A DNA stretch of 64,000 nucleotides from Alkalibacter rhizosphaerae (GTDB lineage Bacteria > Bacillota > Clostridia > Eubacteriales > Alkalibacteraceae). The position numbers and the translations under genes were made by a program. The DNA lies in the NCBI RefSeq assembly GCF_017352215.1, contig NZ_CP071444.1:2294001-2358000 (forward strand), written 5' to 3'. Below the pieces are notes generated by a model. That model saw only the letters and a program-made list of their open reading frames with translations. It was not told where the DNA came from and searched no databases. Below are positions 1 to 64,000 of the stretch, piece by piece; positions within the stretch are counted from its first letter, which is position 1, and the number at the start of each line of letters is the position of its first letter.

Positions 1-22
1 TGTAAATAAAAAGGATAAAGCA

Positions 23-58
23 AGCCACTTCACAGATCCTGCGAAGTGGCTGTTTTTT
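23..58. terminator. Probable bidirectional terminator
   Basis: A perfect 9-bp inverted repeat (AGCCACTTC at 23-31, GAAGTGGCT at 43-51) is followed on the plus strand by a T run (53-58). Read on the minus strand, it lies just past the folC stop and is followed by a T-rich stretch. It probably ends folC and also a plus-strand gene lying before the window. Confidence 0.75.
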
Positions 59-1358
59 ATGCCAGTAAACTTTTTAATGCGGTTCTCGCTTCCCCGATCA
101 TGTACAGGGACCCGACAAACAGGGTGGCCTCCTCTTTTGGGGCAGACAAGGCAAGTTTTGCTCCTTCCATGGCATCGGCCAAAGGGAGAGCTGGAGCACT
201 TAATTCCGTTTCTATGTAGCTGGCCAGCGCCTCTGCGGATAAAGCCCGATCGCTGTCCGGTGTGACTGTATAGAATTTCTCCACATAAGGGAGGATGGTC
301 CGCAACATGGTGTCATAGTCCTTGTCTCCCAATATTCCGATGACCACATTCAGTTTTCGATTCAAATACTTGTCCAATGTTTTTGCCAATGCCTCAAATC
401 CATTAACGTTGTGAGCACCATCGATGATCACCAGGGGATCCTCTGAAATCTTTTCGAAGCGTCCGGTGAATTTCAAGGTGTCCATTCCTCTTTGGACGGC
501 ATCTGTCGTTATGGCAAATCCTTTTTCCTTTAAAACTTCCAAAGCGGACAAGGCTACTGTACTGTTGTAGATCTGATGATCCCCAAGCAAAGGAAGTTTG
601 AATTCCATGGAATGCCACGGACTCTTTTCGTTGGAATAGCGAAGAAGTTGTCCGGACAAGTCAGAACGGATGGATGTGACATAACCAAAATCAGGGATAC
701 GATAGGGTGCCTGTTTCTTTTCGCACTCCTGGATCAATACGTCCATAACACTTTGTTCCTGAGGATAGATGACAACAGGACAGCCATCCTTGATAATACC
801 CGCCTTTTCAAAGGCGATTTTTTCTACGGTATCCCCCAAGTAATCCGTGTGGTCCATGCCTATAGTGGTGATAATGGATACTTCAGGTGCTTTGATCACG
901 TTGGTTGCATCGAGACGACCGCCCATTCCAACCTCAAGCACAACGATCTCCACATTTTCTTCATAAAAATATTGGAAACCGATGGCTGTGACCACTTCAA
1001 ATTCCGATGGAGACGGATGACCGTTTTTCATCATGCGGCCTACGGCATCCTTGATAGTGGAAGTCACTTCACCCAAGCGGTCCTTGTCGATTTTTACACC
1101 GTCGATTTGGATCCGTTCTGTAAACTCTTCCAAAAATGGCGAGATGAATAAACCAGTCTTGTATCCGCTTTCTTTCAAGGTATAATGGATCATGTGGGCA
1201 GTAGATCCTTTTCCGTTTGTACCGGCTACGTGGACGTACTTCATTTTGTCTTGCGGATCGCCAAGTTCATTTAGTAGGATACGAATGTTTTCCAGTCCTA
1301 ATTTGACACCGAATTTATAGGTTTCAGAGATATAGTCTAATGCTTCTTGATAGTTCAT
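57..1358 (-). CDS. folC: Bifunctional folylpolyglutamate synthase / dihydrofolate synthase
   Basis: This 433-aa cytosolic ligase adds glutamate to dihydropteroate and to reduced folates, using ATP. It has the Mur-ligase-type P-loop near residue 45 (VAGTNGKGSTAHM), the central-domain run VVLEVGMGGRLDATN near residue 140, and the C-terminal ligase-domain motif IIDGAHNVNG near residue 315. Length is normal for the family (about 420-440 aa). The ATG start has AAAGGAG 10-15 bases upstream. It follows the EamA-type gene with a 20-base gap, so the two are probably co-transcribed. Activity on dihydropteroate versus folate cannot be separated from sequence alone. Confidence 0.95.
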   Translation of the reverse strand: MNYQEALDYISETYKFGVKLGLENIRILLNELGDPQDKMKYVHVAGTNGKGSTAHMIHYTLKESGYKTGLFISPFLEEFTERIQIDGVKIDKDRLGEVTSTIKDAVGRMMKNGHPSPSEFEVVTAIGFQYFYEENVEIVVLEVGMGGRLDATNVIKAPEVSIITTIGMDHTDYLGDTVEKIAFEKAGIIKDGCPVVIYPQEQSVMDVLIQECEKKQAPYRIPDFGYVTSIRSDLSGQLLRYSNEKSPWHSMEFKLPLLGDHQIYNSTVALSALEVLKEKGFAITTDAVQRGMDTLKFTGRFEKISEDPLVIIDGAHNVNGFEALAKTLDKYLNRKLNVVIGILGDKDYDTMLRTILPYVEKFYTVTPDSDRALSAEALASYIETELSAPALPLADAMEGAKLALSAPKEEATLFVGSLYMIGEARTALKSLLA

Positions 1359-1378
1359 GGGAGACTCCTTTCATTTGT

Positions 1379-2278
1379 CTATTCCAGACTTTCACCCAGT
1401 CTGCGACTAGGGAGAAAGTTCCATTTCGTTTCAGCAGTAATGATGGCTGCAAATATGATGATGGAACCCAAAACCATCTTTGGTGAAAAAACATCTCCAA
1501 GCAACAGTATGCTCAAAATGCTGCCGAAAAACGATTCCAAAGAAAGCAATACCGCGGCATGGGTGGAAGTAGTGTGTTTTTGGGCCACGTTTTGCAGTAA
1601 AAAAGCAAGAAAAGTACTGAAGATCCCCAAAAACAGCACATCTCCCCAATATTGGGTGGGAATACGGAACATTCCTTCTCCCGTAAAAATCCGCCAAATG
1701 CCGGAGAGCAAAAAAGTAGTGGCAAACTGGACAAAGGTCAGTTTGATAGGGTCATAAGTTTTTGTAAAAAAACCGATGGACAGAATGTGGCAGGCAAAGA
1801 AAAATGCGCAGATCAGCGTAAGTCCGTCCCCTTTGTTCAAATAGAGATTATTCGTGAAATCCAAAGTCAAAAACGCGATGCCGGCAAACATCATCAGTGC
1901 TGCGGTCAGATTGAAAAGATCCGGCTTTTCTTTTTTTATAAACCAAAACAAAAAAGGTACCATAATAACATTGGTTCCAGTCAAGAAAGCTTGTTTTCCT
2001 GCCAGGGTGTATTGCAGTCCTGCAGTTTGAAAGGCAAATCCCAAAAACAGAAAAACCCCGATGACCATTCCAGCCAGGATTTCATTTTTTTTCAAGGGAA
2101 ATATTTTTCGAAAGAAAAAGATGCCGATGATGATGGCTGCTATGCCAAAACGAATAAGCAGGATCTCGGTAGGGCTGTAATGATCCAAGGCATTTTTAGT
2201 TGCTACAAAACCGCTTCCCCAAACGACAGCAGTCAGCAACAGAGCACCATCTGCCAAATACATTTTTTTGTTGTTCAT
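1379..2278 (-). CDS. EamA/DMT-family transporter
   Basis: A 299-aa integral membrane protein with about ten hydrophobic helices arranged as two EamA repeats, the layout of the drug/metabolite transporter superfamily. The first repeat opens with a helix containing WGSGFVATKNAL, the usual N-terminal signature; the second repeat begins near residue 150. The C terminus is short and basic. The substrate (amino acid, nucleotide or drug efflux) cannot be read from sequence. The ATG start has an AGGAG ribosome binding site. It is transcribed toward folC, 20 bases away, and diverges from nth. Confidence 0.85.
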   Translation of the reverse strand: MNNKKMYLADGALLLTAVVWGSGFVATKNALDHYSPTEILLIRFGIAAIIIGIFFFRKIFPLKKNEILAGMVIGVFLFLGFAFQTAGLQYTLAGKQAFLTGTNVIMVPFLFWFIKKEKPDLFNLTAALMMFAGIAFLTLDFTNNLYLNKGDGLTLICAFFFACHILSIGFFTKTYDPIKLTFVQFATTFLLSGIWRIFTGEGMFRIPTQYWGDVLFLGIFSTFLAFLLQNVAQKHTTSTHAAVLLSLESFFGSILSILLLGDVFSPKMVLGSIIIFAAIITAETKWNFLPSRRLGESLE

Positions 2279-2414
2279 AAGCTACACTCCTGTTCTACAT
2301 CAAAGCATATTATAACAGAAATCCACCTGGATGAATACAGGAAAACATCTGGGGCACAAAAGCTTTGCACGATATTTTCCCTCATGTTAGAATGAATCCA
2401 TAACTCGAAGGGAA

Positions 2415-3071
2415 GTGAAAAAGGCAACAATGAAAAAATTGACGAAAAAAAACATGGCGGAAGTTTTGAATCGATTATCCAAAACGTATGAAAATCCAAA
2501 ACCAATGCTGGCTTTTACCACGCCTTTTGAACTGGTGGTGGCCACTGTATTGTCTGCCCAATGTACAGATGTTCGGGTAAACATGATCACCAGAGAACTT
2601 TATGCAGTCGCCAACACACCGGAAGATATGTTGAAACTGGGAGTAGATGGAGTTCGTGAGATCATAAAAAGTTGCGGCCTAAGCAATTCAAAAAGCAAGA
2701 ACATCATCGGACTGAGCCAAATGCTGCTTGACGACTTCCATCGCCAAGTGCCTCAAAGCATGGAAGAATTGATCAAACTTCCAGGAGTTGGACGTAAGAC
2801 AGCCAATGTAGTTTTAAGCAATGCCTTTGGAATTCCGGCCATAGCAGTAGATACCCATGTATTTCGGGTGTCCAATCGAATCGGGTTGGCAGATGCCAAA
2901 GATGTTTTGGCAACGGAAAAAGATCTGATGAAAAACATTCCGAAAGAAATGTGGTCGGACGCTCATCACTGGCTGATCTATCATGGGCGAAAGATTTGTT
3001 CCGCAAGAAGTCCAAAATGCAGTTCCTGCATAATATCGGATCTGTGCATGTTTCCAGACAAGAATCTGTAA
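2415..3071 (+). CDS. nth: Endonuclease III (DNA glycosylase/AP lyase)
   Basis: A base-excision-repair enzyme that removes oxidised pyrimidines and nicks the abasic site. The helix-hairpin-helix LPGVGRKTANVV (near residue 117) carries the catalytic lysine, VDTHVFRVSNR carries the catalytic aspartate, and the C terminus has the four-cysteine [4Fe-4S] loop CSARSPKCSSCIISDLC (spacing 6, 2, 5). The 218-aa length is typical. The start is ambiguous: GTG at 2415 sits almost on top of the GAAGGG stretch, while the in-frame ATG at 2430 (213 aa) has only a weak AAAGG. Either leaves every domain intact. It is monocistronic and followed by the cobalamin riboswitch. Confidence 0.95.
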   Translation: MKKATMKKLTKKNMAEVLNRLSKTYENPKPMLAFTTPFELVVATVLSAQCTDVRVNMITRELYAVANTPEDMLKLGVDGVREIIKSCGLSNSKSKNIIGLSQMLLDDFHRQVPQSMEELIKLPGVGRKTANVVLSNAFGIPAIAVDTHVFRVSNRIGLADAKDVLATEKDLMKNIPKEMWSDAHHWLIYHGRKICSARSPKCSSCIISDLCMFPDKNL

Positions 3072-3129
3072 AGTTTACCATTGAAATCACAACTGCATTA
3101 TGATAAGCTATGAACAATTGAATATGGTG

Positions 3130-3282
3130 ACAAGGTGTAGTGATACTTAATAGGGAAAGTGGTGAAAAGCCACTACAGCCCCCGCTACTGTAAGTGTGGA
3201 CGAAGTTCTAAAAAGCCACTGTTGAAAGACGGGAAGGAGAACGGAGGACGAAGCACGAGTCAGGAGACCTGCCTTGATCGAG
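3130..3282 (+). ncRNA. Cobalamin (adenosylcobalamin) riboswitch aptamer
   Basis: The leader has the conserved core of the cobalamin riboswitch in order: GGTGAAAAGCC near 3161, ACAGCCCCCGC (3175-3185), ACTGTAAG, GCCACTG near 3215, GACGGGAAGG, and the 3' block AGTCAGGAGACCTGCC (3259-3274). It stands directly before a corrinoid uptake and biosynthesis operon, which fits feedback repression by the coenzyme. The downstream region has both a strong Shine-Dalgarno sequence and an intrinsic terminator, so control could act on translation of a leader ORF, on transcription, or on both. Confidence 0.93.
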
Positions 3283-3311
3283 TTTTACCTACGGAGGGGA
3301 GGATTGTGTAT

Positions 3312-3344
3312 ATGTGTCTAAATACATTCTCAGCTTACGGCTGA
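3312..3344 (+). other. Putative 10-codon leader ORF between riboswitch and terminator
   Basis: An ATG at 3312 opens a 10-residue ORF (MCLNTFSAYG) that ends in TGA at 3342-3344. A near-perfect ribosome binding site, GGAGGGGAGG (3293-3302), lies 9 bases before the ATG. The last four codons and the stop lie inside the terminator hairpin (3329-3345). The strong site with no long gene behind it suggests a regulatory leader peptide or a decoy ribosome site. No conservation data are available here, so this is an inference. Confidence 0.35.
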
Positions 3345-3352
3345 GTTTTTTT
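3329..3352 (+). terminator. Intrinsic terminator of the riboswitch expression platform
   Basis: CTCAGC (3329-3334) pairs with GCTGAG (3340-3345) around a 5-base loop, followed by seven Ts (3346-3352). It lies about 100 bases before btuF and after the cobalamin aptamer, so it is the likely attenuator. The 6-bp stem is short, which would suit a conditional terminator. Confidence 0.7.
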
Positions 3353-3452
3353 ATGCCAAAGAACTATTGAATGACAACAAGTCGCAGAGAAATTACAAAT
3401 CGCAGAATGCATATGCGTAGAGTTTACACTAAATCAAAAGGAGACATAACAA

Positions 3453-4415
3453 ATGAAAAAGAATATGATCAAACGCGGAATTTTAATAGGAACTCTTGTT
3501 TTCATGATGGTAATGGCAGGATGCAGTGGAAGCAGTGACAATAATGGAGGCAATGACGGGGAAAACGGATCCGAAGAATTAACTGCATTTCCCATGACAG
3601 TAACAGACACTGCAGGAAACGAGATCACCATCGAAGCGATGCCCGAGAAAATCATTTCCGTGTCACCAACTTTGACGGAAACACTTTTTGCCATCGGAGC
3701 CGGAGATCGAGTCGTCGGCCGAACCGAATATTGCAACTATCCGGAAGAAGTGGCGAATATTCAAGTGATCGGGACCTTTACCAATCCGAACACAGAGCTG
3801 ATCCTGGATCTGGAACCGGATCTGGTTTTTTCCAGCGGTGGTGTTCCGGAAGAAGCTCAAGCTCTTTTTGATGCTTCAGGCATCAAAGTGATCGTTTTGG
3901 CCGACAGCCAGACCGTCGATCAAATCGAGGAGAACATCTTGTTGATGGGAAAAGTCCTCGATTTGAATGAGGAAGCAGCAGCCGTAAATGAAGAAATCGA
4001 AGCGGAACGGACAGCTGTCAAGGCAGCCTTGGGCGATGTGGAACCGAAGCGCGTTTTCGTAGATCTGGGCTACTACTATTCTGCAGGAGCAGGTTCTTTC
4101 ATCGATAGCATAATAGTGGAAGAATTGGGGGCCATCAATATCGCAGCAGATGGAGAAGGAGAATGGCCTCAAATCAGTGAAGAAGTCATCGTGGAAAAAG
4201 ATCCAGAAGTCTATATCCGAAATGTGACCATGGGTGGTGGAGAAGCAGAACCAATGGCAGATTCCCTGCAGGGGATCACCGCTGTTGTGGAAAACCAAGT
4301 GGTGAATGTAGAAACTGGAAGTCCTGACAATGATATCATGACGCGGGCCGGCGCTCGGGTAGGTCAGACCATTCGATTCTATGCAGAAGCCATTTATCCG
4401 GAAAAATTCAACTAA
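3453..4415 (+). CDS. btuF: Cobalamin/corrinoid ABC transporter substrate-binding lipoprotein (BtuF-like)
   Basis: A 320-aa extracytoplasmic binding protein. The N terminus is a lipoprotein signal with lipobox MAGC (Cys near residue 24), followed by a Ser/Gly/Asn/Asp-rich linker. The mature part is a class III periplasmic-binding fold of the iron-siderophore/cobalamin type, with the typical opening EKIISVSPTLTETLFAIGAG and a long connecting helix. It should capture cobalamin, cobinamide or another corrinoid and deliver it to BtuC. Riboswitch control plus downstream cobQ/cobU/cobS favour a corrinoid over a siderophore. The ATG has AAAGGAG 10 bases upstream. Confidence 0.9.
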   Translation: MKKNMIKRGILIGTLVFMMVMAGCSGSSDNNGGNDGENGSEELTAFPMTVTDTAGNEITIEAMPEKIISVSPTLTETLFAIGAGDRVVGRTEYCNYPEEVANIQVIGTFTNPNTELILDLEPDLVFSSGGVPEEAQALFDASGIKVIVLADSQTVDQIEENILLMGKVLDLNEEAAAVNEEIEAERTAVKAALGDVEPKRVFVDLGYYYSAGAGSFIDSIIVEELGAINIAADGEGEWPQISEEVIVEKDPEVYIRNVTMGGGEAEPMADSLQGITAVVENQVVNVETGSPDNDIMTRAGARVGQTIRFYAEAIYPEKFN

Positions 4416-4436
4416 GTGTATGATAGGGGATTCGCT

Positions 4437-5465
4437 ATGGAGCAATTTTTAGAGAAGCATTTGTGGAAAGGCACTGTTTTGCTGAGTGTCGTTGTGGTGA
4501 TCACTGCAACGACACTGGGCGTAGCAGATATTTCCTTTCTTGATACCATGAAGATTTTGTTGGACCGGGTACCCATGCTGGATTTGGATCTGGAAGGAAT
4601 AAGAAACTCCTCCCAGACCATCGTCTGGTCCATTCGATTTCCCAGAGTCCTGTTGGCACTTCTTGTAGGAGGGACCTTGGCTATCTGTGGAGCATCTTAT
4701 CAAGGAATGTTTAAAAATCCCATGGCGGATCCATATATTTTAGGAGTTTCTTCAGGAGCGGCATTAGGAGCGACCATTGGGATCGTCTTTCGCTTCTCCT
4801 TTCAATTTTTGGGATTGAACAGTATTGCTTTGATGGCCTTTGCCGGAGCGATCTTGTCCTTATTCTTGGTCTATAACATTTCCAGGGTGGGAAACAAGGT
4901 CCCGGTCAACACGCTGCTATTGAGCGGGATCGCCATAGGACAATTTCTTTCTGCCATCGTATCATTGCTTATGATCTTTTCCGATGAAATAAATCGGGTG
5001 GTGTTTTGGACCATGGGAAGCTTCAATGCAAAAAGCTGGAGTCAACTTTTTATTGTGTTCCCGTATATGGCAATAGGAGTGGTCATTCTTTATGCCCAAC
5101 ACCGGGAATTGGACATCATGCTTTTGGGGGAAGATACAGCAGCCCAACTGGGTGTTGATACAGAACGGTTGAAAAAAAAGGTATTATTGGTGACAGCCAT
5201 CATTACAGGGGCAGCTGTTAGTGTGACGGGGATCATTGGATTCGTTGGATTGATCGTTCCTCATGTAGTTCGAATCTTGACAGGACCAAAGCACAAGAGA
5301 TTGATCCCTTACAGCTTTGTGGTGGGCGGGTTATTTATGATAATATGCGACACATTGGCCCGTACATTGACGAGCCAGGAAATTCCCGTAGGGATCATAA
5401 CATCTCTGTTTGGCGGACCTTTTTTTATTTATCTTTTGAAAAAACGAAAGAAAAGTGGTGTGTAA
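4437..5465 (+). CDS. btuC: Corrinoid ABC transporter permease (BtuC, FecCD family)
   Basis: A 342-aa inner-membrane permease with about ten transmembrane helices. Family landmarks include RFPRVLLALLVGGTLAICGA near residue 60, GVSSGAALGAT near residue 95 and the C-terminal VGLIVPHVVRILTGP, the cytoplasmic coupling region contacting the ATPase. I place the start at ATG 4437, which has AGGGGA (4425-4430) six bases upstream; earlier in-frame starts at 4416 lack this site and add residues before the first helix. It begins 21 bases after the btuF stop and ends just before btuD. Confidence 0.92.
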   Translation: MEQFLEKHLWKGTVLLSVVVVITATTLGVADISFLDTMKILLDRVPMLDLDLEGIRNSSQTIVWSIRFPRVLLALLVGGTLAICGASYQGMFKNPMADPYILGVSSGAALGATIGIVFRFSFQFLGLNSIALMAFAGAILSLFLVYNISRVGNKVPVNTLLLSGIAIGQFLSAIVSLLMIFSDEINRVVFWTMGSFNAKSWSQLFIVFPYMAIGVVILYAQHRELDIMLLGEDTAAQLGVDTERLKKKVLLVTAIITGAAVSVTGIIGFVGLIVPHVVRILTGPKHKRLIPYSFVVGGLFMIICDTLARTLTSQEIPVGIITSLFGGPFFIYLLKKRKKSGV

Positions 5466-5466
5466 C

Positions 5467-6723
5467 ATGGTGAAGAACTTGTTGGAAATGAAGGATGTCA
5501 AAGTTGCCTACGGAGATCACACCGTTTTAGAAAACTTTACCATGTCTATCGATCAAGGGGAATTTGTCGGGATCATTGGACCCAACGGAACCGGTAAATC
5601 TACTTTGATAAAAGTGATCACAAAGATTTTGGAAGCGAAAGAAGGATATGTTTTTCTTAACGGTCGCAATAATTCTACATTGACCCGAAGAGAACGGGCC
5701 AAGCTGGTATCCGTTGTTCCTCAGGAATTCACCGTCGATTTTGATTTTAATGCCTACGATATTGTAATGATGGGACGAAATCCCCATCAATATGGCAAAG
5801 AAAAAAATCTTGCCAGAGATCATGATATTGTGAATGAAGCCATGGTGATGACCAACACTTGGCAGTTCAAGGATCGCTTGTTCAACGAACTTAGCGGTGG
5901 AGAGCGGCAAAGGATCATCATAGCTCGCGCCATTGCCCAACAGGCGGATTTGATTTTATTGGATGAACCCACATCCCATCTGGATGTACATCACCAACTG
6001 GAGGTTTTGGAGCTGGTGAAGCGGTTGAATCGAGAGCGCAATACCACTATTGTTGCGGTTTTGCATGACATAAATATGGCTGCACGATTCAGCGACCGAT
6101 TGATTCTGCTCAGCAATAAAAATGTATTGGCAGACGGCCCGCCGGATTACGTGGTGGATGAAAAATATTTGGGGAAAGTTTATGCCATGGAAATGGTCGT
6201 TCGAAACAACAACTTGCTGTCTACAAGAGAAGTTATACCCATCCGAGTCATCAAAGACCGGTTGGACAATACCAATATACAAGTCCATGTCATTTCCGGT
6301 GGTGGCAGTGGTGAACAGATCCTGGAAAGACTGAAATCATTGGGTGTTCATTTGTCCTGTGGAGTGATCAATCAAGGAGACAGCGACTGGGAAATGTGCA
6401 AGATGATGAACATATCCATGGCAGAAGGCCCACCGTTTTCCGATATCACGGAGGAAGGCTACAAGAAAAACATAGAATTGATTCGTCAGGCAGACTATGT
6501 ATTGGTCACGGATCTTCCTTTCGGGACCGGTAACGTTAAAAACCTGGAAGTCTTGCTGGAAGCAAACAGTCCCATTTATATGATTCGAAGGGAAGGTCGT
6601 TTCGATTATACCGAAGGGAAAGCGACAGAACTGCTTCACCAGATCCAGGAAGAAAAAATATTTCATTGGATCGATGGGTACGATGAATTTATAGACTTGG
6701 CATGCAAAGGAGACGCACTATGA
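5467..6723 (+). CDS. btuD: Corrinoid ABC transporter ATPase (BtuD) with extra C-terminal domain
   Basis: A 418-aa protein. The first 255 residues or so are a complete ABC ATPase: Walker A GPNGTGKST, signature LSGGERQR, Walker B LILLDEPTSHLD and an H-loop VLHD. About 160 residues follow that ordinary BtuD proteins (about 250 aa) lack. This tail opens with VHVISGGGSGEQILERL and contains GVINQGDSDWEM and DLPFGTGNVKNLEVLLEA, looking like a Rossmann-type fold. Some BtuD homologs carry a CbiZ amidohydrolase here, but I do not see CbiZ motifs. The start is ATG 5467, right after btuC; the end overlaps cobQ by four bases (ATGA). Confidence 0.88.
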   Translation: MVKNLLEMKDVKVAYGDHTVLENFTMSIDQGEFVGIIGPNGTGKSTLIKVITKILEAKEGYVFLNGRNNSTLTRRERAKLVSVVPQEFTVDFDFNAYDIVMMGRNPHQYGKEKNLARDHDIVNEAMVMTNTWQFKDRLFNELSGGERQRIIIARAIAQQADLILLDEPTSHLDVHHQLEVLELVKRLNRERNTTIVAVLHDINMAARFSDRLILLSNKNVLADGPPDYVVDEKYLGKVYAMEMVVRNNNLLSTREVIPIRVIKDRLDNTNIQVHVISGGGSGEQILERLKSLGVHLSCGVINQGDSDWEMCKMMNISMAEGPPFSDITEEGYKKNIELIRQADYVLVTDLPFGTGNVKNLEVLLEANSPIYMIRREGRFDYTEGKATELLHQIQEEKIFHWIDGYDEFIDLACKGDAL

Positions 6724-8216
6724 GAAAACCAAACATCATGTTTCAAGGAACCGGATCTTCTGTAGGAAAGAGTGTTTTGACGGCAGGCGTTTGCAGGATA
6801 TTGAACGATCGGGGTTATACAGTGGCTCCATTTAAATCTCAAAATATGGCATTGAATTCCTTTATCACCAAGGAAGGCAAGGAGATGGGTCGAGCTCAAG
6901 TGGTGCAGGCGGAAGCTGCCCGCATTGAACCCAGGGTGGAAATGAACCCGATCCTGTTAAAACCCTCCTCCGATGTAGGATCTCAAGTCGTGTTGCGAGG
7001 CGAGGTTTTTAAAAACATGGATGCTGCAACGTATCACGAGTTCAAGCCCCAATTGGCCGATATCGTATTGGAAACATATCGAAAATTGGAAAAAGATGTG
7101 GACTGCATCGTCCTGGAAGGGGCGGGTAGTCCAGCAGAGATCAACTTGCGTGAAAACGATATCGTCAACATGGGAATGGCGGAACTTTGCGATGCACCGG
7201 TGATTTTGATCGGAGACATCGACCGTGGTGGCGTGTTCGCCTCCATTTATGGAACATACATGCTGTTGCAGGAAGAAGAACAAAAGCGGATCAAAGGCTT
7301 TGTGATCAACAAGTTCCGCGGCGATGTGACCCTGCTTCAATCGGGGATCGACATGTTGGAAGCGTTGATCCATGTTCCCTGTTTGGGAGTCGTTCCCTAT
7401 TTTCGACTGCACATCGATGATGAAGACAGCGTTACCATGCGTTTTGCCCACAGCGGAGAAAAAAACATCACAGTAGGGGTCCTTCGCCTTCCCCACATCT
7501 CCAATTTCACCGACTTCACTCCGTTTGAGATGGAAGAGGATGTAGAAGTCCGATACATTAAATCTGCCCAGGAAATGGATGATGTGGACCTGCTGATACT
7601 ACCAGGCAGCAAAAATACCATCGAAGACATGGTATTTTTGAAAGAGATGGGGATGGTGGAAAAGATCCACGCCCTCCACGACAAAAAAGTTCCCATTTTT
7701 GGAATTTGTGGAGGATATCAGATCTTGGGGAATCGAATCACCGATTCCAACAACCATGAGTCGGCCATAGAAACCATGGAAGGTCTGGGTCTGGTGGATG
7801 CTGAAACCGTCATATCTGAAAAAAAACGGACGGTACAAGTGCAGGGACGCATAAATGGATCCTTTCAAGGATCCAAGATCGATGGCGCCGTGACCGGGTA
7901 TGAGATCCACATGGGAGTGACGTCTTTTCACCAATGCTATGAGCCCCTGGTGCTGTTGGAAAACGGAGAAATCGATGGTGTCAGCCTGGAAGACGGACTG
8001 GTCATGGGCACCTATCTTCATGGAATTTTCGACAACATTGAACCGCGTAAAACCATTTTAGGCACCCTGCGACGGAATAAAGGGTTAAGTGAGGGCGTGA
8101 ATGTGGAGAGTTTTGCTGCATTTAAAGAAAGACAATACGACGAATTGGCGGAGTTGTTGGAAAACCATTTGGATATGGAGGCCATAGTAAGGATCATGAA
8201 AGGAACGGAGGTCTAG
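6720..8216 (+). CDS. cobQ: Cobyric acid synthase (glutamine-dependent)
   Basis: A 498-aa enzyme (CobQ/CbiP) that amidates positions b, d, e and g of adenosylcobyrinic a,c-diamide using glutamine and ATP. The N terminus is the dethiobiotin-synthetase-like P-loop domain (FQGTGSSVGKSVLTAG), and the C terminus is a triad glutamine amidotransferase with nucleophile loop FGICGGYQILG near residue 330 and a late histidine in GTYLHGIFDN. Length is typical. ATG 6720 has AAGGAG at 6706-6711 and overlaps the btuD stop. No earlier corrin-ring genes are in the window, so it may work on salvaged precursors or with genes elsewhere. Confidence 0.95.
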   Translation: MRKPNIMFQGTGSSVGKSVLTAGVCRILNDRGYTVAPFKSQNMALNSFITKEGKEMGRAQVVQAEAARIEPRVEMNPILLKPSSDVGSQVVLRGEVFKNMDAATYHEFKPQLADIVLETYRKLEKDVDCIVLEGAGSPAEINLRENDIVNMGMAELCDAPVILIGDIDRGGVFASIYGTYMLLQEEEQKRIKGFVINKFRGDVTLLQSGIDMLEALIHVPCLGVVPYFRLHIDDEDSVTMRFAHSGEKNITVGVLRLPHISNFTDFTPFEMEEDVEVRYIKSAQEMDDVDLLILPGSKNTIEDMVFLKEMGMVEKIHALHDKKVPIFGICGGYQILGNRITDSNNHESAIETMEGLGLVDAETVISEKKRTVQVQGRINGSFQGSKIDGAVTGYEIHMGVTSFHQCYEPLVLLENGEIDGVSLEDGLVMGTYLHGIFDNIEPRKTILGTLRRNKGLSEGVNVESFAAFKERQYDELAELLENHLDMEAIVRIMKGTEV

Positions 8217-8217
8217 C

Positions 8218-8769
8218 ATGGGAAAGATCATTATGATCACAGGAGGAGCCCGCAGCGGGAAAAGTACCTATGCGGAAAAAATAGCCAGAATGAGACCGGA
8301 TGTCGCCTATGTTGCCACATCCATCGCTTTTGATGAAGGGATGACCCATCGCATCAAAAAGCATCGGGAACAACGACCGGACAGCTGGGGAACGATCGAA
8401 CAGTGGAAGGATTTTCCCTTGATCAAAGAAGCAGAAGCGTATAAAAACAGTTCTTTGCTTTTGGTGGATTGTTTAACGGTCATGATCACAAATCTGATGT
8501 TTTACAGCGGCTTGGATTTTGATGAATGCCAGCCGGAAGACGTAGACGATCTGGAGCGTCAGATCAATGATCATGTAGAGGATCTTCTGGCCTTGGGGAA
8601 AGAGAAAGATCTGATCATCGTTACCAACGAATTGGGCATGGGTCTGGTTCCGGCTTATAAAATGGGAAATTATTTTCGAGACATCGCAGGCAGAATGAAC
8701 CAGCGGGTGGCCGCAGCTGCAGACGAAGTCTATTTTGTCGTCAGCGGCATCGAAATGAAGATCAAGTAG
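8218..8769 (+). CDS. cobU: Adenosylcobinamide kinase / guanylyltransferase
   Basis: A 183-aa bifunctional enzyme that phosphorylates adenosylcobinamide and transfers GMP to give AdoCbi-GDP. The P-loop GGARSGKSTYAEKIAR is at residues 8-23, VAYVATSIAFDEGM follows, with the expected HRIKKHREQRPDSW run containing the guanylylated-histidine region, and TNELGMGLVPAYKMGNYFRD near residue 139 is a strong CobU signature. It begins one base after the cobQ stop, so it is translationally coupled to it. Confidence 0.95.
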   Translation: MGKIIMITGGARSGKSTYAEKIARMRPDVAYVATSIAFDEGMTHRIKKHREQRPDSWGTIEQWKDFPLIKEAEAYKNSSLLLVDCLTVMITNLMFYSGLDFDECQPEDVDDLERQINDHVEDLLALGKEKDLIIVTNELGMGLVPAYKMGNYFRDIAGRMNQRVAAAADEVYFVVSGIEMKIK

Positions 8770-8778
8770 GATGATCAC

Positions 8779-9498
8779 ATGAAAAAACTACTGGTAGCGA
8801 TCAGCTTCTACACCCGAATCCCCATACATTTAAAAAGTGAAGTGACAGAAGACGATTTTTTTTCCTCCATGCGACTGATCCCAGTGGTGGGGATCCTTAT
8901 TGGAGGAGTGTTGGCTGGTCTCTTTTGGCTCCTAAAAAGCGTTCCAGATGACATTCGGGGATTGACCTTGGCGGTGGCCTATATTTTGTTGTCCGGAGGG
9001 CTTCACATCGATGGGTTTATGGACAGTATGGATGGGTTGTTGAGCAATCGACCCAAAGATCGGGTTTTTGAAATCATGAAAGACAGCAGAGTGGGTGCGT
9101 TTGGTGTGCTTGGCATACTGGTGTTGTTTTCCCTTTTGACCGTCTTTTTGAAATATGCGGATTGGTGGATGGTATTCTTGTTTCCGGTAGTGGGACGCAG
9201 CGGAGCTTTGATCTCTGCATCCATGACGGAATATGCCAAGGAGAAAAAAGAGCTGGGGGCCCGATTTATGGACGACACCAAGCCTATCCACGGTCTTCTC
9301 GCAGGGGTTTTGGCAGTGGCAGTGGCGTTGCCTGCTTCCTTTTATCATGCCGGTGCCGTTGCTTTGGCTTTTTTGGGAACGTTTATCGTGACAAAGTGGA
9401 CGGTTTCAAAAATCGGAGGAAATACCGGCGATACCATCGGCATGGTCATCGAAGTGACCCAGGCCATTTTTCTTGTTGCTGCATTTTATATTGTTTGA
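8779..9498 (+). CDS. cobS: Adenosylcobinamide-GDP ribazoletransferase (cobalamin synthase)
   Basis: A 239-aa membrane enzyme that joins AdoCbi-GDP to alpha-ribazole or its 5'-phosphate, closing the nucleotide loop. It has about six transmembrane helices and the family signature GGLHIDGFMDSMDGL near residue 75, with metal-binding aspartates, followed by DRVFEIMKDSRVGAFGV. A second conserved region, GGNTGDTIG, lies near residue 215. It starts nine bases after cobU, and a 24-base gap separates it from cobC. Confidence 0.95.
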   Translation: MKKLLVAISFYTRIPIHLKSEVTEDDFFSSMRLIPVVGILIGGVLAGLFWLLKSVPDDIRGLTLAVAYILLSGGLHIDGFMDSMDGLLSNRPKDRVFEIMKDSRVGAFGVLGILVLFSLLTVFLKYADWWMVFLFPVVGRSGALISASMTEYAKEKKELGARFMDDTKPIHGLLAGVLAVAVALPASFYHAGAVALAFLGTFIVTKWTVSKIGGNTGDTIGMVIEVTQAIFLVAAFYIV

Positions 9499-9522
9499 AG
9501 AAACGTGTGAGAGGAGCTCATC

Positions 9523-10131
9523 ATGAAATTTTATTTGGTTAGGCACGTGGAAACCACGGGAAATGTAGAAAACCGCTTTGCCGGTGTAACGGAGACCCAG
9601 TATACTCCCAGAGGACTCCAGCAATTTGACGTTCTGGTCAAACGGCTGGCTGCGGAGTTGGAGGTGGATGCCATTTACTCCAGTCCCATATCTCGGGCCA
9701 ACAAGATCGCCCAGGCGGTTGGTCAACGCAATGGATTGCCGGTAGTGGTCCGTCCGGAGCTGTCGGAGATCAACTTTGGCGTATTTGAAAATCAAAAGGT
9801 GGAAAACATACCGGAAACCCACCAAGAGATCTGGGATGAGTGGAACAAGGATTATGTCCATTACAAGATACCGGAAGGGGAGAGCCTTCAAGGATTCCAC
9901 AAAAGAGTGGGGATTTTTGCAGATGAGTTCAAAGACAAGGACGGAACCATCCTGGTGATTTGCCACGGGGGTCCCATCCAAAGCATGATCACCCACTTGT
10001 TGGACTTGGATGTGACCCAACGATGGAACTTTTTCATTCCCCTTGGAGGTATGGTGGAAATTCGCTACGAACATGGATTTGGGACCTTGAATCGCTTGGT
10101 CAGCATGGTGGACGGCCATGGAATTTTATAA
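9523..10131 (+). CDS. cobC: Histidine phosphatase, probable alpha-ribazole/cobalamin-5'-phosphate phosphatase
   Basis: A 202-aa member of the phosphoglycerate-mutase-like branch. The catalytic histidine is in RHVETTGN near the N terminus; the usual form is RHGET, so the glycine is replaced by valine. The second histidine is in ICHGG near residue 149, and LSEINFGVFE holds the conserved glutamate. Its place between cobS and a putative alpha-ribazole kinase supports removal of the 5'-phosphate from alpha-ribazole phosphate or adenosylcobalamin phosphate. The 3' end overlaps the next gene by 14 bases. Confidence 0.85.
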   Translation: MKFYLVRHVETTGNVENRFAGVTETQYTPRGLQQFDVLVKRLAAELEVDAIYSSPISRANKIAQAVGQRNGLPVVVRPELSEINFGVFENQKVENIPETHQEIWDEWNKDYVHYKIPEGESLQGFHKRVGIFADEFKDKDGTILVICHGGPIQSMITHLLDLDVTQRWNFFIPLGGMVEIRYEHGFGTLNRLVSMVDGHGIL

Positions 10132-10858
10132 ATATCGAGACTTGCAGTGTACCAGGTTGGATGAGCATTCGGAACTGGTGGTGGCTTGTGATTCTCTTGG
10201 AGGGATCGGACCCATGGATCTGGATCTTGTTTCCTGTCCTGCCGAAATATCCGGTTATTTCACAGCTATGGTCGTTTTGGCAGAACTGCTCGCTTATGGA
10301 GCAGTACCCACCCTTGTCGTGGACAATCTGTGTTTTTCCATGGAACCGTATGGGAAAGATGCCTTGAAAGGGATCCAAAGAGCATTGGAAGAATCCGGAT
10401 ATCCTCATTGTCCGGTCACCGGGAGCACGGAAGACAACATTCCGGTTCGACAGACGGCCATGGGGATGACCATTCTTGGTGTGGCCTCCATCAAACAACG
10501 AAAAAAACGGATCCTTCAATCTGGAGACAGCTGCTATCTGGTCGGAATCCCTTTGGTTGGAAATCAGGTGCTGAAAAACTTGGGAAACATAAAAACACTG
10601 GAGCATCTGGCGTTGTTTAACCAGTTGGAGTGGATCGGAGATCTTCTTCCGGTTGGTTCAAAAGGGGTGAGAGCTGAAATGTTGGAAATGGGGAGAACCC
10701 ATTCCAAAGAATGGCAGCTGGAAGAGGTGGAGTCGGACCTGCTGGAGCGGTCGGCGGGACCTGCTACCTGCTTTTTAATCGCCGGGAATGAAAACCGGTT
10801 GAAAGACGCATTTCAAAAACACGAATTGCAAGCCATTAAGACAGGAATCGTTCGATGA
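10118..10858 (+). CDS. cblS: AIR-synthase-like kinase, probable alpha-ribazole kinase
   Basis: A 246-aa soluble protein with a PurM/AIR-synthase-like outline: an early metal/ATP-binding acid in ACDSLGGIG, a helical LAELLAYGAVPT segment, and VTGSTEDNIP near residue 105. A PurM-like alpha-ribazole kinase (CblS) is known from cobalamin salvage in Gram-positive bacteria. Position as last gene of this riboswitch operon, overlapping cobC by 14 bases, makes that the best assignment. The symbol is by family and context, not by alignment. Alternatives are other ThiL/PurM-like kinases. A strong terminator follows immediately. Confidence 0.65.
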   Translation: MEFYKYRDLQCTRLDEHSELVVACDSLGGIGPMDLDLVSCPAEISGYFTAMVVLAELLAYGAVPTLVVDNLCFSMEPYGKDALKGIQRALEESGYPHCPVTGSTEDNIPVRQTAMGMTILGVASIKQRKKRILQSGDSCYLVGIPLVGNQVLKNLGNIKTLEHLALFNQLEWIGDLLPVGSKGVRAEMLEMGRTHSKEWQLEEVESDLLERSAGPATCFLIAGNENRLKDAFQKHELQAIKTGIVR

Positions 10859-10862
10859 TGAG

Positions 10863-10897
10863 AAGACAAGCCGAAAAGGTTTGTCTTTATTTGTTTT
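10863..10897 (+). terminator. Terminator of the cobalamin operon
   Basis: AAGACAAGCC (10863-10872) pairs with GGTTTGTCTT (10878-10887), a 10-bp stem with one G-U pair and a GAAAA loop, followed by a T-rich tail ending in TTTT at 10897. It lies five bases after the last gene of the operon. Confidence 0.85.
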
Positions 10898-10965
10898 AAG
10901 GGAAGGCGAATACGGGTATCAGATGTTACAATAGGATAGAAGACAATAGAAACAAAGGAGATCGT

Positions 10966-11592
10966 ATGGATACTTTGAAATTGACGGAACAAATTAAAAC
11001 AGCACCGGTAGAAAAAGTTTTTGGAGCTTCCCGATTGGAAGATTTGGATTGGGTATGGCTTCATCGAGATCTTTTTGCCGATGTGGTCTACTTGGCCGAT
11101 GAAAACATGGAAGATGAAGACGTGGAGATTTTTCTGAGAATGATCAGTGATGAAGATTTTTTGGAGTTGTTGGAACCTCGTATGGAAGAACATGGGTTTC
11201 TAGCCATTTCCGCTGAAAGGTTTCGCAAATTGGATCCCACGCAAAAGACGTTTGACGGAAACACCCTCCTATATGTCAGTCGGCGTTTTTTGATGAAGAA
11301 AATGATCGGATTCACAAACACATATGATTGGGTGTTGAAAGCTATGGCTTTGGATCTTCATAGCTTCAGTGACAATGCACTTACGGAAGTTTACAAGGAA
11401 TATTTTGAAGAAAACGGGCGGATCCTGGAACAAATAGCGGTAACCGGGGAATTTGAACAGCAGGGATATACCTGGGTCCTGGAAGCGGATACGGACACCA
11501 TGGTCAGTTCTTATGAAGGGAAAGTGTTCTCCAAGTGGTCCAGCAGGGAAGCGATCAATACTTTTGATTACAAAGTCCGAGGAGGAAAATAA
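10966..11592 (+). CDS. Conserved-looking hypothetical protein
   Basis: A 208-aa soluble protein that I do not recognise. It is acidic in the first half (DENMEDEDVEIF), has no signal peptide, no transmembrane segment and no cysteine cluster. Aromatic residues are frequent toward the C terminus. The ATG has AAAGGAG upstream, and GGAGG at its 3' end serves as ribosome binding site for the next gene two bases away. It is therefore probably co-transcribed with pyrimidine-nucleoside phosphorylase and recX. Codon use matches its neighbours, so it is likely a real gene. Confidence 0.8.
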   Translation: MDTLKLTEQIKTAPVEKVFGASRLEDLDWVWLHRDLFADVVYLADENMEDEDVEIFLRMISDEDFLELLEPRMEEHGFLAISAERFRKLDPTQKTFDGNTLLYVSRRFLMKKMIGFTNTYDWVLKAMALDLHSFSDNALTEVYKEYFEENGRILEQIAVTGEFEQQGYTWVLEADTDTMVSSYEGKVFSKWSSREAINTFDYKVRGGK

Positions 11593-11594
11593 GC

Positions 11595-12935
11595 GTGAAT
11601 ATGGTGGACCTGATCGTTAAAAAAAGAGATGGCCATGCACTGACACCCGAAGAAGTGTCCTATATCGTAGAAGCATATGTAAAAGACGCCATCCCGGATT
11701 ATCAGATGTCTGCATTTCTTATGGCAGTATTTTTTCAGGGGATGAGCGAGGAAGAGACCGTTGCTTTGACGAGGACCATGATGGATTCCGGAGATCAGAT
11801 GGATCTATCTGCAATCAAAGGGGTAGTAGTGGACAAACACTCTACTGGCGGAGTGGGAGATACCACGACGCTGGTATTGGCTCCCTGGTTGGCCGCTTGT
11901 GGTATCCCGGTAGCTAAAATGTCAGGAAGGGGATTGGGACATACAGGTGGAACCATCGACAAGATGGAGTCCATACCCGGGTTTCGTGTGGAATTGACCA
12001 TGGAAGAGTTTGTTTCTAACGTGAACAAGATCGGATTGGCTTTGGCAGGGCAGACAGGTTCCATTGCCCCTGCCGACAAAAAAATATATGCCTTGCGGGA
12101 TGTGACAGGGACGGTGGAACAAAAGGCCCTGATCGCATCCAGCATCATGAGCAAAAAACTAGCTTCCGGAGCAGGGGCCATCTTGTTGGATGTGAAGGTT
12201 GGATCCGGTGCTTTTATGAAAAACCTGGAAGATGGGATCGCACTGGCAAAGAGCATGGTCGATATCGGCAATGCCATGGGCAGGGAGACGAAAGCGATCC
12301 TCAGTAGCATGGACCAACCATTAGGAAAAGCCGTTGGAAATTCCTTGGAAGTGATGGAAGCCATAAAGGTACTTCAGGGAGAAGAAAAGGGAGATCTGTA
12401 CTACCTCTGTCTGGAGTTGGCCAAGGAAATGATGCTATTGTCCCTGGCGGATATGACGTCGAAAAAAGCGGAAGAAATCTTGCTGGATCGACTGGAATCG
12501 GGGAAAGCCCATGACAAGTTTTTGGAATTTGTTGCGCTGCAAGGTGGAGATGTCGAAAAGCTAAGAGAAGGATTACCGGTTGGATCCTATCGGAAAAGGT
12601 TGACTGCAGAAAATGACGGGTATGTGGCAAAAGTAGAAGCATCCGCAGTTGGTTTGGCGGCTATGCACCTTGGAGCAGGTCGGGAAACGAAGGATTCCAT
12701 AATCGATCTTGGAGCGGGTTTGCGGATCTGGAAGCGGATCGGTGATCCTGTTGCCAAAGGTGAACTTCTAGCGGAACTTTATACCAATGATGAAGATAAA
12801 CTTTTAGAAGCAAGAAATTTATTGAAAGATGCGTTTGTTATTGAAAAGAATCAAAAGACGACCAGTCCTTTGCTCTTGGGCAAGGTAGACCGAAATGGAG
12901 TGGAGTTGTGGGATGAAGACCATTACCGAACTTAA
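11595..12935 (+). CDS. pdp: Pyrimidine-nucleoside phosphorylase
   Basis: A 446-aa enzyme that splits uridine or (deoxy)thymidine with phosphate for pyrimidine salvage. The signature SGRGLGHTGGTIDKMES lies near residue 110, KHSTGGVGDTT near residue 80 binds phosphate, and VGSGAFMK is near residue 200. Length and the C-terminal alpha/beta domain fit the Gram-positive PyNP type, although thymidine phosphorylase (deoA) is not excluded. The start is GTG 11595 with GGAGG nine bases upstream; ATG 11601 would be too far. Its last 23 bases overlap recX. Confidence 0.93.
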   Translation: MNMVDLIVKKRDGHALTPEEVSYIVEAYVKDAIPDYQMSAFLMAVFFQGMSEEETVALTRTMMDSGDQMDLSAIKGVVVDKHSTGGVGDTTTLVLAPWLAACGIPVAKMSGRGLGHTGGTIDKMESIPGFRVELTMEEFVSNVNKIGLALAGQTGSIAPADKKIYALRDVTGTVEQKALIASSIMSKKLASGAGAILLDVKVGSGAFMKNLEDGIALAKSMVDIGNAMGRETKAILSSMDQPLGKAVGNSLEVMEAIKVLQGEEKGDLYYLCLELAKEMMLLSLADMTSKKAEEILLDRLESGKAHDKFLEFVALQGGDVEKLREGLPVGSYRKRLTAENDGYVAKVEASAVGLAAMHLGAGRETKDSIIDLGAGLRIWKRIGDPVAKGELLAELYTNDEDKLLEARNLLKDAFVIEKNQKTTSPLLLGKVDRNGVELWDEDHYRT

Positions 12936-13728
12936 GATCGATAAAAAAACAAAACAGGTTCAAATCTACAGCGGTGAAGAATGGTTGATGGACATGGATC
13001 CGGAACTGGTCTGGGAACTGGGGTTAAAGAATGGTTCCGTATTAGAGGAGGAGGAACTTCTCGTCGCAAAGCGGAAATCGGAAGAAAAAAAAGCCTACAA
13101 CCAAAGTCTTCACTACCTGACATTCAAGGATCGAACCGTCAAGGAAGTGAAAGATCATTTAAAAGACAAGGGACATGAACCGGTGGTGATCACTGTAGTG
13201 ATGAAAAAGCTGAAGGAATACGGTTTTGTGGATGATCAACGATACGCAGCCCAGTACGTAAAGGACAAAAGTAGTTTTTCCGATCTGGGAAGAAATCGAA
13301 TATCTGCAGATCTGGAAAAACGGGGGATCTCCAAAGAACAGTCCCTTCCTTATCTGGAAGAATACTGCTGCGAAGGATCCGAATTAGAAAAAGCCAAAGA
13401 CTTGGCAGTAAAACTGGATGACCGGTTTGAAAGGCTGCCTTACCGTCAAAAGGTGGATAAAATCGGCCGACGTCTTCAGGACAAAGGCTACTCATGGGAT
13501 GTGATCCAGGGTGCACTGGCCGGTATTGATGGGGAAAACAAGGAGTCTGTTGTCTATCAACAGGAGCTGGAAAAGAATTTGCACAAAGCTGTAGAAAAAA
13601 ATAAAAGAAAAAAGTTGGACGATCGGACTTTCCAGTCCAAAGTCGCCCAACAGTTGATGCGGAAAGGTTATGCCTGGGATGAAGTGCAGGAGGCACTTCG
13701 TCGTTTGGATACCCAGGTGAACGATTAG
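12913..13728 (+). CDS. recX: Recombination regulator RecX
   Basis: A 271-aa helical protein that modulates RecA filaments. It contains the three-helix RecX repeats, recognisable by [33 protein letters not shown] and the later [15 protein letters not shown] and [18 protein letters not shown]. At 271 aa it matches the longer Firmicutes form. The start is ATG 12913 with GGAG seven bases upstream, inside the 3' end of pdp. It converges on the UPF0210 gene, and the two stop codons overlap. recA is not in the window. Confidence 0.88.
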
Positions 13729-15086
13729 TTTTTAAAGCTATGGATCGGCGCCGGAATACGTCCGCCCCGCAAGATAAACGCTTCTGATGAGAAGCCGTTT
13801 ACCGGCATGATGGGAGCATATCCCAAGAGACCACCGAAAGAAGCCATTTCCCCGACGGATTTACCATACACGGGGATCAGGCGTACTGCGGTGGTTTTAT
13901 TGTTGATCACGCCGATGGCAGCTTCGTCGGCGATGATGGCGGAGATGGTGGAAGCCGGTGTGTCTCCGGGAACGGCGATCATATCCAAGCCAACGGAACA
14001 AACGCTGGTCATGGCTTCCAACTTGTCAAAGGTGATAGAACCATTTTGTACGGCGGCGATCATACCCTCGTCCTCACTGACGGGAATAAAGGCGCCACTC
14101 AAGCCTCCGACGGAAGAAGATGCCATGATCCCACCCTTTTTCACGGCGTCGTTCAATAAAGCCAAAGCCGCTGTAGTACCGTGTGTGCCGCAACCGGCAA
14201 GTCCCATTTCTTCCAGGATCCTGGCTACACTGTCTCCGATCTCAGGAGTGGGAGCCAGGCTGAGATCCAGGATCCCGAATGGAACATTCAGGCGTTTGGC
14301 GACTTCTTGGCCGACCACTTCTCCGGCTCGTGTGATTTTAAAAGCGGTTTTCTTGATGTTTTCCGCAACGATGTGAAGTGGTTCTCCCTTTACTTTTTCC
14401 AGAGCGCTCTTCACCACACCAGGTCCGCTGACGCCCACGTGAAGGACGGCTTCTCCTTGTCCGATACCGTGGAAGGCGCCGGCCATGAAAGGATTGTCGT
14501 CTACGGCGTTGGCAAACACCACCAACTTGGCGCAACCGATGGAGTCTGCATCTCTGGTAAGATATGCCGTGTCTTTGATCACTTGTCCCATCAGGGCAAT
14601 GCCGTCCATGTTGATGCCGTACTTGGTGCTGCCGATGTTGACGGAAGAACAGACCCGCTCCGTAGAGGAGAGGGCTTCTGGAATGGACAGGATGAAATCC
14701 CGATCCGTACTGGTAAAATCTTTTTGGATCAAGGCGGAATAACCGCCGATGAAATTGACGCCCACTTCCTTTGCTGCATCATCCATTGCCTTGGCATAAG
14801 CCACAAAGTCTTTGTCATCTCCTGCAGCAGCGATGATGGCCATGGGTGTGACAGAGATCCGCTTGTTGATAATGGGAATACCGTATTCTGTTTCGATCTG
14901 GTTTCCCGTCTTGACCAGATCCTGGGCCAACCGGGTGATCTTGTCGTAGATCTTTTGCCGGGATTTTTTACCGGAAGAATCGATGGTATCCAGAAGAGAG
15001 ATCCCCATGGTGACGGTTCGTATGTCCAGGTTTTCTTTTTCGATCATTCGGACGGTCTCAAAAATGTTGGAATTGTACAAGGTCAT
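13725..15086 (-). CDS. UPF0210 (PFL-like/DUF711) family protein
   Basis: A 453-aa cytosolic protein of the UPF0210 family, related in fold to pyruvate-formate lyase but without known activity. Family features visible are [18 protein letters not shown] near the start, [11 protein letters not shown] near residue 155, [14 protein letters not shown] near residue 220 and [20 protein letters not shown]. The ATG has AGGAGGA six bases upstream. It follows the ACT-domain gene by 11 bases; this two-gene pair is widespread in Firmicutes and archaea, which suggests that the ACT protein regulates it. The 3' end overlaps recX by four bases. Confidence 0.92.
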
Positions 15087-15097
15087 TAGTGTTCCTC

Positions 15098-15367
15098 CTA
15101 AATGTTGTGCATGCTTTCAAAAAACTCCTCCCGCTGAATGCGGATGGAAACGCCGTTCTTTTCGCCGGCTTGTTCCAACGTAGACTTCAACGCATTGAAA
15201 TCCGTGGTCATGTTGGTCAGGTCCACCAGCATCATCATGGTGAAATAAGATTGAAGAATGGTCTGGCTGATGTCCTGGATGTTGACAGTATGCTCGAACA
15301 AGACTTTGGATACGTTGTAAATAATGCCTGGCTTGTCGTTGCCAATAACGGTAATGATCGCTTTCAA
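15098..15367 (-). CDS. ACT domain protein (UPF0237)
   Basis: An 89-aa single ACT domain, beginning [20 protein letters not shown], the usual ligand-binding first strand and helix. Such proteins bind amino acids or other small effectors. The start codon is TTG with GGAGGA seven bases upstream. It leads a two-gene operon with the UPF0210 gene and diverges from the TraX-like gene across a 114-base AT-rich promoter region. Confidence 0.92.
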
Positions 15368-15481
15368 AGAAATTCCTCCAAACGTAGTATAATGGATGTA
15401 TAATAATTGGAGGTATTATAACACTTAAAAACAGAAAAGTCCATGGAAGTGAATCTTGGATCGAAGGAGTAGAAGACCATC

Positions 15482-16171
15482 ATGGAAGTGAAACGAAATG
15501 ATATTTTGAAAGTACTGGCTGTCTTGACCATGGCTATTGACCACATCGGTGCCTTGCTGTTTCCACAGCAAATTCTCTTTCGGGTAGTGGGTCGATTGGC
15601 TTTCCCAATTTTTGCCTATCAAATCGCCTTCGGTTTCGAAAAAACTGGAAATAAAAACAGATATATGATGCGAATGCTTATCTGGGCACTAGTTACCGTG
15701 TGGCCCTTTTACCGATTTTCCATGATCGTTACGGGAGATCCCAGGTATCAAAATGTCTTGTTCACTTTTTTCTTTGCACTGGTGGTCCTGCGATTCTTGG
15801 AAAAACGACAATACTTGGCCATGGTGATCTTTGGCATTATGCCGGTGATTATATTGGAACAAGCGGGATGGTCCATGGATTACGGTTTGTACGGCATTGC
15901 CGTAGTGATCGTTTTTCACCTGTTTAAGCGGCCAGAACAACAAATGATCGGAATTTTTGTCTCAACACTTGTATATTTGCTCTTTCGCCTGGTGCCAAGA
16001 GGAATACCATTAACCATGATTTTGGGGAATATTCAATTTTTGGCCGTCTTTGCCGTATTTCTTATACGAAAAGATTGGAAATTGAAGATCCGACTTCCTA
16101 AATATTTCTTCTATGCGTTTTATCCTGTTCATCTTTTCCTTCTAGTATTGGTTTACAATGCTATGAACTAA
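15482..16171 (+). CDS. TraX-family integral membrane protein
   Basis: A 229-aa protein with about seven to eight transmembrane helices. The start ILKVLAVLTMAIDHIGALLF followed by RVVGRLAFPIFAYQIAFGFEKT is typical of the TraX/acyltransferase-like family, as is the C-terminal YFFYAFYPVHLFLL. TraX of F plasmids acetylates pilin, but chromosomal Firmicutes homologs have unknown roles, and nothing nearby suggests conjugation. The ATG follows a GAAGGAG site. The next gene begins about 95 bases downstream. Confidence 0.85.
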   Translation: MEVKRNDILKVLAVLTMAIDHIGALLFPQQILFRVVGRLAFPIFAYQIAFGFEKTGNKNRYMMRMLIWALVTVWPFYRFSMIVTGDPRYQNVLFTFFFALVVLRFLEKRQYLAMVIFGIMPVIILEQAGWSMDYGLYGIAVVIVFHLFKRPEQQMIGIFVSTLVYLLFRLVPRGIPLTMILGNIQFLAVFAVFLIRKDWKLKIRLPKYFFYAFYPVHLFLLVLVYNAMN

Positions 16172-16265
16172 TACTATAATGAAAGTCACGCCAAATCATC
16201 GTCTATTGATTTTGGCAAATGCTTATTCTATAATAGCCATATCAGAGAAAAGGGGAGGCAATGCC

Positions 16266-17212
16266 ATGAAATGGATCGAAGTTCAGATCAAAACCACACC
16301 AGAGGCGGAAGATGCCATATCCAATATCTTTTACGAAGAGGGAGCCCAAGGGGTGGTCATCGAGTCTCCCAACGACTTGTTCATCATGAAGCAGAACAAT
16401 CCCCTCCATTGGGATTTCTATGATGAAAACCTGCTTGAAATGGATCCGGAATCCACCATCATCAAAGGATATTTGGATGAAACCACGGATCACGAAGAAA
16501 AAATTAACAGTATTTTGGATCGGATCCGAACATTGCCGTCCTGTGGACTGGATCCTGGTGAATGTGAATTGACCATAACGGAGGTCAATCAAGAGGACTG
16601 GTCCAATTCCTGGAAAAAATACTACAAACCGGTACGGGTCGGAGAGCGATTCATCATCAAGCCAACCTGGGAAACCTATCAAAACGGCGGAGATGACTTG
16701 GTCATCGAGATGGATCCCGGCATGGCCTTTGGTTCAGGTCTTCACGAGACCACCCAGCTTTGCATCGGAAACTTGGAGCAATATGTAAAACCGGGGGATG
16801 TGGTCATCGACATCGGTTGCGGGTCCGGGATCTTGGCGTTGGTCGCAGGAAAGCTGAAATGCAAAAAGGTCATTGCAGTGGATCTGGATTCCATGGCGGT
16901 CAAGGTGGCCCAGGAAAATGTGGAGCTCAACCAGCTGGAGAGCCTCATCGAAGTGAGAGAAGGGGACTTGCTGGATGTTGTGGACGAGCAAGCCGACGTG
17001 ATGGTTGCCAATATACTTGCAGAAGTCATCGTCCATTTGACGGAACAAATCAAACCCTATTTGAAAGAGGGGGGTTGTTCATCTCCTCCGGGATCATACT
17101 GGATCGGTTGGATGACGTTACCGACAAACTGGTTTCCGAAGGTTTTGATGTAGTGGAAGTGGAAACATACAATGAGTGGGCCTCTGTCGTAGCGAGAAAG
17201 AGGAAGGTGTAG
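16266..17212 (+). CDS. prmA: Ribosomal protein L11 methyltransferase, apparent frameshift
   Basis: PrmA trimethylates ribosomal protein L11 with SAM. The start ATG 16266 has GGGGAGG seven bases upstream. The N-terminal substrate-recognition domain, MDPGMAFGSGLHETTQLC, the SAM loop DIGCGSGILALVAG and VANILAEVIVHL are all present. At a run of six Gs (17069-17074) the frame is lost: this frame ends at 17153 in an unrelated tail, while the expected C terminus (GGLFISSGIILDRLDDV through VVARKRKV) continues in another frame to 17212. One more G restores a normal 315-aa protein. This could be a sequencing error, slippage or a real mutation. Confidence 0.85.
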
Positions 17213-17213
17213 C

Positions 17214-17966
17214 GTGCATCGTTTTTTTGAAGAGATAGAAGGAATAAAAAATCCTGGAGAAGAGCTGGTCCTAACCGAAGACAACCACGATCATCTATCC
17301 AAATCTTTGCGGATGAGAATGGGGGACACAATAGTGATCTGCGATGGGAACAGGACAGATTATGTGGCGAGGATCCAGGAGATGACCAAGAAGGAAACAA
17401 AAGTGGTCGTGGAATCAAGGCTTCTCAATGCCAGTGAGGCCCCAGTTTCCATTACCTTGTTTCAGGGGATCCCCAAAGGTCAAAAGATGGACGTGATCGT
17501 ACAAAAGGCAGTAGAGCTTGGCGTCACAACCATCGTACCCCTGTATACCCACCGATCCATACCCAAAGAGCGGGACATGCAGAAGAAAATTATTCGCTGG
17601 AACAAGATCGCATTGGAGGCTGCAAAGCAATCGGGACGAGGAATGATTCCCCAAGTGGAAGAAAGCGTGGAATTGTTGGACCTGTCTCAAAAGCTGAGTG
17701 ATCACCACGTGAACCTGGTTGCTTACGAAGAACAGCAAAACCAGCAGTTAAAGCATATCTTGACCAAGAGACCCATGCCTGTGTCTGCAGGTATCATTAT
17801 CGGTCCTGAAGGTGGATTCGATCCTTCCGAGATCCGTTGGTTGGAACAGCGACACGTGCAGGTGGTCGGTTTAGGTCCCAGGATCCTGCGAACGGAAACG
17901 GCAGCCATGGCGATGCTCTCCATGATGTTGTACGAGTGGGAACTGGCAGTTGGAGGAAATGAATGA
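17214..17966 (+). CDS. rsmE: 16S rRNA (uracil-1498-N3)-methyltransferase
   Basis: A 250-aa SPOUT-fold enzyme that methylates U1498 of 16S rRNA with SAM. The N-terminal PUA-like part is followed by the knotted domain with LFQGIPKGQKMDVIVQKAVE near residue 82, IIIGPEGGFDPSE near residue 198 and LGPRILRTETAAMAML. The start is GTG 17214, one base after the prmA stop, with the ribosome binding site GAGGAAGGTG inside prmA's final codons. It overlaps mtaB by four bases (ATGA). Confidence 0.93.
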   Translation: MHRFFEEIEGIKNPGEELVLTEDNHDHLSKSLRMRMGDTIVICDGNRTDYVARIQEMTKKETKVVVESRLLNASEAPVSITLFQGIPKGQKMDVIVQKAVELGVTTIVPLYTHRSIPKERDMQKKIIRWNKIALEAAKQSGRGMIPQVEESVELLDLSQKLSDHHVNLVAYEEQQNQQLKHILTKRPMPVSAGIIIGPEGGFDPSEIRWLEQRHVQVVGLGPRILRTETAAMAMLSMMLYEWELAVGGNE

Positions 17967-19267
17967 AAACAGCAGCAATACATACTTTGGGGTGCAAAGT
18001 CAATACCTATGACAGTGAAGCCATCCTTGAGTTGTTAAAAAAAGATTCTTATAATATAGTGGAGTTTGAAGAGAAAGCGGACGTATATATCGTCAATACA
18101 TGTACTGTGACCAATCTGGGAGACAAGAAATCCAGACAAATGATTCGAAGAGCCAAAAAGAACAACCCCGGTGCTTTTGTCATCGTTTGCGGCTGTTATG
18201 CCCAAACCGCCAGTGAAGAGCTGGAGGGGATGCCGGAAGTAGACTTGATCTTGGGAAATGACGATCGCCATCGGATCGTGGAGTTTATAGAAGAGGGAAT
18301 GGCCTCCCAAACTCCGTTCAATGCGGTAAAGGACATCATGAAGGTCCGGGAATACGAGGAACTTCATATCGATCATCTTTCTGGCCATGAACGTGGATTT
18401 ATTAAGATCCAGGAGGGGTGCGATCAATTTTGCACCTATTGCATCATACCCTATGCCAGGGGGCCGGTCCGCAGCCGAAAACCGGAAAACATTATTGAAG
18501 AAGGGAAAAGGCTGATCGCAAACGGAAACAGGGAGCTGGTGCTTACCGGAATCAACATCTCCGCTTACGGAAAAGATTTGAAGAATGCCGGCGATCTGGC
18601 AGCGCTGGTGGAGATGCTGGATGGGTTGGATGGACTGGAACGGATCCGACTGGGCTCTTTGGAACCCAGTTATTTAACCCAGGAAGTTGTGGATCGTATG
18701 AAAGGCTCTGAAAAATTGTGCGATCACTTCCATGTTTCGCTTCAAAGCGGAGCAGTACAAACACTAAAAGATATGAAGCGCCGCTATGCCAAAGAAGAAT
18801 ATGCCCTGGTGCTGGAACGGATCCGAATGGCGTTCCCCCATGCCGGTATTACCACGGATGTCATGGTGGGCTTCCCGGGAGAAACAGAGGAAGATTTTTT
18901 GGAGACCATGGATTTTGTCAAAACCATGGCATTTTCTCAGATCCACGTCTTCAAGTATTCGCCCCGCAAGGGAACGCCAGCTGCGGCAATGGATCTGCAA
19001 ATACCCGAGGCCATCAAGCAGGAACGCAGTGAAAAATTGATTGCCCTGGGGAACGAATTGAAAAAGGATTTTGAAGACCGCTTTTTTGGAGAGATCTCAG
19101 AAGTACTGGTGGAACAGGAGATCCACGACAAGAAAAACACCTATCAAGGACACACCACCAATTACCTGTTGCTGCCTGTTTCATCGGCGACAGATATACG
19201 AGGTCATTTGGTCCAAGTACGGATCTCGCGAGACGTTGAGGGTAGACTGATCGGAGAATCATTATAG
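17963..19267 (+). CDS. mtaB: tRNA (t6A37) methylthiotransferase MtaB
   Basis: A 434-aa radical-SAM enzyme that converts t6A37 of ANN-decoding tRNAs to ms2t6A. The N-terminal UPF0004 domain supplies cluster cysteines (LGCKVN, NTCTVTN, GCYAQ); the radical-SAM motif CDQFCTYCIIPYARG (CxxxCxxC) lies near residue 153; a C-terminal TRAM domain begins near residue 375. The VRSR run after the radical-SAM motif and the overall length fit MtaB rather than MiaB or RimO. ATG 17963 overlaps the rsmE stop, with GGAGG just upstream. Confidence 0.93.
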   Translation: MKTAAIHTLGCKVNTYDSEAILELLKKDSYNIVEFEEKADVYIVNTCTVTNLGDKKSRQMIRRAKKNNPGAFVIVCGCYAQTASEELEGMPEVDLILGNDDRHRIVEFIEEGMASQTPFNAVKDIMKVREYEELHIDHLSGHERGFIKIQEGCDQFCTYCIIPYARGPVRSRKPENIIEEGKRLIANGNRELVLTGINISAYGKDLKNAGDLAALVEMLDGLDGLERIRLGSLEPSYLTQEVVDRMKGSEKLCDHFHVSLQSGAVQTLKDMKRRYAKEEYALVLERIRMAFPHAGITTDVMVGFPGETEEDFLETMDFVKTMAFSQIHVFKYSPRKGTPAAAMDLQIPEAIKQERSEKLIALGNELKKDFEDRFFGEISEVLVEQEIHDKKNTYQGHTTNYLLLPVSSATDIRGHLVQVRISRDVEGRLIGESL

Positions 19268-19286
19268 AATAGAGGAGGATCTATCA

Positions 19287-19628
19287 ATGGAAAATTGCTT
19301 GTTTTGCAAAATTGCCAAGAAAGAAATATCTGCGGAAGTGGTATACGACGATGATAATGTCATTGCCATCAAGGACATCAATCCACAAGCGCCGGTCCAT
19401 ATTCTGATTTTCCCGAAAGAACATTATGAAAGCATTTTGACGGTACCGGCAGGCAACAACATCATTGGAGAGATGCACATCGTTGCCAATCGATTGGCCT
19501 TGAAATTCGGCATTGCCGATTCTGGTTTCCGCCTGGTGAACAATTGTGGAGTAGACGGTAGACAGACCGTAGACCACATCCATTATCATCTTCTTGGGGG
19601 CAGAAGTCTGGGTTGGCCTCCAGGATAG
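19287..19628 (+). CDS. HIT-family (histidine triad) nucleotide hydrolase
   Basis: A 113-aa HinT-like protein that cleaves AMP from phosphoramidates or aminoacyl-adenylates. The opening NCLFCKIAKKEI, the middle PVHILIFPKEHYESI and the active-site triad HIHYHLLGGRSLGWPPG at the C terminus are all present. The ATG has AGAGGAGG nine bases upstream. It is probably the last gene of the prmA-rsmE-mtaB unit, as a new promoter follows. Confidence 0.93.
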   Translation: MENCLFCKIAKKEISAEVVYDDDNVIAIKDINPQAPVHILIFPKEHYESILTVPAGNNIIGEMHIVANRLALKFGIADSGFRLVNNCGVDGRQTVDHIHYHLLGGRSLGWPPG

Positions 19629-19658
19629 AAATCCGGGACATCTTCCCATGGATGCATA

Positions 19659-19688
19659 TTGACAGATGTTAGTGGGCTGATATATAAT
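19659..19688 (+). promoter_or_regulatory. SigA-type promoter for rpsU-yqeY
   Basis: Consensus -35 TTGACA (19659-19664) and -10 TATAAT (19683-19688) are separated by 18 bases. The distance of about 75 bases to rpsU leaves a leader in which I see no clear RNA element. Confidence 0.75.
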
Positions 19689-19762
19689 GTTAGTTGTTGT
19701 AAATACCCGCTACAAATCTAATACATTCTGTTGCATTATTGTAGTAGAGGGGAGGGTGGAAA

Positions 19763-19945
19763 ATGTCTGAAGTTAAAATAAAAGATGGCGAGTCATTGGA
19801 AAATGCGCTTCGCAGATTCAAGAAGAAAACTGCCAGAGCTGGGGTAATGTCGGAAATTCGAAAAAGAGAGCATTACGAAAAGCCAAGTGTAAAGAGAAAA
19901 AAGAAATCGGAAGCAGCCAGAAAGCGAAATAAAAAGGTAAGATAA
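19763..19945 (+). CDS. rpsU: 30S ribosomal protein S21
   Basis: A 60-aa, very basic small-subunit protein. It begins [20 protein letters not shown] and ends in a lysine/arginine-rich tail, as in Firmicutes S21, which helps mRNA binding near the anti-Shine-Dalgarno region. The ATG has GGGGAGGGTGG upstream. It is followed by yqeY after 11 bases, a conserved pairing. Confidence 0.96.
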
Positions 19946-19956
19946 GGTGTGATTGC

Positions 19957-20403
19957 ATGTCACTCAAAGAGCAATTGATGGCCGACATGAAAACGGCCAT
20001 GCGAGAGAAAGACAGGATCAGAAAATCGACCATAACAATGGTCCGGGCTGCCATACTTCAAAGCGAAAAAGACAACAAGATCGAGTTGAGCGAAGAAGAA
20101 GTGTTGGGCGTAATTGCCAAACAAGTCAAACAACGCAAAGATGCGTTGGAGGAATTTGAAAAAGCCCAACGGGAAGATCTTATGGAGCAGACCAACAAAG
20201 AACTGGAAATTTTGATGGATTACCTCCCAAAACAATTGACGGAAGCAGAAGTGAAGAACATCGTTTCAAGTACCATCGATGAAGTGGGTGCAACGACCAT
20301 CAAGGACATGGGAAAGGTCATGGGAGCCGTCCTGCCGAAAGTGAAAGGCAGAGCCGACGGAGCATTGATCAACAAATATGTCAAAGAACTGTTGAATACG
20401 TAG
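19957..20403 (+). CDS. yqeY: GatB/YqeY domain protein
   Basis: A 148-aa helical protein of the YqeY family, resembling the tail of the GatB amidotransferase subunit that contacts tRNA. It starts SLKEQLMADMKTAMREKDRI and contains the conserved LPKQLTEAEV near residue 90 and DMGKVMGAVLPKVKGRADG. The function of stand-alone YqeY is unknown. It is co-transcribed with rpsU and ended by the terminator just behind it. Confidence 0.93.
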   Translation: MSLKEQLMADMKTAMREKDRIRKSTITMVRAAILQSEKDNKIELSEEEVLGVIAKQVKQRKDALEEFEKAQREDLMEQTNKELEILMDYLPKQLTEAEVKNIVSSTIDEVGATTIKDMGKVMGAVLPKVKGRADGALINKYVKELLNT

Positions 20404-20410
20404 CACAATG

Positions 20411-20440
20411 AAGGCTGCCGGATACCGGCAGCCTTTTCTT
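20411..20440 (+). terminator. Terminator after yqeY
   Basis: A perfect 11-bp stem (AAGGCTGCCGG at 20411-20421, CCGGCAGCCTT at 20425-20435) with an ATA loop and a T-rich tail ends the rpsU-yqeY transcript. Confidence 0.9.
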
Positions 20441-20506
20441 CATGTGGAATAAATCAGCTAGCTATGGTATTATGAGACTATGAAATTCTCTAAAGGAGGA
20501 CGCTTA

Positions 20507-21529
20507 TTGGACATACTTACAGAAAAAACCGTCAACGTGGGAGATTCAGAAACCATGTTGAAATTGTTTGGAAAATTTGATGAACATGCAAAAGAATTGG
20601 AAAAGTCTTTTCACATACAAATGACAGCAAGAGACAACCGGATCAAGGTCGTGGGAGAGGCAAGACAAGTGGATAAAGCCGTTCTGGTATTGCAACAAAT
20701 GGCGGAAGCCATCGACAGCAAGCGACCAGTGGACGAACAAAGTCTGCGTTATTTGATCGATCTGGCGGAAAAAGGGGAAGAAGCCAATCTCGAAGAGCTG
20801 AACGACATCTTGTGTTATACTGTTCGGGGAAAAAAGATCATGCCAAAAACCTTGGGGCAAAAGAACTATATCAAAGCCATGGAGAAGGACCAAATCGTTT
20901 TTGGTATTGGTCCGGCTGGTACAGGCAAAACGTATCTGGCCATGGCCATGGCCATTAAAGCGTTTAAGAGGGAGGAAGTAAGTCGGATCGTTCTGACTCG
21001 ACCGGCCGTGGAAGCAGGCGAAAGCCTTGGGTTTTTGCCCGGTGACCTGCAAGATAAAGTGGATCCTTATCTTCGTCCTTTATATGATGCCCTCTACGAT
21101 ATTCTGGGTGGAGAAGCATTTCAACGCTACAAGGAAAAAGGGATGATCGAAGTGGCGCCTTTGGCTTATATGCGTGGCCGAACCCTGGACGATTCCTTCA
21201 TCATTCTGGACGAAGCCCAGAATACCACTCCGGAACAAATGAAGATGTTTTTGACCAGGCTGGGGTTTGGTTCCAAAGCGGTGGTCACAGGGGATATCAC
21301 CCAGATCGACCTTCCGGGAGGCAAATCGTCCGGCTTGATAAAAGTCATGGATATTCTGCATGACGTGGATGGGATCTCCTTCGTGAAATTGACCCAGCGG
21401 GATGTGGTGCGTCATCGATTGGTGCAGCAGATCATTCAGGCATATGAAGAGTACGAGAATCGAAAAAAGACGGATACGGTTGGTGAGAAAAATCGAGACA
21501 AAAGAGAAGGCAAACAACACAAAGAGTAG
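20507..21529 (+). CDS. phoH: PhoH-family ATPase
   Basis: A 340-aa P-loop protein, probably an RNA-related ATPase/helicase; function in Firmicutes is not settled. It has an N-terminal KH-like region, Walker A GIGPAGTGKTYLA near residue 140, the PhoH hallmark LTRPAVEAGESLGFLPGDL, and Walker B FIILDEAQNTT. The start should be TTG 20507, since AAAGGAGG (20492-20499) lies seven bases before it; ATG 20480 lies upstream of that site. It heads the housekeeping block, and its 3' end overlaps pgpH. Confidence 0.92.
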   Translation: MDILTEKTVNVGDSETMLKLFGKFDEHAKELEKSFHIQMTARDNRIKVVGEARQVDKAVLVLQQMAEAIDSKRPVDEQSLRYLIDLAEKGEEANLEELNDILCYTVRGKKIMPKTLGQKNYIKAMEKDQIVFGIGPAGTGKTYLAMAMAIKAFKREEVSRIVLTRPAVEAGESLGFLPGDLQDKVDPYLRPLYDALYDILGGEAFQRYKEKGMIEVAPLAYMRGRTLDDSFIILDEAQNTTPEQMKMFLTRLGFGSKAVVTGDITQIDLPGGKSSGLIKVMDILHDVDGISFVKLTQRDVVRHRLVQQIIQAYEEYENRKKTDTVGEKNRDKREGKQHKE

Positions 21530-23531
21530 GTGGAAGATCAATATTCAAATGATCATGGCATTTGTTGGGTTGTTGTCCATATACATTGCATTGGTATTGA
21601 TCGCATTGCCGCCAAACTATAATTACAAACAGGGTGACGTGGCAACGGAAAGCATTTATGCTCCCAACATGATCACAGACATGAAAACGACAGAACGGTT
21701 GCAAGATCAGGCGGCGGCTTCTGTGGAACAAGTGTACACAAAAATGGAGGACGTTCAAGAGAACGTTCTTGAAAACGTGGGGAATTTCTTTTCGTTGATC
21801 AATGGAAGCGATGTCCTGGAACCGAATATTTTGCAACAGGCAAAAACGGAACATGTAAACTTGAGCGATGCGGCATCCAGACAACTGCTGGAGATGGATC
21901 TGGCCATGCGTCGAGAGTTGCAGGATCAAACGGAGAAAACACTGAAAAACCTATACCAGGACGAGATCAGCATACAAAATCTTACCGAAAAGCGAGCGGA
22001 AGCGGAAGCCCTATTGGGAGAAACGAACCCTCTGCTGAAAGGGGTAGCACTGGAGATCGTTCAGGGACAATTGCAGCCCAACATGATACTGGATGTTGAT
22101 CGAACGCAAGAAGCCGTGGCAGAAGCGAGAAGCAAAGTACAGACAGTCACCTACGAAGAAGGAGATATGATCGTAGAGGAAGGAGAAGTACTAACGGCTG
22201 AAAAAATCGACTTGCTGGTTGACAACAACATGATGCGGAATTCCTACCTGGATGATCCTTACCTGATGATCGGCGTATTTTTACTGATGTTGGCCATTTT
22301 TATCGTCTTTTATATATATTTGAACAAATTCTACAAAGCATCGATATTAAAAGACAGAAACAGAATGGCGATCCTGGTCATCCTGTTCACATTCACAGTG
22401 TTGTTGACCGTATTTCTTGCGCCCATTTCTCCGTACTTGGTGCCAGTGAGCATGATGACCATGACCATTGCCCTGTTGACAGATCGACGACTGGCCATTA
22501 CATCGACCGTTTTTTTCGTCATTATCGCAGCTTTTGGAGCTGAATTGAATACGCTGCAAATTGCACTGTATTTGGTCAACGGGTACATTGGCGCTTTGGG
22601 GATGCTCAAAATCACAAAACGGGCGGATGTCATGCGGACGGGATTGTACGTGTCCATCATCAACCTTTTGATGATCGGAGCATACAATTTGATGACCCAT
22701 CAATTTGCACTCTCGGGTATCGTGAACATGGGTCTTGGATTCGCAAACGGAATCGTTTCCGCCATTATCACTCTGGGAACCATGGTCATTTGGGAATATG
22801 CGTTTGACATCACCACTCCCATCATGCTGATGGAATTGGCAAATCCAAACAATCCATTGCTTAAAAAGTTGATGAACAACGCTCCCGGAACGTATCATCA
22901 CAGCATCATTGTGGGGAATTTGGCAGAAAGTGCTGCAGAAAAAATCGGGGCCAACGCTTTATTGGTCCGTGTTGGTGCCTATTATCACGATATCGGAAAA
23001 AGTCTCTCTCCTGTATATTTTACGGAAAATCAAATGGGGGACGTTAATCCCCATGACTATATTTCACCGGAGAAAAGCGTCCAGATCATCAAAAACCACG
23101 TAAGCAAAGGCTATGAAATGGCCAAGGAAGGTCGGATCCCTTTTGAGGTTCGAAACTTTATCTTGACCCATCATGGAGACAGCACCATCGATTTTTTCCT
23201 GCACAAGGCAACGGAAAACAATGAGAATCCCGAAGTGGGAAAATACCGTTATGAAGCTCATCGTCCCGTAACGAAAGAAGAAGGGATCCTGGCTCTGGCA
23301 GATAGTGTGGAGGCAGCCGTTCGAAGCATCAAAGGGATCAATGAAGAAAAAATCGTGGAACGGGTGGAAGCTATCTTTAAAAAGAAACTTGGAGACGGCA
23401 TGTTGGATTTTTGCGATTTGAGTTTGAAAGAGGTCAATATCATCAAAGAGATTTTCATAAAAATTCTCAACAGCGTATACCATCAGCGGGTGGAATACCC
23501 TACTATGGAGACAAAAAAGGAGGACGCTTGA
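21483..23531 (+). CDS. pgpH: 7TM-HD phosphohydrolase, probable c-di-AMP phosphodiesterase (PgpH/YqfF)
   Basis: About 682 aa. One N-terminal transmembrane helix is followed by a large extracellular 7TMR-HDED domain, seven transmembrane helices (about residues 260-470) and a cytosolic HD domain with HHSIIVGNLAESA, AYYHDIGK and LTHHGDS metal-binding motifs. PgpH-type proteins hydrolyse c-di-AMP to pApA. The exact start is uncertain: GTG 21483 gives a basic cytosolic lead-in but lacks a clear ribosome binding site; ATG 21549 is the alternative. The stop overlaps the ybeY start by one base (TGATG). Confidence 0.9.
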   Translation: MRKIETKEKANNTKSRWKINIQMIMAFVGLLSIYIALVLIALPPNYNYKQGDVATESIYAPNMITDMKTTERLQDQAAASVEQVYTKMEDVQENVLENVGNFFSLINGSDVLEPNILQQAKTEHVNLSDAASRQLLEMDLAMRRELQDQTEKTLKNLYQDEISIQNLTEKRAEAEALLGETNPLLKGVALEIVQGQLQPNMILDVDRTQEAVAEARSKVQTVTYEEGDMIVEEGEVLTAEKIDLLVDNNMMRNSYLDDPYLMIGVFLLMLAIFIVFYIYLNKFYKASILKDRNRMAILVILFTFTVLLTVFLAPISPYLVPVSMMTMTIALLTDRRLAITSTVFFVIIAAFGAELNTLQIALYLVNGYIGALGMLKITKRADVMRTGLYVSIINLLMIGAYNLMTHQFALSGIVNMGLGFANGIVSAIITLGTMVIWEYAFDITTPIMLMELANPNNPLLKKLMNNAPGTYHHSIIVGNLAESAAEKIGANALLVRVGAYYHDIGKSLSPVYFTENQMGDVNPHDYISPEKSVQIIKNHVSKGYEMAKEGRIPFEVRNFILTHHGDSTIDFFLHKATENNENPEVGKYRYEAHRPVTKEEGILALADSVEAAVRSIKGINEEKIVERVEAIFKKKLGDGMLDFCDLSLKEVNIIKEIFIKILNSVYHQRVEYPTMETKKEDA

Positions 23532-23974
23532 TGGACGTGTTTATCGACGACCGATGCAACGGCCAACGGAAGAACGATTGGATCGAATTGTTGGAAAAAG
23601 TGGTGAAGGAAGCTGTAGATTTGGAGCAATTTCCATTGGATTTTGAAATCGGGATTTCCCTTGTCACACCAGAAGAGATCCAAGAGCTGAATCATCAGTA
23701 TCGGGGCAAAGATCAGGTGACGGATGTGCTTTCTTTCCCAATCTATGAAGAAACGGACCCGGAGCCGGTGCAGCTGGGTGATATCGTTATTTGTCTGGAA
23801 CGAGCGAAAGAACAGGCGGAAGAATACGGTCATTCACTGGAGAGGGAGCTTTGTTTTCTAACGGCACATGGCATGCTCCACCTTATGGGGTATGACCACA
23901 TGGAAGAAAAAGAAATGGAAAAGATGCAGAAAAAGGAAAAAGAAATCATGCAGCGAATCCACATGCCGAGGTGA
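23531..23974 (+). CDS. ybeY: rRNA maturation endoribonuclease YbeY
   Basis: A 147-aa zinc metalloprotein for 16S rRNA 3'-end maturation and ribosome quality control. The zinc motif HGMLHLMGYDH (HxxxHxxxxxH) is near residue 117, and the conserved TDVLSFP is near residue 65. The start ATG 23531 shares one base with the pgpH stop and has AAAGGAGG upstream. It lies in the conserved phoH-pgpH-ybeY-dgkA-cdd-era order. Confidence 0.95.
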   Translation: MDVFIDDRCNGQRKNDWIELLEKVVKEAVDLEQFPLDFEIGISLVTPEEIQELNHQYRGKDQVTDVLSFPIYEETDPEPVQLGDIVICLERAKEQAEEYGHSLERELCFLTAHGMLHLMGYDHMEEKEMEKMQKKEKEIMQRIHMPR

Positions 23975-23978
23975 CGTT

Positions 23979-24359
23979 ATGAAACCGATGCGATCGTTAC
24001 TGAAAAGTTTTCAATATGCTTATGAAGGCATGCGCTATTGTTTGATCACCCAACGAAATATGCGCATACATTTTTTCTTTGTCTCCCTGGTGACCCTAGG
24101 AGGCATCGTCTTTAAAATTCAATTGGTGGAATGGATCGCCTTATTCGTAACCTTTAGTCTGGTCATTACCAGTGAAATGTTCAACACGGCCATTGAAAAG
24201 ACAGTAGATCTGGTAACGGAAGAATGGAGTGAAAAGGCGAAGATCGCAAAAGATGTAGCGGCCGGTGCCGTATTGATCAATGCCGTTGTAGCCGTTTTAG
24301 TCGGTTTTTTAGTCTTTTTTCATCGAATTGTGGAGGTGTTGGAAGGATGGATCTTTTGA
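23979..24359 (+). CDS. dgkA: Diacylglycerol/undecaprenol kinase family protein
   Basis: A 126-aa membrane kinase with three transmembrane helices. The signature SEMFNTAIEKTVDLVTEE near residue 65 marks the DagK family, which in Firmicutes usually phosphorylates undecaprenol rather than diacylglycerol. The start is ATG 23979, four bases after the ybeY stop, with GAGGTG as ribosome site. The last 13 bases overlap cdd. Confidence 0.92.
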   Translation: MKPMRSLLKSFQYAYEGMRYCLITQRNMRIHFFFVSLVTLGGIVFKIQLVEWIALFVTFSLVITSEMFNTAIEKTVDLVTEEWSEKAKIAKDVAAGAVLINAVVAVLVGFLVFFHRIVEVLEGWIF

Positions 24360-24772
24360 ACGGATATGAAGAGGATCTGCTTGCCGCGGCAAAAGAAAGC
24401 AAGAAAAAAGCATATGTTCCTTACTCCAAATTTCGGGTCGGAGCAGCGGTGCTGGCTGAAGATGGAAAAATATTTGGCGGATGCAATATTGAAAATGCTT
24501 CTTATGGTGCTACCAACTGTGCGGAAAGAACAGCAATTTTCAAATCTGTCTCGGAAGGATCTGTCAACATCGTGGCTCTGGCTATAGTAGGCGACAACGA
24601 AGACTTCATATACCCCTGCGGTATTTGTCGACAGGTCATGGCGGAATTTGGTGAGGAGATCATTGTGATCCTGGAAAATGGCGAAGGAAAGCGCAAAAGA
24701 CACACCCTGGGAGAATTGTTGCCCCATAGTTTTACAAATAAAGATTTGAAGGAGGTGCCCCGTGGGATTTAA
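24347..24772 (+). CDS. cdd: Cytidine deaminase
   Basis: A 141-aa zinc enzyme that deaminates cytidine and deoxycytidine for pyrimidine salvage. The catalytic ATNCAERTA (Cys-Ala-Glu) and PCGICRQVMAEF (CxxC) motifs are intact, together with YSKFRVGAAVL. Length fits the homotetrameric class. The ATG lies within the dgkA 3' end, with GGAGGTG upstream, and the 3' end overlaps era by 11 bases. Confidence 0.95.
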   Translation: MDLLNGYEEDLLAAAKESKKKAYVPYSKFRVGAAVLAEDGKIFGGCNIENASYGATNCAERTAIFKSVSEGSVNIVALAIVGDNEDFIYPCGICRQVMAEFGEEIIVILENGEGKRKRHTLGELLPHSFTNKDLKEVPRGI

Positions 24773-25661
24773 ATCAGGATTTATTGCCATCATTGGTAGA
24801 CCCAACGTGGGAAAATCAACACTATTGAACAATATATTGGGTGAAAAGATGGTCATCATATCATCCAAACCCCAAACGACGCGAAACGTGATCCGCTGCG
24901 TCCATACGACGGATGAAGCACAAATGGTGTTTTTGGACACCCCCGGCATTCATAAGCCGAAAAATAAATTGGGGGAGCGGATGGTGGATGGAGCCCTTTC
25001 CACCTTGCGGGAAGTGGATCTGGTTTTGTTTTTGATGGATGACATGATAGAACCGGGGCCGGGAGACCGGTACATCCTGGAGTTGTTGAAAGAAGTGAAA
25101 ACGCCAAAATTTTTGGTCATCAATAAAATCGACTTGTTCAAAAAGGAAGAATTGCTGGAAAAGATCCGTATCATGGGAGACTACGCTTTGTTTGAAGAGA
25201 TCGTTCCCATCAGTGCAGACCGAGGGGAAAATGTGGATCGTTTGAAGGAATTGATGACTTCATACCTGCCGGACGGACCCATGTATTTTCCTGCAGATAC
25301 CATTACGGAACAGCCGGAAAAAGTGATCGTAGCGGAACTGATCCGAGAAAAAGCCCTGCAAAGCTTGAATGAAGAAGTGCCCCACGGGATTGCTGTAGAG
25401 ATCATGTCCATGAAGGAACGAAAAGGCGGAACATTGGTGGATATCGAAGCCAATATATATACGGAGAAAAAATCCCATAAGGGGATCATCATCGGCAAGA
25501 ATGGCGCCATGCTCAAAAAAATCGGAACAAAAGCCAGAAGAGACATGGAAAATCTTTTGGGTGTTCAGGTCAATCTGCAATTATGGGTCAAAGTAAAAGA
25601 GGATTGGCGAGACCGGGATTTCGATTTGAAAAATTTCGGTTACGGACCGGATCGGCGATAA
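24762..25661 (+). CDS. era: Ribosome-associated GTPase Era
   Basis: A 299-aa GTPase for 30S assembly. G1 GRPNVGKSTLLN, G3 FLDTPGIHKPKN and G4 VINKIDLF are all present, and a C-terminal KH domain (GIIIGKNGAMLKKIG near residue 245) binds the 16S 3' end. The start is GTG 24762, with AAGGAGGTG about seven bases upstream inside cdd. recO follows after three bases. Confidence 0.96.
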   Translation: MGFKSGFIAIIGRPNVGKSTLLNNILGEKMVIISSKPQTTRNVIRCVHTTDEAQMVFLDTPGIHKPKNKLGERMVDGALSTLREVDLVLFLMDDMIEPGPGDRYILELLKEVKTPKFLVINKIDLFKKEELLEKIRIMGDYALFEEIVPISADRGENVDRLKELMTSYLPDGPMYFPADTITEQPEKVIVAELIREKALQSLNEEVPHGIAVEIMSMKERKGGTLVDIEANIYTEKKSHKGIIIGKNGAMLKKIGTKARRDMENLLGVQVNLQLWVKVKEDWRDRDFDLKNFGYGPDRR

Positions 25662-25664
25662 TCC

Positions 25665-26408
25665 ATGGCCTTGGAAAAATCCACCGGTTTGGTGATTCGT
25701 TCCATGAATTATGGGGAAAACGACAAAATCATTACCATTTTCACGAGAGAACAGGGGAAAATAACAGCTATGGCCAAGGGAGCCAGAAATACGAAAAGCA
25801 TATTTCTGGGTGCTACCCAACTGTTCAGCTATTGCGATTTTGTTTATTACACTGGTCGAAGCTTTGCCTACTTGAACCAGGTGGAATTGAAAGAATCCTT
25901 TCATAAGCTTCGCAATGATTTGGACAAGCTGGCAAAAGCAGCATATATGACAGAAGCAGTTTATCAAGCATTCGAAGATTATCAAGGGGATGAGCAGGTA
26001 CTGCGATTGCTGTTGAATCTGTTGTATTTTATCAACGAAGGTTCTGCAGAAGATGATGGTGTGGTGTTGCTTGCATTTCAGCTGAAACTATTGACATATC
26101 TGGGATTTGCCCCGGATCTTGTTCACTGCATCCGTTGCGGCAGCGATCAGCATCAGGCTGGCATTTCTCGATTGGATGGTTCCGCTGTCTGCAGTGAATG
26201 CATGTCCTTGGTCAAGGAAGGCGTATCCCTGACAACCTACGATATGGATTTTTTAAGCCGATTGCAGGTATTGGGGTTGTCGGCCGTTCGCAGGGAGATC
26301 TATGATGGTCCTTCCTGGATCCGGTTGGCGAAAGAATTGAACCAGGTATTGGAGTCCCAGATCGGGCGAAAGATCCATTCTTTTGCCTTTTTGCAAAATA
26401 GTGTTTGA
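25665..26408 (+). CDS. recO: DNA repair protein RecO
   Basis: A 247-aa recombination mediator that loads RecA onto SSB-coated DNA with RecR. The N-terminal OB fold begins STGLVIRSMNYGENDKIITI; a C-terminal zinc finger is visible as CIRCGS (near residue 163) and CSECM (near residue 184). Length is normal. It starts three bases after era and ends just before the glycine T-box; a TTGACA overlapping its stop may be the -35 of the next transcript. Confidence 0.94.
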   Translation: MALEKSTGLVIRSMNYGENDKIITIFTREQGKITAMAKGARNTKSIFLGATQLFSYCDFVYYTGRSFAYLNQVELKESFHKLRNDLDKLAKAAYMTEAVYQAFEDYQGDEQVLRLLLNLLYFINEGSAEDDGVVLLAFQLKLLTYLGFAPDLVHCIRCGSDQHQAGISRLDGSAVCSECMSLVKEGVSLTTYDMDFLSRLQVLGLSAVRREIYDGPSWIRLAKELNQVLESQIGRKIHSFAFLQNSV

Positions 26409-26458
26409 CAAAAAAATAAGCATTTGTTAACGTAAACAGGTAAAGAAAACTTCATACT

Positions 26459-26636
26459 GCGCAACGATGAGGAAGAGTAGATGGCAGGGTGTGTTCAGAG
26501 AGAAAAGGATGGTGAGAACTTTTCCGCACGGCATATCGAAAGGAGCCTCGGAGCGTTATCGATCAAAGTGGGTGCATGCACCAACTAGGGTGGAACCGCG
26601 GTAAAACCGTCCCTTGCTGTCAGGCAGGGGTTTTTT
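26459..26636 (+). ncRNA. Glycine T-box riboswitch with terminator
   Basis: The T-box sequence AGGGTGGAACCGCG (26587-26600) is exact. Stem I has the AGTA turn (26476-26479) on its 5' side and a GGC glycine specifier codon followed by A (26530-26533) on its 3' side. The terminator hairpin is CCCTTGC...GGCAGGGG with six Ts (26611-26636). Uncharged tRNA-Gly should promote the antiterminator and switch on glyQS. A TTGACA at 26405-26410 may supply the -35, but the matching -10 is poor. Confidence 0.93.
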
Positions 26637-26677
26637 GTTTTTCAAGACTAGAATATTATTAAAAATGGAGGGTAAAG

Positions 26678-28066
26678 ATGAGTAAAGAGTTAAACATGAA
26701 TGAAATCGTCAGCATCTGTAAAATGCGGGGGATCATTTTCCCCGGATCAGAGATCTATGGTGGATTGGCCAATAGTTGGGATTATGGCCCCATTGGTGTA
26801 GAAATCAAAAACAACATCAAAAAAATGTGGTGGAAAAAGTTTGTGCAGGAATCACCTTTTAATGTTGGGATCGATTCAGCAATTTTGATGAATCCAAAAA
26901 CATGGGAAGCATCCGGTCACGTAGGGGGCTTCAATGATCCACTAATGGATTGTAAAAACTGCAAAACCAGGTATCGCGCCGATAAATTGATCGAGGACAA
27001 CGCCCATGCCAAAGGGGAAGATGTAGTGGTGGATGGCTGGGAAAATGAGAAGATGTTGGCATACATCCATGAACATCAGATCAAATGCCCAAATTGTGGT
27101 GCATTTGACTATACGGATATTCGCCAATTCAACCTTATGTTCAAAACATTTCAAGGTGTAACAGAAGATTCTGCCAATCAGATCTACCTGCGACCGGAAA
27201 CGGCTCAAGGGATTTTTGTCAATTTCGCAAATATTCAGCGTGCTTCCAGAAAGAAGATTCCTTTTGGGATCGCCCAAATCGGAAAATCTTTCCGAAACGA
27301 GATCACGCCGGGCAATTATATCTTCAGAACCAGGGAGTTTGAACAAATGGAATTGGAATTTTTCTGCAAGCCGGGTGAAGACTTGGAGTGGTTCGACTAC
27401 TGGAAGAACTACTGCAGGGATTGGATCCTTGGTTTGGGAATAAAAGAAGAGAATTTGCGTCTTAGAGATCATTCCGATGACGAATTGTCCCACTACTCCA
27501 ATGCAACGACGGACTTTGAGTTTAAATTCCCATTTGGCTGGGGCGAACTTTGGGGAATTGCCGATCGAACAGATTACGATTTGAAACAGCACCAGGAACA
27601 TTCGGGAAAAGATTTGAAATATACGGACCCAATGACCAATGAAAAATATGTACCTTATTGTATCGAACCATCTTTGGGTGTAGACCGTGTTATGCTTGCA
27701 TTCCTTTGCAACGGATTTGAGAATGAGGAACTGGAGGATGGCGACAGTAGAACGGTACTTAAAATACATCCGGCCCTGTCATCTTTCAAATGTGCCATAC
27801 TTCCACTGACAAAGAAATTGAAAGACAAGGCACTGGAAGTGTATGCCGACCTGGCAAAAGAATTCATGGTGGACTATGATGAAGCGGGAAGCATTGGGAA
27901 ACGATATCGACGACAAGATGAAATAGGTACTCCTTATTGTGTCACTATCGATTTTGATACATTGGAAGACAATACTGTCACCATCCGAGATCGAGACACC
28001 ATGGAGCAGATCCGAGTTTCCATAGACGAGTTGTCATCATACATCAAAAGAAGCGTTACCTATTAA
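26678..28066 (+). CDS. glyQS: Glycyl-tRNA synthetase (dimeric class II type)
   Basis: A 462-aa alpha-2-type glycine-tRNA ligase. It has class II motifs 2 and 3 ([20 protein letters not shown] near residue 203; [13 protein letters not shown] near residue 325) and the GYDYGP-like [15 protein letters not shown] near the start. The C terminus is an anticodon-binding domain. Length is that of the eukaryote/archaeal-like single-chain form found in many Firmicutes, as opposed to the glyQ/glyS heterotetramer. The ATG has GGAGGG upstream, and the T-box leader controls it. Confidence 0.96.
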
Positions 28067-28177
28067 AAATACATAAAAGATACACAAAAATCGAAAAAAC
28101 AAGACCCACAAAAGCGTGAATATGTTATACTTTATACGTGCTAAAGACTAAATAACGATCATGATTATCCTTGGGGG

Positions 28178-28819
28178 GTGTCAATCATACAATTATCAAA
28201 GCGACAGATGGAAATACTTGACATAGTCAAGCGGAATCAACCAATCACCAGTGAACATATCGCAGACAAAGTCAATCTCACGCGAGCTACTTTGCGACCG
28301 GATTTGACCATCTTGACCATGCTGGGGATTTTGGAAGCAAGACCAAAGGTAGGATACTATTACTCCGGGAAATCGTTGATAAGCATTATGGGCAGCTTTA
28401 TCAAAAACATCAACATCATGGATGTAAAGAGTGTGCCGGTAGTGGTAAGCGAAGATACGACGATCTATGATGCCATCGTCACCATGTTTTTAGAAGATAC
28501 AGGTAATATTTATGTCCAAAGCAAGGGTTTTCTTTCCGGGATCATTTCCCGGAAAGACTTTATTAAAATAACCCTGGGAAATCAAGACATCAAGTCCATG
28601 CCGGTGGCCATGATCATGACTCGAATGCCGAACATCATTTACTGCGAAGCCGATGAATCCATCTATGATGCAGCTGTCAAAATCATTGAACATCAAGTGG
28701 ATTCCCTACCCATCGTGGAAAAGACCCAGGATGAGAAGGGAATGGAGCGATTAAAAATTCTTGGCAAGATTTCAAAGACCACCATCACCAGTGCGATGGT
28801 GAATATCGGAAACGAATAG
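28178..28819 (+). CDS. ccpN: CcpN-like regulator: HTH plus paired CBS domains
   Basis: About 211-213 aa. An N-terminal winged helix (LSKRQMEILDIVKRNQPITS, then NLTRATLRPDLTIL) is followed by two CBS domains that likely bind adenine nucleotides. In Bacillus, CcpN represses gluconeogenic genes and is co-transcribed with the ppsR homolog, as here. The start is odd: GTG 28178 overlaps the only ribosome site (GGGGGGTG, 28173-28180), so initiation may really be at ATC 28184 or ATA 28187, which would give a protein beginning (M)IQLSKRQ. Likely target by context: the ppsR-ppdK unit. Confidence 0.88.
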   Translation: MSIIQLSKRQMEILDIVKRNQPITSEHIADKVNLTRATLRPDLTILTMLGILEARPKVGYYYSGKSLISIMGSFIKNINIMDVKSVPVVVSEDTTIYDAIVTMFLEDTGNIYVQSKGFLSGIISRKDFIKITLGNQDIKSMPVAMIMTRMPNIIYCEADESIYDAAVKIIEHQVDSLPIVEKTQDEKGMERLKILGKISKTTITSAMVNIGNE

Positions 28820-28830
28820 GGGGACGAATC

Positions 28831-29652
28831 ATGGAAGCGAAAAAGAGAGGCATCATATACGTGATATCGGATTCCCTGGGGGAAACCGGTGAGCTGGTGG
28901 CCAAAGCGGGAAAGATCCAATTCAACAACAGCATCAGTGAGATAAAGCGCTTTCCTTTTGTTTTGGAGACAGAACAGATCGATGAGATCCTATATGAAGC
29001 GAAAGACGAGAATTCCGTTGTGATTTTCACCTTGGTAATACCGGCGATGAAAAAGTACATCATGGATAAGTGCAAAGAATACAATATACCTGCTGTCGAC
29101 GTGTTGGGACCCGTTATCGAGGCATTATCAAATTTGACCCATCGGGAACCTTTATTTGAAGCCGGACTCAATCGTCGGTTGGATGCAGATTATTTCAAAA
29201 AAGTGGAAGCCATCGAGTTTGCCGTCAAGTACGACGACGGCAAGGATTCCAGGGGGATCCGCAAAGCCGATGTGGTGTTGTTGGGTATTTCCAGAACATC
29301 AAAAACCCCTTTGAGCATGTACTTGGCGCATAAAAACATCAAAGTAGCCAACATTCCCCTTGTGCCGGAAGTGGATCCGCCAAAAGAGCTGTTTGAAGGG
29401 ATCAAGGGCACCATCATTGGATTGACCAATGACCCTGACAAACTAAACAGCATTAGACAAGAAAGGCTCAAAGCCTTGGGATTGGATTACACGGCGACCT
29501 ACGCCAATATGGAACGTATTTTGAATGAGCTGGATTATGCGGAGAAACTGTTTCACAAGCTTCGCTGTCCTGTCATAAATGTTTCCACCAAAGCAATTGA
29601 GGAAACAGCCAGTATCATACTATCAATCATACGTGAGGAGGAATCGAATTGA
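28831..29652 (+). CDS. ppsR: Pyruvate, phosphate dikinase regulatory protein (bifunctional kinase/phosphorylase)
   Basis: A 273-aa DUF299-family enzyme that inactivates PPDK by ADP-dependent threonine phosphorylation and reactivates it by Pi-dependent removal. It shows the opening IIYVISDSLGETGELVAKA and the P-loop-like LGISRTSKTPLSMYLA near residue 152. The ATG has AGGGGGACG upstream. It sits between the CcpN-like gene and ppdK, whose TTG start overlaps its stop by four bases, so target and regulator are made together. Confidence 0.94.
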   Translation: MEAKKRGIIYVISDSLGETGELVAKAGKIQFNNSISEIKRFPFVLETEQIDEILYEAKDENSVVIFTLVIPAMKKYIMDKCKEYNIPAVDVLGPVIEALSNLTHREPLFEAGLNRRLDADYFKKVEAIEFAVKYDDGKDSRGIRKADVVLLGISRTSKTPLSMYLAHKNIKVANIPLVPEVDPPKELFEGIKGTIIGLTNDPDKLNSIRQERLKALGLDYTATYANMERILNELDYAEKLFHKLRCPVINVSTKAIEETASIILSIIREEESN

Positions 29653-32282
29653 GCAGCAAGTATGTTTATCTCTTTGAAGAAGGAAACGCGTCCATGAAAG
29701 CATTGCTGGGTGGTAAAGGGGCGAATTTGGCGGAAATGACCAATATTGGTCTGCCAGTACCTCCCGGCTTGACGATCACGACGGATGCCTGCCGAGCCTA
29801 TTACGACAACAACAAGTCCATCACGCCGGAAATCATTGAACAGATCAAGGAAAGCTTTCGGTCTATTGAAGAAAAGACAGGAAAAGGATTTGGGGATCGG
29901 GAGAACCCATTGTTGGTTTCCGTTCGATCTGGAGCCATGTTTTCCATGCCGGGCATGATGGACACTATTTTGAATTTGGGTCTCAATGACCAAACAGTAG
30001 TGGCTGTCGGAGAAAAAACCGGAAACATGCGTTTCGCCTATGACAGTTATCGACGATTCATTCAAATGTTTTCCGACGTGGTATTGGAGATCCCCAAGTA
30101 TCGATTCGAAAACGTTTTGGAAAAAGCCAAAGATAAAAACGGATACGAATACGATACCCAGTTGACCGTTGCAGATTTGCAGGAACTGGTGGAACAATTC
30201 AAAGCCATTGTAAAAAAAGAATCTGGAAATGATTTTCCCCAGGATCCCAATGAACAGTTGTTGGATTCTGTCAATGCCGTATTCCGAAGCTGGAACAACA
30301 ATCGTGCCATTGCTTATCGGAATTTGTACGACATACCACATAATCTTGGTACTGCTGTCAATGTTCAGTCCATGGTTTTTGGAAACATGGGAGACGATTC
30401 AGGAACCGGTGTAGCATTTACCAGAAATCCTGCTACAGGAGAGAAGAAGCTTTACGGAGAATTCCTTATGAATGCCCAAGGAGAAGACGTTGTTGCGGGT
30501 ATACGTACTCCCAGATCCATTGAAGAGTTGAAAGAAATCATGCCGGAAGTGTACCAGCAGTTTTGGGATATCACCACAAATCTTGAGACCCATTACAAGG
30601 ATATGCAGGATATTGAGTTTACCATAGAGCAAGGCAAGCTTTACATGCTTCAAACTAGAAACGGGAAAAGAACCATCAACGCATCCCTTCGAGTTGCTGT
30701 GGAAATGGTGGAAGAAGGTTTGCTGAGCAAGGATGAAGCGGTACTGCGTATCGACCCCAGACAGTTGGATCAACTGTTGCATCCTACTTTTGATGAAGCG
30801 ACCATGAAAATGGCAACGCCTATTGCTACCGGCCTCCCGGCCTCGCCAGGAGCGGCAACCGGAAAAATCTATTTTAATGCAGACGATGCCGTTAAGGCGG
30901 CTTCAGCAGGCGAAAAGGTGGTTTTGGTAAGAAAAGAAACATCTCCTGAAGATATAGAGGGTATGAACGTTGCACAAGGTATTTTGACTTCTCGTGGCGG
31001 CATGACATCTCATGCAGCAGTAGTTGCCCGTGGAATGGGAAAATGCTGTGTAGCCGGATGCGAGATGGCAAAAGTGGACGAAGAGCTGAAGATTTTTGCC
31101 GTTGGTGACCTGCGTCTTCAAGAAGGAGACTACATATCTTTAGATGGAAGCACAGGCAAAGTATACAAAGGCAGCATCAAGACCGTAGAACCCACATTGT
31201 CCGGGCACTTTGCAACATTGATGGGGTGGGCGGATGAAAAACGTCGCTTGGGTGTCCGAACCAATGCAGATACTCCAAGAGATGCAAAAACAGCAATATC
31301 TTATGGCGCAGAAGGTATCGGATTGTGTCGAACCGAGCACATGTTCTTTGAAGAAGAAAGGATCCCTGTGGTTCGCGAGATGATTCTCTCCGACACGGTA
31401 TCCAAGCGAAAAAAAGCGCTGGATAAACTAATGCCCATGCAAAAACAAGATTTCAAGGGCTTGTTCACAGTCATGAAAGGATTGCCGGTCACCATTCGAT
31501 TGCTGGATCCGCCATTGCACGAATTCCTACCCACGGAAGAAAAAGATATTGTGGCGTTGGCCAATGAAATGGAAATGAATGTAACGGAGCTTAAAGAAGT
31601 CATTCATTCCCTCCATGAGTTCAACCCCATGTTGGGTCATCGGGGGTGCCGATTGGCGGTGACCTATCCTGAGATCGCCCAAATGCAGGCAAGAGCCATT
31701 ATTGAAGCGGCACTCGAAGTGGAACAAGAAGAAAATACCACCATCATACCGGAGATCATGATTCCTTTGGTTGGAATAAAAGCCGAGTTGGATTATGTGA
31801 AAAAAATTGTTGTGGAGACCGTGGAGGAAGTCATGGAGGAAAAAGGCGTGAAAATCGACTATTTGGTCGGAACCATGATCGAGATTCCCAGAGCTACGGT
31901 CATTGCCGATCAAATCGCAGAGAATGCAGATTTCTTTTCTTTCGGCACCAACGACTTGACCCAGATGACCTTTGGCTTCTCTCGTGACGATGCAGGGAAA
32001 TTCATTACAGAATATCGGGATAAAGAAGTATTGGTGGATGATCCATTCCAAAGCATCGATCTAGAAGGTGTGGGGAAATTGGTGGAAATGGCTGTGAAAT
32101 TAGGGAAATCCGTCAAACCAGACTTAAAGATGGGTATCTGTGGAGAGCATGGCGGAGATCCAAAATCCATTGATTTCTTCAACAAGGTGGGATTGAACTA
32201 CGTATCTTGTTCTCCCTTCCGAGTACCGATCGCTCGACTTTCAGCAGCACAAGCAGTTCTTAAAGAAAAAAATGAAAATTGA
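29649..32282 (+). CDS. ppdK: Pyruvate, phosphate dikinase
   Basis: An 877-aa three-domain enzyme converting pyruvate, ATP and Pi to PEP, AMP and PPi, reversibly. The nucleotide domain starts GGKGANLAEMTNIGLPVPPG; the swivelling phosphohistidine is in GGMTSHAAVVARGMG near residue 455; the PEP/pyruvate barrel ends with the catalytic cysteine in MGICGEHGGD near residue 835. Length is standard. The start codon is TTG 29649 with GAGGAGG upstream. In anaerobes this enzyme often runs toward pyruvate in PPi-linked glycolysis. Confidence 0.96.
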   Translation: MSSKYVYLFEEGNASMKALLGGKGANLAEMTNIGLPVPPGLTITTDACRAYYDNNKSITPEIIEQIKESFRSIEEKTGKGFGDRENPLLVSVRSGAMFSMPGMMDTILNLGLNDQTVVAVGEKTGNMRFAYDSYRRFIQMFSDVVLEIPKYRFENVLEKAKDKNGYEYDTQLTVADLQELVEQFKAIVKKESGNDFPQDPNEQLLDSVNAVFRSWNNNRAIAYRNLYDIPHNLGTAVNVQSMVFGNMGDDSGTGVAFTRNPATGEKKLYGEFLMNAQGEDVVAGIRTPRSIEELKEIMPEVYQQFWDITTNLETHYKDMQDIEFTIEQGKLYMLQTRNGKRTINASLRVAVEMVEEGLLSKDEAVLRIDPRQLDQLLHPTFDEATMKMATPIATGLPASPGAATGKIYFNADDAVKAASAGEKVVLVRKETSPEDIEGMNVAQGILTSRGGMTSHAAVVARGMGKCCVAGCEMAKVDEELKIFAVGDLRLQEGDYISLDGSTGKVYKGSIKTVEPTLSGHFATLMGWADEKRRLGVRTNADTPRDAKTAISYGAEGIGLCRTEHMFFEEERIPVVREMILSDTVSKRKKALDKLMPMQKQDFKGLFTVMKGLPVTIRLLDPPLHEFLPTEEKDIVALANEMEMNVTELKEVIHSLHEFNPMLGHRGCRLAVTYPEIAQMQARAIIEAALEVEQEENTTIIPEIMIPLVGIKAELDYVKKIVVETVEEVMEEKGVKIDYLVGTMIEIPRATVIADQIAENADFFSFGTNDLTQMTFGFSRDDAGKFITEYRDKEVLVDDPFQSIDLEGVGKLVEMAVKLGKSVKPDLKMGICGEHGGDPKSIDFFNKVGLNYVSCSPFRVPIARLSAAQAVLKEKNEN

Positions 32283-32340
32283 CCGATTCTAAAATGGTGC
32301 AGAAATAATAAAAGCAGAAAAAATCTGAACCAATTTTATA

Positions 32341-32380
32341 AAAGCTTCGAGGATGATCTGATGCCTTGAAGCTTTTTTAT
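32341..32380 (+). terminator. Terminator after ppdK
   Basis: A 12-bp stem with one G-U pair (AAAGCTTCGAGG at 32341-32352, CCTTGAAGCTTT at 32364-32375) with an 11-base loop is followed by TTTTATTTTG. Confidence 0.85.
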
Positions 32381-32420
32381 TTTGTTTTATTTGTCAAAAA
32401 GAAGGGAATAAGGATAATAT

Positions 32421-33017
32421 ATGAAAAAGAAAGAAGGGGACTATGTGGATCTTCTAAATTTGTTGAACAATCAATTGAAAGACCCTGATGTGCTCAAAAC
32501 CATGGGACAAAAGGTGGGGGCAGAACCGGATCAGGTCGAAAAACTGACATCGATGGGTATTCCTGCTCTTTTAGCGGCAATGCAAAAGAATGCAAAGGAT
32601 GAAAGAGGAGCCCAGGGCCTGGATCGTGCCTTGGAAGCTCATGCTGATGATCCCATGGATGACATTATGGGATTCCTGGGTGGCGTAGATACGAATGATG
32701 GTCAAAAGATTCTACAACATGTATTTTCCAAACCTGACGCGGTGGAAAATCAATTGTCCCGACAAACAGGCTTGCAATCCAATCAAGTAAACGGACTATT
32801 GAGCCAATTGGCGCCCTTGCTGTTGGGTGCATTGGGCAAACAAAAGAGAGAGCAGCAAGTAGGAGCCAACGGGCTCTCAGGACTTCTGGGAGGCTTGGTA
32901 CAGCAAACGGGAGGTTCCGGAATGCAAGGTATGTTGATGGGATTGTTGGATGCGGACAAGGATGGCGACATTATGGATGATGTCGGCAATATTGTTGGAA
33001 AGTTGTTTAAAAAATAA
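32421..33017 (+). CDS. DUF937 domain protein
   Basis: A 198-aa soluble protein built of DUF937-type helical repeats: LLNLLNNQLKDPDVLKTMGQ near the start, IPALLAAMQKNA near residue 50, then ILQHVFSKPDAVENQLSRQTG and LLSQLAPLLLGALGKQ. The C terminus is glycine-rich (GLSGLLGGLVQQTGGSGMQG) and ends with a calcium-like acidic DADKDGDIMDD segment. No function is established for the family. A basic KKKE start and no signal peptide suggest a cytosolic location. It is followed by the DUF4332 gene after 20 bases. Confidence 0.85.
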   Translation: MKKKEGDYVDLLNLLNNQLKDPDVLKTMGQKVGAEPDQVEKLTSMGIPALLAAMQKNAKDERGAQGLDRALEAHADDPMDDIMGFLGGVDTNDGQKILQHVFSKPDAVENQLSRQTGLQSNQVNGLLSQLAPLLLGALGKQKREQQVGANGLSGLLGGLVQQTGGSGMQGMLMGLLDADKDGDIMDDVGNIVGKLFKK

Positions 33018-33037
33018 AATTTCAAGGAGGACAAGAC

Positions 33038-33442
33038 ATGTCGAAATTGACGATGATCGAGGGAATTGGCGAAACGCTGGAAGGCAAACTGAAAGAGCAA
33101 GGAATCAGTTCTGTAGAAAAATTGTTGGAAGGCTGCAAAACGAAAAGCAAACGTACCAAGTTGGCGGAAGCAACAGGCATCTCTGAAAAATTGATTTTAA
33201 AATTTGCCAATCATGCAGATCTTTTCCGAATCAAAGGCATTGGTGGCGAATATGCAGAACTGTTGGAAGCGGCAGGAGTGGATACGGTTCCGGAGCTGGC
33301 CAGAAGAAAGGGAGAAAACCTGCTTCAAAAAATGCTGGAAGTCAATGAAGTCAAGAAGCTGGTTCGAAGGCCTCCTACTCAAGTACAAGTCGAGGAATGG
33401 ATCCAACAGGCAGCTGGATTGGAACGAGCGTTGGAATATTGA
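33038..33442 (+). CDS. DUF4332 / helix-hairpin-helix protein
   Basis: A 134-aa small protein with two helix-hairpin-helix-like motifs, MIEGIGETLEGKLKEQGIS at the start and RIKGIGGEYAELLEAAGVD near residue 65, the layout of DUF4332 proteins. Such folds commonly bind DNA non-specifically, but the role of the family is unknown. The ATG has CAAGGAGG upstream. It is the second gene of a pair with the DUF937 protein and is closed by a terminator. Confidence 0.85.
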   Translation: MSKLTMIEGIGETLEGKLKEQGISSVEKLLEGCKTKSKRTKLAEATGISEKLILKFANHADLFRIKGIGGEYAELLEAAGVDTVPELARRKGENLLQKMLEVNEVKKLVRRPPTQVQVEEWIQQAAGLERALEY

Positions 33443-33450
33443 AAATCAGG

Positions 33451-33475
33451 AGAAGGCCGCAAGGCCTTTTCTTTT
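33451..33475 (+). terminator. Terminator after the DUF4332 gene
   Basis: AAGGCC (33453-33458) pairs with GGCCTT (33463-33468) around a GCAA tetraloop, extendable by two outer pairs, followed by TTCTTTTT. Confidence 0.8.
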
Positions 33476-33579
33476 TGAAACTATTGTTATAATATTAGAA
33501 ATGATCCGTGTCATTTTAAAAACCTAAAGGATATGATTTTTACAAGGAAACCAGGTGCAACACGAAAGGGGATTGCTCA

Positions 33580-35415
33580 ATGGCTACCAGACCACCAGGC
33601 CCACGGCGTTTTTTAACGGAAGAAGAACGAAACAACAAACCGGAGATCACCAAGGAGCTTATTTTTCGGATCCTGTCGTATTTGAAGCCGTACCGGCTTC
33701 AATTTATATTCGTCTTTATCGCCATCGTGGCCTCTTCCATCATTGGGTTGTGGCCGTCCATCATCACTGGTAGAATCGTGGACGAGGCATTGACAGGGCA
33801 AAATCTGGCTTTGTTGGTTCGGCTGCTGTTGCTCGCTTTTGTCACATTGGTAGGGTCCCAGTTCATCATCACCATGGAAAGTTATATCAATGCCTGGATC
33901 TCCCATAAAATAATTTACGATATGAAAAACCAAATGTACCGCCATCTGATCCTCATGCCCCAATCCTTCTTTTTAGGAGAAAAACAGGGTGACATCATCA
34001 CTCGAATGAACAGCGACATTGGTGGTGTCAGTGCCATTATATCAGGGACACTTACAAGTATCGTCAGTCATGCCATCGTTGTCTTGACCACCTTGGTGGC
34101 TGTATTTCTAATGAATTGGAAATTGGCTTTGGTGGGAGTGGTGGTCATTCCCATCATCATCATTCCTTCGCGTCAGGTAGGAAGAACACGATGGAAACTT
34201 CTATCGGAAAGCCAGCAAAAAAGCGATGAAATGAACCAGATCATCAATGAGACCTTGAGTATCAGTGGATCTCTATTGGTGAAGCTCTTCACGAAAGAGG
34301 AAAAAGAGATCGAAAAATTTGACCAAGCCAATCAAGAGCTGACTGAGATCGCCATGAAGGAAGAGAGGTCTGGTCGATTCTTCCGTGTCATGATGGGACT
34401 TTTTGCCCAAATTGGACCGCTCCTCATATACTTTGCAGGTGGATATATGCTGATTCGACAGGTGGATGATGCGTTGACTGTAGGAGTGATCACTTCGACC
34501 GTGATTTTGATCAACCGTTTGTATCGTCCCATACAAATGCTCTTGAATGTGAAAGTGGATTTTGTTCGGTCGGTAGCGCTTTTCAGTCGAATTTTTGAAT
34601 ATTTCGATCGGCCATCGGATGTAAAAAACCCGGAGGACCCTCAGAAACCGGAGTTGAAAACCACGGAAGTGGTATTTGATGAAGTTCGCTTTTCCTATCG
34701 ATTGGGCATCGATACGGTCAAAGAAATCTCATTTCAAGTGGACGACGGATCCATGGTGGCTATCGTAGGCCCTTCGGGGTCTGGAAAATCCACTATCATA
34801 AATCTGATCCCCCGATTGTACGATGTTGACGAAGGGGCCGTTCGGATCGGCGGAGTGGATGTGCGCGACATGGATTTGACCTATTTGCGAAACCTGGTGG
34901 GATTCGTTTCCCAAGATACCTATCTCTTTAATGGAACCATTCGAGAAAATCTGCTGTACGCCAAGGAAGATGCCACCCAGGAAGAATTGGAAGAAGCTTG
35001 CCGGATCGCCGATCTCCACGAGTTTATCGTGAACCAGCCGGATGGATACAATACCTTGGTTGGAAATAGGGGATTAAAACTATCCGGAGGCGAGAAGCAA
35101 CGGGTTTCCATAGCTCGGGTGGTCTTGAAAGATCCGAAGATCCTTGTTTTGGATGAAGCCACTTCCTCCTTGGATTCCATTTCGGAAAGTTCGATCCAAA
35201 AATCCTTGGAGCTGGTCATGAAGCATCGAACAAACATCGTCATAGCCCACCGCCTGTCAACGGTTTTAGCTGCGGATCAGATCGTGGTGATCGACAAGGG
35301 GATGTTGGTAGAGAAGGGACGGCATGATGAGTTGCTTGCCGGTGGCGGCATCTACAAGCAATTGTTTGATACCCAATTTGAAAAAGTATTGGAGGATGCG
35401 TCTTCTTATTGTTAA
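33580..35415 (+). CDS. ABC exporter half-transporter (permease-ATPase fusion)
   Basis: A 611-aa protein with an N-terminal cytosolic extension (RPPGPRRFLTEEER), six transmembrane helices and a C-terminal ATPase: Walker A GPSGSGKST near residue 397, signature LSGGEKQR, Walker B ILVLDEATSSLD and H-loop IAHRLST. It should form a homodimer and resembles multidrug or lipid exporters such as MsbA/BmrA; the substrate cannot be told. The ATG has AAAGGGG upstream. It is a single-gene unit between terminators. Confidence 0.92.
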   Translation: MATRPPGPRRFLTEEERNNKPEITKELIFRILSYLKPYRLQFIFVFIAIVASSIIGLWPSIITGRIVDEALTGQNLALLVRLLLLAFVTLVGSQFIITMESYINAWISHKIIYDMKNQMYRHLILMPQSFFLGEKQGDIITRMNSDIGGVSAIISGTLTSIVSHAIVVLTTLVAVFLMNWKLALVGVVVIPIIIIPSRQVGRTRWKLLSESQQKSDEMNQIINETLSISGSLLVKLFTKEEKEIEKFDQANQELTEIAMKEERSGRFFRVMMGLFAQIGPLLIYFAGGYMLIRQVDDALTVGVITSTVILINRLYRPIQMLLNVKVDFVRSVALFSRIFEYFDRPSDVKNPEDPQKPELKTTEVVFDEVRFSYRLGIDTVKEISFQVDDGSMVAIVGPSGSGKSTIINLIPRLYDVDEGAVRIGGVDVRDMDLTYLRNLVGFVSQDTYLFNGTIRENLLYAKEDATQEELEEACRIADLHEFIVNQPDGYNTLVGNRGLKLSGGEKQRVSIARVVLKDPKILVLDEATSSLDSISESSIQKSLELVMKHRTNIVIAHRLSTVLAADQIVVIDKGMLVEKGRHDELLAGGGIYKQLFDTQFEKVLEDASSYC

Positions 35416-35426
35416 CTTTTGAATGA

Positions 35427-35465
35427 AAAAGAGTTGATTTGTCCAACCGACAAATCAACTCTTTT
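35427..35465. terminator. Bidirectional terminator, 17-bp perfect stem
   Basis: A 17-bp perfect inverted repeat (35427-35443 with 35449-35465, loop CAACC) with A runs on the 5' side and T runs on the 3' side lies between the converging ABC exporter and OYE-type gene and can serve both. Confidence 0.9.
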
Positions 35466-35492
35466 GTGTGTGAATGGTCTTATTTGTTTTGT

Positions 35493-37487
35493 TTAAATTT
35501 GGGCTGCAGCTTTGAAAGCGCCATTAACGGCTTCTGCTATGGTCGCTACGTCCACTGCATCACCAACGATGTACACTTCGGTTGCTGGCACGCTTTGTCG
35601 AAGATCATCCACCATTGCATGGCGGGGGACCATTCCAGCTGCCAAAAGCACAGTGTCTGCCGGAAGAGAAATTTGCTCTTGGGATTTGGTATCCACACAG
35701 ATCACTTCATCATCTTTTACTTCCATCAATCGGCAGTTCAAGTGAACCGGAATTTTTAATGTATCGATTTTTTCCAATAGATCCTGCATGGTTCCACTGG
35801 AGTTTTGAGCCAGATGGTTGAAATCAGGAGCCATTTCCACGATTTCCACTTCTTTGCCTTCTTCTTTCAAACCGATAGCTGTTTCAATGCCGATGGCACC
35901 GCCACCGACAATGACGGATTTGTTGCCGACTTCTACCAAGCCCACATCTGCATCCGGTGCCCAGTGAACGTGGGGTTTGTCGACCCCATTTACCTTGGGA
36001 ACGAATGGGTCAGCGCCAACGGCGACGACCATGGCGTCAAAATTCTCTTGATCCAAAAGCTCTTTGGTAGCTTCCGTATTCAATAAAATGGTTGCACCGC
36101 TTTTGTTGGCTTGAAGAACCAAGTAGTCCAAATAGTCTTTCATGTCGATTTTGAAGCTTGGTGCTGCTGCGCCAATAACGTTACCGCCCAGTCGATTGCC
36201 TTTTTCATATAATGTAACGTCGTGTCCTCTTTCACGAAGGGTAATGGCAGCTTGGATGCCACCAGGACCTCCACCGATGACGGCGACTTTTTTCTTCTGT
36301 TCTGCCAATGGCACTTTTCCGTCTGGATAGGCATCGATGTTGGCACTGTAAGGATTGACAGCGCATCCGATGACTCTCGGCTTGGTCAAGCGCATGCCGC
36401 AGTATTGGCAGCGAATGCAAGGTCTGTGATCTTCTTCTTGTCCCAAGGCATATTTTCTTGGCATGTCCGGGTCGGCGATGAGTGGTCGACACATGGCCAC
36501 AAAGTCTGCTTTGCCGGTGGCAATGATCTCTTCTGCATCTTTGATGCTCATGATGGAACCAACAGTGGCCACCAGAAGATCCGGGAATCTTTTTTTGATT
36601 TTTTCCGCGTAATGGACGTTGTACATACGGTCCATCATGGCGTTTTGCCACCAATTTCTAAAATAGGCGAAGTCTCCATGCAGACCTGCAGAAACATGCA
36701 AGATGTCGATTTTATCTTTTATGATATCGATGAATTGCAAGGTTTCTTCGAAGTGCATTCCGTCAGGGTGGATCTCATCGGCACTGATCCTGAATTCAAT
36801 GACGAAGTTTTCACCGACTTTTTCCCGTACGGCATCCAATACTTCGATGCAAAATCTTGCTCGATTCTCCAAAGATCCGCCATACTCGTCGGTTCGCTTA
36901 TTATAAAGACGGCTGGCAAACTGGCTGATCAGATTTCCATGTCCACCGTGGATCATAGAGATCTTCATGCCAGCTTTTTTGCATCTGTATGCAGCCATGG
37001 CATATTTATCTACGGTTTCCTTGATTTTTTCGTGGCTCATTTCCTCCGTAGGAATTGGTTCTCGACCTTCCATGGCTGCCCGCATATTTTCCATAGGCGT
37101 GACCATGGAGGATGCGCTGATGGCTGGACGTCCGATGCGGGAGGGATTGGTGTCTCTTCCGCAGTGATTGATTTCCAAGGATGCCTGGCACCCGTAGCTT
37201 TCACACATCTCAACAAAGGTGGAGAGGGGAAGAATGGCGCCATCGTTACCCATATCGAGCTGTCGTTCTTCATCACTGGATTCGGAGCTGTCAATAACGC
37301 TGTTACCTACATGGATGGTTGCCGCACCACCTTTGGCCATGGGACGAAACCAATCCACAAATTCCCGGCATACTCGGCCGTCTTTATCGGCGCGGTTGGG
37401 GGAAGGGGGGGCCATTTCGATCCGATTTTTAAAATCCACTCCTCGAATGCGTATGGATTGAAATACGTTTGGATAATTTGTACTCAT
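35493..37487 (-). CDS. OYE-type iron-sulfur flavoenzyme (NADH:flavin oxidoreductase / enoate-reductase-like)
   Basis: A 664-aa three-part oxidoreductase. Residues 1-370 form an FMN barrel with MIHGGHGNLISQF and YNKRTDEYGGSLENR. A [4Fe-4S] site follows, CIRCQYC then C after 11 residues. The rest is a two-dinucleotide domain with VAVIGGGPGGIQAA near residue 390 and VIVGGGAIGIETA near residue 535. Relatives are 2,4-dienoyl-CoA reductase, 2-enoate reductase, BaiCD and trimethylamine dehydrogenase; substrate is unclear, but reduction of an activated C=C bond is most likely. It is monocistronic with its own promoter. Two paralogs are at 44589-46556 and from 63023. Confidence 0.92.
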   Translation of the reverse strand: MSTNYPNVFQSIRIRGVDFKNRIEMAPPSPNRADKDGRVCREFVDWFRPMAKGGAATIHVGNSVIDSSESSDEERQLDMGNDGAILPLSTFVEMCESYGCQASLEINHCGRDTNPSRIGRPAISASSMVTPMENMRAAMEGREPIPTEEMSHEKIKETVDKYAMAAYRCKKAGMKISMIHGGHGNLISQFASRLYNKRTDEYGGSLENRARFCIEVLDAVREKVGENFVIEFRISADEIHPDGMHFEETLQFIDIIKDKIDILHVSAGLHGDFAYFRNWWQNAMMDRMYNVHYAEKIKKRFPDLLVATVGSIMSIKDAEEIIATGKADFVAMCRPLIADPDMPRKYALGQEEDHRPCIRCQYCGMRLTKPRVIGCAVNPYSANIDAYPDGKVPLAEQKKKVAVIGGGPGGIQAAITLRERGHDVTLYEKGNRLGGNVIGAAAPSFKIDMKDYLDYLVLQANKSGATILLNTEATKELLDQENFDAMVVAVGADPFVPKVNGVDKPHVHWAPDADVGLVEVGNKSVIVGGGAIGIETAIGLKEEGKEVEIVEMAPDFNHLAQNSSGTMQDLLEKIDTLKIPVHLNCRLMEVKDDEVICVDTKSQEQISLPADTVLLAAGMVPRHAMVDDLRQSVPATEVYIVGDAVDVATIAEAVNGAFKAAAQI

Positions 37488-37535
37488 AAGACACTTCCTT
37501 TCGCAGATGTTTTATTTGTTGAAAAATACATGTTA

Positions 37536-37544
37536 ATTATAGCA
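37536..37544 (-). promoter_or_regulatory. Extended -10 promoter of the first OYE-type gene
   Basis: On the minus strand the sequence TGCTATAAT forms a consensus extended -10 about 50 bases before the start codon. The -35 position (TTTAAA) is weak, as is usual with an extended -10. Confidence 0.5.
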
Positions 37545-37670
37545 TAGCATTTACAATATTTAAAGTAATAAAAAATCTTTAGCAATGATTTTTCTGTTCA
37601 ATGAACATGGAACATTTTTGAGAGTTTGTCGTCTAACGGGGTAGATATATAATCGAAGGAGGTTTTCCTC

Positions 37671-38936
37671 GTGAAATCAAAACAACGAAAGATTCCATAC
37701 TTAATATTGATACTTTTTATTTTATTTTTTATGACGGCCTGCAATTCAGCATCTCCAGGAGCCAGCGATCTGATGACAAATATCAAGGCCAAATCCTGGC
37801 CGGATCCTATTCCTTCCATGAACGAAACATTGAAGGAAAGTGTGAACGATTTTTCCTGGGATCTGTTTTTGCGTTCCTTGGACAAGGAAGGAAACATCCT
37901 AGTGTCTCCTACATCCGTCTATTTGGCCATGGCCATGACCATGAACGGATCAAATGGAGATACCCTTCAAGGAATGCAACAAGCGCTTCGACTGGATGGT
38001 CTGGAGTTGACCAAAGCCAATGAACAGGCAAGAAATTGGATGGGATTGTTGCGCAAGGAGACGGAAAAGACTAATGTTTCCATTGCCAATTCCATCTGGG
38101 TTCGTCCCTCTTATGATGTTGCCATCGATTTTCTGCAAACCAATGCCGATTATTATGACGCTGGAGCCAGAGCAATGGATTTTTCCGATCCTGATGCCGT
38201 AGAGACCATCAACCAGTGGGTGAAGGACAATACAAACGGCAAGATCGAGAAGATCGTGGAAGAGATCGATGAGGATGTAATGATGTATCTGATCAATGCG
38301 GTGTATTTTAAGTCCGACTGGAAAGAGCCTTTTTTAACGGACGATACAAAAAATGATACATTTTATGGAAAAGTCGAATTATTGGAAGTACCTTTCATGA
38401 ATCGTACTGGAGAAATGAAATATGTGGATTGGAACGACATTCAAGGTATTTTGTTGCCTTACGAAGACGCCACCTATGAGTTTTTTGCATTTCTCCCAAA
38501 TGAAGGACTAGATATCAGAAATGAACTTAGAAACTGGGATTCAAAGCTACTGGCTGATTTGATCGACCAGGCCAAGTCTTCTACAGTGATGTTGTCCATA
38601 CCGAAATTCGAAGTCCGATATGAAAATGAACTTAATACCATTTTGACGGATATGGGTATGGGGTCGGCTTTTGATACTTCAGCGGATTTTTCGGCCATGA
38701 GCGAAAGTGGAAACAGAGATCTTTACATCAGTAAAGTTCTTCACAAGACATTTGCCCGGGTGGATGAAAAAGGCACGGAAGCTGCTGCCGTCACCAGTGT
38801 GGAAATGCGTTTGACATCCATGCCCGAGGTCAATGCGAGCCTGACTTTTGATCGACCTTTCCTTTACGGCATCTGGAACAATGAAACAAACACGCCCTTG
38901 TTTATCGGTACTATGGAAGATCCAAACAATGGATGA
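37671..38936 (+). CDS. Serpin-family protease inhibitor, predicted lipoprotein
   Basis: A 421-aa protein. The N terminus is a lipoprotein signal (basic MKSKQRK, hydrophobic helix, lipobox MTAC with Cys near residue 24). The rest is a full-length serpin: NILVSPTSVYLAMAMTMNGS near residue 82, LINAVYFKSDWKEPF near residue 207, and the C-terminal hinge DEKGTEAAAVTSVEMRLT followed by LTFDRPFLYGIW. The hinge has the small-residue run needed for loop insertion, so it is probably inhibitory. Counting from the hinge puts P1-P1' at or near Thr-Ser. The start is GTG with AAGGAGG upstream. It should face the outside, anchored in the membrane. Confidence 0.92.
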   Translation: MKSKQRKIPYLILILFILFFMTACNSASPGASDLMTNIKAKSWPDPIPSMNETLKESVNDFSWDLFLRSLDKEGNILVSPTSVYLAMAMTMNGSNGDTLQGMQQALRLDGLELTKANEQARNWMGLLRKETEKTNVSIANSIWVRPSYDVAIDFLQTNADYYDAGARAMDFSDPDAVETINQWVKDNTNGKIEKIVEEIDEDVMMYLINAVYFKSDWKEPFLTDDTKNDTFYGKVELLEVPFMNRTGEMKYVDWNDIQGILLPYEDATYEFFAFLPNEGLDIRNELRNWDSKLLADLIDQAKSSTVMLSIPKFEVRYENELNTILTDMGMGSAFDTSADFSAMSESGNRDLYISKVLHKTFARVDEKGTEAAAVTSVEMRLTSMPEVNASLTFDRPFLYGIWNNETNTPLFIGTMEDPNNG

Positions 38937-39048
38937 AGACGTTTACCAACTGCTAAATCCCTGGTTATCTCATTGAAGTAATGGGATAAAATTGGTATCA
39001 TGTTATTATGAGAGAATTGTTACTGATTATTGAGATGGAGGTAGAAAA

Positions 39049-40278
39049 ATGAAAAATGTGAAGATAGCCGACGGCGTACACATGCTGTCCATGAACGTTG
39101 AAGATATTTTATTTGAAGGAATGTGGGATCTGGCCAATGGAGTGACCCTGAATTCATACGTGGTACAAGGAGAGAAAACAGCCATCGTAGACGGTGTGAT
39201 CGGATGGGATGGCATCCCGGAAACCTTGTATGATGCCTTAGAAAAAATGGGCGTTAAAATCGAAGACCTTGACTATGCCATAGTCAATCATATGGAGCCG
39301 GATCATTCCGGATGGATGGAAAGCTTGCTGAAAATCAAAGGGGACATACGAATATATGCATCTCAAAAATCTGCAGCATTGCTGGATCAGTTTTTTGATA
39401 AAACAGAAAATGTGGTTATGGTAAAAGACGGGGATACCTTGGATCTGGGAGCGGGAAAAGTTTTGAGTTTTCATTTGGCGCCTAATGTTCACTGGCCGGA
39501 TACCATGATGACATTGGATAATCAGACGGGGACCCTCATGAGTTGCGACATGTACGGATCTTTCGGCAAGATCGAAAACAGCTACTTTGACGATGAAATG
39601 AGCGATCAAGACAAGGCCTTCTTTGAAGAGGAAGGCATCCGATACTACAGCAACGTAATGGCCACTTTTGGTTCTTTCGTGCAAAAGGCCATCGATAAAA
39701 CAAAAGGGTTGGATGTCAAGATCATTGCACCCGGCCATGGTCCGGTATATCGTTCCAATCCTTCCGAAATCATGGATAATTACCAGCGATATATCGGATA
39801 CGGAGAAGGAAAAGGCAAAAGGGAGATCGCCATTTTGTGGGGATCCATGTATGGCATGACAAAAAAAGCGTTGGATCATGTTTTGAAGATTTTGGAAAAA
39901 GAAGCGATCTCCGTTCATCTTATGGAAATGCCGAGATGTACGGAAAGCGACATGGTCGCAGCCATATTTAAAAGTGCAGGTGTCATCGTTGCAGCTCCTA
40001 CCTATGAATACAAGCTGTTTCCACCAGTGGCCGCTGCAATAGATGAAGCGGGGAGAAAAAAGATCACAAACAAGGCAGCTGTATATTTTGGTTCCTGTGG
40101 GTGGTCCGGTGGAGCGTGGAAAGAACTTTCTCAAATCATCGAACGCAACAATATGAAATGGGATTTTGATGAGCCTCTGGAATTCAAAGGTTCACCCCAT
40201 GAAGAAGATCTGAAAAAAGTGGAAGCCCAAGTAATGGAATTGGTAAAAAAGGTTCGAGCCATAGCAAATGAAGCGTAA
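39049..40278 (+). CDS. fprA: Flavo-diiron protein (FprA-type oxygen/NO reductase)
   Basis: A 409-aa two-domain protein. The N-terminal beta-lactamase-like domain has the diiron ligands NHMEPDHSG near residue 82, VHWPD, CDMYGSF and APGHGPVY; the C-terminal flavodoxin domain begins near residue 260 with ILWGSMYGMTKKALD. It reduces O2 to water, or NO to N2O, without releasing reactive oxygen, protecting anaerobes. The electron donor (rubredoxin or F420-like carrier) is not encoded next to it. The ATG has GGAGG upstream, and a terminator follows. Confidence 0.94.
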   Translation: MKNVKIADGVHMLSMNVEDILFEGMWDLANGVTLNSYVVQGEKTAIVDGVIGWDGIPETLYDALEKMGVKIEDLDYAIVNHMEPDHSGWMESLLKIKGDIRIYASQKSAALLDQFFDKTENVVMVKDGDTLDLGAGKVLSFHLAPNVHWPDTMMTLDNQTGTLMSCDMYGSFGKIENSYFDDEMSDQDKAFFEEEGIRYYSNVMATFGSFVQKAIDKTKGLDVKIIAPGHGPVYRSNPSEIMDNYQRYIGYGEGKGKREIAILWGSMYGMTKKALDHVLKILEKEAISVHLMEMPRCTESDMVAAIFKSAGVIVAAPTYEYKLFPPVAAAIDEAGRKKITNKAAVYFGSCGWSGGAWKELSQIIERNNMKWDFDEPLEFKGSPHEEDLKKVEAQVMELVKKVRAIANEA

Positions 40279-40292
40279 TCATTAAAAAACAC

Positions 40293-40316
40293 AAAGCGGC
40301 CATTGCCGCTTTTTTA
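40293..40316 (+). terminator. Terminator after the flavo-diiron gene
   Basis: AAAGCGGC (40293-40300) pairs with GCCGCTTT (40305-40312) around a 4-base loop, continuing into a T run. Confidence 0.82.
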
Positions 40317-40388
40317 CTGCCTCGATTTTAGATTTCATTGGAATGGGTATACGAAAGATAATACGGAAGTATCGAAAGGACGAAGATC

Positions 40389-41684
40389 ATGAAGACGTTT
40401 CAATATGAAGAATGCCAGGTGATACAGACCACCCAGGAAGGAAAAGAATATTTCGAATACAGAATCCAGTTGAACCGACCTGATGTGGAGCGTTACTTTT
40501 CCATGCCTTCAGAAGAAGCAGCCCGCTACAACCACTGGCAAGAAGCGGGGCTGACAGATTTTATTCGCAATCAAGCGGAGGGGTCGAAAATCCAGGAGAT
40601 CCAGATAGAGAATGGTACGTTGATCGTGACCGGAATCGATGGTGGAGTCCTGTATCAGCAGGTTTTGGAGTGGATAAGGGATCACTACGCAGACAAGGAA
40701 ATGCATATCACCCGAATGTTTGGAAGCTATATCCTGCTGCAACGATTGGACGGAAGATTGCAAGCCGTCAAAGCGACTCCCATCCCCATCAAGTATTGTC
40801 CCTTGATGATCCAACTTCTTAAAGAAGTTGGTGGTAAGGTGGCAGAGGAGTTGATCGATTCCTTAAAGGATGCGACAGAGGAAGTTCAGTCGAAATTGAT
40901 GTGTCAGTTGATCGATGAAGTGGTTATTGCCGGTGGGTATTTTGACGACCAGCGGCCATTGAATTCCTGCGAATCCAATGTGCTTTTCGGAGCATCGGAG
41001 ATCATGAGTTCTGCGTTTTTCTCCACCCTTCTGGATGGTGCCGTTATCGTTTCCAATAACTTGGGTACCATCATAACCACCAGCCAGACAAATACTCAAG
41101 GAGCGGTGAAGCGAATGACCGGGCTCTTCTATACCAGTCCTTCCAAAAGAATCATGGAAACGGCATCAACGGAAGATATCGTACCTATTTTTCCCCATAC
41201 AGCTCGCATCGACCAGGTGGAAGGGGTCCGCAAAGCCATTTCCATGGGAATGCAAAATATTGCGGTATCTGTTGCGTCTAAGGAGAATCATTTGTTGGAA
41301 GCCCTAAGCGCCATGGAAAAGGAGGAAACGACTTTATACAAGTTTGGTCTATGTACTACCGGAATTGATGAGGAAACGGCTAAAATCATGGCAAGACATG
41401 CGGATATCGTTTGGTCCTGCGCTTCCAAGCAAGTGAAAGATCACATCGAACCAAATGCCATTGCGCAGGTTGGCATGAAGATCCCGGTTCATGTCATGAC
41501 CCAGAAGGGATGGTATCTGGTAAAAAATCATCTCAAAAAAACATATGACAGTGCCGGCTTGGGGGAAGTGGTACCGGCAAAAGGAGCCATCAAGCCCATT
41601 TTGTTGAACGACAATGGAACCCTGAAAATCATTCAAAAAAATGAAGCGGAACCATGTACGGACTGTCCAAGTCCCTGCATATAG
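40389..41684 (+). CDS. DUF2099-like protein (methanogenesis marker 8 related?)
   Basis: A 431-aa soluble protein. The C-terminal half, with NNLGTIITTSQTNTQGAVKR, MTGLFYTSPSKRIM, FPHTARIDQVEGVRKAISMG and ADIVWSCASKQVKDHI, resembles as I recall it the DUF2099 family, first noted as methanogenesis marker protein 8. The N-terminal 130 residues I do not recognise. It ends in CTDCPSPCI, a compact three-cysteine cluster (CxxCxxxC) that could bind metal or a cofactor. The function is unknown. It is followed after 17 bases by a zinc alcohol dehydrogenase and shares its terminator, so the two probably act together. Confidence 0.6.
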   Translation: MKTFQYEECQVIQTTQEGKEYFEYRIQLNRPDVERYFSMPSEEAARYNHWQEAGLTDFIRNQAEGSKIQEIQIENGTLIVTGIDGGVLYQQVLEWIRDHYADKEMHITRMFGSYILLQRLDGRLQAVKATPIPIKYCPLMIQLLKEVGGKVAEELIDSLKDATEEVQSKLMCQLIDEVVIAGGYFDDQRPLNSCESNVLFGASEIMSSAFFSTLLDGAVIVSNNLGTIITTSQTNTQGAVKRMTGLFYTSPSKRIMETASTEDIVPIFPHTARIDQVEGVRKAISMGMQNIAVSVASKENHLLEALSAMEKEETTLYKFGLCTTGIDEETAKIMARHADIVWSCASKQVKDHIEPNAIAQVGMKIPVHVMTQKGWYLVKNHLKKTYDSAGLGEVVPAKGAIKPILLNDNGTLKIIQKNEAEPCTDCPSPCI

Positions 41685-41701
41685 ATAAGGAGGCTACATG
41701 T

Positions 41702-42799
41702 ATGAAAATCAAAGCAGCAGTTGTTCGGAAACCGGGTGCTCCATTTCGCATCGAAGAAGTGGAAATTGCCAAACCGAAAGAAACGGAGGTATTGGTGCGC
41801 ATGATCGCCTGTGGTGTCTGTCACACGGACGCTGTGGCAAGAGACCAGGAAATGCCGGTGCCGTTGCCAGCGGTACTCGGTCATGAAGGATCTGGTATCG
41901 TAGAGGAAGTGGGAAGCCGTGTCCGGGATATAAAACCTGGAGATCACGTGGTTTTGACGGTCTATTCCTGCGGCAGATGTGAAGCCTGCATGACGGGGCA
42001 TCCCAGCCAATGCGAATGGGCTTTTCCAACAAGCTTTTTGGGTGCATACGAAGATGGTACCAAACGGTTATCTAAGGACGGGGTAGAACTTTCTACGTTT
42101 TTTGCCCAAGCAAGCTTTGCAACCTACGCCATTGCGGACGAACGCAATGCCATCAAGATCGATAAGGATGTGGATTTGTCGCTGATGGGTCCTCTGGGCT
42201 GCGGGATCCAAACGGGAGCTGGCACAGTGATGAACAAATTGAAGCCGGAGCCGGGAAGTGCTGTGGTAGTATTTGGTTGTGGAGCTGTCGGTCTAAGTGC
42301 GATCATGGCTGCAAAAATCATGGGAGCTGATCCAATCATTGGTGTGGACGCTGTCGATTCCCGCTTGGAATTGGCAAAAGAATTGGGAGCTCACATCGTT
42401 TTCAATGGGAAAAAGGAAAAAGATCTGGTGACAAGCATACAGGAAGTCACTGGCGGCGGTGCTGATTGCAGCTTAGACACTACCGGCGTGGAGACACTGG
42501 TTAACCAAGCACTCTTCTGCTTGAAACCGTTGGGGACATGCGCCATCGTAGCGTCCAGCGGTGATCGAGAATTCAAGATCCCCCTGCAAAATGCCATCAT
42601 GGGAGTTGGAAAGACCCTTATGGGCGTGGTAGAAGGAGATGCTATACCCAAACTTTTCATTCCAAAGCTGGTCAAGTTATATAAACAAGGAGCTTTTCCT
42701 TTGGACAAATTGGTTCAGTTTTACGATTTCGAAGAGATCAATCAGGCATTTGAAGATTCAAAAAGCGGAAAAACCATCAAACCAATTTTGCGATTCTAA
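41702..42799 (+). CDS. Zinc-dependent medium-chain alcohol dehydrogenase
   Basis: A 365-aa NAD(P)-dependent enzyme. The catalytic zinc site is CGVCHTDAVA with GHEGSGIVEEVG; the structural zinc site is CGRCEACMTGHPSQC; the Rossmann loop is VVFGCGAVGLSAIMAA near residue 190. It is closest in layout to aryl-/benzyl-alcohol and class III-like dehydrogenases. The substrate is not readable. I use ATG 41702, which has AAGGAGG eight bases upstream. It lies directly behind the DUF2099-like gene. Confidence 0.92.
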   Translation: MKIKAAVVRKPGAPFRIEEVEIAKPKETEVLVRMIACGVCHTDAVARDQEMPVPLPAVLGHEGSGIVEEVGSRVRDIKPGDHVVLTVYSCGRCEACMTGHPSQCEWAFPTSFLGAYEDGTKRLSKDGVELSTFFAQASFATYAIADERNAIKIDKDVDLSLMGPLGCGIQTGAGTVMNKLKPEPGSAVVVFGCGAVGLSAIMAAKIMGADPIIGVDAVDSRLELAKELGAHIVFNGKKEKDLVTSIQEVTGGGADCSLDTTGVETLVNQALFCLKPLGTCAIVASSGDREFKIPLQNAIMGVGKTLMGVVEGDAIPKLFIPKLVKLYKQGAFPLDKLVQFYDFEEINQAFEDSKSGKTIKPILRF

Positions 42800-42816
42800 C
42801 ATAATAGAATAGGGTA

Positions 42817-42858
42817 AAAATGGAGTCTATCTAGGAGAACCAGGATAGACTCCATTTT
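42817..42858 (+). terminator. Terminator after the alcohol dehydrogenase
   Basis: A 15-bp perfect stem (42817-42831 with 42844-42858) flanked by A and T runs closes the DUF2099-like/dehydrogenase unit. Confidence 0.88.
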
Positions 42859-42918
42859 ACTTGGTATGCTATAATAAAATGGAAAAATGTAAGATGATAC
42901 AAGGAAAGGATTCTGTAG

Positions 42919-44025
42919 ATGGTTGAAAATTACATCGTGACGTTTATCATTGATATCGCAGCACTTCTATTTCTTGTTAATTTGGTCCAAGGCAACAACA
43001 TCCTGAACAGGCTTCGAAAAAAACCATTTATTATCGGTATTGTTATTACTGTTCTTGTTATTATTGCCGAAGCAGGGACTTTGAGATATGGGCAAGAATC
43101 GGCAGGATTTCGACCATTGCATGTTTTTTTCAACGTTCTAGGATTTGGTTTGACACCATGGATCCCTATTTTTTTAGTCGCCATTTTTGACTTGAAGCTG
43201 GTAAAAGCCCATTTGTTGCTTTTATTGCCTACTTTGGTGAATATGGCAGTCACTCTACTATCTCCTTTTTATGGGTTGATTTTTCTTGTGGACCAAAGCA
43301 ATCGATATTTCAGAGGTTCCGTATTTTTCATTTTTGTGATCGTATATCTTTTCAATATCCTTCTTCTGGTGATTGGAACACTCCGTTCAGGACAAAAGTA
43401 TCTTTTTACCATTCGTGGGAAGATCCTTGCGCTGGCAATTTTTGCAGTTGCAGGCACCTGTATTCAGCTAATATTTCCAATGATCTACTCTTCCTGGCAT
43501 TGCGTCACGTTAACGTTGTTTTTGTACTATATTCTGCTTGCCGAGTTTGATGGAAGATTTGATACCCTTACTGAACTTTTAAACCGTGGAGCCTTTGACA
43601 AGGATTCCAGTCGGTTGAAAAGCTCAGATGCGTATACTGTTGTTGTATTTGATATCAATCTGTTTAAGGAAATCAACGATACTTATGGTCACGATTACGG
43701 TGATTTGGTTTTGAAAACCATAGGATCCATGATCTGTGATACTTTTAATGACAACGGTTATTGTTATCGAATCGGCGGAGATGAATTTTGTGTCATTGCC
43801 AAGGAGACAAGGGAAGAAGATCTGGAACGAAGGCTGAAGCAGTTGACGGAAAAGCTCCAGTGCGAACGGCTAAATGATAAACACCTGCCTACAGTGTCCT
43901 ACGGGTACAGCTATCATAAAAGAAATCAAGTCCTGGATTTTCAAAAAAATATGAAAGAAGCAGACAAACAAATGTATCATTACAAGCAACTTCAAAAGAA
44001 CGATCATTCACTATTAATCCGATGA
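42919..44025 (+). CDS. Membrane-bound diguanylate cyclase (GGDEF protein)
   Basis: A 368-aa protein with about seven transmembrane helices (residues 5-215, a 7TM sensor of the histidine-kinase-N type) and a C-terminal GGDEF domain. VFDINLFKEINDTYGHDYGD and RIGGDEFCVI carry the substrate- and metal-binding residues, and the signature GGDEF is intact, so c-di-GMP synthesis is expected. A classic RxxD inhibitory site before GGDEF is not evident. The ATG has AAGGAAAGG upstream. It is a single-gene unit between a terminator and the perR promoter. Confidence 0.9.
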   Translation: MVENYIVTFIIDIAALLFLVNLVQGNNILNRLRKKPFIIGIVITVLVIIAEAGTLRYGQESAGFRPLHVFFNVLGFGLTPWIPIFLVAIFDLKLVKAHLLLLLPTLVNMAVTLLSPFYGLIFLVDQSNRYFRGSVFFIFVIVYLFNILLLVIGTLRSGQKYLFTIRGKILALAIFAVAGTCIQLIFPMIYSSWHCVTLTLFLYYILLAEFDGRFDTLTELLNRGAFDKDSSRLKSSDAYTVVVFDINLFKEINDTYGHDYGDLVLKTIGSMICDTFNDNGYCYRIGGDEFCVIAKETREEDLERRLKQLTEKLQCERLNDKHLPTVSYGYSYHKRNQVLDFQKNMKEADKQMYHYKQLQKNDHSLLIR

Positions 44026-44031
44026 TTTTAC

Positions 44032-44087
44032 TTGACATATAAATAGTTTCTTTATATTATAATATTGGAATCGATATCGATTTCAAT
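44032..44087 (+). promoter_or_regulatory. perR promoter with 24-bp operator-like palindrome
   Basis: TTGACA (44032-44037) and TATTAT (44055-44060), 17 bases apart, form a plausible promoter. It contains a 12-bp AT palindrome (44054-44065), and from 44064 to 44087 a 24-bp inverted repeat centred on AATCGATATCGATT, with a single mismatched pair. This lies at the transcription start and is a good autoregulatory operator. It does not match the Bacillus PerR box well. Confidence 0.6.
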
Positions 44088-44116
44088 CCAGTATAAGTAA
44101 GGAAACAGGTGAAAAA

Positions 44117-44518
44117 ATGAACAATATTGCAGGTATATTGCTTGAAAATGAAATAAAACCATCCTATCAACGGATGAAAGTGATGGAATATTTAAACGAA
44201 AACAGGATTCATCCCACGGTGGAACAGATCTATTCCGAATTGAAACCGGAAATCCCCACATTGTCCAAAGCTACCGTCTACAATACTTTAAAGTTGTTCG
44301 AAGCAAAGCAATTGGTCAAGTCCATAACCATTGAGGACAACGAGGTTCGATACGATGCCGATGTGAAGGATCATGGTCATTTTAAATGTCAGAATTGTGG
44401 GATGATCGTTGATTTTCCTATTTTGTTGGGAAAAGTGGAGCACGATGTATTGAAAAACTACCAAGTTCATCAGAGAGATGTGTTCTTTCGCGGTTTGTGT
44501 AGTGATTGCAAGGAGTAA
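44117..44518 (+). CDS. perR: Fur-family regulator, PerR-like peroxide sensor
   Basis: A 133-aa winged-helix metalloregulator. The DNA-binding part runs PSYQRMKVMEYL to TLSKATVYNTL. The dimerisation part has two CxxC zinc-structural pairs (CQNC and CSDC). The regulatory-metal ligands match PerR, as I align it to the Bacillus protein: His in IHPTVEQIY, Asp in YDAD, His-Gly-His in DHGHF and Asp in MIVDF (Fur usually has Glu there). It likely represses peroxide-defence genes with iron or manganese. The ATG has AAGGAAACAGG upstream. Confidence 0.85.
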   Translation: MNNIAGILLENEIKPSYQRMKVMEYLNENRIHPTVEQIYSELKPEIPTLSKATVYNTLKLFEAKQLVKSITIEDNEVRYDADVKDHGHFKCQNCGMIVDFPILLGKVEHDVLKNYQVHQRDVFFRGLCSDCKE

Positions 44519-44542
44519 TCCATACAGCTAACAATATCAAAA

Positions 44543-44582
44543 AGGATATGGACGGATCCGTCCATATCCTCTCTTCTTTTTT
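44543..44582. terminator. Terminator between converging perR and OYE-type gene
   Basis: A 28-base perfect palindrome (44543-44570, centre GGATCC) folds into a 12-bp stem with a GATC loop, followed on the plus strand by CTCTTC and a run of eight Ts. The minus strand exits into TTTTGAT, so it may serve both genes. Confidence 0.85.
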
Positions 44583-44588
44583 TGTGGA

Positions 44589-46556
44589 TCAAGACAATTC
44601 ATATGCTGCCAGAAATCCGTCTTCCATGGCATCTCGAATCTTGCCGACCTTGTTGGCGTCGCCAAGGATCCGAACATTGTCAAATTCTTTATTGATCTCT
44701 TCCACCAAATCTGTTGCAGGCTGGTTGCCGATGGATAAAACCAGGCAGTCAAAATCGAAGGTAGAGCAGGCACCGGTAACGGTGTGTTCAAAGGTTGCCT
44801 GACCTTCTCGCACATCGATAAGCTTGCTGTTTGGGTGCAATTCCACACCCAACGGCATGATGTGGTTCATCACATCGATCAGGTTTTGGAAGAACAGACC
44901 AGGCCCGATGTTTTCTTCCATCTCGAAGAGATGCACCTTGTTTTTTCTTTCTGCCAGATAGTGGGCAGTCTCCAATCCAGTCAAACCGGAACCTACGATG
45001 GCAACGTTTTTTTCCTGGATGTCTAAGGTACCACCAAGAACATCAGCTGCAGTTACGATCGAATCCAAACCGGTGTTTGCCAAAAATTTTGGCACGAAAG
45101 GTTTGGAACCCTGGGTGATAAAAATAGCGTAGGGATCCAGCTTCTTCAGTTCTTCCAAGGTCGCTGCGTGACCGTAACGGATCTCGACCCCTTTTTCTTC
45201 TGTGGTTGCCTGTAAAAACTGGATCAACCAGTTGATTTTTTCTTTTTTTGGCGGCTTGTTGGCCAGTTGAAGTTGTCCGCCAAGTTGTTTGTTTTTTTCA
45301 AAGATCACCGGTTGGAAGCCTCTTTCTAAAAGTACTCTTGCGGCTTCCAGTCCTGCCGGACCGGCGCCGATGATGGCAACTTTGCGGTTTGCACCGTCTT
45401 TTTTTATGTCGGTATAAACATGCTCCTTGCCGGTTTGGATGTTGATGGTACATTCCGTGGTGGGTGCGCCACCCATGCCCATGAGGGTTTCCATGCAATG
45501 AAGACAGGATATGCATTTTCGGATCTCGCTTAAGCGGCCTTCTTTGGCTTTGTTGCTCCATTCCGGCTCGCTATAATGTTGTCTAGCAGAACCGGCAAAA
45601 TCCAATTTGCCTTCCTTTATGATCTGATCCGCATATTCCGGGTCCCGAATGACGGATACGCCTATGACAGGGATTTGAACTGCTTTTTTTATGGTTTCTG
45701 CCAGATGGATCTTCCATCCTTGTGGGAAAGAAGACGGCTCCCAGGCGGTGTTCATGGATTCGTAGATCCCGGAGCTGATGTCCAGGGCATGGACTCCTAG
45801 TTCTTCCAAGCGTTTGGCGATCTTCACGCTCTCTTCTAGTTTCAGACCCTGATCTTCCACGCCGGAATATTCCAAGAACTCATCAACAGATAGTCGAACC
45901 AGCATGGGGTAGTCTTTTCCGCATTTTTCCTGGATCCCGGTAATGATCTCTTCCAAAAACCGCATTCGATTTTCCGTGCTCCCGCCGTATTCATCGGTTC
46001 GGACATTGGTATATGGACTCAAGAATTCGTTGATCAAGTACCCGTGGGCGCCATGAACTTCTACTGCATCCACGCCGGCTTCTTTCACGCGGACGGCGGC
46101 GGCCACAAACTTTTGTACCATGGCCTTGATTTCATCAAGGCTCATTGCATGGGTAGGTTGGTGGACGGCCTTGCACTCAATGGCACTTGGTGCGGGCATG
46201 GTTCCGTTTCCGTTGAAAGCGGTCACGCCTTGGCGGCCTGGATGATAGATCTGTACAGCCAGCTTTTGATCATATTTATGGATCTCGTCTGACAGCGCCT
46301 TTAATCCTGGAACGAACTTGTCGTCGTAAACACAGATCTGCTGTCCGTTGCCCCGGCCGGTTTCCCCGTCTACGACGGCACATTCGGTGATGACCAAACC
46401 AACACCGCCTTTGGCCCTGGCTCCGTAAAACGCGATGTCAGTTTCGCTGACCGTACCGTCCGTATTGGCAAAAGCATTGCCCATGGCCGTAAAAACGATT
46501 CGGTTGTTGGTTTTCATGGTACCAATGGTTCCTTCGCTAAACAAATGATCGAACAT
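44589..46556 (-). CDS. OYE-type iron-sulfur flavoenzyme, second paralog
   Basis: A 655-aa FMN/[4Fe-4S]/FAD oxidoreductase. The barrel has VHGAHGYLINEFLSPYTNVR and DEYGGSTENRMRFLEE; the cluster site is CISCLHC with the fourth Cys 14 residues on; the dinucleotide domains open with VAIIGAGPAGLEAA near residue 392 and NVAIVGSGLTGLETA near residue 520. The substrate is unknown; enoate, dienoyl-CoA or nitro/quinone reduction are all possible. The ATG has AGGAGG six bases upstream. It is about as long as the paralog at 35493-37487 but clearly divergent, so this is not a recent duplication. Confidence 0.92.
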   Translation of the reverse strand: MFDHLFSEGTIGTMKTNNRIVFTAMGNAFANTDGTVSETDIAFYGARAKGGVGLVITECAVVDGETGRGNGQQICVYDDKFVPGLKALSDEIHKYDQKLAVQIYHPGRQGVTAFNGNGTMPAPSAIECKAVHQPTHAMSLDEIKAMVQKFVAAAVRVKEAGVDAVEVHGAHGYLINEFLSPYTNVRTDEYGGSTENRMRFLEEIITGIQEKCGKDYPMLVRLSVDEFLEYSGVEDQGLKLEESVKIAKRLEELGVHALDISSGIYESMNTAWEPSSFPQGWKIHLAETIKKAVQIPVIGVSVIRDPEYADQIIKEGKLDFAGSARQHYSEPEWSNKAKEGRLSEIRKCISCLHCMETLMGMGGAPTTECTINIQTGKEHVYTDIKKDGANRKVAIIGAGPAGLEAARVLLERGFQPVIFEKNKQLGGQLQLANKPPKKEKINWLIQFLQATTEEKGVEIRYGHAATLEELKKLDPYAIFITQGSKPFVPKFLANTGLDSIVTAADVLGGTLDIQEKNVAIVGSGLTGLETAHYLAERKNKVHLFEMEENIGPGLFFQNLIDVMNHIMPLGVELHPNSKLIDVREGQATFEHTVTGACSTFDFDCLVLSIGNQPATDLVEEINKEFDNVRILGDANKVGKIRDAMEDGFLAAYELS

Positions 46557-46738
46557 GATTTACCTCCTGTTTTTAAATTTCAACCAAACAAAATAGAATT
46601 TGTTAAATATTTATCTTCTTTTATATTACTAATAAGAAGGGGATGTTGTCAACGGGAAAAGCCAAATTCAACGTGATATTGCGACAGGGATGGTTTTTGG
46701 ATATAATGAGTCCGAACATTGGAAAACGAGAAGGTGGG

Positions 46739-47611
46739 ATGACAGTGGAAAAAAGCAAATTAGTATCAGCTATCTTTTTGGCAGGGATCCTGTTGGCAAA
46801 TCTTGCATTTTGGTACCGAATGGATGGTCAGATCCATGATCTAAAGCAGCAGGTTGCTTCCATGCAACCTGGCGCGACAACTTTTGACTTGTACAACATG
46901 AAAGAAGAATTGTTGCAGCAGATGAAGTACGAGGAAAGCATTTTGAGTTCCCAGGATATTTCCTTGGACATCGTTGAAGGGAAAGTACATTCTACCGTTA
47001 CCATAGTTCCCAAAGAGTGGAATATAAATGAAAAAGTGTTTATCACTATTGGTGATCGGAAACAAGAGGCAATGTCCACAACCGAAACATCCTTCGAATC
47101 AACATTTTCTTTTGACGTACCGATGCCCATTCGACCGATCGTTTCCTTTGAAACGGATCAGGCCGTTCGACAAGAGGCACTGCAGGAAGCACCATTGTCA
47201 GATATCCTTAGATTGCATGTAGATTCGACCTGGATCGAAAAGGATTATAAAAGTGAAGGCCCCAGTCGCTTGCAGTTTCACTTATATTCACAACTGGAGG
47301 AGTCCCAGTTTCTATTAAAAGATGAACCCACGGTGAAATGCTTGTTGGTGGAGGAAACCACGGAGAATAAGTTGACTTCCAAGTTGCAGGTGGAATCAAA
47401 GGGCCGGGAAGGAAAAATGTGGGTCTACGAGTTGATCATGGAGGAAACGGATGAGCTGGAAGGATACTATCATGTTCAGTTGACGGTGGAGAGCAGCGCC
47501 GGCTTATCCTTTAAAAGTGCGGGACCCATTGCCGGCATCGTTCTTAACAAAGAGGAATTCGGATCTCATTATATGGAAACGGGAACCATGGAATTGTATC
47601 CGGCATGGTGA
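46739..47611 (+). CDS. Hypothetical membrane-anchored extracellular protein
   Basis: A 290-aa protein that I do not recognise. After a short basic start there is one transmembrane helix (LVSAIFLAGILLANLAFWY, residues 7-25), then a coiled-coil-like stretch (IHDLKQQVASMQ), and a long beta-rich, charged region with no cysteines or known motif. It is probably a signal-anchored protein with an outside domain. I start at ATG 46739 after AAGGTGGG; the longer form from 46643 would put 32 residues before the anchor. The next gene follows within 35 bases, so they may be co-transcribed. Confidence 0.75.
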   Translation: MTVEKSKLVSAIFLAGILLANLAFWYRMDGQIHDLKQQVASMQPGATTFDLYNMKEELLQQMKYEESILSSQDISLDIVEGKVHSTVTIVPKEWNINEKVFITIGDRKQEAMSTTETSFESTFSFDVPMPIRPIVSFETDQAVRQEALQEAPLSDILRLHVDSTWIEKDYKSEGPSRLQFHLYSQLEESQFLLKDEPTVKCLLVEETTENKLTSKLQVESKGREGKMWVYELIMEETDELEGYYHVQLTVESSAGLSFKSAGPIAGIVLNKEEFGSHYMETGTMELYPAW

Positions 47612-47645
47612 TCATAGACTGGACAAGAAGGGAGAGGACCGTTAT

Positions 47646-50021
47646 ATGATCAAATTCTCCGTCCGGCAGCTGGTGGAACGTGTCCTTCGAAGCGGGGACA
47701 TTGATGGAGGTTATGTTTCCAGAGACCGCATGCTGGAAGGTGCCGTTGCACATCGAATCTTGCAAAAAATAAATAAAAAAAATGTGGAGTCCTATGAAAG
47801 TGAAGTGACATTGCGCTGCATGTTGCATTGGGAAGACATGGAATTTCAGCTGGAAGGCCGTGCAGACGGTCTTTTTGTCTTGGATGAGATGATCATGATC
47901 GACGAGATCAAAACCACGATCTTGCCAATTTCCAAGATATCGGAAGATATGGAGCCGGTCCATTGGGCCCAGGCAAAATGTTACGCATACATGTATGGTG
48001 TGGACAAGGACCTTGACAGGGTCGGTGTTCAAATGACGTATTACAACATCGAATCCAAGGAATCGGTCCAGTATCAAAAAAACTTCTCTTTAAAAGAACT
48101 AGAATCCTTTATGCTCATACTGCTTGAAAAATACAGCGTTTGGGCAAAGTTGCAGACAGAATGGATCGATGAGCGGAATCACAGTCTAAAAGGTTTGCCT
48201 TTTCCTTTTGAAGGCTACCGGAAAGGGCAAAGAGAACTGGCGGTAGCTGCCTATAAAAGCATCACACATGAACATAAACTTTTTTCCCAGGCGCCAACGG
48301 GAACGGGCAAGACGATCTCTATGCTCTATCCTGCCATGAAGGCCTTGGGAGAAGGAGAGATCGAAAAGATCTTTTATTTGACAGCCAAGACCATTACCCG
48401 TGAAGCACCGTTGGAAGCTTTGATGAACATGATGGGGAAAGGCTTGTCTGCCAAAGTGTTGGTGTTGACAGCAAAAGACAAGATTTGTTTTTGTGACGAG
48501 ACTTTGTGCAATCCGGGTTATTGCTCTTATGCAAGAGGACATTATGATCGGGTGGACGAAGCACTCATCGACGGATTCAAACAGACAAATGTATTTACTC
48601 GATCTCAAGTGGAAGAACTGGCAAGAGAGCACCATGTTTGCCCCTTCGAACTATCTTTGGATTTGGCTTTGTTGGTGGATGTGGTCATTTGTGATTATAA
48701 TTACGTGTTCGATCCACGTGCATACCTTCGACGTTTTTTTGCAGGTGGAAGATCGGAAAGCGTTTTTTTGATCGACGAGGCACACAACCTGGTGGATCGT
48801 GGTCGAGAAATGTTTTCCGCACAGATCACTAAAACCTCCTTTTACGAGTTGAAAAAGCAATGGAAAGGAAAAAACAAGGAATACGAATCCATCCTGACAA
48901 AAATCAACAAGGAAATGATCTTCCTTCGAAAAGGATGCAAGGAAGAAGGATTTCTTTCTCAAAAGGAAATTCCGGTAGATCTGATGCATCTTTTGACCCT
49001 TTTTGTGACCCAATGTGAAAGCATGCTGAAAGAAGACCAGCATCTCCAGGAAGACGGAGGATTTCTACAGCAATATTTTGATGTATTGGGTTTTCTTGGC
49101 ATTGGAGATTTTTATGATGGGGATTTCATCACCTTCGTAGAAAGCAGAGGAAGTGAAGTAACGGTGAAACTTCTATGCCTCGACCCGGCCACCCAACTTA
49201 AGGAAGCATGCATGAGAGGGAAATCCAGCATTCTCTTCAGTGCCACATTGTCCCCCATGGGATATTTCAAGTCTGTTTTGGGTGGAGAGGAAGAAGACTG
49301 GCATATGAGTTTAGAGTCCCCGTTTACACAGGAGAGGCTATGCCTGATGGCGGCAGACAATGTTTCCACCAAATACCACAAACGGGAAGATACAAAAGGT
49401 CGAATCAGCGATTTGATCCAGGCGTTCATAGAGGTACGCAAAGGCAACTATATCGTCTATTTTCCCAGTTACCGGTACATGGAGAGTGTCCAGGAAGATT
49501 TCGTTCTTCGCTATCCGCAAACCAAGGTCGTTGTGCAAAAGAAAGGTTTGACGGAGGAAGAACGGGAGGAATTTTTGGAACTTTTTCAGGAGGAACCTCA
49601 AGGCACCTTTGTTGCATTTTGCGTTTTAGGAGGCATTTTTTCGGAAGGCATCGATCTAAAAGGACAACGGCTTATCGGGGCCATCGTCGTCAGCGTGGGG
49701 CTCCCGCAGATTAATACACAGCAAAATCTTTTAAAAGATCATTTTGAAGAAAAATATGGAATGGGTTTTGAATTTGCCTACATGTATCCTGGGATGAACA
49801 AGGTAATGCAGGCAGTAGGTCGTGTGATTCGCAGCGAATCAGACATGGGCGCGGTATTGCTGATCGATGAGCGGTACGGACATCGAAACTACAAAAGGAT
49901 TTTTCCACCCCATTGGAAAGACAGCAGAACCGTTCGTTCAGCGGGACAGCTGAGTGAAGATTTGAATGAATTTTGGCAAGAAGCGGAAAATCACAAGAAA
50001 GACCGGTTAAATCAAAATTGA
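47646..50021 (+). CDS. PD-(D/E)XK nuclease fused to DinG/XPD-type DNA helicase
   Basis: A 791-aa protein. Residues 1-200 look like a RecB/Cas4-type nuclease: GRADGLF (motif with Asp), IDEIKTT (D/ExK) and QAKCYAYMYG (QxxxY). From residue 205 it is a superfamily 2 Rad3/XPD helicase: Walker A APTGTGKT near 223, an iron-sulfur cysteine set CFCDETLCNPGYC plus HHVCPFE, DEAH box FLIDEAHN near 378, and the C-terminal helicase half ending AVGRVIRSESDMGAVLLID. A role in DNA repair or nucleic-acid clearing is inferred. I use ATG 47646 (GGAGAGG upstream), not the long upstream extension. Confidence 0.88.
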   Translation: MIKFSVRQLVERVLRSGDIDGGYVSRDRMLEGAVAHRILQKINKKNVESYESEVTLRCMLHWEDMEFQLEGRADGLFVLDEMIMIDEIKTTILPISKISEDMEPVHWAQAKCYAYMYGVDKDLDRVGVQMTYYNIESKESVQYQKNFSLKELESFMLILLEKYSVWAKLQTEWIDERNHSLKGLPFPFEGYRKGQRELAVAAYKSITHEHKLFSQAPTGTGKTISMLYPAMKALGEGEIEKIFYLTAKTITREAPLEALMNMMGKGLSAKVLVLTAKDKICFCDETLCNPGYCSYARGHYDRVDEALIDGFKQTNVFTRSQVEELAREHHVCPFELSLDLALLVDVVICDYNYVFDPRAYLRRFFAGGRSESVFLIDEAHNLVDRGREMFSAQITKTSFYELKKQWKGKNKEYESILTKINKEMIFLRKGCKEEGFLSQKEIPVDLMHLLTLFVTQCESMLKEDQHLQEDGGFLQQYFDVLGFLGIGDFYDGDFITFVESRGSEVTVKLLCLDPATQLKEACMRGKSSILFSATLSPMGYFKSVLGGEEEDWHMSLESPFTQERLCLMAADNVSTKYHKREDTKGRISDLIQAFIEVRKGNYIVYFPSYRYMESVQEDFVLRYPQTKVVVQKKGLTEEEREEFLELFQEEPQGTFVAFCVLGGIFSEGIDLKGQRLIGAIVVSVGLPQINTQQNLLKDHFEEKYGMGFEFAYMYPGMNKVMQAVGRVIRSESDMGAVLLIDERYGHRNYKRIFPPHWKDSRTVRSAGQLSEDLNEFWQEAENHKKDRLNQN

Positions 50022-50076
50022 AGTGATGATAATTTTAATTTCAAGTAATATTTTATAATTTTGTATTATTAAGAAA

Positions 50077-50105
50077 TTGACAATGTTATATAATTCATAT
50101 ATACT
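50077..50105 (+). promoter_or_regulatory. SigA-type promoter of the URO-D family gene
   Basis: TTGACA (50077-50082) and TATACT (50100-50105) are separated by exactly 17 bases, in an AT-rich 140-base gap before the gene. Confidence 0.75.
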
Positions 50106-50161
50106 ACAATAGAGTATATGTAGCTTGCTAAAATCACAACTATTTTGAGGAGGTAGTACGC

Positions 50162-51244
50162 ATGTCCAAGATTCCGTTCAACGAAGCTGAATTGAAAGTA
50201 GTACGAGAGCAACCAGGTTTTATGGGACCGCCCATTCCAATTTTTGATTTTCCGATCAGTATGAGGGAAAATCATGCACGTTTGTATAAAAAAGATCCGG
50301 TATGGTACCCATTGGGTATGGAAACCGGTTTGTTTTGTCCCTCTGTTTATCCGGATAATCCAGCCAGAGGTTTTGTGATCGAAGCCAACATGGTTCCCCC
50401 GGAAGACGGCAAAGTGATTGAAGACATGTTCGGGATCCCTTGGGAATATGTGGGTATTGCCGGTGGTTCCATGGTTCGCCCAGGAGACCATTTGTTGAAA
50501 AATGTAAATGATTGGGAAAAAGTATTGACATTCCCGGATATCGATAGTTGGGACTGGGAAGCCAGTGCGGAAGCCAACAAAGATTTTTTAAACAATGGAA
50601 AAGCCAACAGCATCTGGATGTTGAACGGCTGGTGGTTTGAACGTCTGGTGTCCTTCATGGGCTTTGAAGCCGCTGCCATGGCATTGGTGGATGAAGACCA
50701 GGAAGATGCTGTGAAAGCCTTGTTTGAAGCCACTACGGACCTGGGTTGCCGTTTGGTGGATAAATTCGTAGAAGTGTATGACAACTTTGACATCGTTTGC
50801 GTTCACGATGACTGGGGTTCTCAACAATCCCCGTTCTTCTCGGAAGACACTGCCATGGAAATGATCGTACCCTACATGAAAAAATTGGTGGATCACATCC
50901 ACTCCAAAGGCTTGATCGCAGACCTGCATAGTTGCGGACATATTTCAAAGCGAATCGGCTGCATACTGGAAGCCGGTTGGGACAGCTGGACTCCACAGGC
51001 CATGAACGATACTTGGGAGCTGTTTGAAAATCATGGAGATAAGATCATCTTCAGTGTCATTCCGGAACAATTCGATCCGGCAACGACCAGCGAAGAAGAC
51101 CAACGACGATACGCCAGAGAGTTTTTTGAAAAAGTGAATGTACCAGGCAAAATTTCCGCCGTGAGTTTGTATGGCGGTGGAGTTTTGACCAATGCTTATC
51201 GGGAAGAGTTGTACAAAGTTTCCCGGATCGCATACAGCAAGTAA
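50162..51244 (+). CDS. Uroporphyrinogen decarboxylase-family protein, probable methyltransferase
   Basis: A 360-aa TIM-barrel protein of the URO-D superfamily. VCVHDDWGSQQSPFFS near residue 220 and LHSCGHISKRIG near residue 258 give the His/Cys metal site seen in corrinoid-linked MtaA/MtbA-type methyltransferases, whereas true HemE has a different active-site lead. It may demethylate an O- or N-methyl compound or move methyl groups to a carrier; no corrinoid protein gene lies next to it. The ATG has GAGGAGG nine bases upstream, and it has its own strong promoter and terminator. Confidence 0.82.
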   Translation: MSKIPFNEAELKVVREQPGFMGPPIPIFDFPISMRENHARLYKKDPVWYPLGMETGLFCPSVYPDNPARGFVIEANMVPPEDGKVIEDMFGIPWEYVGIAGGSMVRPGDHLLKNVNDWEKVLTFPDIDSWDWEASAEANKDFLNNGKANSIWMLNGWWFERLVSFMGFEAAAMALVDEDQEDAVKALFEATTDLGCRLVDKFVEVYDNFDIVCVHDDWGSQQSPFFSEDTAMEMIVPYMKKLVDHIHSKGLIADLHSCGHISKRIGCILEAGWDSWTPQAMNDTWELFENHGDKIIFSVIPEQFDPATTSEEDQRRYAREFFEKVNVPGKISAVSLYGGGVLTNAYREELYKVSRIAYSK

Positions 51245-51251
51245 GATCGAT

Positions 51252-51291
51252 AAAACCTTCTTATTCCACGCGGGATAAGAAGGTTTTTTTT
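51252..51291 (+). terminator. Terminator after the URO-D family gene
   Basis: A 16-bp stem (AAAACCTTCTTA... at 51252-51267 with ...TAAGAAGGTTTT at 51272-51287, one G-U pair) and a 4-base loop run into a T run ending at 51291. Confidence 0.88.
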
Positions 51292-51330
51292 AGTTTTAGC
51301 GTATAAGGAAGTGAAAGAAGGCTGAAGTTT

Positions 51331-53142
51331 ATGGAAATACACAATATGTATACAGAAAAACAACTATTGGAAGCAGGGAAACGATTTTTCAATCTCTCTG
51401 CATTTCGGGAAGGCCAGTTGCCGTTGATCCAGGCAATATTATACGGAAACAACGTATTGGGGATACTTCCTACTGGAGCGGGCAAGTCCATCTGTTTCCA
51501 ATTACCGGCTCTCTTGAGCAATGATGTCAGTCTTGTCGTTTCGCCGCTCAAATCGTTGATGAAAGACCAGGTAGAAAATCTTTGGGACACGGGCATAAAA
51601 TCGGCAGATTATTTGGATAGCTCCAAAAGCAATGAAGAGAAAGTCAAAATTCTTCGCAAACTGAAAAATGGAGAGATCAATATACTGTACCTCTCTCCGG
51701 AGCGGCTGCATGGAAGGCGTTTTCGGGCAGCTCTGTCAAAAGCAATATACCCCAGATCTTTGAAGTACTTTATTGTGGATGAAGCCCATTGTATATCTGA
51801 ATGGGGTCATGATTTTCGTCCGGCATATCTTTGCTTGTTGAAAGCAGCGGATGAGTTGGGAGCGAAACAACGAGTTGCTGTGACAGCAACGGCTTCACCT
51901 ATTGTTCAAAGTGATATTTTAAGAACCTTGGAAATATCAAGAGATCAGGTGTATCATAGTTTGTCCCTTGATCGCAGAGAACTGGGGTTGCAGGTGTTGA
52001 TGGTTCCCGATTCTAGTCCAAAGGAAAGAACATTGAAACAAGCGCTGGAGGTGTTGAATAAAAAATATTCCAATGGAAGTGGTTTGATTTTTACGGTATA
52101 TGCTGCTCCGGATGGGAATCTCACTGCACCACTTGGGACTCGTTTTATTCAACAATATTTGCAGGAACAGAAAATAGATTCGGAAATCTATCACGGAAAG
52201 CTCTCCGATAAAGAACGGCTACAGGTCCAAAATGCATTCAAAAAAAATCAGGTGTCTTTGTTGGTTGCCACCAAGGGATTTGGCATGGGGATCGATAAAC
52301 CGGACATACGCTATGTGATCCACATGTGTTACCCAGGAAGTTTGGAAGCATATTATCAAGAGGCAGGAAGGGCAGGGCGAGACCGGGAAGAGTCGGTGGT
52401 GTTGATTTTGGCAAGATATCGAAAATCACAATGTGTGCAAAATTCCATGGAGTTTCAAGGGATGGAACCCTTGTGTGTGAATAAGTGGTCTTGCTTTTAT
52501 GGAAATGGAGAAAAATGTGACTATGGCATGCAAGCCAAGTTTATTTACGACAGTTGTCCCACTCCAGAAATATTAAGGCAAGAGATCACTGCATGCTTCC
52601 ATGAGTTGAAGACGGCATCCGATGAAAGTAGAAGGGTATCCATACTGTGGCACCACGACAAATCGATCCGACGGCAGACATTGTTGTACTATTTCGAAAA
52701 ACATGGATTGGTCCAGGAATATGAGCTTGATAGATTCGAAGAACAAGGCCAGGGTTTCAATATTTTACTGCACTCATCCTGTTGGTGCGAAGAAATGATG
52801 GAAAGCAGACTGGAACTCGTGATACAGGACATGCTGAAACGAAAGAAACAAAAATACATAGCGTTAAAACAGATCCAGGATTATGTGGAAAATAGTAATA
52901 TTTGTCGCAGGGAACGATTGTTGCGATATTTTGAGGACAAGACAGAGTTTGGAGTGGATGGGTGTGGGTTTTGCGACGTGGACGGTCTAAATGATTTTTC
53001 CAATATCGATTTCGGAACAACAAGGAATGACCCCATGGGGTCCATAAATAAGGTTGAAAAAAGAAATTGGTTGTCGGAAACTGATTTTTGGATCGTGATT
53101 GCTTTGACTGCAGGGATTTTTTTGGCGGCATTGTTTTTTTAG
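51331..53142 (+). CDS. RecQ-like DNA helicase with C-terminal transmembrane anchor
   Basis: A 603-aa protein. The helicase core is complete: Walker A LPTGAGKSICFQLPAL near residue 48, VSPLKSLMKDQ, DEAH box VDEAHCISEWGHDFRP near residue 150, and the C-terminal motif YYQEAGRAGRDREES near residue 343. The zinc region is unusual: a loose CVNKWSC...KCDYGM segment near 390 and, 150 residues later, CRRERLLRYF with CGFCDVDG, which in normal RecQ directly follows the helicase core. The last 20 residues (FWIVIALTAGIFLAALFF) form a transmembrane helix. No HRDC domain is seen. The ATG at 51331 has only a modest AAGG site. Confidence 0.88.
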   Translation: MEIHNMYTEKQLLEAGKRFFNLSAFREGQLPLIQAILYGNNVLGILPTGAGKSICFQLPALLSNDVSLVVSPLKSLMKDQVENLWDTGIKSADYLDSSKSNEEKVKILRKLKNGEINILYLSPERLHGRRFRAALSKAIYPRSLKYFIVDEAHCISEWGHDFRPAYLCLLKAADELGAKQRVAVTATASPIVQSDILRTLEISRDQVYHSLSLDRRELGLQVLMVPDSSPKERTLKQALEVLNKKYSNGSGLIFTVYAAPDGNLTAPLGTRFIQQYLQEQKIDSEIYHGKLSDKERLQVQNAFKKNQVSLLVATKGFGMGIDKPDIRYVIHMCYPGSLEAYYQEAGRAGRDREESVVLILARYRKSQCVQNSMEFQGMEPLCVNKWSCFYGNGEKCDYGMQAKFIYDSCPTPEILRQEITACFHELKTASDESRRVSILWHHDKSIRRQTLLYYFEKHGLVQEYELDRFEEQGQGFNILLHSSCWCEEMMESRLELVIQDMLKRKKQKYIALKQIQDYVENSNICRRERLLRYFEDKTEFGVDGCGFCDVDGLNDFSNIDFGTTRNDPMGSINKVEKRNWLSETDFWIVIALTAGIFLAALFF

Positions 53143-53201
53143 GATGGACAGGCAATGGGGGAAAGTAGATAATGGTAGCAAACAAAGGAGGTTGAAAAGA
53201 G

Positions 53202-54053
53202 ATCGACAAGAAAAAAAGTTTTTTAAAATATAAAAGATTGGCTTTGCTTCTTGTAAGCTTGGTTGCATATCTGCTCTGGCAGAATATCTCCATTGGGGTA
53301 AGTTTCTATTCCTATTCCGATGAAAGAGTGCCGGAAGGCTTGAAAGGTCTTCGCATTGTGCAGATTTCCGATCTTCATAATTGGAATGTGAAAGATCGTT
53401 TGCTGGAAAAGCTGATCGAGGAAGCGCCTGATTTGATTTTCATTACAGGGGATCTGATCGATCGAAGAAAAACAAGAGTGGATGTAGCACTGGACCAAGT
53501 GGAGGAATGGGTCAAGATCGCTCCAGTTTTCTATGTCAGTGGAAACCATGAAGAACTTAGTGAAGAATTCGATATTTTGCGAAGTGGAATGATGAATTTG
53601 GGAGTCCACTTACTGGAAGATCATATGGAGGATTTTATTTATCATGGAGAACATGTGATGATCGCCGGTTTGAAGGATCCTGCAGGAGAAATGGGGGAAG
53701 TGGACTACCTTTTTGATGACGACGTGGATTCTGTAAGCAAGCGACTTGATCTTGTGCTTGCTAATAGAGACGGGTCATTTTTCATTCTTCTGTCCCATCG
53801 ACCGGAGTTGATGGAAGAATACAAAAATCACGAGGCACCATTGGTTTTTGCCGGACATGCTCACGGTGGTCAGGTTCGGTTGCCCGTAATAGGAGGGTTG
53901 GTTGCGCCAAATCAGGGCTTTTTTCCAAGATATGATGCAGGTGTCTACGTAGAGGATAAAACGACGATGATCGTCAGCAGGGGGCTGGGAAACAGCATTT
54001 TCCCCCTGCGTATCGGCAATTCTCCGGAATTGGTCGTGGTGGAATTCCGGTAA
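53202..54053 (+). CDS. YkuE-type metallophosphoesterase, apparent AUC start
   Basis: About 283 aa from ATC 53202, or 271 from TTG 53238. After a basic lead (DKKKSFLKYKR) and one transmembrane helix comes a calcineurin-like domain: QISDLHN, FITGDLIDRR, YVSGNHEE and GHAHGGQVRLP hold the two-metal ligands, as in lipid-A-like UDP-pyrophosphohydrolases and YkuE. It is membrane-anchored, and the natural substrate is unknown. Frame and ribosome-site placement (AAAGGAGG, 53184-53191, with an in-frame TGA at 53193) favour ATC 53202, as TTG 53238 has no ribosome site and would drop the basic lead. Confidence 0.88.
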   Translation: MDKKKSFLKYKRLALLLVSLVAYLLWQNISIGVSFYSYSDERVPEGLKGLRIVQISDLHNWNVKDRLLEKLIEEAPDLIFITGDLIDRRKTRVDVALDQVEEWVKIAPVFYVSGNHEELSEEFDILRSGMMNLGVHLLEDHMEDFIYHGEHVMIAGLKDPAGEMGEVDYLFDDDVDSVSKRLDLVLANRDGSFFILLSHRPELMEEYKNHEAPLVFAGHAHGGQVRLPVIGGLVAPNQGFFPRYDAGVYVEDKTTMIVSRGLGNSIFPLRIGNSPELVVVEFR

Positions 54054-54123
54054 GTTGTCGTATTTCGATGATATAGACCATTTCTTCGGAATGCAAAGGA
54101 AAAGTTTAGAAAAATAATAATAG

Positions 54124-54162
54124 CAAGACCAAGTACAAGGAGAGACCCTGTACTTGGTCTTG
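54124..54162 (-). terminator. Terminator of the lipoprotein gene
   Basis: A perfect 14-bp stem (54124-54137 with 54149-54162) lies 31 bases beyond the stop of the minus-strand lipoprotein gene and continues into a T-rich tract on that strand (CTATTATTATTTTT). The plus-strand side lacks a T run. Confidence 0.85.
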
Positions 54163-54192
54163 ATCGATACGTATTTTCAAAAACGTGTGTTA

Positions 54193-54984
54193 TTACTCTT
54201 CGTCCAAATCCATCCAGTCATCTGGCAGATCCATCATGTCGTCCCACTCAATGACCTGATAATCGGATGGGATGACAAACACATCATCCGAAATGTTTCC
54301 CACCTGAAGGTCGCTGGTCTCCGACACGACATTTTCACTGGGGTCATCACCAACAAATTCCACACGCATGGTAAAACCATACTCTTCATGGATCCACATT
54401 TTTACTTTGGAATCATCATCTTCGTTGACGCTTTCTACGATAAAACAAGGTTCTCCATTGATCACTTCTTTTCCGAGGAGCGTCAATGTTTCATCATCCA
54501 TGGTGTCCGGGAGATTGTCAAAAGATACCGGATCATCATCCATTTCCATGCCATCGTCATCCCAACTCATCTTTAAGGCGGTTTTATTGGTCACATCCAA
54601 TGTATAGGAGGCGTCTTTGTCATATAACATGATGTAAGGTTTGCCATCCTGTGAGCTTTCCATTTTTACGTTGTCGCCTTTGATCCAGATCTTGGAAGAG
54701 GTTGTCCCAAAATCAGAGGTCATGGTGACCGTATATGCATATTCCGTTAATTGTTGTCCTTGCTGGATCAATGCTGCCAATTCGGACTCGGTAATTTCGG
54801 TTTCCGGTTCCGGTTCTGGCTCCGGATCGTTGGAAGGATCTGTTGTCGATTCGTTGTTGGGTTGGTCGTTTTCATCGGAAGCCGACTCTTTGGGACTGCA
54901 GCTGGAAAAACTTAAAATCAATGCAACAATGATTATTACACTAATAATGATTCTGACAGTTTTTGCTCGCATCATGGGATTCAT
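54193..54984 (-). CDS. Predicted lipoprotein of unknown function
   Basis: A 263-aa protein. A signal (MRAKTVRIIISV and a hydrophobic helix) leads to a lipobox SFSSC, then an unstructured acidic linker with an EPEPEPE run. The rest is beta-rich (TVTMTSDFGTTSSKIWIKGD, MLYDKDASYTLDVTNKTALK), resembling LolA/DUF4412-like lipoprotein-sorting folds that bind hydrophobic ligands. The ligand and role are unknown. The ATG has AAGGAAGAG upstream. It is monocistronic. Confidence 0.85.
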   Translation of the reverse strand: MNPMMRAKTVRIIISVIIIVALILSFSSCSPKESASDENDQPNNESTTDPSNDPEPEPEPETEITESELAALIQQGQQLTEYAYTVTMTSDFGTTSSKIWIKGDNVKMESSQDGKPYIMLYDKDASYTLDVTNKTALKMSWDDDGMEMDDDPVSFDNLPDTMDDETLTLLGKEVINGEPCFIVESVNEDDDSKVKMWIHEEYGFTMRVEFVGDDPSENVVSETSDLQVGNISDDVFVIPSDYQVIEWDDMMDLPDDWMDLDEE

Positions 54985-55144
54985 TCCATCTCTTCCTTTC
55001 TGATCATTCTTTATTAATTGTACCCTTTTCTAAAAAGTCAAATCATTCCTGCTGTTTCATTTCTGAAGTTATGGGAATAAACAATGGAAAAGGCACGACT
55101 AGTACATTTGAAATGTGATAATGAAACGCTTTGGGAGGAACATT

Positions 55145-56200
55145 ATGGATGTGACCATTTATGGTTTTCTGCAGCAAATGTTGGATCGGCCGGAATTATT
55201 TGTGACGGTGATGCTGACGTTGGGTGTTTTTTTGGTCAATGGATGGACCGATGCTCCCAATGCCATAGCAACCTGCATCACTACAAGATCATTGTCGATT
55301 CGCAAGGCCATCGTTATGGCTGCCATTCTGAACTTTTTTGGTGTTTTTTTAATGATGCTGATCAATTCAACGGTAGCTCAAACTATATATCGGATGGTGG
55401 ACTTTGGCGGAGATGCCAGGCATGCGTTGATTGCGCTTTGTGCGGCCATGGTGGCCATCGTCACTTGGGCGACCCTTGCCTGGAGACTTGGATTTCCAAC
55501 CAGCGAAAGTCATGCACTGATTGCAGGAATTTCTGGTGCGGCCATCGCTCTCCAAAATGGGTTAGGTGGAATCAATGGCACTGAATGGATAAAGATCATT
55601 TATGGTTTGGTTTTCTCCTTGTCTTTTGGCATGGGACTGGGATATCTTTTTACGACTGCCATACGAATTGTTTTTAGGGCCGGCAAACAGCGAAAACTGA
55701 CGTCAATGTTCAAAAAAGCGCAGATCCTAGGATCGGGGGCCATGGCATTCATGCATGGCGCACAAGACGGTCAGAAGTTTCTGGGTGTTTTCATGCTTGG
55801 TGTATTTTTGTCCCAAGGAGAGGCGGGGCAAACGAATTTTGCGGTACCTTTGTGGATCGTTTTACTATGTTCTTTGATCATGGCATTTGGCACATCTGTA
55901 GGTGGTGTTCGAATTATTAAAACCGTTGGTTTGGATATGGTGAAACTGCAACCATATCAAGGTTTTTCCGCAGACTTTGCAGCTTCGATCACCTTGTTGC
56001 TGTCATCTATGTTTGGTTTTCCCGTCAGTACCACCCACACAAAAACAACAGCTATAATGGGATCAGGAATGGCAGTACGGATGGGAAGCATCAATTGGAG
56101 TGTTGTAAAAAACATGGCATATGCATGGATTTTGACATTTCCCGGATGCGGGTTGTTGGGTTATCTCATGGCAAAGTTGTTTCTATATATTTTTACTTAA
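55145..56200 (+). CDS. pit: Inorganic phosphate transporter (PiT family)
   Basis: A 351-aa membrane carrier with about ten helices in two repeats. The first repeat has NGWTDAPNAIATCITTRSLS near residue 35, the second has MHGAQDGQKFLGVFMLG near residue 202; both are the PiT signature, in which the usual GANDxxN is here WTDAPN. It takes up phosphate with H+ or Na+. I start at ATG 55145 with GGGAGGA upstream. It is paired with a DUF47 gene 12 bases downstream, the usual PiT arrangement. Confidence 0.93.
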   Translation: MDVTIYGFLQQMLDRPELFVTVMLTLGVFLVNGWTDAPNAIATCITTRSLSIRKAIVMAAILNFFGVFLMMLINSTVAQTIYRMVDFGGDARHALIALCAAMVAIVTWATLAWRLGFPTSESHALIAGISGAAIALQNGLGGINGTEWIKIIYGLVFSLSFGMGLGYLFTTAIRIVFRAGKQRKLTSMFKKAQILGSGAMAFMHGAQDGQKFLGVFMLGVFLSQGEAGQTNFAVPLWIVLLCSLIMAFGTSVGGVRIIKTVGLDMVKLQPYQGFSADFAASITLLLSSMFGFPVSTTHTKTTAIMGSGMAVRMGSINWSVVKNMAYAWILTFPGCGLLGYLMAKLFLYIFT

Positions 56201-56212
56201 GGGGGTTGTTTC

Positions 56213-56845
56213 ATGAAATTATTCAATAAAGAAGCGAAATTTGATTACATCGTATTTTTTGACCGCTTCTCCAAATATACGGTGGATGCAGCAAAGTATT
56301 TGGACCAAGTGTTGTCCCATTTTGATCAAGTGTCTTTAGAAGAGCAGGTTCGGACCATGCATGACATCGAAAAATCTGCAGATTTGGAGAAAAAACAGAT
56401 GCTGGTCAAGTTGATCGATGAGTTTCTACCACCCATCGATAAAGAGGACATCATCGATTTGTCTCACAAGATCGATGATGTTACCGATGCTATCGAAGAG
56501 GTGTTGGTTTCCTATTACACGTATCATATAACACAGGTAACCAAAGAAGCGCTGATCTTTACCAGAATGATCAGGGATGCATCCATCGAGATGAACAAGT
56601 GCCTGGTAGCAATGCAAAAATACAAAAAAAACAATGATGTTTTCGAACATATCGGAAAAGTCAATCGAATCAAATCAGAAGGGGAAAAGCTTTATAAAGT
56701 GACGGTGGCAGAGTTGTATCAGGCGGAGGCGGATCCTCAAACAGCTTATGAATATACCGAAATATATAAAGCAATGCGCAACTGTTATCTATATTGTAAA
56801 AGAGTGACCAATGGAGTCGAAAAAGTCGTCATGAAAAACCTTTAA
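56213..56845 (+). CDS. DUF47 (PhoU-like) phosphate transport regulator
   Basis: A 210-aa all-helical protein of the DUF47/PhoU-like family. Conserved points include DIEKSADLEKKQMLVKLIDE near residue 45, PPIDKEDIIDLSHKIDDVTD near residue 72 and VNRIKSEGEKLY near residue 148, with metal-binding acidic residues. In other bacteria such proteins bind and regulate the PiT carrier. It is translated just behind pit with GGGGG as the ribosome site and ends at a terminator shared with the convergent nitroreductase gene. Confidence 0.92.
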   Translation: MKLFNKEAKFDYIVFFDRFSKYTVDAAKYLDQVLSHFDQVSLEEQVRTMHDIEKSADLEKKQMLVKLIDEFLPPIDKEDIIDLSHKIDDVTDAIEEVLVSYYTYHITQVTKEALIFTRMIRDASIEMNKCLVAMQKYKKNNDVFEHIGKVNRIKSEGEKLYKVTVAELYQAEADPQTAYEYTEIYKAMRNCYLYCKRVTNGVEKVVMKNL

Positions 56846-56853
56846 CATAACAG

Positions 56854-56890
56854 GGAAGACCTCTAAAGAAAGAGGTCTTCCAAATTTTTT
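56854..56890. terminator. Bidirectional terminator between DUF47 and nitroreductase genes
   Basis: An 11-bp perfect stem (GGAAGACCTCT at 56854-56864, AGAGGTCTTCC at 56871-56881) runs into a six-T tail on the plus strand. It overlaps the 3' end of the convergent nitroreductase coding sequence, which stops at 56863. Confidence 0.82.
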
Positions 56891-57414
56891 CGGACATTGG
56901 GTTTTTCCCGATCCAAGAGATCTTCATCCAACTTCCACTTATCGCCAGGTTTTCCAACTGCGACTACCGTAATGATTTGGTAATCATCAGGAATGGAAAA
57001 CAGAGAGCGGGCCAGATTTCGATTGTAACCACCCATGGCATGGGTATAGAGACCTCTGCGTTGGGCTTCCAGGGAAAGGTATCCCCATGCTGTTCCTGCA
57101 TCGAACATGCTCCAATGGTTTTCCTTTCCGTTACTCTCAAAGTTCTTTTTTGATAAGATCAAAATCAACACAGGGGCTTGGATGGCCCAACGACGGTTTC
57201 CGTCATTCAAGATGCTTCTCATTCGTTGCAGGCGATCGCCTTCCTGGGCTACGATAAAGCGCCAAGGTTGTTCATTGTTGCAGGAAGGAGCATAGCGTGC
57301 CGCTTCCAATAACGCAAATAGATCGGTTTCCGATACCGCATCTTGGCTAAACGCCCTTGGCGACCATCGTTCCTTTATTTCAGGCATGATTTCATATTCA
57401 AATGTTCGATTCAT
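56863..57414 (-). CDS. Nitroreductase-family FMN enzyme
   Basis: A 183-aa NAD(P)H-dependent flavoprotein. ERWSPRAFSQDAV near residue 15, ARYAPSCNNEQPWRFIV near residue 39 and the C-terminal VGKPGDKWKLDEDLLDREKP fit the small nitroreductase family. The natural substrate is unknown. The start lies after GGAGGAGAATCC, and the first 17 bases overlap the end of the ybaK gene, so the two are translationally coupled. Its last bases form part of the terminator. Confidence 0.9.
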   Translation of the reverse strand: MNRTFEYEIMPEIKERWSPRAFSQDAVSETDLFALLEAARYAPSCNNEQPWRFIVAQEGDRLQRMRSILNDGNRRWAIQAPVLILILSKKNFESNGKENHWSMFDAGTAWGYLSLEAQRRGLYTHAMGGYNRNLARSLFSIPDDYQIITVVAVGKPGDKWKLDEDLLDREKPNVRKNLEDLFL

Positions 57415-57925
57415 ATGGATTCTCCTCCATCCTTAAATTATAATCATTGTTTTCGTCAAGCCACCCTTTACATACATCGATCCAGTCAATGGGTTTGGCG
57501 TGATGTTCCAATTGGGATATGGTGAGCTCGATGGCACTGTTGCTGCTGCCGCAGGCAGGAAAAACGGTGTCAAATCGTTGCAAGGATACATCCAGATAGA
57601 TGGAAACCCCGTCATTGACTGCAAAGGGACAAATGCCGCCAATATCAAACCCGATCCGGGCCTTGGTTTCCGATGGAGGGATCATCTTTGCTTTGACACC
57701 AAAAAAGGCTTTGTATTTGCCGTTGTCGACTTTGGCATCGCCAGCGGTGACGATGAGTATCGATTTTTTATCAACTTGGAAAGACAAGGTTTTGGCGATG
57801 CGGCGTTCTTCACACTCCAGAGCCTTTGCAGCCAAAACTACCGTGGCGCTGGAAGTAGGAAACTCCCGTATGAGATGATTCATTCCTTCCGACTTAAAAT
57901 AGGTTCGAACTTTCTCCAAACTCAA
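57398..57925 (-). CDS. YbaK/EbsC-family aminoacyl-tRNA deacylase
   Basis: A 175-aa protein of the YbaK/ProX fold, which clears mischarged tRNA (usually Cys-tRNA-Pro or Ala-tRNA-Pro). Visible features are the SSATVVLAAKALECEERRIA start, the catalytic lysine in KTLSFQ near residue 45, the KVDNGKYKAFFGVKA region and GFDIGGICPFAV near residue 90. The exact editing substrate is not predictable. The start is TTG with GGGAGGA eight bases upstream. It leads a two-gene unit with the nitroreductase. Confidence 0.9.
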   Translation of the reverse strand: MSLEKVRTYFKSEGMNHLIREFPTSSATVVLAAKALECEERRIAKTLSFQVDKKSILIVTAGDAKVDNGKYKAFFGVKAKMIPPSETKARIGFDIGGICPFAVNDGVSIYLDVSLQRFDTVFPACGSSNSAIELTISQLEHHAKPIDWIDVCKGWLDENNDYNLRMEENPYESNI

Positions 57926-58087
57926 GCTGTTTTCCTCCCGTTCCGTCCATTCTTGTGGTACATTGAATATGGTACCACAAAACGATAATTTCGTCGCCTG
58001 AAATGTGCATATCCATTGGCAAGGTAAACGGAGCGTTTATTGATTGTTCCTGTCGACAAGCCTATAATGAAAAACGAGGTGGAATTT

Positions 58088-58672
58088 ATGGATCCGATAA
58101 AAACCGGGAATTTAATAAAAACATTGCGCTTGGAATTGGGTATGACCCAGCAACAACTGGCAGATGGCATTTTTGTCAGCGATAAAGCTGTTTCAAAATG
58201 GGAACGGGGAGTCGGATGCCCGGATGCATCATTGCTTCCTTTGTTGGGAAACATACTCGGTATCGATCCAGCCACCATCTTGTCTGGGGAATTGAACCCC
58301 AATGAGTCCATGGGAGGAAATATGAAAAGATTGAAATTTTACGTTTGTGGCGAATGTGGAAACATTCTAACATCTACTGAAGAAGCATCCATTTCTTGCT
58401 GCGGAAGAAAATTGATGTCACTTGAATCAAAAAAAGCAAGAGAAGAAGAAAAATTATCGGTGGCTATCTTGGAAGGGGATTATTATATCAGCTCTGATCA
58501 TGAAATGTCCAAGAACAACCACATTGCCTTTGTTGCTTTTTTAAACGGAGATACGCTTCTCCTTCGAAAATTATATCCGGAGTGGAATTTATCTACAAGA
58601 ATTCCAAAGTTGAGTCGCGGCGTTTTGTATTGGTATAGTACCCAGGACGGTCTTTATCATCAGTATGTTTAA
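58088..58672 (+). CDS. XRE-family regulator fused to a desulfoferrodoxin-like domain
   Basis: A 194-aa protein. Residues 6-60 are an XRE helix-turn-helix (LRLELGMTQQQLADGIFVSD, then KAVSKWERGVGCPD). After a linker comes FYVCGECGNILTSTEEA with SCCGRKL, the Cys-rich motif of the desulfoferrodoxin N-terminal rubredoxin-like iron site, then DHEMSKNNHIAFVAFLNGDT and LYPEWN, which parallel the superoxide-reductase domain; the usual Cys ligand near the end appears lost. It therefore looks like an iron- or redox-sensing regulator. I use ATG 58088 with GAGGTGG upstream. Its terminator lies just behind it. Confidence 0.82.
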   Translation: MDPIKTGNLIKTLRLELGMTQQQLADGIFVSDKAVSKWERGVGCPDASLLPLLGNILGIDPATILSGELNPNESMGGNMKRLKFYVCGECGNILTSTEEASISCCGRKLMSLESKKAREEEKLSVAILEGDYYISSDHEMSKNNHIAFVAFLNGDTLLLRKLYPEWNLSTRIPKLSRGVLYWYSTQDGLYHQYV

Positions 58673-58674
58673 TC

Positions 58675-58720
58675 AAAACAGCTTTTTCATCCAATAGAAC
58701 AGGATGGGAGGGCTGTTTTT
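58675..58720 (+). terminator. Terminator after the XRE regulator
   Basis: An 18-bp stem with four G-U pairs (58675-58692 with 58702-58719) runs into a short T tail. Confidence 0.75.
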
Positions 58721-58787
58721 GAAATGGTTGTATTTTGTATAGAGTTTGTTATAATCAAGATATTAATAAGAGAAAAGAGGGAAGCAC

Positions 58788-59108
58788 ATGATCGTAACAA
58801 CCACCCCCCATGTGGATGGGAAAAAAATCGTGGAATACAAAGGGATCGTTTTTGGAGAAGTGATCTCCGGTGTAGATTTCATCAAGGATTTTGCGGCAGG
58901 ATTGACCAACTTTTTTGGTGGACGATCGGGGTCGTACGAAGGTGAATTGATCAAAGCCAGGGAAGAAGCTTTGGGAGAAATGGAAAAAAGAGCCTATTCC
59001 ATGGGAGCAAATGCCGTCGTTGGCGTGGACATCGATTATGAAACCCTGGGCCAGGGTGGAAACATGCTGATGGTGACTGCCTCTGGCACGGCGGTAATAG
59101 TCGAATAA
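58788..59108 (+). CDS. YbjQ/UPF0145-family protein
   Basis: A 106-aa protein of the YbjQ (heavy-metal-binding-domain-like) family, probably a pentameric ring. The typical beginning [19 protein letters not shown] and the C-terminal [17 protein letters not shown] are clear. The family has no settled function; metal binding has been suggested. The ATG has AGAGGGAAG upstream, and a terminator follows. Confidence 0.93.
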
Positions 59109-59110
59109 AG

Positions 59111-59150
59111 AAAGCCGTTGCAATGGAACTGTCCTTGCAGCGGCTTTTTT
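59111..59150. terminator. Terminator after ybjQ
   Basis: A 13-bp stem with one wobble pair (59111-59123 with 59135-59147) and an 11-base loop ends in a six-T run. It also lies just past the stop of the small minus-strand ORF. Confidence 0.85.
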
Positions 59151-59154
59151 GTCG

Positions 59155-59349
59155 TTATCCATTGTTATTTTTCTTTGCCAAATTTCTAGCCCAATGAACC
59201 ACCAAGGACGCTCCGAGGATACTACCTGCCATGGATCCCAACTTTCCAACAGCTTCATAACCGAGGACACCGGCAAACTCAAATGTGGTAAAGAAATTGC
59301 CGCCGAGGTACATGCCCGCGAGTAGACCGATGACGAAATTGTTTCCCCA
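59155..59349 (-). pseudogene. Small membrane-protein ORF lacking an in-frame start, directly after lysR
   Basis: About 64 codons read as a plausible two-helix membrane protein: WGNNFVIGLLAGMYLGG, then FEFAGVLGYEAVGKLGSMAG, SILGASLVVHWARNLAKK and a TAA stop. It is in the lysR reading frame, separated from it only by the TAG stop and one codon, and has no start codon before an internal ATG at its 13th codon. An ATG at 59348-59350 would join it if one G of the run GGGG were absent, giving MGNNFVIGLL. It may be a frameshifted gene, a sequencing error, or a protein with an unusual start. Confidence 0.5.
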
Positions 59350-59352
59350 TTT

Positions 59353-60255
59353 CTAAACAGATGATAGATCGTTTCCGGAGCCTTCTGGATGTCGGAAATC
59401 CAAATATTCAATAAAGCGTTTTACTGCAGTGGATGCAGTTTTCTTATCTCGTAAGGCGAGTCCGATATTTCGATAAGCGGGCACGTCCAATTCCTTTGTC
59501 ACAATTCGATATGGTATGCGCTGAAGGATCAGTTGGGGTAGGATGCTGATCCCCAGACCGCTCTCCACCATGGACATGATTGCATAGTCGTCCCACGTCG
59601 TAAAGTGTGCCTTGGGGGTCATGCCGTGACGCTCAAAAATGTAGGAAATTTCTGCCTTCGCTCCCTTTTCCAATAGCATGAAAGGGTAATCACCCAAAGC
59701 GCCGACGGGAAATTGCCGGCAATGGGCCAATGGATGGGTCTCTTGTAGAATGACCAGGAGGTTGTCTTTTTCCAGGAAGATCGTCTCCAGATCCGGATGA
59801 GTCGGAAGTCGGAGAAACCCGCAGTCGACCCGGCCCTCCAGGATCCAATTCTCGATTTCCGTGTAATCGCCCAATAGCAGTTCGTAGTCGATCCCAGGAT
59901 ATGTTTTTTGAAATTCCTTGATGATGTTGGGAAGCCAGTGAGTGGCGACGCTGGAAAAAGTACCGATTCGGATCAATCCGGTTTGGACACCGTTTAATTC
60001 ATCTACATGAGATTTTAATTTTTCAAATTCTTGACAAAGCTTCTGAGCGTAGGGCAAAAGACTCATTCCGTCGGAGGTCAATCGAACCCCGGTCCGATCC
60101 CGTTCCAACAGGGAAAGGTTCCAATCTTGTTCCAAATCACGGATCATACGACTGATTCCTGATTGAGAATAGTTTAAAACCTCACCCGCTTTAGTGAAAC
60201 TCCCATATTCCACAGTTTTGACGAAAGCAAGAAATTTTTGAATGTTTGTTTCCAA
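59353..60255 (-). CDS. LysR-family transcriptional regulator
   Basis: A 300-aa regulator. The N-terminal winged helix is KFLAFVKTVEYGSFTKAGEV with NYSQSGISRMIRDLEQDW, and a periplasmic-binding-like effector domain starts near residue 90 (GLIRIGTFSSVATHWLPNII). The start codon is TTG with GGAGGGGA upstream. It diverges from an EamA-type exporter 119 bases away, the usual arrangement for a LysR regulator and its target. The effector is unknown. Confidence 0.92.
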   Translation of the reverse strand: METNIQKFLAFVKTVEYGSFTKAGEVLNYSQSGISRMIRDLEQDWNLSLLERDRTGVRLTSDGMSLLPYAQKLCQEFEKLKSHVDELNGVQTGLIRIGTFSSVATHWLPNIIKEFQKTYPGIDYELLLGDYTEIENWILEGRVDCGFLRLPTHPDLETIFLEKDNLLVILQETHPLAHCRQFPVGALGDYPFMLLEKGAKAEISYIFERHGMTPKAHFTTWDDYAIMSMVESGLGISILPQLILQRIPYRIVTKELDVPAYRNIGLALRDKKTASTAVKRFIEYLDFRHPEGSGNDLSSV

Positions 60256-60310
60256 GTTGAGTCCCCTCCAATCATTACAAAATCAAATATAAAATATGCA
60301 AATAATTTGT

Positions 60311-60339
60311 TTTTGTAATTTATAAGACCATGATAAACT
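60311..60339 (+). promoter_or_regulatory. Divergent lysR/eamA control region with promoter-like and dyad elements
   Basis: In the 119-base gap, TTTTGT (60311-60316) and an extended -10 TGATAAACT (TAAACT at 60334-60339) lie 17 bases apart, pointing at the exporter. A short dyad TTAT-N9-ATAA (60320-60336) has the T-N11-A form of LysR sites and overlaps the promoter. Confidence 0.4.
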
Positions 60340-60374
60340 AAGAATGCGAAATAGTCAAGGTTAGGAGGAAAACT

Positions 60375-61262
60375 ATGCAAGCCGCATATATCAAATACGT
60401 CATGGCTTTGATCTTGTTTGGAACTAATGGCATCGTAGCGAGTAAAATTTACATGAATAGTTATGAAATCGTCTTTTGGCGGACATTGATCGGCAGTGCA
60501 TTTCTACTGTCGATTTTTTTGATAACAAGAAAAACAGGGGTTTTTAAGAGCAAAAAAGAAGGAAAACATTTTAGTTTTGTGATTCTATCAGGCATTGCTA
60601 TGGGAGCTAGTTGGATGTTTCTTTACGAGGCTTACGTACAGATGGGGGTCGGCATGGCATCCTTGACTTACTACTGCGGTCCTGTGATCGTGATGGGTTT
60701 GTCTCCCATTCTCTTTCAAGAAAAAATGACATGGGGAAAAGTGGTTGGACTTACGGGTGCCTTGGTAGGACTTTTGCTGACCAACGGCATGGATGTTGTG
60801 AGCAAGGGATTAAATTCAGGTCTGGTGTTTGGACTGTTCTCTGCGTTGATGTATGCTTTTATGGTCATTTTCAACAAAAAAGCCACGACGATTGTAGGGC
60901 TTGAAAATGTCGTGATTCAACTGTTCTTCAGTTTTGTGACGGTAGCAGTGTTTTTGCTATGGAAAGCAGGGACTGTAGAGCCAGTAGAAGCAGGAAACCT
61001 GGCACCCTTGGTCTTCTTGGGTTTTGTCAATACGGGAGTTGGTTGTTATCTCTATTTTTCCTCCATCAACTGGTTGACTGCGTCCTTCGTATCCATCATA
61101 GGATATTTGGAACCGCTTTCTGCGTTGCTTTTCTCTGCACTTTTGCTACAAGAACGACTGACATGGATCCAGGGGCTAGGAGCGGTGTTTATCATCGGCG
61201 GTGGATTGTTCAGCGAACTTTATCGAAGAGAAAAGAGGATCTCAGATGCAGAGACCTATTGA
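60375..61262 (+). CDS. EamA/DMT-family exporter
   Basis: A 295-aa transporter with ten helices in two EamA repeats. The first opens KYVMALILFGTNGIVASKIY, and the second begins near residue 145. Sequence differs from the EamA protein at the start of the window, so the two are distant paralogs. LysR-linked EamA proteins often export amino acids or toxic metabolites, but the substrate is not readable. ATG 60375 has AGGAGG seven bases upstream. Confidence 0.9.
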   Translation: MQAAYIKYVMALILFGTNGIVASKIYMNSYEIVFWRTLIGSAFLLSIFLITRKTGVFKSKKEGKHFSFVILSGIAMGASWMFLYEAYVQMGVGMASLTYYCGPVIVMGLSPILFQEKMTWGKVVGLTGALVGLLLTNGMDVVSKGLNSGLVFGLFSALMYAFMVIFNKKATTIVGLENVVIQLFFSFVTVAVFLLWKAGTVEPVEAGNLAPLVFLGFVNTGVGCYLYFSSINWLTASFVSIIGYLEPLSALLFSALLLQERLTWIQGLGAVFIIGGGLFSELYRREKRISDAETY

Positions 61263-61281
61263 ATGGTTGCCAAACAAACTG

Positions 61282-61307
61282 TTGTATTATACAATTGTAT
61301 TATACAA
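61282..61307 (+). promoter_or_regulatory. Tandem 13-bp repeats before the MarR gene, likely operator
   Basis: TTGTATTATACAA occurs twice in direct tandem (61282-61294 and 61295-61307); each unit is nearly palindromic and their junction is the palindrome TACAATTGTA. It lies 18 bases before the TTG start and just after the exporter stop, and fits an autoregulatory MarR operator. Confidence 0.65.
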
Positions 61308-61325
61308 CGAAGAGGAGGTGGATCT

Positions 61326-61739
61326 TTGTTTATATGTGATATCAGTGTCTTCAATAAATATGGGAAACAAATGTTGGACGAGAAGCTCCAATCGCTCAAT
61401 ATGGATTGGCATGAGATGGTTGTTCTATTGGTTTTGGAACAAATACCCGGTATCAGTCAGACAAGGTTGGTTCCTTTTTTGCAGACAGACAAGGCCAATG
61501 TGACTAAGATCTTGCAAGGCATGGAAAAAAAGAAACAGATCCACAGAGAGTTGGATGCAAATGACCACAGGAACAAAGTCTGTCGTCTTACCAGCAAGGG
61601 ATCAAAACTGCTTCCCTTGTTGCATGATGTGATGAAAGACTGGGAATCCGCTTGTTTTCAAGATGTGACCGAAGAAGAGTTGATTTCGTTTCAAAAAGTT
61701 ACAAAAACGATCACGAAAAATTTGATGAACGAATTTTAA
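61326..61739 (+). CDS. MarR-family transcriptional regulator
   Basis: A 137-aa winged-helix dimer. WHEMVVLLVLEQIPGISQTR followed by LVPFLQTDKANVTKILQGME forms the DNA-binding helices, and DANDHRNKVCRLTSKGSKLL is the wing, a MarR hallmark (D-x-R-x5-LT-x-KG). The start is TTG 61326, with GAGGAGGTGG six bases upstream; ATG 61263 has no ribosome site. Tandem repeats upstream are likely its operator. It is followed after 20 bases by the TspO-like gene, its likely target. Confidence 0.9.
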   Translation: MFICDISVFNKYGKQMLDEKLQSLNMDWHEMVVLLVLEQIPGISQTRLVPFLQTDKANVTKILQGMEKKKQIHRELDANDHRNKVCRLTSKGSKLLPLLHDVMKDWESACFQDVTEEELISFQKVTKTITKNLMNEF

Positions 61740-61759
61740 ACTTAATGGAGGAGAACAGT

Positions 61760-62539
61760 ATGGACAGAACAAAAAAAGCGTGGATCAATGCATTGTTTTT
61801 AGCGGTTACTTTAGCAATCAACACCTTGGGTGCCTTGGGAATCATCAACGGACTTTCGCAAAAGGAAATTTCTGATATGTATTTGACGTTGATCACTCCA
61901 GGACCGGCAACGTTCAGTATTTGGAGTGTGATCTATTCCCTGATCATCATTTCAATTATAGCTATGATCGTAAAGAAAAATGATTCTTATTATCAGCAAG
62001 CTGTAGATGAGATCACCGGCTTGTTTCGAATATCATGCATATTAAATATTTTGTGGATCGTTTCTTTTTCTTACGTATTGGTAGAACTCAGTCTTTTGTT
62101 CATTTTTGCTTTTGTAATCAGTTTGGCCTTGCTCGGTCGAAAACTGCTGAAGATCCAGGAAAAGAAGCGGTGGTTGCTGCCATTGACCTTTGGTTTTTAT
62201 ACCGGCTGGCTTTTTATCGCCACAGTAGTCAACACGGCGGCGGCATTGGTAAAATTGGAGTGGAACGGGTTTGGTATTTCACAAGAGACATGGGCCGTCA
62301 TCATTTTGATCGTAGCGATAGTTTTGGTTTTTGCAGTATTGCTGAAACTCCGAAATGCAGTATTTCCATTGCCCGTTGCTTGGGCCTACTTCGGGATCTA
62401 TCAATTTTTAAGCATGCCGGAAGGATTCAATGGAGCTTATCCCTTGGTACAAACCGTGGCCCTTGCAGGCATGGCGGTGTTGATCGGTCTATCCGCCATA
62501 CAGCTTTACCGGAATCGATTTGAGCTATTAGGTCGTTGA
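61760..62539 (+). CDS. TspO/MBR-like tryptophan-rich membrane protein
   Basis: A 259-aa membrane protein with about seven to eight helices. The run TPGPATFSIWSVIYSLIIIS near residue 52 and later AWAYFGIYQFLSMP are reminiscent of the TspO/MBR tryptophan-rich sensory family, but at 259 aa it is longer than classic TspO (about 160 aa), matching an extended Firmicutes group. Ligand and role are unknown. ATG 61760 has GGAGGAG upstream. It is co-transcribed with the MarR gene. Confidence 0.65.
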   Translation: MDRTKKAWINALFLAVTLAINTLGALGIINGLSQKEISDMYLTLITPGPATFSIWSVIYSLIIISIIAMIVKKNDSYYQQAVDEITGLFRISCILNILWIVSFSYVLVELSLLFIFAFVISLALLGRKLLKIQEKKRWLLPLTFGFYTGWLFIATVVNTAAALVKLEWNGFGISQETWAVIILIVAIVLVFAVLLKLRNAVFPLPVAWAYFGIYQFLSMPEGFNGAYPLVQTVALAGMAVLIGLSAIQLYRNRFELLGR

Positions 62540-62685
62540 ATGATCGTCATGAATTACGGTGTGTCGATTCTTGGAAAGAGCGATTGGGCATGCCACTTGC
62601 AAAAAGAATGGACAGATATTCCAGGTGGCGTATAATAGAGATGAAGTAGAAATGATCACGCAGTGAATGGAAAGAGGCGCAAACC

Positions 62686-62865
62686 ATGGACGAGAAAACC
62701 ATAGATAAAATGAAAAAACTGATCTATGAGAAAAAGAACAAGAGTGCACAACAAGGTAAAGCCAATGGGGTATCAGAAAAAGTGGGGGAAGATCCACCAA
62801 AGGGTTTAAAAGCACCAAACGCGGCGGTTCCATCACGAAGTAAAGCAAACGATGGCAACAGTTGA
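62686..62865 (+). CDS. Small basic hypothetical protein (59 aa)
   Basis: A 59-residue ORF from ATG 62686 to TGA 62863-62865. It begins MDEKTIDKMKKLIYEKKNKS, a charged amphipathic helix, and continues with a Gly/Pro/Ala-rich, probably disordered tail. It has no cysteine and no membrane segment. AAAGAGG lies about ten bases upstream, and a terminator follows within 20 bases, which supports a real gene. I do not recognise it. Confidence 0.55.
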   Translation: MDEKTIDKMKKLIYEKKNKSAQQGKANGVSEKVGEDPPKGLKAPNAAVPSRSKANDGNS

Positions 62866-62882
62866 CAAGACGGAAACAAAAG

Positions 62883-62920
62883 AAGTACAGACTTGTGCGA
62901 ACAGTCGGTACTTTTTTTTT
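62883..62920 (+). terminator. Terminator after the small basic ORF
   Basis: An 11-position stem with one mismatch (AAGTACAGACT at 62883-62893, AGTCGGTACTT at 62903-62913) ends in a long T run to 62920. Confidence 0.85.
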
Positions 62921-62925
62921 GAAAA

Positions 62926-62968
62926 CAAACATGTCACTATTGACATGTTTGGAATTTGTGAATATAAT
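62926..62968 (+). promoter_or_regulatory. Promoter with 26-bp palindromic operator before the third OYE-type gene
   Basis: TTGACA (62940-62945) and TATAAT (62963-62968) are separated by 17 bases, a full consensus promoter. An 11-bp perfect inverted repeat, CAAACATGTCA (62926-62936) and TGACATGTTTG (62941-62951) with a 4-base centre, covers the -35. A repressor bound there would block RNA polymerase. Confidence 0.7.
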
Positions 62969-63022
62969 TACAGTAATTGTTTGATAATTAATAAACAAAT
63001 TCTTTAAAGGGAGAGATCGTTC

Positions 63023-64000
63023 ATGGAAAGAAAGTATCCAAATCTTAGCAAGCCCATCCAAATCGGAAATGTTGTATTTCGGAATCGCATGTTTTCAGCA
63101 CCAATGGGAGGAACGGATATTACTGCAGATTGTACCATTGGCCCCAAAACCACTGCTTTTTATGAGTTGAGGGCAAAAGGCGGTGCAGGTGCTGTGACCG
63201 TTAGTGAAGTGGTGGTACATCCGGAAACAGAAGGTTCTCACATGTTTCATTTGGACTTGAAAACCGTAGGCTCATTATCAAGCTTTACCTATACAGCCGA
63301 TGCGATCCGAAGGCATGGGGCCATTGCCAGTGTGGAACTTTCCCACTCAGGCCAATATGCAGGTACTTATTTGACGGACAAAGACAAAAAACAGGGATTG
63401 GCCCAATGGGGTCCCAGTGCCACGGTTCGGCCGGATGGCCTGGAAGTGAAAGAATTGACCCAGGAACTCATCGACGACATTGTGGAAGCTTATGGAAAGT
63501 GTGCAGAAGCAGCAAAAAGAGCCGGTTTTGAGATGATCATGGTCCACGGAGGTCATGGTTGGCTGGTGAATCAATTTTTGTCACCCTATTTTAATCACCG
63601 AAAAGATCAATACGGTGGATCTTTGGAAAATCGTGTTCGCTTTGCACAAGAAGTTCTGGCAAGAGTACGCCAAGCAGTTGGTCCTGGATTTCCCATCGAG
63701 TTTCGCATGAGCGGGTCAGAGCTCTTCGACGGTGGATACGATCTGGAGGAAGGCGTTCGTATCGCAAAAATATTGGAGCCCCAAATCGATTTGCTTCATG
63801 TATCTGCAGGAACCTACCAAAGAGGATTCAGCGATACTCATCCGTCCATGTTCAAGCCCCACGGAAGCAATGTTTATCTTGCTGCAGAAATGAAAAAGCA
63901 CGTAAAAATTCCAGTAGCCACTGTTGGCGGACTCAATGATCCGGACATGATGGAAGAGATCATCGCATCCGGGAAAGCCGACGTTGTTGAGATGGCTCGT
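63023..64000 (+). CDS. OYE-type flavoenzyme, third paralog (5' part, cut by window end)
   Basis: The first 326 codons of an FMN-barrel oxidoreductase, open to the last base of the window. IQIGNVVFRNRMFSAPMGG at the start, ELSHSGQYAG near residue 112, MVHGGHGWLVNQFLSPYFN near residue 172 and DQYGGSLENRVRFAQEV fit the family; the TIM barrel is nearly complete, and any iron-sulfur and FAD domains would lie beyond 64000. The ATG has AAAGGGAGAG upstream. It has its own promoter with a sharp palindrome. Confidence 0.92.
   Translation, partial: MERKYPNLSKPIQIGNVVFRNRMFSAPMGGTDITADCTIGPKTTAFYELRAKGGAGAVTVSEVVVHPETEGSHMFHLDLKTVGSLSSFTYTADAIRRHGAIASVELSHSGQYAGTYLTDKDKKQGLAQWGPSATVRPDGLEVKELTQELIDDIVEAYGKCAEAAKRAGFEMIMVHGGHGWLVNQFLSPYFNHRKDQYGGSLENRVRFAQEVLARVRQAVGPGFPIEFRMSGSELFDGGYDLEEGVRIAKILEPQIDLLHVSAGTYQRGFSDTHPSMFKPHGSNVYLAAEMKKHVKIPVATVGGLNDPDMMEEIIASGKADVVEMAR

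Follow-up and report, generated by a model that had tools for sequence, protein, structure and literature searches.

An XRE regulator with a desulfoferrodoxin fold that lacks the catalytic iron site, and a predicted operator at its own promoter

We describe a gene of Alkalibacter rhizosphaerae, located in a window of 64,000 nucleotides (the whole stretch of DNA that was analysed), whose product is an XRE-type helix-turn-helix (HTH) followed by a full desulfoferrodoxin/superoxide reductase (SOR) fold, a true fusion. More probably than not, this protein is a self-regulating XRE regulator whose input is a cysteine-metal centre (centre I) and not SOR chemistry. Comparison with homologous proteins suggests that loss of the catalytic SOR site (centre II) arose about five separate times in related anaerobic bacteria.

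Results

Architecture of the gene and its product

Features of the locus are collected in Table 1. The start codon agrees with that of relatives, and the predicted terminator hairpin, whose long stem and 9-nt loop caused a simple consensus terminator scan to miss it, follows directly after the stop codon and would make the gene monocistronic.

Table 1. Features of the fusion-regulator locus (positions within the window)
Feature	Position	Strand	Basis or remark
Predicted operator GTAAACGGAGCGTTTATTG, palindrome TAAACG-GAG-CGTTTA	58024..58042	+	Phylogenetic footprint in 49/98 relatives
Predicted sigma-70 promoter TTGATT-17-TATAAT	58040..58068	+	10/12 matches; same layout in relatives
Likely ribosome-binding site GAGGTGG	58076-58082	+	Upstream of the fusion-regulator ATG
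Fusion regulator CDS	58088..58672	+	ATG start, 194 aa + stop; start agrees with relatives
XRE DNA-binding domain (P22 c2 / 434 repressor-like), residues 4-68	58097..58291	+	HTH_3 and fold match
Desulfoferrodoxin/SOR-fold domain, residues 78-194	58319..58669	+	Z 14.5 to 1y07, 13.5 to 1dfx; dfx_rbo E 2.9e-4
Centre I, desulforedoxin-type, C87, C90, C104, C105 (C-x2-C-x13-CC)	58346..58402	+	Conserved in family alignment
Ablated centre II columns E121 (was His), H138 (kept), N144 (was His), S184 (was Cys), D187 (was His)	58448..58648	+	Ligand table
Predicted intrinsic terminator, hairpin + U run	58673..58722	+	RNA fold -24 kcal/mol, z -5.7

The N-terminus matches the XRE-family profile HTH_3 (Pfam E 2.4e-11, 43.9 bits against a curated cut-off of 23), and in structure comparison of an AF2 model its HTH fold reaches Z 11.7 to the operator-bound P22 c2 repressor. 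Taken alone, the C-terminal domain gives a weak sequence match to the NCBIfam model dfx_rbo (TIGR00320; 21 bits against a cut-off of 146.9) and finds 2ji1 in the PDB at E 0.019; Pfam profile search of the window protein returned no match to the desulfoferrodoxin model PF01880. The desulfoferrodoxin-like assignment is nevertheless secure, because several close homologs in the fusion family score above the PF01880 cut-off and because the model matches whole SOR structures (Z 13-14.5 over 114-115 residues of the segment 78-194; Foldseek E 7e-8 to 2ji2). The fusion that an earlier note on this DNA had read by eye is thus borne out, and the profile searches with desulfoferrodoxin models that it proposed succeed for several homologs and fall short for the window protein itself. 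The model was built from 23 aligned family members and has a mean pLDDT of 89.8; since its pTM is only 0.58, the placing of the two domains relative to each other is unsure.

One metal site kept, one lost

C87, C90 and C104 of centre I are invariant in the aligned set and C105 is replaced in nine of 98 homologs, so the four-cysteine site named in the earlier note holds. Set against the centre I motif of the HTH-Dx-SOR class, the protein has all four Cys with a spacing of x13 instead of x15, and x13 is the spacing of the whole clostridial subfamily. Coupled changes in the two metal sites mark a well-supported clade of eight (L117, L129, L132, L135, L136, L137, L151 and L154), in which Cys-4 of centre I is replaced by His (a Cys3His site) together with replacement of His-4 of centre II by Asp.

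True SORs carry the centre II motif (E)(K)H-x19-27-H-x5-H-x40-63-C-x2-H (PMC11980386). The window protein does not match it, reading E121/H138/N144/S184/D187, and is therefore not classed as a SOR; H138 is the sole ligand left. Loss of the final Cys ligand had been noticed before and proves correct (S184), with the His beside it (D187) and the first His (E121) gone as well. The supposed HPMxxxH loop fared less evenly: its first His is indeed the ligand H138, and its second, H145, sits one residue past the ligand column, which is N144; relatives mostly have Tyr or Phe at the position of H145. The whole protein contains three His (H138, H145, H191) and a single Cys outside centre I, namely C44 within the HTH. 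A 4His-1Cys centre is for that reason impossible within one chain, and as judged from the residues present it is refuted for the window protein.

The same genome also encodes a distinct SOR in which every ligand is present (EKH, HPNTFEH, CNIH), and the enzymatic task is therefore covered elsewhere. This protein (G000:C1:1265230-1265550, L043) has about 124 aa, is class II-like and is devoid of a desulforedoxin domain.

Repeated loss of centre II in the family

Relatives and 391 genomes of the same class were searched for members of the family. About 75 places were found at E 1e-38 or better, followed by a gap and then by ordinary desulfoferrodoxins at E 8e-32 or worse. The 98 full-length fusions extracted fall into 41 families, come nearly all from Clostridia and have the same layout throughout.

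Centre II ligands are complete in 56 of these 98 homologs, and most of the rest keep some of them; one group of ten either lacks His-1 with the rest kept or has His-4 replaced by Asp or Glu. In ten sequences, the window protein included, Cys, His-3, His-4 and His-1 are all lost together. Each time Cys has become Ser, while His-2 and the four centre I cysteines are all kept. In the ligand table of the 98 homologs, His-3 and His-4 are absent from every Cys-less member, which points to a centre II that is either retained whole or given up whole.

On a maximum-likelihood tree made without the ligand columns, the ablated state needs five changes, at least four of them forced by well-supported branches, and the grouping of the six nearest ablated sequences into one clade is rejected (p-AU 0.021). 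The losses fall in or beside groups that already lack His-1. Values of dN/dS in ablated pairs are 0.07 (L026/L029) and 0.10 (L157/L158), like those of intact pairs, with 0.07 and 0.13, respectively, for the C-terminal domain. These low values imply that the ablated form has been kept by selection in those two lineages. The branch of the window protein itself is long (0.48), and L013 and L016 of the same genus carry a more intact version.

The survey also brought up some unusual architectures. L111 (1273-2715), a member with centre II intact, carries a C-terminally fused SAM-dependent methyltransferase (leucine carboxyl methyltransferase family, PF04072), so that the order is HTH-Dx-SOR-methyltransferase. 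Apparent lone Dx-SOR domains of the fusion subfamily, with no in-frame HTH, occur at L125, L130 and L039; they could be either genuine single-domain proteins or products of split genes.

A predicted operator at the regulator's own promoter

The family shares an operator with the consensus CTCTACGGAGCGTTKATTG, which abuts the -35 box of the gene's own promoter. In the fuller consensus AACTCTACGGAGCGTTKATTGA, the final TTGA is the promoter -35 and a TATAAT-like -10 follows about 17 bp on. Of the 98 members, 49, representing 24 families, have an exact ACG-N3-CGT core in the interval -110 to -40 relative to the start, most often near -60; 200 shuffles yielded a mean of 0.8 and a maximum of 4. Roughly half of the members, among them the ablated pair L026/L029, have no exact core, and many of these have a recognisable variant, e.g. 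CTCTACTNNNCGTAGG. The operator is kept in the centre II-less members P0001, L012 and L126.

In the window, the operator of Table 1 is the only strong family-type site, and the same holds for the genome. The next best site of the genome (1995925-1995943, minus strand) has one mismatch from a degenerate pattern, about 0.15 such sites being expected by a rough estimate. The ORF that follows it is uridine-kinase-like and has an odd promoter spacing; the site is a weak candidate for a further operator.

Two other repeats were considered as operators and rejected. The palindrome TTGTGGTAC-N10-GTACCACAA (57953-57980) occurs once in the genome, is missing upstream of relatives and has a spacing unlike that of the family operator. 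Its 9-bp arms are perfect inverted copies, it is located upstream of the ybaK-like/nitroreductase pair, which is divergent, and its RNA hairpin z is -3.1; it could serve a different regulator or form a hairpin in RNA. The dyad GTTTTCG-N6-CGAAAAC is confined to genus g7.

Neighbouring genes and predicted targets

A CatA-like gene of the chloramphenicol-acetyltransferase (CAT) family (PF00302) is located one or two genes downstream of the regulator, on the same strand, at 7 of 64 loci; in genus g7 the gene order is regulator, DUF2087, CAT. Perfect operators were also found away from the regulator, before CatA-like CAT genes in three genomes (G018, G221, G300) and before a DUF2087 gene in a fourth (G012), all four genomes carrying the regulator. 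These sites, far from the regulator gene (L206, L235, L236, L217), define a predicted regulon of CatA-like acetyltransferase and DUF2087 genes. In 48 genomes with the regulator, each of the ten CAT genes most similar to the regulator-linked group is either close to the regulator or has its own operator (for G008, G022 and G035 this count was judged by genome position only). An APH(3')-like gene appears once as an operator or operon partner in relatives. These CAT-like proteins fall short of the NCBIfam threshold for true CatA, so their presence does not imply resistance.

The genome of the window species itself has no CatA-like gene. There, the predicted target is the regulator itself, in agreement with the self-regulation considered in the earlier note, and possibly the ybaK/nitroreductase pair too: with the operator placed between the divergently oriented genes, an effect on the pair is possible. 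Control of the nitroreductase as such, suggested in the same note, is not supported. That gene has no conserved operator of its own, the one family-type operator in the window being that at 58024-58042, and no conserved neighbourhood with ybaK or nitroreductase was found, nitroreductase-like genes occurring near 5 of 64 loci in varying positions.

At L119, L142, L143, L148, L165, L166 and L246, a small protein similar to GIY-YIG-type nucleases is encoded upstream of the family gene. In G300 its gene, followed by DUF2087 and the regulator, stands behind one operator. The one copy tested had no Pfam match.

Discussion

Proposed working of the regulator

We propose that the XRE head binds the ACG-N3-CGT palindrome abutting its own -35 and in this way would control its own transcription. 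Blocking of RNA polymerase is favoured because the promoter is near consensus. Activation of the lambda cI type would fit too; lambda cI activates from -42, and the centre of the operator here is some 43 bp ahead of the predicted transcription start. Within the SOR-fold body, the four-cysteine desulforedoxin-type centre would be the only one that can still bind metal. Its oxidation, metal loss or metal exchange, leading to changed DNA binding, is probably the signal; a redox change or metal loss at centre I is the most economical input because this centre has been kept throughout while catalysis was repeatedly abandoned. We infer that the window protein binds the operator at 58024-58042, and the bound metal, the direction of regulation and the signal are to be read in the same way. 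In principle, the operator might instead serve a different regulator.

For the family as a whole we suggest, with some reserve and at less than even confidence, that HTH-Dx-SOR proteins are one-protein metal switches of anaerobes. They would share one ancestral operator and a small regulon made up of themselves, CatA-like acetyltransferase and DUF2087, with the SOR centre as an all-or-none module, dropped as a unit some five times and always with Cys changed to Ser, so that the cysteine-bound metal alone would be left to be read.

The main rival explanation keeps the operator and changes the signal. A Cys4 site can hold zinc in a purely structural role; centre I might accordingly be a structural zinc or redox-inert knob, with a small molecule, for instance an antibiotic-like one, sensed in the emptied SOR beta-sandwich, and the protein would be a xenobiotic-responsive regulator of acetyltransferases. 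The partners found in relatives (CatA-like acetyltransferases, and the single APH(3')-like gene) agree with this, the catalytic centre II is dispensable, and the exchange of a centre I Cys for His in the clade of eight suits zinc as well as iron. That the operator-bearing genes in relatives are CatA-like acetyltransferase and DUF2087 genes, and not classical oxidative-stress genes, also counts against a redox signal. A pure ligand pocket, however, would not need centre II ligands, which are kept fully in 56/98 members and partly in most others. We regard small-molecule sensing as rather unlikely, if a serious contender.

It is very improbable that the gene is a decaying pseudogene or fragment that lost its function along with centre II. 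The long branch and the ligand loss in the window species, next to the more intact L013 and L016 of the same genus, could be read in that direction, but the frame is open, promoter and ribosome-binding site are good, terminator, operator, HTH and Cys4 are in place, ablated relatives have dN/dS of about 0.07-0.10, and parallel losses strike the same four positions each time.

Least probable of all is a working iron sensor in which an SOR-like histidine centre reacts with oxygen species, the oxygen-sensitive iron centre of the earlier note: the SOR fold, H138 with the neighbouring H145 and relatives with intact ligands speak for it, but four of five ligand positions are gone, three His and no spare Cys in the domain are left, and other ablated homologs have no His at either 144 or 145.

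Relation to known proteins

SORGOdb (2011) lists an HTH-Dx-SOR class of 19 proteins, giving its architecture and not its function (PMC3116461). The window protein belongs to this class by its N-terminal HTH followed by a desulforedoxin-type centre and SOR fold; it differs in having E121/N144/S184/D187 in place of His/His/Cys/His and x13 in place of x15 in centre I. It resembles 2Fe-SOR/desulfoferrodoxin (1dfx, 2ji1; C. difficile Sor CD0827) in the fold (residues 78-194) and in its four-cysteine centre I, and differs by the absence of the catalytic centre II and the added DNA-binding domain. The closest solved fold by Z (14.5) is the class III SOR of Treponema pallidum (1y07). In class III SORs active site II is kept, and the N-terminal region, which lacks the desulforedoxin centre, has been called a region of unknown function (PMC3116461). 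Such enzymes are the mirror image of the window protein, which keeps centre I and is without centre II. P22 c2 and 434-type XRE repressors have a like DNA-binding fold and a palindromic operator beside the -35, with a CI-like dimerisation domain where the window protein has a metal-domain sensory body.

OseR of C. difficile and TrtA of T. denticola are transcription regulators of anaerobes tied to the oxygen response (PMC11481553, PMC12724145). Both were considered and set aside, as neither belongs to the HTH-Dx-SOR family: OseR is a Spx/YusI-type protein, and TrtA is a 104-aa XRE protein in which its authors recognised no domain past residue 80.

In the open-access literature (subscription journals lay outside the scope), we found no experimental study, function, operator or target of HTH-Dx-SOR proteins. 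As far as this literature was checked, the repeated ablation of centre II, the operator and the link to CatA/DUF2087 are undescribed; the architecture was already known.

Significance

The predicted operator and regulon give the HTH-Dx-SOR class a concrete proposal, testable in one gel-shift experiment. They tie a desulfoferrodoxin-type regulator to CatA-like acetyltransferases, a connection unexpected from the label of oxygen defence. By losing the catalytic centre repeatedly and under selection, the family has provided a natural experiment in which the part of centre I in sensing is separated from the enzymatic chemistry of centre II.
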